A stretch of DNA of 43,274 nt from a virus: positions 1 to 43,274 of IMG/VR virus record IMGVR_UViG_3300008113_000337; one strand, given 5' to 3'. Made by a program: the position numbers and the translations under genes. The notes under the pieces were generated by a model, which was not told the origin of the DNA, searched no databases, and was given only the letters and a program-made list of their open reading frames with translations. Shown here piece after piece: positions 1 to 43,274 of the stretch. The first letter of the stretch is position 1; each line of letters starts with the position of its first letter.

Positions 1-1
1 T

Positions 2-514
2 GTGTATCAAAAGCTAAATGAAATTTATCCCAATCTTGTCCATGCCCCAGAATTTTTAACTGAAGCAAATGCCATTCGGGATTTTATGGCAGGACAATTT
101 GCCTTTATTGGTGGTAATACAAAAGCATATATGAAAGAAGCTGAACGTATCATTTTGAAGACACAACCATATCTTCAAACCATATATCATTGTACTATCG
201 GTGAAGCTGCTATGGCTAAGTATGCAATCAATACTTTTCTTGCAACCAAGGTCTCCTTCATGAATGAGATTTATAAGTTGGCACAGAAAATGAATTGTGA
301 CTATGAGATTGTTTCTCAAATGGTTATGTCTGACAATCGTATTGGTCGTAGTCATATGAAAGTACCAGGCCCCGACGGAAAATTCGGATTCGGTGGTATG
401 TGCTTTCCGAAGGACACTTCGGCCCTGTTAAAATTTGCAGAAAGCAATGGTGTACATTTAGGTGTACTTGATAGCGCAATTAGAGTAAATAAATCTTTAA
501 GAGACGACGTTTGA
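2..514 (+). CDS. UDP-glucose 6-dehydrogenase-like protein, 5'-truncated by window edge
   Basis: The last 170 residues of a UDP-glucose/GDP-mannose dehydrogenase family enzyme, which oxidises UDP-glucose to UDP-glucuronate with NAD. Visible are the central-helix segment KYAINTFLATKVSFMNE, which carries the conserved Lys and Asn, and the catalytic-cysteine motif GGMCFPKDT near residue 132. The N-terminal Rossmann domain lies outside the window; the GTG at base 2 is probably not the true start. The protein stops about 30 residues after the cysteine motif, so the usual C-terminal UDP-binding domain (over 100 residues) is missing. That matches a short phage-type enzyme or a truncated one. It may supply sugar precursors for glycosylation, but that is inference. 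Confidence 0.85.
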   Translation: MYQKLNEIYPNLVHAPEFLTEANAIRDFMAGQFAFIGGNTKAYMKEAERIILKTQPYLQTIYHCTIGEAAMAKYAINTFLATKVSFMNEIYKLAQKMNCDYEIVSQMVMSDNRIGRSHMKVPGPDGKFGFGGMCFPKDTSALLKFAESNGVHLGVLDSAIRVNKSLRDDV

Positions 515-527
515 CGGTGTCAGGTTG

Positions 528-535
528 TATAAATA
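528..535 (+). promoter_or_regulatory. T4-type late promoter (TATAAATA)
   Basis: An exact TATAAATA box lies 7 bases upstream of the small ORF at 542. The same octamer precedes virion genes further along. In T4 this box is read by the late sigma factor gp55. Confidence 0.5.
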
Positions 536-541
536 AATTAT

Positions 542-661
542 ATGTTTAAAGGAAAGCAAATGCTTCATCATCAACCCATTATATGTAAAGATTCTTATGG
601 CAGACTGCCACAAGTTGCCTTTGCACGCACAGAGTCAAATTGGAGTCTGCATCGGGGTTAA
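542..661 (+). CDS. small ORF, 39 residues, unknown
   Basis: An ATG-to-TAA frame of 40 codons starts MFKGKQMLHHQPIICKDSYG. It sits just behind a late-type promoter box and 27 bases ahead of a terminator hairpin, so it fills a plausible transcription unit. No good Shine-Dalgarno sequence is visible. I recognise no family; it could equally be a short untranslated late RNA. Confidence 0.3.
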   Translation: MFKGKQMLHHQPIICKDSYGRLPQVAFARTESNWSLHRG

Positions 662-687
662 TGTAAAGTAATTTTTCTTATACAAAG

Positions 688-720
688 ACCTCGGTACCCT
701 AAAGTCCGAGGTTTTCCTTT
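688..720 (+). terminator. rho-independent terminator
   Basis: Stem ACCTCGG (688-694) pairs with CCGAGGT (706-712) around an 11-base loop and is followed by TTTCCTTTCTT. It closes the unit that starts at the late promoter at 528 and separates it from the tRNA array. Of the gene-poor stretch 515-933, the rest holds the two promoters below and nothing else I can identify. Confidence 0.75.
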
Positions 721-750
721 CTTAAAACCTTTTTATTAATACCCTTGCAT

Positions 751-779
751 TTGACTCGGGTACTAAAAGGTGTTATAAT
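751..779 (+). promoter_or_regulatory. sigma70-type promoter
   Basis: TTGACT and TATAAT are separated by 17 bases. It is the first of two tandem promoters in front of the tRNA array and needs only the host RNA polymerase. Confidence 0.75.
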
Positions 780-848
780 CAAGACATAGAACAAAGAAAC
801 CGAAAGGTTTCAGTAACATAGCAAGCTAAAGGGTTATTCTTTTTAGAT

Positions 849-877
849 TTGACAAAGTTATAAAAGTGTTTTATAAT
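849..877 (+). promoter_or_regulatory. sigma70-type promoter, perfect consensus
   Basis: TTGACA, 17-base spacer, TATAAT. The predicted start is near 884, about 50 bases upstream of tRNA-Ile, so it should drive the tRNA array. Confidence 0.85.
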
Positions 878-933
878 AGTGTTATCGGTTGATCGTGATC
901 GAGACAAGGTTCATTTAAAATTTGCGTACCAAC

Positions 934-1007
934 CCTTTCGTAGCTCAATGGTAGAGCACTCGGCTGATAACCGGTAGACACAAGTTCGATTCTTGTCGAA
1001 AGGACCA
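934..1007 (+). tRNA. tRNA-Ile(GAU)
   Basis: Acceptor CCTTTCG pairs with CGAAAGG, followed by A73 and encoded CCA. D-stem GCTC/GAGC, anticodon loop CTGATAA (GAU at 966-968), T-arm ACAAG-TTCGATT-CTTGT. The outer anticodon-stem pair C27-U43 is mismatched. Confidence 0.93.
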
Positions 1008-1240
1008 TATTAAATTACATTGGTTACCAAGCCAGTAGGTAATTTATGCAGAGAATTAAATCCTAGTGACGGCTAGGCTCTGCTAAGTTACATGAAAGGT
1101 GGAAATCGGCTTAGGCTTAGATCAGTAGTCGCGCTGGAACAGCTTGGCAAGTAATGTGGTTGATAGACAAGTCCGTGGACGACACGGTAGGGCAGGTTTA
1201 AAACTGTTATTTCTATCAAACACCCAGTGTAATTTAATAT
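1007..1240 (+). ncRNA. structured inter-tRNA RNA module 1
   Basis: The ends are complementary over 17 bases: 1007-1023 pairs with 1224-1240, with one G-U pair. The stem begins at the last base of the upstream tRNA CCA and ends 8 bases before tRNA-Glu. Inside are several perfect hairpins: TTACC/GGTAA, GCAGAG/CTCTGC enclosing CCTAG/CTAGG, CCGTG/CACGG, and TTGATAGA/TCTATCAA. There is no ORF. I cannot assign it to a known family; ornate phage RNAs that sit among tRNA genes (GOLLD, ROOL) are the first to compare. Confidence 0.65.
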
Positions 1241-1248
1241 GTTTTTAT

Positions 1249-1324
1249 GTCCCGCTCATCTAGCGGCCTAGGATACCAGCCTTTCACGTTGGTCACACGG
1301 GTTCGAATCCCGTGCGGGACGCCA
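1249..1324 (+). tRNA. tRNA-Glu(UUC)
   Basis: Acceptor GTCCCGC/GCGGGAC, G73, encoded CCA. Anticodon stem CCAGC/GTTGG around loop CTTTCAC (UUC), T-arm ACGGG-TTCGAAT-CCCGT. Confidence 0.95.
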
Positions 1325-1443
1325 TTATTCTGTGGCTTATAAGCTCAGAGACTTGGCCTAGTGTTATGTAACCTATTCAATAAACCGTAAACTCGAGTAA
1401 AGCGGTTGAGAGTGGGCATATAGTATAGGCTACAGAATAATGG
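1322..1443 (+). ncRNA. structured inter-tRNA RNA module 2
   Basis: CCATTATTCTGTGG (1322-1335) pairs with CTACAGAATAATGG (1430-1443) over 14 bases with one G-U. The 5' strand includes the CCA of tRNA-Glu, and the 3' strand ends 4 bases before tRNA-Cys. Inner stems AACCG/CGGTT and GCCTA/TAGGC are visible. No ORF is present. Confidence 0.6.
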
Positions 1444-1447
1444 TAAT

Positions 1448-1525
1448 GTATCGGTGGCAGAGCGGTCCAATGCACGGGATTGCAAATCCTGAAAACCGGG
1501 GGTTCGATTCCCTCCCGATACTCCA
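1448..1525 (+). tRNA. tRNA-Cys(GCA)
   Basis: Acceptor GTATCGG/CCGATAC, U73, encoded CCA. Anticodon stem CGGGA/TCCTG with loop TTGCAAA (GCA), T-arm GGGGG-TTCGATT-CCCTC. Confidence 0.95.
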
Positions 1526-1534
1526 ATATAATGC

Positions 1535-1562
1535 TTGACATATATTATAAAGATGTTATAAT
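1535..1562 (+). promoter_or_regulatory. sigma70-type promoter
   Basis: TTGACA, 16-base spacer, TATAAT, 20 bases upstream of tRNA-Asp. It re-initiates transcription inside the tRNA array. Confidence 0.75.
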
Positions 1563-1581
1563 AGAAACAAGTAACAAATTT

Positions 1582-1658
1582 GCACCGTTAGCTCAGTTGG
1601 TTAGATCGCTTGCCTGTCACGCAAGAGGCCAGGGGTTCGAGTCCCCTACGGTGCGCCA
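1582..1658 (+). tRNA. tRNA-Asp(GUC)
   Basis: Acceptor GCACCGT/ACGGTGC, G73, encoded CCA. Anticodon stem CTTGC/GCAAG with loop CTGTCAC (GUC), T-arm AGGGG-TTCGAGT-CCCCT. The D-stem GCTC faces an imperfect partner. Confidence 0.95.
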
Positions 1659-1671
1659 TGATTGTTATTTT

Positions 1672-1716
1672 GCCCCGATGGTGGAATTGGTAGACGTGGC
1701 TAAAAACACAGATACC
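1672..1716 (+). pseudogene. 5' part of a tRNA-Leu gene, interrupted
   Basis: GCCCCGA followed by TG and a Leu-type D-arm (GTGGAATTGGTAGA) is the 5' half of a class II leucine tRNA. The sequence then degenerates in the anticodon arm and leads into the HNH endonuclease gene at 1748. A matching 3' half (acceptor CTGGGGC, A73, CCA) lies at 2264-2293. Acceptor pairing between the halves is 6 of 7, with one G-U, which suggests one gene was split by an insertion. Confidence 0.6.
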
Positions 1717-1747
1717 ATATATATTGTATATACCTAAAAGGAAAATC

Positions 1748-2185
1748 ATGAAGGACATATACGAATATATAGAATTATCAAAAGATAAAAGACAAGAACA
1801 CCTTAAATTAGATGAAAATTGTATTGAAAGAGGAGCAGGTAGTTATTATTTTAAAGGACTATTAGCACACGAATTAGACACAAGTATTCCCACTGGACAT
1901 AAGATACATTTATGTCATGCTTGCAACAATGCTGCTTGCGGAAATCCTAATCATATGTATTGGGGTACTGCTCAAGAAAATAGGCAAGATCAAGTAGTTA
2001 ACGGCGGTAAAACTATTTGGGAACGAATGGTAGAAAAACATGGTTTAGAAAAAGCAAAAAATATTGCGAGCAAAAGTAAATTAAAAAATAAAAGTGGCGC
2101 AGGAAATAAAGGTAAATCTAAATCAGAAGAACATAAAGCAAAAATATCTGCAAACCATAAAGGTGGCAGGAAAAAGCGGATGTGA
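1748..2185 (+). CDS. HNH homing endonuclease
   Basis: 145 residues from the ATG at 1748, which has AAAAGGA 6 bases upstream. The frame extends 24 bases further 5' but without a ribosome site. The HNH core is HLCHACNNAACGNPNH at residues 54-69, followed by MYWGT, and has the paired cysteines and the histidines of this family. The basic tail (NKGKSKSEEHKAKIS) resembles a NUMOD3 DNA-binding repeat. The gene sits between two halves of a tRNA-Leu, and its last 10 bases overlap the start of tRNA-Leu(UAG). It probably cleaves an uninterrupted tRNA locus in related phages and spreads by recombination; the target is inference. Confidence 0.85.
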   Translation: MKDIYEYIELSKDKRQEHLKLDENCIERGAGSYYFKGLLAHELDTSIPTGHKIHLCHACNNAACGNPNHMYWGTAQENRQDQVVNGGKTIWERMVEKHGLEKAKNIASKSKLKNKSGAGNKGKSKSEEHKAKISANHKGGRKKRM

Positions 2186-2259
2186 TGTAATGGTAGCCAT
2201 GCGAGTCTTAGAAGCTCGTGTCGAAAGGCGTGTGAGTTCGAGTCTCACCATCCGCACCA
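2176..2259 (+). tRNA. tRNA-Leu(UAG)
   Basis: Acceptor GCGGATG/CATCCGC, A73, encoded CCA. Three-pair D-stem ATG/CAT, anticodon stem CGAGT/GCTCG with loop CTTAGAA (UAG), a long variable arm with a GAAA loop, and T-arm GTGAG-TTCGAGT-CTCAC. Its first 10 bases overlap the end of the HNH gene. Confidence 0.93.
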
Positions 2260-2263
2260 AATT

Positions 2264-2293
2264 TTAGGAGTTCGAGTCCCCTCTGGGGCACCA
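2264..2293 (+). pseudogene. 3' part of a tRNA-Leu gene
   Basis: T-arm AGGAG-TTCGAGT-CCCCT (one mismatch), then acceptor strand CTGGGGC, A73 and CCA, with no 5' half next to it. It fits the 5' half at 1672-1716. The 547-base gap between them holds the HNH gene and a complete tRNA-Leu. Confidence 0.55.
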
Positions 2294-2304
2294 TATATAA
2301 AAAT

Positions 2305-2379
2305 GGGGGATTGGTATAGTTGGGAACACAGTAGCTTTGCAAGCTTCAGTCAGCGGTTCGACCCCGCTATCCTCCACCA
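2305..2379 (+). tRNA. tRNA-Ala(UGC)
   Basis: Acceptor GGGGGAT/ATCCTCC with a G-U at pair 3, the alanine identity position. A73, encoded CCA, anticodon loop TTTGCAA (UGC), T-arm AGCGG-TTCGACC-CCGCT. Confidence 0.93.
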
Positions 2380-2387
2380 ACAACATA

Positions 2388-2461
2388 CTCGGTGTAGTGA
2401 AATGGCATCACCCGTGGTTTGGGACCATGTAGCGCAAGTTCGATTCTTGCCACCGAGACCA
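2388..2461 (+). tRNA. tRNA-Pro(UGG)
   Basis: Acceptor CTCGGTG/CACCGAG, A73, encoded CCA. Anticodon stem CGTGG/CCATG with loop TTTGGGA (UGG), T-arm GCAAG-TTCGATT-CTTGC. Confidence 0.95.
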
Positions 2462-2481
2462 GTAAATTTTAAAGGAAAATT

Positions 2482-2676
2482 ATGAGTGCACATATTAATA
2501 TTAGAGATCGTTTTGAAGAATATTTGAAAGAGAATGAGAAATTTGAAAAAGGTAATTCGGCAGCAGGCACACGTGCTCGCAAAGCTCTAGCAGAGATGTC
2601 AAAAGAGATCAAAGCAAGACGTAACGAAATTACTGAAGAAAAGAATTCTCGTAAAGAAGAAAAAACAAAAGAGTAA
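2482..2676 (+). CDS. small histone H1-like basic protein
   Basis: 64 residues, start at the ATG with AAAGGA 5 bases upstream. The pattern GNSAAGTRARKAL followed by a helical Lys/Arg/Glu-rich segment is that of short proteins annotated as histone-H1-like in bacteria and phages. They are thought to bind DNA or RNA, but the function is poorly known. The protein is predicted to be almost entirely helical, with no cysteines. It lies between tRNA-Pro and tRNA-Asn and is probably co-transcribed with them. Confidence 0.7.
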   Translation: MSAHINIRDRFEEYLKENEKFEKGNSAAGTRARKALAEMSKEIKARRNEITEEKNSRKEEKTKE

Positions 2677-2683
2677 AGTATAT

Positions 2684-2759
2684 TCCCTAGTAGCTCAGCG
2701 GTAGAAGCACCTGACTGTTAATCAGGGTGTCGGTGGTTCGATCCCACCCTGGGGAGCCA
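2684..2759 (+). tRNA. tRNA-Asn(GUU)
   Basis: Acceptor TCCCTAG/CTGGGGA, G73, encoded CCA. Anticodon stem CCTGA/TCAGG with loop CTGTTAA (GUU), and a T-arm with loop TTCGATC. Confidence 0.95.
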
Positions 2760-2828
2760 AGTTTAGGATGCGTCCAGCAAATAAAAAAATTCAACTTGTA
2801 ATTGAAAAATAAGCATCCTGTTATTTTT

Positions 2829-2912
2829 GGAGATGTGGCAGAGAGGTCGATTGCGGCAGACTGTAAATCTGTTCTTAACAGCACGGTGGTTCGAATCCAT
2901 CCGTCTCCACCA
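2829..2912 (+). tRNA. tRNA-Tyr(GUA)
   Basis: Acceptor GGAGATG/CGTCTCC, A73, encoded CCA. Anticodon stem GCAGA/TCTGT with loop CTGTAAA (GUA), and a long variable arm as expected for bacterial tRNA-Tyr. Confidence 0.95.
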
Positions 2913-2918
2913 ATTTTT

Positions 2919-2993
2919 GCCTGGTTAGCTCAGTGGTAGAGCGTCTCCTTTACACGGAGAGGGTCCGCGGTTCGATACCGTGACCAGGTACCA
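2919..2993 (+). tRNA. tRNA-Val(UAC)
   Basis: Acceptor GCCTGGT/ACCAGGT (G1-U72 wobble), A73, encoded CCA. Anticodon stem TCTCC/GGAGA with loop TTTACAC (UAC). Confidence 0.95.
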
Positions 2994-3006
2994 TTTTAGG
3001 AATCAC

Positions 3007-3273
3007 ATGATAGTTACACCATTGAAGAAAAAAGTCCTCGTTGCAGAGAATGCCCGTGAGACACAAACAGAGTCTGGCATTATTCTTGAGGGTACTCAAG
3101 GTTACGGTGATTCAAAGACAGGTAAAGTTATTGCCATTGGCCCAGATGTTACTGAGGTCAAGGTTGGCGATGACATTTATATGTTGTGGAATAAATGTAC
3201 TGTGGTAAATGTCGATGGAGCACAACGTGTTATGATCGATGAAGAAAACATTGTTGCAGTACTAGACAAATAA
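3007..3273 (+). CDS. GroES-like co-chaperonin (gp31-type)
   Basis: 88 residues from the ATG at 3007, with AGGA 6 bases upstream. The order of motifs is that of GroES: an N-terminal beta strand (VTPLKKKVLVAE), a mobile loop with the hydrophobic GroEL-binding tripeptide (SGIILEG), GKVIAIGP, VKVGD, and the C-terminal EENIVAVL. It is near the 97 residues of GroES and shorter than T4 gp31 (111). It would cap host GroEL, as gp31 does for folding the major capsid protein. Its place inside the tRNA array, between tRNA-Val and tRNA-Thr, suggests early expression. Confidence 0.85.
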   Translation: MIVTPLKKKVLVAENARETQTESGIILEGTQGYGDSKTGKVIAIGPDVTEVKVGDDIYMLWNKCTVVNVDGAQRVMIDEENIVAVLDK

Positions 3274-3279
3274 ATTTTT

Positions 3280-3355
3280 GCCCTCTTAGCTCATTTGGTA
3301 GAGCAACGGTTTTGTAATCCGTAGGTGGTCAGTTCGAATCCGACAGAGGGCACCA
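3280..3355 (+). tRNA. tRNA-Thr(UGU)
   Basis: Acceptor GCCCTCT/AGAGGGC, A73, encoded CCA, anticodon loop TTTGTAA (UGU). The anticodon stem ACGGT/TCCGT has an inner U-U mismatch. Confidence 0.93.
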
Positions 3356-3360
3356 AATAA

Positions 3361-3395
3361 CTGCCGATAGTTCAACGGATAGTTCAAAAGTCTTA
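3361..3395 (+). pseudogene. tRNA 5'-half fragment
   Basis: CTGCCGATAGTTCAACGGAT has the look of an acceptor strand plus D-arm. It then runs into AT-rich sequence, with no anticodon or T-arm before the next tRNA. It resembles the 5' end of the neighbouring tRNA-Arg (CTGCCCT) and may be a duplication remnant. Confidence 0.45.
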
Positions 3396-3399
3396 ATTT

Positions 3400-3407
3400 T
3401 ATAAATA
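3400..3407 (+). promoter_or_regulatory. T4-type late promoter box
   Basis: An exact TATAAATA lies just upstream of tRNA-Arg(UCU) and about 110 bases ahead of the endonuclease gene at 3510. Late transcription of the endonuclease through the tRNA is plausible. Confidence 0.45.
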
Positions 3408-3416
3408 ATATATCAA

Positions 3417-3494
3417 CTGCCCTTAGCTCAGCTGGATAGTAGCAACAGCCTTCTAAGCTGTAGGTCAGTGGTTCGAATCCACTAGGGCAGGCCA
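3417..3494 (+). tRNA. tRNA-Arg(UCU)
   Basis: Acceptor CTGCCCT/AGGGCAG, G73, encoded CCA. Anticodon stem ACAGC/GCTGT with loop CTTCTAA (UCU). Confidence 0.95.
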
Positions 3495-3509
3495 TTTTTA
3501 AGGTAGTAT

Positions 3510-4145
3510 ATGTTTAAAAAATTAGATTGTTGTAAATATTGTAATTTTTCTTTTTTAGAATTAAATACAAATCAGCGAGCAAATCATAGTCGTTGGTGTA
3601 AAATGAATCCTAAAAGAAAAGAATATTCTGATAAATTAATTGATGCAAGATTACGAATAAAAAATCCTAGAAATCAATATGTTAAAGCTAAAGATGAAGG
3701 TAGAGTTATACCTGTTGCTCCAAATAAAGGTAAACCTGGATATTTTTTAGGTAAAAAACATTCAGATGATACTAAAAATATTATAAAACAAAAAGCATTA
3801 GCCAGTCCTCATAGAAGATTAATACGATCAATAAAAGAATATAAATGTAAAGATAATTCTACAGTAATGCTAGATTCCAGTTGGGAAGTTGCATTGGCTA
3901 AGAGATTAGACAAATTAAATGTTTCCTGGATAAGACCAAAAACTCCAATGATATGGATCGATAGTAAGGGCCAGTCTAGACATTATTTCCCCGATTTTTA
4001 TTTACCAGAATATGATTTATATTTAGATCCAAAAAATCCTTTAGCAATTAAAGCTCAAGAAGAAAAAGTAAATTGGTTAATAGTAAACGTAAAAAATTTA
4101 CGTTTTCTTAAATCGTTAAATGAGTGTAATACATTTACACTTTAA
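3510..4145 (+). CDS. homing endonuclease, Vsr/EDxHD-like fold
   Basis: 211 residues. Residues 7-30 form a possible zinc finger (CCKYC ... H-SRWC). Residues 70-95 resemble a NUMOD3 repeat (GYFLGKKHSDDTK). The catalytic half carries DSSWE (122-126), YFPDFYLP (159-166) and DPKNP (173-177), the signature of phage endonucleases related to the very-short-patch repair nuclease, such as I-Bth0305I. The start ATG follows AAGGTAGTAT, a modest ribosome site. The gene lies directly behind tRNA-Arg and 4 bases before a degenerate tRNA-like sequence, as expected for an element that targets tRNA loci. Confidence 0.75.
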   Translation: MFKKLDCCKYCNFSFLELNTNQRANHSRWCKMNPKRKEYSDKLIDARLRIKNPRNQYVKAKDEGRVIPVAPNKGKPGYFLGKKHSDDTKNIIKQKALASPHRRLIRSIKEYKCKDNSTVMLDSSWEVALAKRLDKLNVSWIRPKTPMIWIDSKGQSRHYFPDFYLPEYDLYLDPKNPLAIKAQEEKVNWLIVNVKNLRFLKSLNECNTFTL

Positions 4146-4149
4146 AGTT

Positions 4150-4235
4150 TGCAGATAACGGTTGGGGTAGGCGCCCTGTAAAGAGCGTTACATACTAGTT
4201 TCCCTCGGTGGTTCGAATCCATCGGTCTGCACCCA
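4150..4235 (+). pseudogene. degenerate tRNA-like sequence (Tyr-like loop)
   Basis: TGCAGAT pairs with GTCTGCA, followed by C and CCA. A good T-arm (GGTGG-TTCGAAT-CCATC) is present, and CTGTAAA would be a Tyr-type anticodon loop (GUA). However, the anticodon stem does not pair and there is one extra base between T-stem and acceptor, so it is probably not a working tRNA. It begins 5 bases after the endonuclease stop. Confidence 0.4.
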
Positions 4236-4241
4236 GTTCAT

Positions 4242-4300
4242 GCGTTCACCTAGTTTAAGTGGTGATTAAATCTGTCCGTGGATCTGTTCAGAGCGCACCA
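4242..4300 (+). pseudogene. short tRNA-like element with CCA end
   Basis: GCGTTC pairs with GAGCGC, followed by A and CCA. Inside is a TCACC/GGTGA hairpin, but there is no normal T-loop. At 59 bases it lacks at least one arm. It is either a decayed tRNA or part of a larger structured RNA. Confidence 0.3.
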
Positions 4301-4306
4301 AGTTAT

Positions 4307-4372
4307 GTTTTAGAAACTGCGTTAATAGCGTCAAGGCGGATCGGCTAAACAAATGCCCCGTAAGACTAAAAC
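4307..4372 (+). ncRNA. small closed RNA module
   Basis: GTTTTAG (4307-4313) pairs with CTAAAAC (4366-4372), and the 3' strand is followed by TTTTTATA. It lies between two degenerate tRNA-like elements. It could be a terminator-like end or another spacer RNA of the kind seen at 1007 and 5763. Confidence 0.35.
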
Positions 4373-4381
4373 TTTTTATAT

Positions 4382-4451
4382 GCCCCGGACTGTGTTGCGA
4401 GTTGGATTTGAAGCCAAACGCAGACAGGTTTGATTCCTGTTAGGTGCACCA
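4382..4451 (+). pseudogene. degenerate tRNA-like sequence with CCA end
   Basis: A T-arm (ACAGG-TTTGATT-CCTGT) and a 3' end TAGGTGC-A-CCA are present, but the acceptor GCCCCGG mispairs at two places. The middle folds into one long hairpin (TGCG plus TTGG with CCAA plus CGCA) instead of a normal anticodon arm. Confidence 0.35.
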
Positions 4452-4454
4452 AGT

Positions 4455-4528
4455 TTTGTGGTAAGGAAAGTAAAAGGAGAATGGGCAAGTCATAGGACGC
4501 TATGGACAGATACCTCACCTGCCACAAA
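4455..4528 (+). ncRNA. structured inter-tRNA RNA module 3
   Basis: TTTGTGG (4455-4461) pairs with CCACAAA (4522-4528), with an extra AGG/CCT step inside. The 74-base module has a tRNA-sized 7-pair end stem but no T-loop or anticodon arm. Confidence 0.45.
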
Positions 4529-4533
4529 TTAGT

Positions 4534-4753
4534 TTTGTAAGTGTCAGCAAGAGAATGTCACGCTATAAAGGTTTCTTCGAAGGACTGATATAGTAGAAGG
4601 GGACGGGTTCAACTCCCGGCTGATCGTAAGATCGGTGCAGTATGGTTGCAAACTGGATTAGTATCCCAAGTGATATCCATCGTGTACGAGGTCAGGCTAG
4701 GCGGCCGGTAAGTCCTGAATAAATCTACGATAAACGTGACGTAGGCTTACAAA
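4534..4753 (+). ncRNA. structured inter-tRNA RNA module 4 with embedded tRNA mimic
   Basis: TTTGTAAG (4534-4541) pairs with CTTACAAA (4746-4753), ending 8 bases before tRNA-Gln. Inside, TCAGC (4544-4548) pairs with GCTGA (4619-4623), and directly 5' of that strand sits a T-arm (CGGG-TTCAACT-CCCG, 4604-4618). That is the acceptor/T-arm geometry of a tRNA but without CCA. A GATC-GUAA-GATC hairpin and a CTACG/CGTAG stem follow. The TTCAACT loop is also typical of tmRNA, yet no tag or second half is near. Confidence 0.6.
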
Positions 4754-4761
4754 TTCATTGT

Positions 4762-4835
4762 TGGGGGTTAGTGTAGCGGTAACACTACAGACTTTGACTC
4801 TGTCATCACTGGTTCGATCCCAGTACCCTCTGCCA
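4762..4835 (+). tRNA. tRNA-Gln(UUG)
   Basis: Acceptor TGGGGGT/ACCCTCT with an unpaired U1-U72, in keeping with the weak first pair of tRNA-Gln. G73, encoded CCA, anticodon stem ACAGA/TCTGT with loop CTTTGAC (UUG). Confidence 0.93.
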
Positions 4836-4848
4836 AATAACCGAGCAT

Positions 4849-4877
4849 TTGACTCGGATTCAAAAAGATGTTATAAT
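4849..4877 (+). promoter_or_regulatory. sigma70-type promoter
   Basis: TTGACT, 17-base spacer, TATAAT. It drives the small ORF at 4897 and the tRNA-Lys that overlaps its end. Confidence 0.8.
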
Positions 4878-4896
4878 AGTGTTTTAGGAGATAAAG

Positions 4897-5040
4897 ATGA
4901 AGCACAAGATAATCGTCAAGCAACGTAACCCCTTCGTTGTTTTGACATTAAAAAGAAAAGCGGGTAGCCATCGTAAGCCATTCAAGGCAATGCGAAAGGC
5001 ACACAATCAAATTCTAATTGGACCTGAAACTTTAAGGTGA
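4897..5040 (+). CDS. small basic protein, 47 residues, unknown
   Basis: An ATG with AGGAG 6 bases upstream and a promoter 20 bases before that. The product starts MKHKIIVKQRNPFVV and is rich in Lys and Arg (KRKAGSHRKPFKAMRKAH). I have an impression of similar small basic phage proteins but know no function; RNA or DNA binding is possible from charge alone. The last 21 bases, including the TGA, form the acceptor and D-stem strands of tRNA-Lys, so coding and tRNA sequence are shared. Confidence 0.6.
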   Translation: MKHKIIVKQRNPFVVLTLKRKAGSHRKPFKAMRKAHNQILIGPETLR

Positions 5041-5093
5041 AGTAACGAGCTTTTAACTCGTAAAATCCGGATCGTTACCGGACAGGTCTACCA
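5020..5093 (+). tRNA. tRNA-Lys(UUU)
   Basis: Acceptor GGACCTG/CAGGTCT (first pair G-U), D-stem ACTT/AAGT, anticodon stem ACGAG/CTCGT with loop CTTTTAA (UUU), T-stem TCCGG/CCGGA, A73, encoded CCA. The T-loop ATCGTTA departs from the usual TTCRANY. The 5' end lies inside the small ORF at 4897. Confidence 0.85.
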
Positions 5094-5118
5094 AGTGCAT
5101 TCTTTAGTATCGAACTCT

Positions 5119-5126
5119 TATAAATA
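5119..5126 (+). promoter_or_regulatory. T4-type late promoter (TATAAATA)
   Basis: An exact octamer 26 bases upstream of the HNH endonuclease start at 5153. Late promoters in front of homing-endonuclease genes are known in T4. Confidence 0.75.
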
Positions 5127-5152
5127 TTAAAATATTTTAATAAAGGTTCGAT

Positions 5153-11572: not shown

Positions 11573-11812
11573 GGGCCTGCATAGTTTCGACAGGGCAAAG
11601 AGTAACAGAGTGGACAGCACGGTAATGTGAAAACCGTAGGATTGAGGTAACTTTAGTCGCTATACCCATAGTGTAGAAAGACGAAGCTCGGTCGCAGAAG
11701 CAAAAAACGTAAATGCAAACGACGAACAGTTTCTAATGGTAGCTTGATTGCTATCTGAGTTTTGCTAGTTGAACTTGGAAACAGAATCAACTAGCTAATA
11801 ATTCCAAGTTCT
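11573..11812 (+). ncRNA. ssrA: tmRNA, 5' coding piece with tag ANDEQFLMVA
   Basis: GGGCCTG (11573) is followed by the D-loop analogue ATAGTTTCGACAGG, a hallmark of tmRNA 5' ends. ACGGT/ACCGT (11619-11623, 11633-11637) could be part of pseudoknot 1. The tag runs 11715-11747: GCA AAC GAC GAA CAG TTT, then CTA ATG GTA GCT and TGA (ANDEQFLMVA). The stop sits in the loop of a helix-5-like hairpin, GGTAGC/GCTATC (11738-11755). A pseudoknot follows: GCTAGTTGA (11764-11772) with TCAACTAGC (11787-11795), and loop ACTTGGAA (11773-11780) with TTCCAAGT (11802-11809). The 3' end is approximate and overlaps the endonuclease gene. Confidence 0.8.
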
Positions 11813-12277
11813 GGAACCATCTGGTCTAGTAACCATTTTTCTTCCAGTAACTTTTGCCGATAATTTAGATGCGCCTTTGCGAGCATTTTGCGCAGCATTC
11901 GGATTTGGTTTACCTTTGTTCCATGCAGTTTTGCCCTTTTTAGCATCACTTAATTTTTGGCGTTGTTCTAAAGACATAGGTATGCCTTTATTTACAGGAA
12001 TATTTCCTTTAGGTGCACCACATTTTAAATTATAATATTTTTTACCGAATTCATGATCTTTTATCATTTTTATTAATCGATATTCTTCAAGTTTTAAATC
12101 CTTTACGTTCAATACTTTTAAGATCCTTCTTTTAAAATCGTTTGGTCGAAATTTTATTTCATGAGTTAACCAATTAGAAGATGAAATATAACCATCATCT
12201 TTTAAACCGGTGTGCGATCCTATATAGTACATATTTCTTATTTTATCTCTCCATATATAAATAAAACCAGTAGACAT
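11795..12277 (-). CDS. GIY-YIG homing endonuclease inserted in the tmRNA gene
   Basis: 160 residues. The ATG at 12277 (reverse) has AAAGGAAC just upstream; the frame extends 11 residues further but without a ribosome site. GFIYIW at 4-9 and YIG at 18-20 are the GIY and YIG motifs. A NUMOD3 segment (KKGKTAWNKGKPNPNA) near the C-terminus is the DNA-binding part. Its final codons (R-T-W-N-Y-stop) are antisense to the tmRNA pseudoknot strand at 11802-11809. It lies between the tag start and a displaced ALAA-encoding tag end, so it is likely to cut intact tmRNA tag sequences. Confidence 0.85.
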   Translation of the reverse strand: MSTGFIYIWRDKIRNMYYIGSHTGLKDDGYISSSNWLTHEIKFRPNDFKRRILKVLNVKDLKLEEYRLIKMIKDHEFGKKYYNLKCGAPKGNIPVNKGIPMSLEQRQKLSDAKKGKTAWNKGKPNPNAAQNARKGASKLSAKVTGRKMVTRPDGSRTWNY

Positions 12278-12322
12278 ATTGTTCCTTTCATTATATAATA
12301 TATATGTCAAACGTAATTTTAA

Positions 12323-12385
12323 GCATTAGCAGCCTAAACACTGCTTAGGGTTTCGGTAGCTTTCCTCGTAACAGAATAAGCTACC
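12323..12385 (+). other. ssrA: displaced tmRNA tag end (ALAA-stop), helix 5 and pseudoknot-like stem
   Basis: GCA TTA GCA GCC TAA (12323-12337) encodes A-L-A-A-stop, the classical end of a tmRNA tag. The stop lies within AGCAG/CTGCT (12328-12332 with 12341-12345), the position of helix 5. GGTAGCTT/AAGCTACC (12355-12362 with 12378-12385) follows as a possible pseudoknot stem. Joined to the 5' tag codons it would read ANDEQF-ALAA, the normal 10 residues. It looks like the original tag end, pushed 0.6 kb away by the endonuclease insertion. Confidence 0.7.
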
Positions 12386-12416
12386 AATTTAAATTTAAAT
12401 TAACAGGAGTTTTTGA

Positions 12417-12965
12417 TTGAAAAATACAATTAAGTTTTTGACAGTAGCTATGCTATTGAGTGCTGGTGCAGTTTTTGCCCAGGGTTATTCATCTATTGAA
12501 TATTCAGACGAGCACAATCGTGCAACAAACGCAGATAATATTAAAGGCGCTTTGGTTGCTGGTATAAAAGACGGCGCTAGAGATTATAGCATCAAGCTAG
12601 AAACAGGCCAAGCAAAATTGGGCAATGGTTCAATTACCGATGGCGCAGAAGTTCGAGTAAGACAATCTTTCGGCACATTCTATGTAGGCGGTCGCTTAGG
12701 TGAACGAATTACTAGCTCAAAACATTTTAGCCATTATGCTCTAGATGTTGGTACTAAAATTCCACTTAGCAATGGTTTTACTGGTGATATCGGTGGTAGA
12801 TATCGTAATGCTTTTGAAACATCTAATAACTATGAAACTACTCGCGGTCATGTAGCAGTAAGTTACGCTGTTACTAAGAAAGATTCTGTTGCAGTTCGTT
12901 GGAGCCGCACATGGAAAGATGAAGAAAAAGATGCATGGCGTCTACAATATTCACGCAGCTTCTAA
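12417..12965 (+). CDS. secreted outer-membrane beta-barrel-like protein
   Basis: 182 residues, starting at a TTG with CAGGAG 7 bases upstream. Residues 1-22 form a signal peptide: basic start, hydrophobic core FLTVAMLLSAGAVF, and an AFA-like cleavage site before Gln. The mature part alternates polar and hydrophobic residues in strand-length runs (SSIEYSDEH, FGTFYVGGRL, VAVRWSRTW) and ends in Phe, the usual last residue of outer-membrane barrels. A phage protein placed in the host outer membrane could block receptors or alter permeability, for example in superinfection exclusion. That role is inference. Confidence 0.7.
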   Translation: MKNTIKFLTVAMLLSAGAVFAQGYSSIEYSDEHNRATNADNIKGALVAGIKDGARDYSIKLETGQAKLGNGSITDGAEVRVRQSFGTFYVGGRLGERITSSKHFSHYALDVGTKIPLSNGFTGDIGGRYRNAFETSNNYETTRGHVAVSYAVTKKDSVAVRWSRTWKDEEKDAWRLQYSRSF

Positions 12966-12971
12966 TTTAAT

Positions 12972-13045
12972 GCGGGTGTCGTAAAATGGTATTACCTTAG
13001 CCTTCCAAGCTAAAGTCGTGGGTTCGATTCCCATCGCCCGCTCCA
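12972..13045 (+). tRNA. tRNA-Gly(UCC)
   Basis: Acceptor GCGGGTG/CGCCCGC, U73, encoded CCA. Anticodon stem TTAGC/GCTAA with loop CTTCCAA (UCC). Confidence 0.95.
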
Positions 13046-13056
13046 AATATTCCAGA

Positions 13057-13162
13057 CCTGTAAATGGCTTTGCCTTCTGGATCCGCTGACACGAAAACAG
13101 GATGGGCTGTGCTCACGGGGTTTGATTGGTTTCCTGACACAAAAATAACCAATCTTTACAAG
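13057..13162 (+). ncRNA. structured spacer RNA after tRNA-Gly
   Basis: CCTGTAAA (13057-13064) pairs with TTTACAAG (13155-13162) with one mismatch. GATTGGTT/AACCAATC (13124-13131 with 13147-13154) is a perfect inner stem. CTGACAC-R-AAAA occurs twice. It resembles the closed spacer modules of the main tRNA array and abuts a terminator. Confidence 0.45.
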
Positions 13163-13164
13163 TG

Positions 13165-13191
13165 CCCTGTCGGTTGACAGGGTTTCTTTTT
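13165..13191 (+). terminator. rho-independent terminator overlapping a promoter
   Basis: CCCTGTC (13165-13171) pairs with GACAGGG (13176-13182) around GGTT, followed by TTTCTTTTT. The right half of the stem contains the -35 element of the next promoter. Confidence 0.85.
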
Positions 13192-13202
13192 GGTGTTATA
13201 AT
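13174..13202 (+). promoter_or_regulatory. sigma70-type promoter for a probably leaderless mRNA
   Basis: TTGACA (13174-13179), 17-base spacer, TATAAT (13197-13202). The expected start, 7 bases after the -10 box, is the A of an ATG at 13209. No ribosome-binding site exists in front of either candidate ATG (13203 or 13209). Confidence 0.8.
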
Positions 13203-13208
13203 ATGGAC

Positions 13209-13676
13209 ATGAAACAAAATAAATTATATGTACTAGTCGGAGTTCCAGGTTCAGGTAAATCTACCTGGGTCAAAGAGCAAGACTGGGCAAAAGATTGTGC
13301 TCATATTTCTACAGATCAATACGTAGAAGAATGGGCGGCGTCGGTTGGTAAAACATATTCTGAAGTGTTCGAAGAATATATGCCAATAGCAGTATCAAGA
13401 ATGGCAGGTGCAGTTAATGATGCTAAAAGTATTGGCAAGGATATAATCTGGGATCAGACCTCTACAACCGTAGCAAGTCGTAAGCGTAAGTTTAATATGC
13501 TTCCTAATTATTATGCAATTGCCGTAGTATTTGAAACACCGTCAAGGATTGAACTGAGACGCAGATTAGATAGTCGTCCAGGTAAAGAAATACCCTGGGT
13601 TATAATAGAAGGAATGTTGGCAAGTTTTGAGATGCCAACCGAAGAAGAAGGTTTTAAGGAAATTTGGAGAGTTTAA
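13209..13676 (+). CDS. polynucleotide kinase-like P-loop kinase
   Basis: 155 residues from the ATG at 13209; a start two codons earlier (13203) lies upstream of the predicted transcription start. The Walker A motif GVPGSGKST is at 11-19. DQTSTT and the late Arg-rich stretch RRRLDSRPG fit the kinase domain of T4 Pnk (PseT) and bacterial Pnkp, which phosphorylates 5'-OH RNA or DNA ends. The phosphatase domain of T4 Pnk is absent, but the next gene encodes a metallophosphatase and begins right after the stop. Together they could heal cleaved tRNAs. Confidence 0.8.
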   Translation: MKQNKLYVLVGVPGSGKSTWVKEQDWAKDCAHISTDQYVEEWAASVGKTYSEVFEEYMPIAVSRMAGAVNDAKSIGKDIIWDQTSTTVASRKRKFNMLPNYYAIAVVFETPSRIELRRRLDSRPGKEIPWVIIEGMLASFEMPTEEEGFKEIWRV

Positions 13677-14258
13677 ATGCCATCAGTTTTTCTAGTTAGC
13701 GATACTCATTTTGGTCATGCAGGCGTGTGCCGATTCATGCGTAATGACGGCGTTACTAAACTTCGTCCATGGGATAATCCAGACGAAATGGATGAGGAAA
13801 TGGTTCGCCGTTGGAATGAAACTGTTAGACCAAATGACAAAGTCTATCACCTTGGCGATGTGGTCATTAACCGCAAAGCGCTAAAGACATTGTGGCGTTT
13901 GAACGGTGATAAAGTTCTAATCAGAGGTAACCACGATATTTTTAGAGACGATGAATACAGGCAGTTCTTCCGAGAGCTTCGTGCATATCATGTAATGGAC
14001 GGAATGATCCTTAGTCATATTCCTATTCACCCAGAAAGCCTAAGTCGTTTTGGAACAAACATTCATGGACATCTTCATGCCAATCGAGTAATGTCGGAGG
14101 TATGGGGTAAATATGAAATTGATAATAGATATCATTGTGTTTGCGTAGAACAAACTGATTTTAGGCCTATTCTTTTTGAGGATGTTATTAAACGAATCAA
14201 AGAAGAAGGTGGCACAGTCGGCTTCAAGAATGGAAACGGTACGCAGTGCGCAGACTAG
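13677..14258 (+). CDS. calcineurin-like metallophosphoesterase
   Basis: 193 residues; the ATG follows the kinase stop codon directly, with GGAGAG 6 bases upstream. The metal-binding blocks are in order: SDTHFGHAG (8-16), HLGDVV, RGNHD, SHIPIH, and IHGHLH. This is the YfcE/MJ0936-like or Pnkp-type phosphoesterase fold. Clostridial Pnkp joins a kinase, a phosphatase of this type and a ligase in one chain; here the first two are separate, neighbouring genes. Removal of 2',3'-cyclic phosphate or 3'-phosphate from RNA is a likely role, by context. Confidence 0.8.
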   Translation: MPSVFLVSDTHFGHAGVCRFMRNDGVTKLRPWDNPDEMDEEMVRRWNETVRPNDKVYHLGDVVINRKALKTLWRLNGDKVLIRGNHDIFRDDEYRQFFRELRAYHVMDGMILSHIPIHPESLSRFGTNIHGHLHANRVMSEVWGKYEIDNRYHCVCVEQTDFRPILFEDVIKRIKEEGGTVGFKNGNGTQCAD

Positions 14259-14596
14259 AAAATGAATCGTATGGTTCTTGGGTAGAGCGTGTTCGTTTAT
14301 TTGAACATGGACACGCTTTACAACGTATTGCAAATGGTGAAGATGTGGAAGTAATCGTTGAAGAAATGAGTGTTCGTATGATGGACAAACTTATGCATCC
14401 ACTATATAAAGTTATACGAGATACGCCTAAGTCTAGTTTTGACCTTGAAGAATCTAAACGTAATTACTACGAACATTATTTGAAAACAAATAGTGCCAAG
14501 TCAGATCATGTTTTGAATGACTATAAAATCTGCCGCCCGCAAGGGCTTACGGGTTCGAGTCCCGTCTCTGGTACCAATTTTTTATTAGGAGTAAAG
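14246..14596 (+). CDS. conserved phage protein whose stop codon is lost; runs into rubrerythrin
   Basis: It starts at a GTG that overlaps the previous gene by 13 bases. The first 90 or so residues (ESYGSWVERVRLFEHG, IANGEDVEVIVEEMS, KLMHPLYKVI) resemble a common phage family sometimes labelled glutamyl-tRNA-reductase-like, with no proven activity. In my memory such proteins end soon after a SDHV-like motif, seen here at 14502-14513. Here the frame continues without a stop through a tRNA-Leu 3' half and stays in frame with rubrerythrin to 15046. A deletion that fused gene and tRNA would explain this. A 266-residue fusion protein is possible. Confidence 0.6.
14524..14576 (+). pseudogene. tRNA-Leu(UAA) 3' half
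   Basis: It begins within the anticodon loop (TAAAA), then TCTGC, a variable arm GCCC-GCAA-GGGC, T-arm ACGGG-TTCGAGT-CCCGT, acceptor strand CTCTGGT, A73 and CCA. No 5' half (GCCAGAG expected) is present; the upstream sequence is coding. Confidence 0.7.
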
Positions 14597-15046
14597 ATGA
14601 GTATTACAGTAAAAAATCTTGAAAACGCTTTGGCCGGTGAGAGTCAAGCGCATATCAAGTATCGTTATTTCGCAAAGATCGCACGTGCAGAAGGCCATGA
14701 GGAAATTGCACAGCATTTTGAACATACAGCAGATCAAGAATTGCTTCATGCCTGGGGTCATTTAGAATTGCTAATCGGCAAGCCTTCAACTAAAGAATGT
14801 TTGGAAAAAGCAATCGAAGGTGAGACATATGAATTTACACAAATGTATCCTTCAATGAAAGCAGAAGCTGAGTTGGAAGGCAATCAAGAAGCAATTCGTG
14901 AAGCAGTACATCAAATTGCAGAATCACAAACTCATGCTGAAGAATTCCGCGCAGTTCTTGCTAAAGCAGAAAAGCGTTTTGCTGCTTTGACAAAGATTGA
15001 AAAACGACACGCAGAAGCTTATCAACAAGTATTGGAGACATTATAA
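14597..15046 (+). CDS. rubrerythrin
   Basis: 149 residues; the ATG has TAGGAG 7 bases upstream. A ferritin-like four-helix bundle with di-iron ligands: Glu in ALAGESQAHIKY, EEIAQHFEHTADQELLHA (E..H), EGETYEFTQMY and AESQTHAEEF. The usual C-terminal rubredoxin-like domain is missing from this chain but is encoded separately by the next gene, which overlaps by one base. Rubrerythrins reduce hydrogen peroxide using electrons from rubredoxin, so the pair may protect the infected cell. The upstream frame is open and contiguous. Confidence 0.9.
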   Translation: MSITVKNLENALAGESQAHIKYRYFAKIARAEGHEEIAQHFEHTADQELLHAWGHLELLIGKPSTKECLEKAIEGETYEFTQMYPSMKAEAELEGNQEAIREAVHQIAESQTHAEEFRAVLAKAEKRFAALTKIEKRHAEAYQQVLETL

Positions 15047-15180
15047 TGAGTGAAACATATGTATGCGTAGTTTGTGGTCATGTTCACGATGAAGAATTAG
15101 AAGGTACATGGAATGAACTTCCAGAAGATTTTCTTTGCCCCGAATGTGGTTGCGGTAAAGAAGATTACGAAGCAATTTAA
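15046..15180 (+). CDS. rubredoxin-like small iron protein
   Basis: 44 residues; its ATG overlaps the rubrerythrin stop (TAATG). CVVCG (Cys 7 and 10) and CPECG (Cys 31 and 34) give the Cys4 iron site, with ELPEDFLCPECG the typical rubredoxin second knuckle. It is shorter than usual rubredoxins (about 52). Translational coupling and chemistry suggest it passes electrons to the rubrerythrin encoded just before it. Confidence 0.85.
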   Translation: MSETYVCVVCGHVHDEELEGTWNELPEDFLCPECGCGKEDYEAI

Positions 15181-15187
15181 TTAATAC

Positions 15188-15264
<77 letters not shown>

Positions 15265-15277
15265 AATAAGGTATATC

Positions 15278-15520
15278 ATGAAAGATCTAGATCGAGGACG
15301 TTACACCTCTGAAGATGCAGTACTAAAAATCGGCAATCGTTATGATTTGGTTTTAGTTGCAACAGCAAGAGCCCGTGAAATCAAACGAGAGAAACATGGC
15401 TCAGCTCGTAGCAGCATTTTAACTGCACTTGAAGAAATCGAAGATGGTAAGGTTGGTGTTGAATATCTAAAGCATTATGCCAAAGGATATCGACAAAGCA
15501 GACATCACAGAAACGGTTAA
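15278..15520 (+). CDS. rpoZ: RNA polymerase omega subunit-like protein
   Basis: 80 residues, ATG with AAGG 7 bases upstream. The segment RYTSEDAVLKIGNRYDLVLVATARAREI is, in pieces, the omega (RpoZ) signature: a short N-terminal helix, N-R-Y/F-D-L-V-L-V-A and R-A-R. ILTALEEIEDGKV matches its second conserved block (AL.EI..GK). Omega wraps the beta-prime tail and affects assembly and promoter choice. A phage copy may replace or compete with host omega, perhaps to alter (p)ppGpp response. Length fits bacterial omega (80-90). Confidence 0.8.
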   Translation: MKDLDRGRYTSEDAVLKIGNRYDLVLVATARAREIKREKHGSARSSILTALEEIEDGKVGVEYLKHYAKGYRQSRHHRNG

Positions 15521-15528
15521 CTTGACCC

Positions 15529-15557
15529 TTGACAAGATTGTAATTTTATATTATAAT
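15529..15557 (+). promoter_or_regulatory. sigma70-type promoter, perfect consensus
   Basis: TTGACA, 17-base spacer, TATAAT. The start is expected near 15564, giving a leader of about 70 bases before the winged-helix gene. Confidence 0.85.
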
Positions 15558-15632
15558 AGTGTTATAGTAATGAAAGATCGCCGTTACTGTAATTTTTCCT
15601 TGTTGTGCGATTATATTTTAATGGAGTTATAC

Positions 15633-15884
15633 ATGTTGAAAGAACGTGTTTTGAAAGTACTTGAGTCCGGTCGTCAATTTACGCCAGCTCAATTGGCAGG
15701 TCTCACAGGTAGTTCGGAGGACAGCATTCGTCCCCGTATCAGCGAACTTCGTTCCGAAGGTTACGCTGTTTATACCAATTCTACAAAGAATGGTAAGACT
15801 GCTTATCGTCTAGGCACACCAAGCCGCAAAATGGTAGCCGCTGCATACGCAATGTTGGGCGGAGAAGCATTTAGCCGCGCTTAA
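15633..15884 (+). CDS. winged helix-turn-helix DNA-binding protein
   Basis: 83 residues from the ATG at 15633, which has GGAG 6 bases upstream. The upstream part of the frame overlaps the promoter and the omega gene and is unlikely to be translated. FTPAQLAGLTGSSEDSIRPRISELRSEGY is, in pieces, a helix-turn-helix with recognition helix DSIRPRISEL, followed by a beta wing (AVYTNSTKNGKTAYRLG). It is a typical small transcription regulator. Its strong promoter and the adjacent omega gene suggest a role in controlling host or phage transcription. Confidence 0.75.
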   Translation: MLKERVLKVLESGRQFTPAQLAGLTGSSEDSIRPRISELRSEGYAVYTNSTKNGKTAYRLGTPSRKMVAAAYAMLGGEAFSRA

Positions 15885-15936
15885 TGCAATTCACACGAGC
15901 ACAACCCCACCATTTATCGCAATGATAGAAAAGTGC

Positions 15937-15963
15937 TTCCGTAAGGCGTAAACGGAATCTTTT
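15937..15963 (+). terminator. probable terminator
   Basis: TTCCGT (15937-15942) and ACGGAA (15952-15957) form a stem followed by TCTTTT. The 100-base gap between 15884 and 15985 shows nothing else. Confidence 0.6.
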
Positions 15964-15984
15964 ATAATTTGACTTTGATACATC

Positions 15985-16548
15985 ATGACCTACAATTTTG
16001 AAGACTCAGCTGTTCGTAAGGAAGCCAAGCGTTTGCATTTAATTCGAAGGATTGATGCAAGACCTCTAACTGAAAGTGAAGAGGCAATGGCTACTGCTTT
16101 TGGTAAATGGGATTATCAAAATAAAAAGCAGAACCTAACTCCTGCACAAAAAGAAGCAATTCGTAAAAAAGTGCGAGAAGTAGCAAGGGCAAAGAAAGCA
16201 TTACCTGAAAATTTTGGTAAGCTTGAATATAATGCTCTTAAGAACCGTGTTAAAGCAAAAGCCAAAGACGGTCGAGTAATGGGTTTTAATCTTACCCCAG
16301 AATACATTCAAAAGGTATTTGATGAATGCCTCGGTAAATGTAAACTGACAGGTTTAGATTTCAGTATGGAACTTGGTACGAAAAAGAAACGTAATCCGTT
16401 TCGTCCCAGCGTAGATCGTATCAGTTCAAGTAAGGGTTATGTCAAAGGCAATATTCAGATTGTCCTGGCGATTGTGAACACCATGAAAATGGATTATACC
16501 GATGATATTTTGCATCCGGTAATTAAAGCCTGGGCATCGAAAATTTAA
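15985..16548 (+). CDS. HNH/endonuclease VII-like protein
   Basis: 187 residues. The N-terminal 110 residues are basic and helical. The C-terminal part has CKLTGLDFSMEL, then RPSVDRISSSKGYVKGN and IVLAIVNTMK, a pattern shared with HNH-fold nucleases in which a C..TG..F knuckle is followed by P-S-x-D-R-I and an Asn-containing helix. The usual first catalytic His is not evident (Asp-Arg in its place), and only one clear Cys pair half remains. No good ribosome site precedes the ATG. It could be a homing endonuclease or a structure-specific nuclease. Confidence 0.55.
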   Translation: MTYNFEDSAVRKEAKRLHLIRRIDARPLTESEEAMATAFGKWDYQNKKQNLTPAQKEAIRKKVREVARAKKALPENFGKLEYNALKNRVKAKAKDGRVMGFNLTPEYIQKVFDECLGKCKLTGLDFSMELGTKKKRNPFRPSVDRISSSKGYVKGNIQIVLAIVNTMKMDYTDDILHPVIKAWASKI

Positions 16549-16570
16549 TAGTTCTCCTCAGAACTTTTTA

Positions 16571-16595
16571 GGGCGGCTTCGGTCGCCCTTTTTTT
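16571..16595 (+). terminator. rho-independent terminator with UUCG loop
   Basis: GGGCGGC and GTCGCCC (16571-16577 with 16582-16588) pair with one G-U around a TTCG loop, followed by seven T. It separates the early-type genes from the virion cluster. Confidence 0.93.
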
Positions 16596-16622
16596 GCCTT
16601 AGATTAGCCTAATATCTGTAGG

Positions 16623-16630
16623 TATAAATA
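16623..16630 (+). promoter_or_regulatory. T4-type late promoter (TATAAATA)
   Basis: An exact octamer 25 bases upstream of the first gene of the virion-interior cluster. Confidence 0.85.
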
Positions 16631-16655
16631 TTATATAATTTAAACAGATGGACCA

Positions 16656-17885
16656 ATGACAATGCTATCAAACTTCAGATCATTTCTAATAGAGACGTAC
16701 ATTACTGAAGCAGCTGCTAGTAGCGCTGAAAGTGCGGATGATAAGGGTAAGTTACATGAATTGCTATTAGCAAAGTACTTACACCCAGATAAACAATTAC
16801 CAGAACACCACAGAGCCGTTTCTGAAATTGAAGGTCACTCTGGAACACCCCAGCAAGTACACGATAAATTGCAAAAGAAAATAACACCTGAAGCATATCA
16901 AGAAATAGATAAAGCGGCTCAGGGTACTGCTAAAGAACTTTTATCACATCTGAAAAAAGAAGGACATATACAAAAGGATAAATCCGACATTGGAGATGTT
17001 CACTGGACTTCAAATAGAGATACTGCAACATCTAAAGGTGATCACGAAAAAACCACAGGTGTTAAAGATCCGAACTCAAATGCAGATTTGATTCTTACCA
17101 TGAAAAATAAAAAAGGTGAGACTGTAGGATACCATGGCGTGTCTGCAAAATTTGGAACAAACAAGGAACCTAATTACAGTAATCCAGGCATGGGAAGTTT
17201 GGAAAAAATGTCTGGTCTTGAATCAGGAACAATTAGTGGCATTATGGCCAACCATCATAAGGCGATGGAAAATATAGGTTACACTGGTACTGTTGATGAC
17301 CGTCATGCTAAATATAAAGCAGACACTATGGGCATAGACAAAGTTAAAGGTGAGAAAACTCGCTTTGATACTTTATTAAAGACCGGTAGAAAATTATCTA
17401 GAAAAGAAACTTTACTACACGATAATCTTAAAAAATTCTCTGATGCATATGATGGGTCAAAAGACAAAGAAGGCTTCTTGGCTCAAGCTCAACATCGAGC
17501 ATCATTGGCAGAAGAATCTGGTAGAATTGCCAGAGGGTTAGCTGCAAATAAAGTGGCCGAGAGTATGTCTAAGAAGTCGGATAAAGAATTAAGAGATATT
17601 GTAACAAAGCAAATTTCTCCTCCTACAGTTATTCCTCATACTGTTGCTCACAGTCACATGCAAGAAACCGGTTCTTCTGTGCCCATTATACATAATGCAG
17701 ACGACTTGGCAAAAAATCACCTAGATAATTTTGAAGGCTTGCACGTAATACCTAAGTCTGGTTCTGCGGTCACTATCAAAGGTTATCATAAAGATACTAA
17801 GAAGCTAACGAACGTTGCTACATTTGGATTGAAGAGTCAATCAGGTCCGCACAAAAATGTTAACGCAACACTACAATTAAAATAA
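16656..17885 (+). CDS. putative capsid-interior protein with possible nuclease-like core
   Basis: 409 residues. The start MTMLSNFRSFLIETYITEA resembles the T4 capsid-targeting sequence also seen on neighbouring genes; the second ATG, 6 bases on, is an alternative start. A middle segment NSNADLILTMKN ... HGVSAKFG has Asp and S-x-K spacing like the PD-(D/E)xK nuclease motif, but this match is weak. The rest is hydrophilic and rich in Lys, His and Glu. It is the first gene after the late promoter, one base before the ligase-like gene. Function is not established. Confidence 0.6.
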   Translation: MTMLSNFRSFLIETYITEAAASSAESADDKGKLHELLLAKYLHPDKQLPEHHRAVSEIEGHSGTPQQVHDKLQKKITPEAYQEIDKAAQGTAKELLSHLKKEGHIQKDKSDIGDVHWTSNRDTATSKGDHEKTTGVKDPNSNADLILTMKNKKGETVGYHGVSAKFGTNKEPNYSNPGMGSLEKMSGLESGTISGIMANHHKAMENIGYTGTVDDRHAKYKADTMGIDKVKGEKTRFDTLLKTGRKLSRKETLLHDNLKKFSDAYDGSKDKEGFLAQAQHRASLAEESGRIARGLAANKVAESMSKKSDKELRDIVTKQISPPTVIPHTVAHSHMQETGSSVPIIHNADDLAKNHLDNFEGLHVIPKSGSAVTIKGYHKDTKKLTNVATFGLKSQSGPHKNVNATLQLK

Positions 17886-17886
17886 A

Positions 17887-19056
17887 ATGATTAACTTTTT
17901 AAACTACTTAACCGAAGCCGAAGAAAAGAGCAAGGCAATTAAACACCTAACACACTTAGGTGGCGAAGCTCAATTCGTTAGTGCGGATGAAACAAATAAA
18001 GATTTAAGACGCTTAGAAGATCTACATAAACATTTAAGCGGTGAAAAATCTGGAGTACATAGTATAGGTGTTAAGGCAGATGGTTCACCTTCATTTGAAA
18101 TGGGACACGTGAAGAATCCTGCTACAGGTGAAAAAGAATTTGGCGTGGCTTATAAAGGTGCAGCAAAAGGATTTGCATTTACTCCAGAACAAGTAAAAGA
18201 GAAATTTGGACACTCTGAAGGTTTGGCATCTAAGATGGGTCAGCTTTTAGACCACGGTAAAAAAGTCATGTCACCTTTACACGGTGTTGTACAGGGTGAC
18301 TTTATGGGAAGTCAAAAAGATAAGACCATTAAGACTGAAGGCAATAAGATATCGCATAAAGAAAATTTAATTAAATATAGTTATCCTAAAGATTCAGACG
18401 AAGGTAAAGCTTTAAAGAATTCCAAGATTAGCGTATCATTACATACAAGAATAGATAAAGAGCAACCCGAATATAATATAGACACATCTAAATTTTACCA
18501 TAGCGATGATGTACACATATTCAATAATAAATTAAAGCAAAGTGGGGCTAATTATTCAGAAGAAGATAAAAACGAATTTAATAAAAATTTCAGCAAAGCA
18601 AAAGAACATCTAAGTACAATTACAGATCACAATACTTTAATCAACGGTCACACGGAACACTTACAGACATATATAAACAAAACAGTAAGAGAAGGTAATG
18701 GCCCCACTACTTCAGGTTATAAATCTCATTTAAAAACTCGTCTACAAAAAGAAGTAGACAAAGTATCAAGACCAGAAAACAAATTAAGAAAAGCGATTGC
18801 TATGAAGAATGCAGTCGACCATGTAGAGAATAATAAAATAGATTTCAATCATTTATTTGCAGCACATAAACATCTCGATAAAGCTAAAAATGTTTTATTG
18901 ACAACTCTAGAAAATAACGAACACAATCAAGAACATACTATTAACGGCAAAGAAACTAAGCCCGAAGGATTTGTTGTTGGTTATAAAGACGGTTCTGTTT
19001 CTAAAGTAGTAAACAGAAGTAAAGAAGGTTTTTCAGGACAGAACTTAAACAAATGA
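17887..19056 (+). CDS. capsid-targeted ligase-like nucleotidyltransferase (DUF6267-type)
   Basis: 389 residues. The N-terminus MINFLNYLTEAEE looks like a capsid-targeting sequence. VKADGSPS (K63-A-D-G66) matches the KxDG adenylation motif of DNA and RNA ligases. Further on, AYKGAAKGF and VQGDFMG could be motifs III/IIIa, EGFVVGY (360-366) motif IV and SKVVNR (372-377) motif V. The order and spacing fit a covalent nucleotidyltransferase. I remember a related phage family, DUF6267, with KWDGAPA at this place. Its acceptor (RNA, DNA or protein) is unknown. It overlaps the next gene by 4 bases. Confidence 0.65.
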   Translation: MINFLNYLTEAEEKSKAIKHLTHLGGEAQFVSADETNKDLRRLEDLHKHLSGEKSGVHSIGVKADGSPSFEMGHVKNPATGEKEFGVAYKGAAKGFAFTPEQVKEKFGHSEGLASKMGQLLDHGKKVMSPLHGVVQGDFMGSQKDKTIKTEGNKISHKENLIKYSYPKDSDEGKALKNSKISVSLHTRIDKEQPEYNIDTSKFYHSDDVHIFNNKLKQSGANYSEEDKNEFNKNFSKAKEHLSTITDHNTLINGHTEHLQTYINKTVREGNGPTTSGYKSHLKTRLQKEVDKVSRPENKLRKAIAMKNAVDHVENNKIDFNHLFAAHKHLDKAKNVLLTTLENNEHNQEHTINGKETKPEGFVVGYKDGSVSKVVNRSKEGFSGQNLNK

Positions 19057-19490
19057 AAACTTACAATCAATTCATTGCCGAAATTAAAAAAGATATAGCA
19101 GAAGAATTTTTCGATAAAATTGAAGAAACAATTGAACAAATTGCAAAGAACAATAATATTGACTCTGAACTAATTTGGGAAGATCTTGAATCTATATCAG
19201 ATGAAGAATTATTAGAAGTCGCAGCTTGGCAACGTAAAGAAGGAAAGAATCCTTCAGGCGGATTAAATGCCAAAGGCGTTGCGTCTTATCGTAGAGAAAA
19301 CCCTGGTTCTAAATTACAGACTGCAGTAACGACTAAGCCATCTAAATTAAAGCCGGGAAGTAAAGCAGCTAATCGTCGTAAATCTTTTTGTGCTCGTATG
19401 GGCGGAATGAAGAAACGATTAACATCTGCTAAGACCGCTAATGATCCTGATTCAAGAATCAATAAAGCTCTGCGTAAGTGGAATTGTTAA
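19053..19490 (+). CDS. virion-interior basic protein (DUF6321-type)
   Basis: 145 residues; its ATGA overlaps the preceding stop. The first residues MKTYNQFIAE differ from the T4 internal-protein targeting sequence (MKTYQEFIAE as I recall it) at two of ten positions. The acidic middle is followed by a strongly basic, conserved block: AAWQRKEGKNPSGGLNAKG, RRKSFCARMGGMKKR, and the end ALRKWNC. That block is typical of a short phage family (DUF6321). It probably enters the head with the DNA after removal of the N-terminus by a gp21-type protease. Confidence 0.7.
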   Translation: MKTYNQFIAEIKKDIAEEFFDKIEETIEQIAKNNNIDSELIWEDLESISDEELLEVAAWQRKEGKNPSGGLNAKGVASYRRENPGSKLQTAVTTKPSKLKPGSKAANRRKSFCARMGGMKKRLTSAKTANDPDSRINKALRKWNC

Positions 19491-19546
19491 GACCTGTATC
19501 AACCGGGGTACATAGACAATGATAACATCGAGTCAATAGAAAGTCA

Positions 19547-21265
19547 ATGAAAAATATAAAAGAAAAAGAGCTTTTGATCAACTTTGCCCGTTCTATGGGA
19601 CAAGAGGTTGATGCCGATTTGATTGAAGAAGTTGAAGTATATAATATAATCAAAAGCGATGTTCATAAATCGATTAAAGAAAATATCTTTAAGGATTTGG
19701 CAAAAGCTTTAAAAGACGATAATGCTAAGCCAAAAGTAGAGCCAATACAATATCCACTGCCACCTAGTTTGGATGATCTTTTAACTGTATTAAATGAAGG
19801 TATAGAAAAGGAGAATAATAATGAGTTGGTTCAAGAGAAAACCGAGACTGAAAGAGCCTCAGAAAACCCCACCCCATCATTCGAGTCCGACAACAGAAAA
19901 ATTATTGAAGGAAACGAAACGCCGAGTAATCCCACAAGAGATAGTGGACCACAACCCGGTACACAAACACTCGCAGATCTAGCTGCAAAATTTATTAGCG
20001 AAGCCCCTAAAGATAGTTTTCAACAACCCGATCCTTTAATAGTATCTGATAATTTAGATGCTATCAGAGGTAAGCTAAAATTCTTAGAACAATGGGTCAG
20101 TAAAATATCCTCAGCCGGTGCAGGCTCAGGTGAAGTAAATTTCAGATGGTTGGATGATGTAGACAGAGCCTCAATAGGAAACACCGAACCTGTTTTAAGA
20201 TATAATCCAGTATCTAAGAAATTCTTTTTTGGCACTCTTGTAGGTGATCAAGGTCCTATTAGGTCAATGACATATGATACCAGAGGGTATGCAAATATAA
20301 CACCGACTGCTGGTACTACATCATGGAATTCTGAAAAAGATTGTTTAGATATCTATCAAGCAGATGGTTCAATTCTACAAACAGGCTTAGAAAATTACTT
20401 ATTAGTTTGGAATAATTCTGCCAATACTTTACCAAATGGAACGTTTGTTTCTCTTAATACGATAACTTCTACATACAATGAAATTCCTGCATGTCAGCCA
20501 TATCTAGCAAATGCAGGATCATTTCCATATTTTACATTAGGATTATTGACAAATGATGTTGCATCAAATACTGTAGGAAGAGCTACATTATTAGGAGAAG
20601 TACATAACTTAAATACGACAGGCAATCTATATGGAGAAACTTGGACATTGGGTGATGTCTTATGGGCAAATCCTGCAATTGCTGGCGGTTTAACAAATGT
20701 AAGACCCACCGCCCCCAATGTTGCTGTTACCGTAGGTAAAGTTGTTACACGAGATGCAACCGATGGTCTGATATTAGTTAGACCAATTGTTTTACCCCAT
20801 TTTTATTATGGTACATTTATATCTACTGTTGACCAAAGAGCAGCAAATGTAAATTATCCGCATGCTATACAGTATGATTTTACTGCACCTAGCGGACCTG
20901 TTGAGGGACAAAGCGGATTTCATCTTGCAAGTAATAGTCGAATAGTATCAGAGGTTACAGGATTATTTAATTACCAATTCTCTGTGCAGTTATCTTCAGG
21001 AAACGCTAATGCAAAGAATATTTGGATTTGGCCAAGAATAAATGGTGTAGATGTGACAAATTCGGCAACCAGATTAACGGTAACGGGTAACGGAGATTAT
21101 GCTGTTGCAGCATGGAATTTTATATTCAGTATGATTCCTGGGAAATATTTTGAATTAATGTTTGCTGTGGATGACACATCGTTAATTATTGACAGCCCTC
21201 CGGCTACATCATTTTGCCCTGCAATTCCTTCAATGATTTTAACAGTAACGCAGGTTAACTCATAA
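19547..21265 (+). CDS. virion fibre protein with C1q/TNF-like C-terminal domain
   Basis: 572 residues. Residues 1-160 are acidic, helical and low in complexity. Residues 180-430 are a beta-rich region. The last 150 residues look like a jelly-roll of the C1q/BclA kind: strands GLFNYQFSVQLSS, WIWPRINGVDV, GDYAVAAWNFIFSM, FELMFAV. Such domains trimerise at fibre tips. Only weak ribosome-site matches precede the ATG. It sits between head-type genes, so a head or neck fibre is possible. Confidence 0.6.
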   Translation: MKNIKEKELLINFARSMGQEVDADLIEEVEVYNIIKSDVHKSIKENIFKDLAKALKDDNAKPKVEPIQYPLPPSLDDLLTVLNEGIEKENNNELVQEKTETERASENPTPSFESDNRKIIEGNETPSNPTRDSGPQPGTQTLADLAAKFISEAPKDSFQQPDPLIVSDNLDAIRGKLKFLEQWVSKISSAGAGSGEVNFRWLDDVDRASIGNTEPVLRYNPVSKKFFFGTLVGDQGPIRSMTYDTRGYANITPTAGTTSWNSEKDCLDIYQADGSILQTGLENYLLVWNNSANTLPNGTFVSLNTITSTYNEIPACQPYLANAGSFPYFTLGLLTNDVASNTVGRATLLGEVHNLNTTGNLYGETWTLGDVLWANPAIAGGLTNVRPTAPNVAVTVGKVVTRDATDGLILVRPIVLPHFYYGTFISTVDQRAANVNYPHAIQYDFTAPSGPVEGQSGFHLASNSRIVSEVTGLFNYQFSVQLSSGNANAKNIWIWPRINGVDVTNSATRLTVTGNGDYAVAAWNFIFSMIPGKYFELMFAVDDTSLIIDSPPATSFCPAIPSMILTVTQVNS

Positions 21266-21281
21266 CCAAACAATCAAAACA

Positions 21282-21289
21282 TATAAATA
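21282..21289 (+). promoter_or_regulatory. T4-type late promoter (TATAAATA)
   Basis: An exact octamer 30 bases upstream of the adenylyltransferase-like gene. Confidence 0.85.
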
Positions 21290-21319
21290 AGTAGATACAA
21301 CTAAATTCTAATAGATTTC

Positions 21320-23218
21320 ATGAACTTTAAAGACTATATCAAAGAAGCAACCGAGAAAGACACCGCTGTCATGGCGTTTGGTCGTTTCAATCCACCCACG
21401 GTTGGCCATGAGAAATTGATTCAAAAAGTGAGGTCTGTTGCAGATCAGCACAATGCAAAGGGCCATGTATTTGCATCTCACACTGAATTAAAAGAAAAAG
21501 ATCCCCTACCACAAAAAGCAAAAATTGGTTATTTAAATCAAATTGCCCACGGTAATGAAATCCATGGCTCCTCATCTGCAGAGCCCACATTCCTACACGC
21601 TGCAGCAAAATTGCATTCTATGGGTCATAAGCATTTAGTTATGATTGCTGGGTCTGATAGAATTAAAGAATATAAAGATAAATTAGAAAAATATAATGAT
21701 GGTAAAGATTACCCTCATGGTAAATACAAGTTTAAAAGCATCAAGGTTGTTTCATCTGGCGAAAGAGATCCTGATGCCGAAGGCGTAGAAGGAATGTCTG
21801 GCACAAAGATGCGAGACCTCGCCAGAAATAATAAACATAAACAATTTGAAAGTGGTTTGCCTGAAGCATTAAAAGATAATGCAAAAGAAATAGGCGACCA
21901 TGTTAGAGCAATTAAGCCTAAGGCAGTTAAAGAAGATTACGAAAATCCACATCGCTTTGATGATGCTACGCCCGAAGGCACTGCATATATGCAAAAGATG
22001 ACACCAGGACAAAAGATAGAATGTACTACAGGTGTCTGGAGCGAAAAGCTTGGAGCTTGTGTTTCTGTTAGAGAAGCATATATGCAAAACGAAATCTTCA
22101 AAATCAACGACATTGTAGAAGCAACTAACGGCGATAGAGGTCCTATCGTATTTAGAGGCGCTTCATACGTCACATTAAAATTGAATGAAAATAAAACAGT
22201 AAAGCACTGGCTCAAAGACATTCAAGAAACAAATAAAGTATGGCCTGTAGTAGAACCTGTTCCCACTAAGAAAACAAACGAACAGAAAATTCCTGCATTG
22301 TTTATGTCGAAAGAACAATTAGAAGAAATGACCAACAGTAAAATGGAATTAGAATATCAAGGTTATCAGACACAGAATTTACATATGTGTCCCGGTGCCT
22401 CAATCCAATTACACGCTTTAGTAAAAAGAACAGATTTAAATCCCACATATATACTACAGGCAGTTCAAGCATCTGATCAATATTTAGGTATTGAAGAAGA
22501 GGCAATGAAACAAGGTTTTGCTGACGATAGAATGGTTCATGATTTCAACATGAAACTTGCTATTGCTCATGACACACTGAATATGTTAGGATATCCCGAT
22601 TCAGAATTAACATATATGACAAATCACATTAGAGAAATGAGTAGATTGTCAATGCACAAAGATGGTACTTTTGCAAATGAAATAAGTTCTACAATTCCAA
22701 CATTTGATAGAGGTGATGTAGAAGAAGGTTTTAATTCTGCAGATTATAGAGTAATAGTTGGTAAAGATGGAAAAGAATATAAAGTTAGAGCCAGTCGTAT
22801 TATTACAGATAAAGATGGCGGTGGTATACCAGATGGCGGTAAACAAGTTAAGGAGACTATAACAATGTCCAAACTAAGAAGTAAGATGGCAGAAGCTACA
22901 AATAATGTATCGACTCCTCAATACATAAACAAAGGTAGCTATGATCCAATGGATCCTCCTACTGCTCACAGAGATGTAAATCTAAGTCCAGATAAAGAAG
23001 TTTATCACGGCATAGATCATACCATCGATTTAACAAATTTTGAGGGTAAACCTCTTGGTTTAGTTTCATTCAAGTCATTCATGGCTACTCCTGAAACTGC
23101 AAAAATTGAACAAGAAAAAGGCCAAGCCATGCAAGACGTTCATAGAGCAAAAGCAGAATTGGCAATACACTCTTCAGCTTACAAATTAATGAAAAAAGCC
23201 AATCAACAGGACAATTAA
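21320..23218 (+). CDS. capsid-targeted HxGH adenylyltransferase-like multidomain protein
   Basis: 632 residues. The opening MNFKDYIKEAT resembles a capsid-targeting sequence. FGRFNPPTVGH (20-30) is the HxGH-type nucleotide-binding motif with Thr in first place, and MSGTKMR (159-165) is the ISSTxxR motif. Together they define the cytidylyltransferase/NMN adenylyltransferase fold. Residues 240-310 may be an SH3-like unit (FKINDIVEATNGDRGPIVFRG), and 330-460 are helical. Several acidic stretches could be protease sites. The enzyme may make NAD or activate another substrate inside the host on entry; that is inference. Confidence 0.75.
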   Translation: MNFKDYIKEATEKDTAVMAFGRFNPPTVGHEKLIQKVRSVADQHNAKGHVFASHTELKEKDPLPQKAKIGYLNQIAHGNEIHGSSSAEPTFLHAAAKLHSMGHKHLVMIAGSDRIKEYKDKLEKYNDGKDYPHGKYKFKSIKVVSSGERDPDAEGVEGMSGTKMRDLARNNKHKQFESGLPEALKDNAKEIGDHVRAIKPKAVKEDYENPHRFDDATPEGTAYMQKMTPGQKIECTTGVWSEKLGACVSVREAYMQNEIFKINDIVEATNGDRGPIVFRGASYVTLKLNENKTVKHWLKDIQETNKVWPVVEPVPTKKTNEQKIPALFMSKEQLEEMTNSKMELEYQGYQTQNLHMCPGASIQLHALVKRTDLNPTYILQAVQASDQYLGIEEEAMKQGFADDRMVHDFNMKLAIAHDTLNMLGYPDSELTYMTNHIREMSRLSMHKDGTFANEISSTIPTFDRGDVEEGFNSADYRVIVGKDGKEYKVRASRIITDKDGGGIPDGGKQVKETITMSKLRSKMAEATNNVSTPQYINKGSYDPMDPPTAHRDVNLSPDKEVYHGIDHTIDLTNFEGKPLGLVSFKSFMATPETAKIEQEKGQAMQDVHRAKAELAIHSSAYKLMKKANQQDN

Positions 23219-23219
23219 T

Positions 23220-23657
23220 ATGAATGAAGAGTTAATTAACTCATTGCAAAAGGTTTTAGCTGATACATTTGCAATGTATTATAAAGCGCATGCTTCGCAT
23301 TGGAATGTAGAGGGACCTAATTTTCCACAGTATCATGATTTCTTTTCAGACATTTATAATGAACTATGGACATCTGTAGATGAAATTGCTGAAAAGATCA
23401 GACAACTCGGAGGATATACTCCATCGTCATTAGCAGAACTAATGTCCAATTCTATGGTATCTGAAAATGGCGGTACAATGAGTGCAGAAGAATATATTTC
23501 TAAGTTGTTAGATGCTAACAATTTGGTGTTAGCTTCATTACTAATGTCATATAAAGAAGCAGAAGCTGCTACAGAAATTGGTGTTTCTAATTTTATTCAG
23601 GATAGAGTTATGGCACATCAAAAACATGGTTGGATGTTAAAGGCAACACTAAAATGA
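23220..23657 (+). CDS. dps: Dps/ferritin-like protein
   Basis: 145 residues; starts one base after the preceding stop, with AGGA 8 bases upstream. The Dps ferroxidase pattern is clear: KAHASHWNVEGPNFPQYHDFF, then YNELWTSVDEIAEKIRQLGG. The rest forms the remaining helices of a four-helix bundle. Dps proteins form 12-mers that oxidise iron with peroxide and protect or compact DNA. It lacks the capsid-targeting start of its neighbours, yet its start and end are embedded in that operon (4-base overlap with the next gene). Confidence 0.9.
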   Translation: MNEELINSLQKVLADTFAMYYKAHASHWNVEGPNFPQYHDFFSDIYNELWTSVDEIAEKIRQLGGYTPSSLAELMSNSMVSENGGTMSAEEYISKLLDANNLVLASLLMSYKEAEAATEIGVSNFIQDRVMAHQKHGWMLKATLK

Positions 23658-24103
23658 TAAACTTTAAAGACTTTATCGAAGAAGAAATAACAGAACAAGA
23701 AATCGATGAATTGATTGAAAGTCTTGAATGGGAAGATATCATTGAATTATACGACACAGAAGATCTAATTTTAGATGAGGATATTTCATCTACTCAAAGA
23801 ATTAAGATGGGTCAAAAGATGAAATCTAGAAAAGCTCTATTAGCTTTAGCTAGATCGGTTAAATTGAAAAGAGCAGCTGCAATGAATGTTTTGACCAGAC
23901 GGTCCAAGACTGCTGCAAGAAAAATGATAATGAGAAAGATGTTAAAGGGCAGAGATAAGGGCGAATTATCTGCAGCTGAAAAAAATTCAATTGAAGCTCG
24001 TACATCTAGAGTATTATCTATGATGAAAAATTTACCTCAGAAATTATTACCGAAAATTCGAGAGATAGAAAAGAAAAGATTGCAAGGCAAGGATAATAAA
24101 TGA
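23654..24103 (+). CDS. virion-interior basic protein with targeting-like N-terminus
   Basis: 149 residues from the ATG that overlaps the Dps stop (ATGA). The N-terminus MINFKDFIEEEIT fits the shared capsid-targeting pattern. Residues 10-45 are acidic; from SSTQRIKMGQKMKSRKALL onward it is strongly basic and helical (RRSKTAARKMIMRKML, KLLPKIREIEKKR). Acidic head plus basic tail suggests a DNA-binding internal head protein released by prohead protease. I remember similar uncharacterised proteins in cyanophages. Confidence 0.65.
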   Translation: MINFKDFIEEEITEQEIDELIESLEWEDIIELYDTEDLILDEDISSTQRIKMGQKMKSRKALLALARSVKLKRAAAMNVLTRRSKTAARKMIMRKMLKGRDKGELSAAEKNSIEARTSRVLSMMKNLPQKLLPKIREIEKKRLQGKDNK

Positions 24104-25557
24104 AATCATTTAAACAACTAAGAGAAAGCGAATTAGCTAAACAAGTATTGGCTTCCGCTAAGAAAGTTTCTCCAACTGCTCATATTGATACAAGAAGTCC
24201 TGCAGAACGTAAAGCGGATACGGATAAGATGTTAGCAGCCCGTGCTGCAGCTAAACCTAAAGTTACTAATCAGCCAAGCAAACCTTCGACCCCTGAGCAA
24301 CAAATGAAGAATCAGAATGCTTCTATAGCTGCATCATATGCAAAACACAAGCCTGGTCAGTATGTAGGTGATAGTGTAGAACTTGACGGTGAAAGCATAA
24401 ATGAAGATCATTATGAAAGAGCAGAAGATTCTAAAACCTTAGCAAATAAAGCCAAGAATGAAGGCGACGAAATAGGCTTTAATTCTCACATGGCAGATCA
24501 TCATGACCATCTTTCACAATGGCATGAAGAAAAAGGTAGAGCTAGCGCAGCACAATCTCACGCAGATAAATCTGAGATGTATGCCAGCAAAATGACACAA
24601 GTTGCAAAAGGTGTGATGGAAGGCTCAGGACCTAAAGAAAAACAAAAGACTCCATATAGAGATATTAACAGTCCCGAATACAGAGCAGCAGTTGACAAGC
24701 AAAAACAAAGAATGGCCAAGGACAAGGCAACAGAACCAGGTAAGAAGATGTTGGCTAAGCAAGGTGTGGTGGAGGCTTCATCTGCAGGCGCAAGAATGCA
24801 AAAGGCTTTGCAAAAAGCCAAAGAAGATAGAGAACGCTCTGAAAGAAATGCAGAACGTCTATTGAACCCTGTTAAGAAACCTGTTCAACCTGAACCAGTT
24901 AAAGAAGAAAATCTTGAAGAAGGTTCTTTCAAATACCATATGGATAAAGCTATTGCTGCTCATGAAAAAGGCGACGATAAAAAGAAAGCATATCATTTAG
25001 AAAATGCTAGAACTGCCAAGTTCGCCATGAAGACCGCAGACTATGCCAAGAATCGTGAACTGCTGGACAAGCATAAACAAATGAGCGAGGAAGTTGTTGC
25101 GGAAGCTGCCCAAGGACACACCATTGAAGCCCAAGGCATTCGTGGAATGAAAGCTACTCCTTGGAGAAAGACTTTCAAGAACCATGAACATCTAGAAAAG
25201 TGGGCAGACGCCAACGATAGCGTCGAAGTTCATGGTACCCGCGATTTAGAAAAAGCTAAAAAAGCAGTTGACGAAGAAATTGTCTCTGAAGAAAAACCTG
25301 GTTTATATGCAAACATACATGCTAAAAGAAAACGTATTGCTGCAGGTAGCGGCGAACGTATGAGAAAGCCTGGTAGCAAAGGCGCACCCACAGCAAAGTC
25401 TTTTAGAGATGCACAAAAAACAGTTAAAGAAAATATTGATGATGGTGTGAATGAGGGCATTGCTCGTTTAATTTCTAAATCAATTAAAAATGTGACAGCG
25501 ACCAAAAAGACCCCTCAAGAAAAAGCAGACATCCGTCTCAATAACCTTAATAAATAA
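24100..25557 (+). CDS. Lys/Glu/His-rich putative head protein
   Basis: 485 residues; ATGA overlap with the previous gene. The start MKSFKQLRESELA loosely fits the targeting pattern. The chain is hydrophilic and low in complexity: Ala/Lys/Pro-rich stretches, a His-rich helix (HMADHHDHLSQWHEEKG), a second one (YHMDKAIAAHEKGDDKKKAYH), and repeated acidic patches (EENLEEG, EIVSEEK, VNEG) that could be prohead-protease sites. I recognise no enzyme. A scaffolding-like or internal head role is inferred from place and composition. Confidence 0.6.
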   Translation: MKSFKQLRESELAKQVLASAKKVSPTAHIDTRSPAERKADTDKMLAARAAAKPKVTNQPSKPSTPEQQMKNQNASIAASYAKHKPGQYVGDSVELDGESINEDHYERAEDSKTLANKAKNEGDEIGFNSHMADHHDHLSQWHEEKGRASAAQSHADKSEMYASKMTQVAKGVMEGSGPKEKQKTPYRDINSPEYRAAVDKQKQRMAKDKATEPGKKMLAKQGVVEASSAGARMQKALQKAKEDRERSERNAERLLNPVKKPVQPEPVKEENLEEGSFKYHMDKAIAAHEKGDDKKKAYHLENARTAKFAMKTADYAKNRELLDKHKQMSEEVVAEAAQGHTIEAQGIRGMKATPWRKTFKNHEHLEKWADANDSVEVHGTRDLEKAKKAVDEEIVSEEKPGLYANIHAKRKRIAAGSGERMRKPGSKGAPTAKSFRDAQKTVKENIDDGVNEGIARLISKSIKNVTATKKTPQEKADIRLNNLNK

Positions 25558-25580
25558 AATAAAGAATCAAAGGAACAACC

Positions 25581-26588
25581 ATGAAATTACCAGAACCAAC
25601 AAACCATAGAATTTCTAATAGCCTTTTCGATGCTATTAATAAAGTAAGAACAGGCGAAGTTCAGCAACTATCCGAAGCAGAAAATGCAGGCACAGCCGTG
25701 GACAAAGCACATTATTGCGCTACTCATGTAGAACATGCATTGCTTGGCCAAGGTGTTTGCATTTCAGAACAACACGCAGAACCAGATGAGAATGGTAACA
25801 TTGAATGGTATTCTGTACAATTCCCATCTGGAATACAACGTATCAATACAAGCAATTTAAAAATTGTAGAGGGCAAATCTCATACTCACGGTAAAAAGAT
25901 GGCCGAAGAAGAAGAAGTTAAAGCAGATACTGTAGAAGAAGCTTTAGTTGGCAATCAACATAAAATTGACGCTAATAAAAATAATAGAATTGATGCTCAT
26001 GATTTTAAATTGCTTCGTGCGAAAAAATCAGTAAAGAAAGAAGTTAAAGAAGATGTTGTAGATGAAGCATCTAAAGGTAACGCTTTCGATTGGAAGGGTA
26101 AGCCCAGCGCTATTACTGCAGATCTAAAAAGCAAATTTACCAAGAAGAAAATTTCTACAGGTACAATGTATTCTAGAAAAACTGAAAAAGAAACTAATGC
26201 CGCTAATAAAAAGAATGCTATGAAAGAAGGCATTTCTCAAACAATTATTAGTCATGGTGACTTCACACTAGAAGTTGTAGACAATCCTACATACGGCGAT
26301 TATTTAAACGCCCTACAATCCATGATAAATACTAATGAAGAAGCTGTTCAACAAGAAATTATTTCTATTGCACAAGAAGCTTACAACGAAAAAATTGAAA
26401 GCATCATTATTGAATCTCGCGCAAGAGCAAGCTTCAAGACAAAATTGAATGAGCTTCGCAATTCTGGTGCAAAAGTATTGGACGAAAATTACATCGTTGA
26501 ATCAGGCGAACCATATGTAGAATATGTTGTAGAACAAAATGGTGTTCGTACACAATATGTTCACAGTGGTACTGTTAAAAAAGTATAA
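25581..26588 (+). CDS. putative head protein with EF-hand-like loop
   Basis: 335 residues, ATG with AAGGAAC upstream. Around residues 130-145, DANKNNRIDAHDF fits the EF-hand calcium loop. The segment from 10 to 110 has a Cys/His-containing fold (HYCATHVEHALLGQGVCISEQH), and the last 120 residues are helical with a beta end (VEYVVEQNGVRTQYVHSG). Many acidic runs (AEEEEVKAD, EDVVDEAS) resemble the cleavable linkers of neighbouring head proteins. Function unknown. Confidence 0.6.
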   Translation: MKLPEPTNHRISNSLFDAINKVRTGEVQQLSEAENAGTAVDKAHYCATHVEHALLGQGVCISEQHAEPDENGNIEWYSVQFPSGIQRINTSNLKIVEGKSHTHGKKMAEEEEVKADTVEEALVGNQHKIDANKNNRIDAHDFKLLRAKKSVKKEVKEDVVDEASKGNAFDWKGKPSAITADLKSKFTKKKISTGTMYSRKTEKETNAANKKNAMKEGISQTIISHGDFTLEVVDNPTYGDYLNALQSMINTNEEAVQQEIISIAQEAYNEKIESIIIESRARASFKTKLNELRNSGAKVLDENYIVESGEPYVEYVVEQNGVRTQYVHSGTVKKV

Positions 26589-26643
26589 TTATAAAGACAG
26601 TTCAAGGTCTATAGCTTGTTCAAACGACATTTAAGGAGACAAT

Positions 26644-27513
26644 ATGTCACAATGGGGTAAATTAGATAGAGTAAACTTACCGGGAACAGCAACGGTTGCG
26701 CAAAATTTTGCAAACGTCGTTTTCTCGCAATCGCAAACCGCTAACGTGGCAATTGGCTATGCCTTAGTTATTGCTAACGTAGAATATATAATTGCTAATA
26801 TTGTTAGTGCAACAGAAGTAACATTGGATGTTAATTATGAGGCATCTAGTGGTGCATCAGATGGTGTGGCAGTACAACAATCACCTAAGACTTTAAGAAC
26901 TTATGGTTGGGGCGCAAACCTATTGTTAGGCGCAAACACTGTTAATACAAGAAATGTATTTGGTATAGATGCTAGAGAAGCGAATGTTATATCCAATAAA
27001 AACAGAGGATTTAACTCACCTGGTTGGGTTCATTATCAAACATGGACAAATTCACAAGGTGCAACACGTTATAGAACAGAAACATTGGTAGCAATGTCTA
27101 AGAACTTTAACAGAGCTAATGTTGACTTTAACATTGGTGCCGATGCAAATGAAGATGCAACAGTTCAAGATAACGATATCTTGATTACAAGACAGCCTTC
27201 AATCAATGGCCGTACAGCAAATGCACAGTTTACTGGCGCAAGTTATAGCTTCGATGCAGTTGGTACAAACGGTATGACTGTCAATACTTCTTGGCAAAAA
27301 TCTCCAAACTTGGTTGTTTGGACAGACGTTATCAACACTCCATACGCAGGCGCAGTTGGCTTCAGCGGCAATACTACAGCGAACTTGGTTGTATCTAACG
27401 TATACTTAGGCATTAACACTGTAAATATCTACATCAGAGCTGCTCTATCAGGCAACGCTGCTGCAACAGTATTTACTACACCTATCCAAGTATTGGCTAA
27501 CGGTACACAATAA
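26644..27513 (+). CDS. virion structural protein
   Basis: 289 residues, TAAGGAG 6 bases before the ATG. The opening MSQWGKLDRVNLPGTATV is familiar from structural proteins of T4-like cyanophages. It is beta-rich throughout, and the last 90 residues (ASYSFDAVGTNGMTVNTSWQ ... VYLGINTVNIYIRAAL) may form an Ig-like domain, as in head decoration proteins. A position between head genes and fibre genes fits a decoration or neck protein. Confidence 0.6.
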   Translation: MSQWGKLDRVNLPGTATVAQNFANVVFSQSQTANVAIGYALVIANVEYIIANIVSATEVTLDVNYEASSGASDGVAVQQSPKTLRTYGWGANLLLGANTVNTRNVFGIDAREANVISNKNRGFNSPGWVHYQTWTNSQGATRYRTETLVAMSKNFNRANVDFNIGADANEDATVQDNDILITRQPSINGRTANAQFTGASYSFDAVGTNGMTVNTSWQKSPNLVVWTDVINTPYAGAVGFSGNTTANLVVSNVYLGINTVNIYIRAALSGNAAATVFTTPIQVLANGTQ

Positions 27514-27537
27514 TTTAACTAGACTAGAAAATACAGA

Positions 27538-30468
27538 ATGGCCGATTTAAAGTTATCTGATTTAGCCGCGGCTACTAATATTAGCGACGATACGTTCTTT
27601 TACGCTATCCAAGGTAATATTAGTCGCAAGCTATCATCTAATGTTCTTGCACAGAATTTAGTTGATCCTATCTTAAAGAATAGAATTATTCTTGACGGGG
27701 TTCAACTAATTTCTGGTACTGATACTAATCAAACAATTAGTCTTACTCAATCGAGAACAGAATTTAATGTCGGTCCTTTTGCTGTACAGCCTACATTACC
27801 AAATGGTAATAGAGATGGTCTAATAAAAATTATCACCCTTGCTAATGTACAGGGTGGTTCTTTATATCTATCAACGGACAGGTCAAACATTTATCCTAAC
27901 ACTTGGGTCTCTATGGAGAGAGCTGGTGATAGTATAATGTTGATGTATAGTAGCAATACTTATTCCAATGGTTGGGTAATTTTAGGCATTTCTCCGGGTG
28001 TAAGAACTAGTGTTCTATTAGACGAAGCTAATATTTCTGATTCTAGAATCAGACGAGCAATCAGTGCAAAAGATAGCACCATTAACTATGATGAAGCGAA
28101 TGGTACTATTCAAGTTGGCAATATTTCAAATTTATTAGCAAGAATAAGTTTGGCCAATGTTACCACTGATGATTTAAGAGAAGGCAATGTAAATCTTTAC
28201 TTTACAAATGGTAGAGCAATTATTGCATTGACCCCAGACTTAAACCAAATTAGAAAACGAAATGCTAATATAATTTATGTTTCTACAAATGGTGATGATA
28301 GATTAGATGGATTTACAATGGCAAATGCTGTTGCAAATATTCACGTCGCATTGAGTAGAATTAGTGAAAAATGGACAGTTAAAGTATTTCCTGGCAGATA
28401 TACACTGCATAATAATCCAGTTACTATTCCAAAGAGATCTTCTTTAGTTGGTCACGATCTGAGAACATGTGACATATATCCGGAAAACGAAACCGCAGAT
28501 ATGTTCTATATGAACACAGGAGCATATGTAACCGGATTCACATTCAGAGGACACAGAGCAGCTAATCCAAATGATGTTAGAAATGCATCAGCTGTATTCT
28601 CATATAACCCAGATGGTTCTGCCGGTAATATTACAACCAGCCCATACATTCAGAATTGCTCGTCAATTACAACAACTGGTACAGGTGTCAGAGTTGATGG
28701 TAGTCTAGTAGGCGGATTAAAATCTATGGTATTGGATGCGTTTACGCAATTCAATGAAGGTGGTATAGGTGTTTACTTATTGAACCAAGGCTATATGCAA
28801 TTGGTTTCACTGTTTACTATTTGTTGCGAATATGCAGTACTTGCAGAACAAGGCGGTTTTGCATCAATTACAAATTCTAATTCCTCATTCGGTAAATATG
28901 GTTTAGTTGCAGATGGTGTAAGTCCTAAACTATATGGTGGTAGAGTACTTAGCCAATTGTCAAGTAGATCTGTTCAAATGGAAACGCCAAAGCCTCCAAA
29001 TTTGAATGACAGATTATTGATGGCAAATTATAATCAAGAAAAATGTTTTAGAGACACAGGACTAATTGTTGACTCTTTGGCATTTGACTTGGCATATCAA
29101 AGTAATACGCAAACTAGATTCTCTGGTCTACAGTACTGGGGACAAAATATTAATAAAACATTAGATCAAACTGTAGAAGTTAATGCTGCACTGCAATATC
29201 TAAGAACTCTTGCAGCGAATGTTGTTATTAATAATACTGATTGGGATAATAGCATTCTCAAGCCATATCAACTTGCAAATGCTCAGGTTATTATTGGTGG
29301 GGCTCCAGGCGATTCTAATGTTCAGTTAGCAGTAAGTAATCTTCTTGTATCATATATTGATATTTACAATAACGGTTTATTTGGATTTACTGATAAAATT
29401 GTTCCGAACAAATACCAATATTCTCAACCAGGTACATGGACAAATGCAGCAAATCTATTAATTGCTAACAAGAATTTTATTGCATCAGAAGTTTCCGCAT
29501 TCTTTGGAATCGAATATCCATATGCTACGTATATCCCAGGAAAATCTATTTACGAAGATGCTGAAGATATTGTAGATAGTTTGGCTTTCGATATATTAGG
29601 TAGTACGGTTGGGATTGAAACTAACAGACAAACACTGACTAAAGCAGCGTTAAATTATGATTATTCTACAATTTCCGCTGTACAAAATCAACAAGTGCAA
29701 ACAGGTGCTGCATTCACTTTCATCAAAACCTTTATAGATGAAGTATTGTTGAACCAACCAATTGCCAATACATATCAGACAGCATACGCACAAGATACAA
29801 GTGTTGTATATCCATTCGTAACGGGCACAGTTACCGATTCTGAAATTAATTACGTTCGTAATAGAATTGATGATATGGTAAGCATTATTCTAAACGGCCC
29901 AACATATGAGAACGTGCAGTATAATATTAAGCCTATTAGCGTAACCGCAAATACTAGCCCGAATATTATTGCAGCTACTAAAATTATGATTGCGAATAGA
30001 GATTTCATTCGTGCTGAAGTATTGGCATATGTAAATCAAAATTGGACAGATATTAGTAACGGAACTCGTAACTTCTACACCGTTGCAGAAACAACAAATG
30101 TTTCTCCTAATGTATATGTAGTAACTTTTGACGAAAAGATTCTTGCAGTTGATAGACCATTGGCTAACAGTGCAGTATCCTTCCACCGAGGAAGTTACAT
30201 TCAAACAAGTACACACACATTTGAATATGTGGGTTCAGGCATAGCTTTAATAAATGCTCTTCCATATAATGGTGGTAAACCGATTCAAGAGTATGAAGTT
30301 GTAGAATCTAGAGGTGGAGCTGTTTACTATACAAGTACAGACCATAAAGGTGATTTTAGAATTGGTAACGAATTATTAATTAATAGAGCAACAGGTACAA
30401 TTAATGGCAGAACATTCAATAAGAGTTTGTTTGCAGTAATGACGCCATTCATACTAGCATTACAATAA
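27538..30468 (+). CDS. tail fibre or spike with beta-helix module
   Basis: 976 residues. The start ADLKLSDLAAATNISDDTFF is a typical fibre attachment domain. One copy of the repeat TTDDLREGNVNLYFTNGRA lies near 208-227. Residues about 245-480 form a pectate-lyase-like beta-helix: IIYVSTNGDDRLDGF, HVALSRI, VKVFPGRYTLHNNPVTI, SSITTTGTGVRVDG. The remaining 490 residues are unlike known enzymes. The beta-helix part is closely similar to the one in the gene at 42010. It may bind or cut surface polysaccharide; catalytic residues cannot be judged. Confidence 0.75.
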   Translation: MADLKLSDLAAATNISDDTFFYAIQGNISRKLSSNVLAQNLVDPILKNRIILDGVQLISGTDTNQTISLTQSRTEFNVGPFAVQPTLPNGNRDGLIKIITLANVQGGSLYLSTDRSNIYPNTWVSMERAGDSIMLMYSSNTYSNGWVILGISPGVRTSVLLDEANISDSRIRRAISAKDSTINYDEANGTIQVGNISNLLARISLANVTTDDLREGNVNLYFTNGRAIIALTPDLNQIRKRNANIIYVSTNGDDRLDGFTMANAVANIHVALSRISEKWTVKVFPGRYTLHNNPVTIPKRSSLVGHDLRTCDIYPENETADMFYMNTGAYVTGFTFRGHRAANPNDVRNASAVFSYNPDGSAGNITTSPYIQNCSSITTTGTGVRVDGSLVGGLKSMVLDAFTQFNEGGIGVYLLNQGYMQLVSLFTICCEYAVLAEQGGFASITNSNSSFGKYGLVADGVSPKLYGGRVLSQLSSRSVQMETPKPPNLNDRLLMANYNQEKCFRDTGLIVDSLAFDLAYQSNTQTRFSGLQYWGQNINKTLDQTVEVNAALQYLRTLAANVVINNTDWDNSILKPYQLANAQVIIGGAPGDSNVQLAVSNLLVSYIDIYNNGLFGFTDKIVPNKYQYSQPGTWTNAANLLIANKNFIASEVSAFFGIEYPYATYIPGKSIYEDAEDIVDSLAFDILGSTVGIETNRQTLTKAALNYDYSTISAVQNQQVQTGAAFTFIKTFIDEVLLNQPIANTYQTAYAQDTSVVYPFVTGTVTDSEINYVRNRIDDMVSIILNGPTYENVQYNIKPISVTANTSPNIIAATKIMIANRDFIRAEVLAYVNQNWTDISNGTRNFYTVAETTNVSPNVYVVTFDEKILAVDRPLANSAVSFHRGSYIQTSTHTFEYVGSGIALINALPYNGGKPIQEYEVVESRGGAVYYTSTDHKGDFRIGNELLINRATGTINGRTFNKSLFAVMTPFILALQ

Positions 30469-30477
30469 GGATAATAC

Positions 30478-30840
30478 ATGGCAACACTAGTTCCCTTAAA
30501 TACGTTTAAAACCGTAACTTCTAATTTATACATAAATGATACGTTGCTGTATACTACTCCTCAAGAAACAGCAACCATTGTTTTGACTGCTCAAGTAAGT
30601 AACATTACAGATCGCGCAGCTAACGTTACCTTTATTCACAGATCAAATGTTTTATCTGGCGGATTTAGAGTAATTACAGATACAGAATTGGTAAAGAATT
30701 TTGAAATAGCTCGCAACGATGCTGCATCTGTTATCGTAGGTAAAATTGTTCTCGAAGAAGACCAAGCTATTCTAGCTAGAGCAGGTGCAAACACATCATT
30801 GAAAATTTTATTAAGTTTATTAGAAACATCATTACAATAA
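30478..30840 (+). CDS. small virion-associated protein
   Basis: 120 residues, AAGGATAA upstream of the [24 protein letters not shown], then [14 protein letters not shown], and the end LVLEEDQ-like ([14 protein letters not shown]) and [13 protein letters not shown], form a pattern I recall from small structural proteins that follow fibre genes in T4-like cyanophages. Beta-rich, no cysteines. It starts 10 bases after the fibre gene and ends 2 bases before the next, so it is probably a fibre or baseplate partner. Confidence 0.65.
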
Positions 30841-30841
30841 A

Positions 30842-32464
30842 ATGTCATTATCTAGTTTAGGCGGAAAATTTAAAGCCCAAAACTCAGCTAATCTAACATC
30901 TGATCAATATTTTGTAGATTTACAAGACGTTGAACCGTTTTTAGGATTACCTGATGGCGTAGGCTACTATTTAAGAGGTGATACTAGCGGTCTACGCTAT
31001 TGGTCTCCTTTTGAAAGTAACGCCGCCCCTTTAGTTAGATACGATTATATTGTCTCAAATGTAACATCTAAAATAGACTATACTGCAAATAGTCTGGCCA
31101 ATACTAAATTGTTTTTTGATTATACCAAGGAACAAGTTTTAGTTTGGGTCAATGGTGTAAGTTATTCTCCCTTTTATCAATATTCATTACAGGCAAATGC
31201 TGTAGTATTTACAGATGCAATTGCGGCAAATAGTAATGTTTCTATAATACCCCTACGAAGTATAGTTGGTCCTACAGGTGCTACGGGCGCCACAGGGCCT
31301 CAGGGCGCAACCGGTGTACAATTAGTTACTCCGGGTGCAACTGGTTCTACAGGTATTAGAGGTTCTACAGGTGCAACAGGTTTAACTGGAGCTACGGGCC
31401 AAGGCGCAACGGGTGCGTCTGGTGTAACTGGTGCTACAGGATCTCTTGGAGCCACTGGTGCTACCGGTGTTGGATTGACTGGTGCTACAGGGTCTAGCGG
31501 TATACGAGGTTCAACCGGTGCTACCGGTATAGGAGCAACAGGCGCAACAGGATTAACAGGCGCTACGGGCTCCCAAGGTGCATCAGGCACAGGTGCTACG
31601 GGTTTAACAGGTGCATCCGGTATTACAGGTGCAACAGGTTCAGCGGGTGCAACAGGTGCATCGGGATCTAGCGGTATACAAGGTTCAACCGGTGCAACAG
31701 GTCCCCAAGGCGCATCGGGTGTTAGTGTTGTGGGTGCAACTGGTCAAACTGGTGCAACAGGTGCAACAGGTATTGGTGCAATAGGCGCCACAGGCGTAAC
31801 AGGTACTCCTGGTTTGCCCGGATTACAGGGACCAACTGGTGCAACAGGCGCTACGGGAATAACAGGCGCAACAGGATTAACCGGTCCGCCAGGCCCAACA
31901 GGATCGCCGGGTGCAGCTGGTGCAGCTGGTACGATGAATGGTATGCTAGTTTTTAGATCTCCTGGTGTATTCACTTTACCTACCGGTATAAGTAAAGTTA
32001 AAGTAACTGTCGTGGGCGGCGGCGGTGCTGCTTCGTCGTATGGTGCTGGTGGTGGCGGCGGCAGTGCAGTAAAATTTATTTCGGGGTTGACGTCGCCCGT
32101 TGCTGTAACTGTCGGTGCAGGCGGTTCGGGTCAAGGCCCGCAAGCTTCCGGCTTTCGTGGCGGCGCCGGAGGAACAAGTAGTTTTGGTGCATTTTGTTCC
32201 GCAACGGGTGGGCAAGGTGGTGCTGGAAGCGTCCTCGGACCTGGTGTAGGAGGTGTGGGCACTAATGGAACGTTCAATTCACCGGGCGGCCAAGTTATGA
32301 GTACAACTGTCATATTTAGCACAGCAACTTGTACGATTACACATGATTATCAATATATGGGTGGCGGCACATTATTAGGTGCGGGGGATGGTGGCATTGG
32401 CGTAGGTCAGGCCATCAACAGCAGCACTTCGGCCGCCGCCGGCGCAGTTGTTGTGGAATATTGA
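30842..32464 (+). CDS. collagen-like fibre with glycine-rich tip
   Basis: 540 residues. Residues 1-140 form a beta-rich head ([24 protein letters not shown]). About 142-365 is an unbroken Gly-X-Y collagen-like rod, mostly G-A-T, G-S-T, G-P-Q, with a few short shifts. The C-terminal 170 residues form a Gly-rich domain ([20 protein letters not shown]) like that of the protein at 10116. Phage collagen-like rods form trimers. The first 140 residues are shared with the fibre at 32992, so the two rods may attach at the same or equivalent places. Confidence 0.8.
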
Positions 32465-32473
32465 GGAAAATAT

Positions 32474-32707
32474 ATGAGAGCTCTTATTTCAATGGATGAA
32501 TTAGCTGAATATGGTTATCGAATTGCACAAGTAGTTGAAAATAACCAAGAATTTTTAGTAGCTGGACCTAAATTATTTTGGATTGATTGCCCCGATGATA
32601 CTATTGCGGATGTACATTTTTATGACCCATCTTCCGCGACTATAAAAGAAATACCAGCGCCCGAACCAATTAGTCAACCTATATCTCAGGGTGCTCAAGA
32701 TTTATGA
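32474..32707 (+). CDS. small protein, possible fibre assembly factor
   Basis: 77 residues, TGAGGAAAAT upstream of the ATG. Short, acidic, with a compact beta-rich start (ALISMDELAEYGYRIAQVVENN, LFWIDCPDDT) and a Pro-rich tail. It lies between two collagen-like fibre genes and overlaps the next gene by 4 bases. I do not recognise a family; small proteins at this place are often fibre chaperones. Confidence 0.5.
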   Translation: MRALISMDELAEYGYRIAQVVENNQEFLVAGPKLFWIDCPDDTIADVHFYDPSSATIKEIPAPEPISQPISQGAQDL

Positions 32708-32982
32708 TAAATATAATGCCAGTACATACAGTCACGTATGATGGTGCAACGGTAAATGTTTATCATGCAAATAAAGGTCAAGGACTTATTAGACATTCTC
32801 ATGATTATTCTCATTTAACAATGTGCCATTCTGGTAGTTGTGCTGTTCGTAAAGAAGATAAAGAAGTTGTAATGACAAAAATAACACAACCAATAAATTT
32901 GATTGCAAATGGTTGGCACGAAATAGAGGCATTGGAAGATAATACAGTTTTTGTAAACGTATTTGCTGAAGGTAAGTATTAA
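32704..32982 (+). CDS. cupin-like small protein
   Basis: 92 residues; the ATGA at 32704 overlaps the previous stop, and an ATG four codons later is an alternative start. HSHDYSHLTMCHSGSCAV carries His residues at cupin-like spacing, followed by beta strands and NGWHEIEAL, where the last metal His would lie. The fold should be a single cupin barrel. It is placed within a fibre operon. It may be a structural domain or a hydroxylase-like accessory for the collagen-like rods; the second idea is speculative. Confidence 0.6.
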   Translation: MINIMPVHTVTYDGATVNVYHANKGQGLIRHSHDYSHLTMCHSGSCAVRKEDKEVVMTKITQPINLIANGWHEIEALEDNTVFVNVFAEGKY

Positions 32983-32991
32983 GGATAACAA

Positions 32992-34479
32992 ATGGCTTTA
33001 GTAAATTTAAGTGGTAAAGTAAAACTAACAGATGCAGGTAATGTATCTTTAGATAGGTACGATTTTCTAAAATTAACTGACGCTGAACCAAATTTAGGTT
33101 TACCTGATGGCTTAGGATATTTTTTAAGAAGTGATCCCGATGGCCGTAGATATTGGACAGTATTTGATTCTAATGCTACAACATCAATTAGATATGATTA
33201 TATAACTGCAAATGCGGTATCAAAAATTGATTATACTGCAAATAGTTTATCTGGTAATTATTTAAGATTCAACGATACAGATCAAGTTCTAGTTTGGATA
33301 AACGGTGTATTGATATCACCCGGTGGTCCTACTGAAACTCCAGATTATACCACAGCAGCAAATGCTGTTATATTTACAACTGCAACGGAACCTGGAGATA
33401 TTGTTTCGATACTTCCTGTTCTTGGAGGTAGAACCGGTCCATTAGGAGCATCTGGACCAACAGGTGCAACGGGCGCAACTGGAACACAATTAGTCACAGG
33501 TGGTGCGACAGGTTCTACGGGTGTTCGAGGCGCTACCGGAGCCACCGGATCTTTAGGTTCAACTGGTGCAACAGGGTTACAAGGTTCAACGGGTTTAGGT
33601 GCAACAGGGTTACAAGGTTCAACGGGGTCTACGGGGCCAATCGGATCAACCGGCCCTCAGGGCTCAACGGGTATTGCTGGGGGGATTGGATCAATTGGTG
33701 CTACAGGTCCTCAAGGAGCTACAGGTAGTATTGGTTCATCGGGCACACAAGGTTCAACGGGTCCTCAAGGTGCTACAGGACAAACTGGTGCAACAGGTCA
33801 ACGAGGACTAATTGGCTCAACAGGATCTACAGGTCTAACTGGGTCTACGGGTGCAACTGGTATAGGCGCAACAGGTGCAACCGGTCAAAGTGGAGCAACT
33901 GGAGTAACTGGAGCTACGGGACAAACTGGTGCAACGGGTCAAAAAGGTTCTACAGGTTCGACTGGCATTGGCCTAACTGGAGCAACTGGACCACAAGGTA
34001 CACAAGGTACACCTGGTCTTACTGGTGCTACAGGTCCAACAGGCGCAACAGGGTTGCCTGGAGGATTTACTACTAATTCTAGGGCCCAGATTTTAAGACT
34101 AGGTGTTAATACTGATCCAAATGCTGCAGGATGGGTTGATGGTGAAATACGAGCAATGAATAATATTACAGCATATTATTCTGACGATAGATTGAAGACT
34201 CGTCTAGGTACAATAGAAAATGCTCTGCAAAAAGTTAGAAACCTAACAGGATTTTATTATGAAGCAAATGAACTTGCTCAATCAATGGGATATGTAGCTA
34301 AGCGAGAAGTTGGTCTTTCTGCGCAGGATATGCAAAAAGTGATGCCTGAGATTGTGACTACTGCTCCTGTAGATAATAAATATCTAACTATTTGGTATGA
34401 AAAGACTGCTCCTTTATTAGTAGAGGCAATCAAAGAACTTGCTGACGAACTAGACGAGATCAAGAAAAAGATGTTATAA
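32992..34479 (+). CDS. collagen-like fibre with S74 intramolecular chaperone
   Basis: 495 residues. An N-terminal head (about 1-145) is homologous to that of the fibre at 30842 ([22 protein letters not shown]). Residues about 146-362 are Gly-X-Y repeats rich in G-S-T, G-A-T and G-Q-T. The C-terminal 100 residues are a peptidase S74 chaperone: SDDRLKT near 396 (Ser is the autocleavage residue), [14 protein letters not shown], and [21 protein letters not shown]. Such domains trimerise the fibre and then cut themselves off. Confidence 0.85.
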
Positions 34480-34501
34480 TATAATATTATTAGGAATTGT
34501 T

Positions 34502-35071
34502 ATGGATGATTTGGCTTTTGAAAAAGAATACTGGGGCAATTGTGTTAACACTTTTGATGAAGATCAAAAACATTATGTTTACGCAAAAGCAATGGGGTTA
34601 GTAAGAGAGCATTATAGTTTTAATGCTTTTAATAAAAGAATTTTAGATATAGGTGGCGGCCCATCTAGTATGCTTTTAAAGTGTACAAAATTAAAAGAAG
34701 GGCTTGTTGTTGACCCTATTGATTATCCTCAATGGACCAAGGATCGTTATAAGTGTCACAATATTTCTGTTAGCGTCAAAGGTGGGGAAGACGTTACTGA
34801 AACAGAGTGGGACGAAACATGGATATATAATTGTTTACAACATACTGAGGATCCAAAAAAGATTATTCAGAATGCGTTAAATGCAGCGCCGCTTGTTAGA
34901 ATATTTGAATGGATAGATGTTCCTCCGCACGAAGGACACCCACATGAACTTACTGAAGAGTTTTTTAAAGAATGTTTTACCAACGCAAAACTTCTAAGAT
35001 CAGGTACAAGTACTTTTGCTGAACAAGGTTGTTATGGTAGGGCATTTTATGGATGTTTTGAAAGAGTTTAA
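34502..35071 (+). CDS. class I SAM-dependent methyltransferase
   Basis: 189 residues, TTAGGA upstream of the [14 protein letters not shown] (46-56) is the SAM-binding glycine loop; VVDPIDYP gives the acidic end of strand 2, and [14 protein letters not shown] the motif before strand 4. The substrate is unknown. It overlaps the glycosyltransferase start by one base and lies between two fibre genes, so sugar or fibre modification is the likely task. Confidence 0.75.
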
Positions 35072-36186
35072 TGAGATTTCACATTTTAGGTTTACCGCAT
35101 ACTGTTACTTCTAAAGATTATAATGCTTGCGCTTATACGCAAAAAGTAGTTAAATTTGGTAAGATGATGACAGCCCGTGGACACACTGTTATACATTATG
35201 GACACGAAGATTCTGATTTAATTTGTTCTGAGCATGTCACTGTTATTACCAATGAAGATTGGAATGTGGCATATGGCGATCATGATTGGAGAAAGAATTT
35301 CTTTAAGTTTGATACTAACGATCATGCATATCAAACATTCTACAAGAATGCAATATATGAGATCGGAAAGCGCAAACAGAAAAATGATTTTATCCTTCCA
35401 TTCTGGGGAGCGGGTGTAAGACCAGTCTGTGATGCTCACGATGATTTAATTATTGTGGAGCCGGGTATTGGTTATGCTGGTGGACATTGGGCCAGGTGGA
35501 AAGTATGGGAGTCGTATGCTATTATGCATGCCTATTATGGGCTTGATGCTGTAGGTACTTGCAAACAAGATTGGTATAATGTTGTAATTCCAAATTACTT
35601 TGATCTTGATGATTTTGAATTTTCAGAAGAAAAAGATGATTACTTTTTATTCTTAGGTCGAGTATATGATGGTAAGGGTGTGCAGATAGCAATGCAGGTT
35701 ACGGAAAAGCTAGGTAAAAAATTAATTATTGCTGGACAAAATCCTGATAATATGACTTTTTCGGATAATGTAGAGTTTGTTGGATACGCGGATGTGCCGA
35801 CAAGAAAAAAATTAATGTCGAGGGCAAAGGCAGCATTTGTTCCGTCGATGTATGTAGAACCATTCGGAGGAGTTCAGATAGAAATGCTATTATCCGGTAC
35901 TCCTACAATCACTACAGATTGGGGTTCTTTTTCAGAAAATAATATTAACGGTATTACTGGGTATAGATGTAATACATTTGATCAATTTGTCACAGCGGCA
36001 AAAAATATAGATAAAATAAGTCCAAAGAATTGCAGAACATGGGGTGAAAATTTCTCACTTGAAAAAGTGGCACCTATGTATGAGGAGTTTTTCCATAATA
36101 TTTTAAACGTATATACTGGAAAAGGTTGGTATGAAATGGACCCCAAAAGAGAAAATTTAGATTTTATGGTTAGGAATTATCCATAG
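35071..36186 (+). CDS. GT-B glycosyltransferase (GT4-like)
   Basis: 371 residues; its ATG shares a base with the preceding stop. The C-terminal half has the GT4 pattern: [46 protein letters not shown], and [21 protein letters not shown], which holds the E-x7-E-type sugar-nucleotide motif. The N-terminal half is a second Rossmann-like domain. With the methyltransferase it could decorate the fibres or form a methylated surface glycan. The UDP-glucose dehydrogenase at the left edge could supply a sugar donor; this is inference. Confidence 0.8.
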
Positions 36187-36235
36187 ATAAATAGATATGT
36201 GAGGGTATGTTGTTTAAATCCCAAATTTTTAATAT

Positions 36236-36243
36236 TATAAATA
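36236..36243 (+). promoter_or_regulatory. T4-type late promoter (TATAAATA)
   Basis: An exact octamer 24 bases upstream of the giant fibre gene. Confidence 0.85.
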
Positions 36244-36267
36244 ATAGAGAAAAAGTCTGGGAAAATA

Positions 36268-43274: not shown

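Follow-up and report, generated by a model that had tools for sequence, protein, structure and literature searches.

Results

Organization of the tmRNA locus

The stretch of DNA analysed here (the window) is the whole of a 43,274-base IMG/VR virus record, IMGVR_UViG_3300008113_000337; such virus records are fragments. It carries a permuted, two-piece tmRNA gene, a gene for a GIY-YIG homing endonuclease and, beyond it, a second tmRNA end, arranged as follows:

11227..11288, plus strand: acceptor piece of the tmRNA, the tRNA-like 3' part with T-arm and CAGGTCC-ACCA (RF04321)
11289..11572, plus strand: about 284 nt of intervening sequence, holding an 87-aa CxxCxxCC ORF at 11297-11560
11573..11732, plus strand: 5' half of the coding piece, through the sixth tag codon (ANDEQF; nhmmer, match to L147)
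11733..11747, plus strand: replacement tag end CTA ATG GTA GCT TGA (LMVA-stop), of the class of LMAA/LMVA ends in other phage tmRNAs
11738..11795, plus strand: replacement 3' hairpins, a helix around the stop and a stem 11764-11771/11788-11795 with an AACAGAA motif
11795..12277, minus strand: GIY-YIG homing endonuclease, 160 aa, with ATG at 12277 and an AAAGGA ribosome-binding site (phrog_314, NUMOD3, Foldseek)
12323..12386, plus strand: remnant left by the resident tmRNA, now displaced: GCATTAGCAGCCTAA (ALAA-stop) with two hairpins (nhmmer, L161)

The tmRNA is of the permuted type (Rfam RF04321, scoring 82.9 bits where the gathering score is 47), with the full model, 1-213, matched at 11227-11747. 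Between its two pieces, CAGGTCC (11278-11284) pairs with GGGCCTG (11573-11579), one of the base pairs being G3-U70. ARAGORN reported 28 tRNA genes in the window and no tmRNA, and this RF04321-type gene is therefore overlooked by at least one gene finder. The preliminary description of this DNA had recognized a tmRNA but missed both the two-piece layout and the ORF-bearing intervening sequence. A profile of 61 uninterrupted phage tmRNA 5' halves gave a single nhmmer match in the window, at 11574-11731 (E 1.2e-28), and L147 resembles window 11565-11730 at 80% before reading on into ALAA. The tag ORF itself, GCA AAC GAC GAA CAG TTT CTA ATG GTA GCT TGA (11715-11747), encodes ANDEQF followed by LMVA and a stop, as originally read.

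The CxxCxxCC ORF of the intervening sequence matches Pfam PF03692 (E 1.3e-6) and has counterparts in the intervening sequences of L047, L097 and L104, with 82% amino acid identity. According to our survey, intervening sequences of permuted phage tmRNA genes mostly measure 50-150 nt and can hold protein ORFs; ORFs of 113 and 122 aa, unrelated to the CxxCxxCC protein, were seen in others, L008 and L003 being among the ORF-bearing loci.

The replacement end is structured at the RNA level as well. Its two hairpins 3' of the LMVA tag are stable (MFE -21.8 kcal/mol, z -4.3), and in the second stem of LM-type ends five pairs are changed on both sides among 21 relatives, a set that mixes occupied and endonuclease-free alleles. 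The covariation score of this stem was 0.261, compared with 0.099 in shuffles (0 of 500 reached the score) and at most 0.077 in slid controls. Such covariation in the alignments argues that RNA-level constraint acts on the LMVA-type new end, and of the helix 5 and pseudoknot proposed earlier for it, two hairpins are supported.

The endonuclease and its C-terminal module

Directly behind the LMVA hairpins, and convergent with the tmRNA, lies the endonuclease gene, on the opposite strand as previously stated. Its product matches the homing endonucleases of phrog_314 (E 2e-19) and contains a NUMOD3 motif above the Pfam cut-off (E 2e-6), while the match to the GIY-YIG family PF01541 is subthreshold, 15.0 bits against a curated cut-off of 22.6. 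The AlphaFold model is of modest overall confidence (pLDDT 70.5, about 88 over residues 1-70). Its best Foldseek matches are to the I-TevI catalytic domain (probability 0.97-0.99, E 0.03-0.06; 0.99 and 0.03 for the top match). Residues Y7, Y18, H22, E65 and N83 are conserved across relatives and presumably fit the GIY-YIG core.

A C-terminal module of about 42 residues is common to three nuclease types, all found at the same tag site: the I-TevI-like GIY-YIG type, another GIY-YIG type (L063, L297) and an HNH type (L263, L264, L265, L273), in three of whose members the HNH domain matches phrog_655 (E about 1e-42 to 1e-47). This distribution suggests that the module may recognize the tag DNA.

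Some module-bearing genes stand apart in other ways. The module of L278 (about position 2959, reverse strand) is joined to another GIY-YIG-like domain, away from any tmRNA and near a gene resembling window ORF 15477-15884; the module may have other targets too. In L063 (1107-1949) and in L308, L312, L316, L333 and L335, the C-terminus of the endonuclease is read antisense through the 3' part of the tmRNA, a protein gene lying over an RNA gene.

Bacterial genomes scanned with the endonuclease alignment contained no relative. Scanned with the C-terminal module, they yielded a single contig from a metagenome bin (L367; DITF01000195.1, bin 'bacterium UBP17_UBA6191'), which holds a tmRNA with the tag ANDDTYLLAANA and a module-bearing endonuclease. 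As the tmRNA arrangement is of the same kind, this is probably a phage contig binned as bacterial. Endonuclease relatives in the isolate phages phiM12 and phiM19 of Sinorhizobium lie between protein genes and are not associated with tmRNA.

A stranded tag end and empty relatives

Beyond the endonuclease gene, GCA TTA GCA GCC TAA starts at 12323, and its hairpins extend to 12386. A profile of 70 uninterrupted phage tmRNA 3' halves found 12323-12386 as its single match in the window (nhmmer, E 5.8e-18), far above chance, so that the ALAA-stop, the helix-5-like hairpin and the further stem noticed earlier are confirmed. The two tmRNA halves are separated by 591 bases here and contiguous in uninterrupted genes. 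Pattern scans revealed about 100 viral-contig loci with uninterrupted tags, among them ANDEQFALAA in dozens; ANDEQF plus ALAA is thus indeed a normal tag.

Two syntenic relatives of the window present the empty state of the site: L161, with an uninterrupted ANDSQFALAA tag and no endonuclease, and L253, with an uninterrupted ANDEMFALAA. Comparison with relatives of this kind had been suggested in the preliminary description, and it establishes that occupied and empty alleles of one site exist in related genomes. Synteny between L161 and the window comprises DUF2828/TROVE-like, outer-membrane-like and phosphoesterase genes, at 95-99% amino acid identity. The remnant is identical to the uninterrupted tmRNA of L161 (65/65 nt), which disposes of the possibility that the ALAA segment is a chance match, and the nucleotide alignment of the downstream flank starts exactly at window base 12323.

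The left boundary lies elsewhere. Window 10046-12322 cannot be aligned to L161, where a compact tmRNA stands in its place; besides the endonuclease gene, this tract contains a glycine-rich gene and the donor-like tmRNA, including the intervening sequence and its ORF. Because the unaligned tract begins upstream of the tag, the whole donor tmRNA probably came in, and the exchange seems to have brought more than a tag end. The earlier idea of a replacement limited to the tag end holds insofar as that end was exchanged, but the exchanged tract reaches further upstream. The glycine-rich protein gene (PF21722, window 10116-11213) adjoins the tmRNA and is missing in L161; it may originate from the donor tract.

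A chimeric assembly was ruled out: L002 and L035 have the same structure at 99.8% identity, and dozens of contigs share the layout.

Recurrence in other phages

The same arrangement is present at the same tag spot in dozens of other freshwater phages. Each of the closest relatives of the endonuclease (L002-L011) immediately follows a permuted tmRNA, with a GCATTAGYAGCC-like remnant on its far side. A wider survey gave 71 unique endonuclease ORFs, from which a close set of 41 was defined by an A1 score of at least 150 bits or by the C-terminal module; survey counts refer to unique ORFs or contexts, not to independent insertions. Forty of the 41 adjoin a tmRNA on the opposite strand (L286, L295 and L297 scored by reading), the exception being L278, and neither tmRNA half was found near any of 28 distant relatives without the module. 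A remnant was detected at E <0.01 in 20 of the 41 close-set loci, and several further short ones are visible by eye (L005-L008).

Replacement tag ends comprise LMVA, LMAA, SLAA, RMAA, RIAA, RLAA, LVAANA and LLAANA, and the replacement tags keep a C-terminal -AA, -VA or -NA. In L316 and L271 the replacement is still ALAA, with five of 15 bases differing from the remnant of the same locus, all of them peptide-neutral. In L005, L007 and L008, tag starts and new ends are 100% identical over 100 bases and the endonucleases 71-78% identical in nucleotides; the tmRNA bodies share 51-81% identity, and the downstream flanks are at chance level. New end and endonuclease thus travel together.

Isolate phages searched by nucleotide with the locus gave no match, and megablast of the first 24 kb of the window returned matches to single tRNAs only. 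One tail-protein match was to a Limnohabitans phage.

Source of the LM-type end

LM-type tags were found by scanning in 70 unique contexts, 13 with the endonuclease and 57 without it, the latter having enough downstream sequence in 49 cases. The remnant accompanies 10 of the 13 endonuclease-bearing contexts and 0 of the 57 others (Fisher p 7e-10). Since LM ends are common without endonuclease or remnant, they are standing alleles of phage tmRNA. The new end of the window is 78.8-84.6% identical to endonuclease-free LM-type tmRNAs and 57.6% identical to its own remnant, where shuffled sequences reach a maximum of 58.3%. Being nearer to LM alleles than to its own remnant, it indicates that the endonuclease carries a foreign tmRNA allele. 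The LM end is best read, from these identities, as a foreign allele travelling with the endonuclease and not as its invention. The preliminary description, according to which an element entered the tag and supplied a new end, is supported as to the insertion and the stranded old end, with the refinement that the end supplied is best taken as a foreign allele. That LMVA could be ancestral in the window, an objection raised there, is countered by the lack of remnants behind endonuclease-free LM ends and by the ALAA tags of the syntenic relatives.

Other features of the window

Two candidate structured RNAs of about 230 nt each are unrelated to the tmRNA locus. One (1015-1240, plus strand) lies between tRNA-Ile and tRNA-Glu and also occurs in L506-L552, L030, L033 and L108. 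It has no Rfam match; its invariant core pattern is present in 51 viral stretches, with compensatory changes in 26 of 50 RNAalifold pairs across 22 sequences. The other (4524-4757, plus strand), just before tRNA-Gln and again with no Rfam match, was also found in L462-L505, L079, L087, L105 and L441. Its core pattern occurs in 49 viral stretches, and among 19 sequences compensatory changes affect 15 of 55 predicted pairs. Open frames of at least 60 codons are present in 11 of the 19 copies, the copy of the window not among them, so that a coding role retains some probability. Two genes resembling HNH/endonuclease VII and one for a DnaJ-domain protein lie near the tRNA cluster (5153-5731, 15985-16548 and 6735-7328, minus strand), and a GroES-like ORF lies at about 2994-3273.

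Discussion

We consider it very likely that this is a homing endonuclease gene whose target is the part of permuted phage tmRNA genes that codes for the tag. This reading is supported by the occupied and empty alleles, the exact right junction, the recurrence, the joint travel of new end and endonuclease, the RNA-level constraint on the new end, the pairing of one C-terminal module with several nuclease types at a single site, and the I-TevI-like fold. In the mechanism we infer, tmRNA alleles lacking the insert would be cut by the endonuclease close to tag codons 6-7 when phages co-infect a cell. Repair of the break would copy in the donor allele, consisting of a diverged or recoded tag end, its hairpins and the convergent endonuclease gene, together, in the window, probably with the upstream tmRNA of the donor, and the resident tag end would stay behind as a stranded remnant. 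The recoded end would let the RNA still add a degradable tag and would also abolish the cutting site, conferring immunity. Against homing stand the LM ends without endonuclease, the left boundary that is not at the tag, the location of L278 off the tmRNA, the subthreshold Pfam GIY-YIG match, and the modest overall confidence of the AlphaFold model. Most of the interpretation given in the preliminary description is nevertheless supported, with the corrections noted above.

The opposite polarity, in which an LMVA-type tmRNA was resident and the endonuclease was added behind it together with an ALAA-type 3' fragment, seems very improbable. LM-type tmRNAs without endonuclease are common, and the LM allele is complete on its own; yet two syntenic relatives have ALAA at the locus, and homology to L161 extends without interruption across the remnant and on into the gene downstream. 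Moreover, it is the remnants that have decayed elsewhere (GCATTAGTAGCCTAT without a stop in L007 and L008, the tag end lost in L029), whereas the LM or SLAA copies of such loci are intact. It is also improbable, if slightly less so, that the endonuclease is an inactive relic spread only with its phage or by ordinary recombination. Many neighbours do have truncated endonuclease ORFs or none. The ORF of the window, however, is full-length, with start and ribosome-binding site, its GIY-YIG core residues are conserved across relatives, the same element sits in different tmRNA bodies and flanks, and different nuclease domains occupy the same site.

Least probable by far, and hardly credible to us, is continued use of the ALAA end, whether by intron-like removal of the insert from the RNA or by production of both tag ends. 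The remnant of the window is intact, with both hairpins present, but remnants elsewhere are eroded, and it is the LMVA end that directly continues the 5' half, with a stop and a covarying stem to complete it. No Rfam intron family, group I included, was matched in the window at gathering thresholds, and the intron hypothesis was rejected.

Returning to homing into the tag, a broader proposal appears probable, with less confidence than homing itself: a modular family of endonucleases, combining a common C-terminal targeting module with GIY-YIG or HNH domains, invades two-piece tmRNA tags. As each insertion swaps in a recoded or different tag end while the degradation signal is kept, these selfish elements would drive the evolution of phage tmRNA tags. 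The endonucleases would enter a non-coding RNA at the part that codes for the tag and, in return, provide a substitute for both the tag end and the RNA structure. The family provides tag ends that nature has already varied (LMVA, LMAA, SLAA, RLAA, LVAANA and others) and makes the idea of immunity through recoding open to test. Its C-terminal module, common to two nuclease folds, is a candidate for a portable module that targets DNA.

Comparison with known systems

Literature on homing or GIY-YIG endonucleases together with tmRNA or ssrA did not describe this arrangement; coverage was incomplete, and novelty is provisional. Phage-encoded permuted tmRNA is known from phages such as Melnitz (PMC9004378; Rfam RF04321), for which no homing endonuclease is mentioned; the present tmRNA differs in its exchanged tag end and in having a gene within the intervening sequence. 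Endonuclease-bearing mobile elements also interrupt tmRNA genes as group I introns, some with LAGLIDADG endonucleases, which are inserted in the T-loop and spliced out (PMC11915505). In the 2025 tmRNA database paper, such T-loop introns are the only places for which endonucleases are reported (PMC11915505), whereas the present insertion, not an intron, lies in the tag, and the tmRNA gene it interrupts is of the permuted type.

The free-standing Seg and Mob endonucleases of T4-like phages (PMC2988022) are likewise phage GIY-YIG or HNH enzymes, whose spread through break repair co-converts the flanks. SegB lies among tRNA genes, and mobE (Aeh1 nrdA) and mobA (T4 gene 60) split coding regions (PMC2988022). 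In those cases the gene is left in pieces or the endonuclease lies between genes; here the split gene receives a substitute end, and the target is a tmRNA.

Close parallels are also offered by fungal mitochondria, where mobile ORFs bring replacement C-termini, in atp6 of Allomyces macrogynus and in atp6, atp9, cox2 and nad3 of Glomus sp. (PMC3630166). In the literature searched, replacement gene ends have so far been reported only for such mitochondrial protein genes (PMC3630166). There, too, the host gene is completed by a foreign 3' end that arrives with an inserted endonuclease gene, the native 3' end lies behind the insert, nearly identical to that of an uninserted relative (as the remnant here is to L161), and the inserted end is diverged from the native one and nearer to a foreign allele. 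In contrast to the fungal cases, the host gene is a phage two-piece tmRNA, the replaced part is the end of a peptide tag together with RNA structure, the endonuclease gene lies on the opposite strand, and several nuclease types share one C-terminal module.
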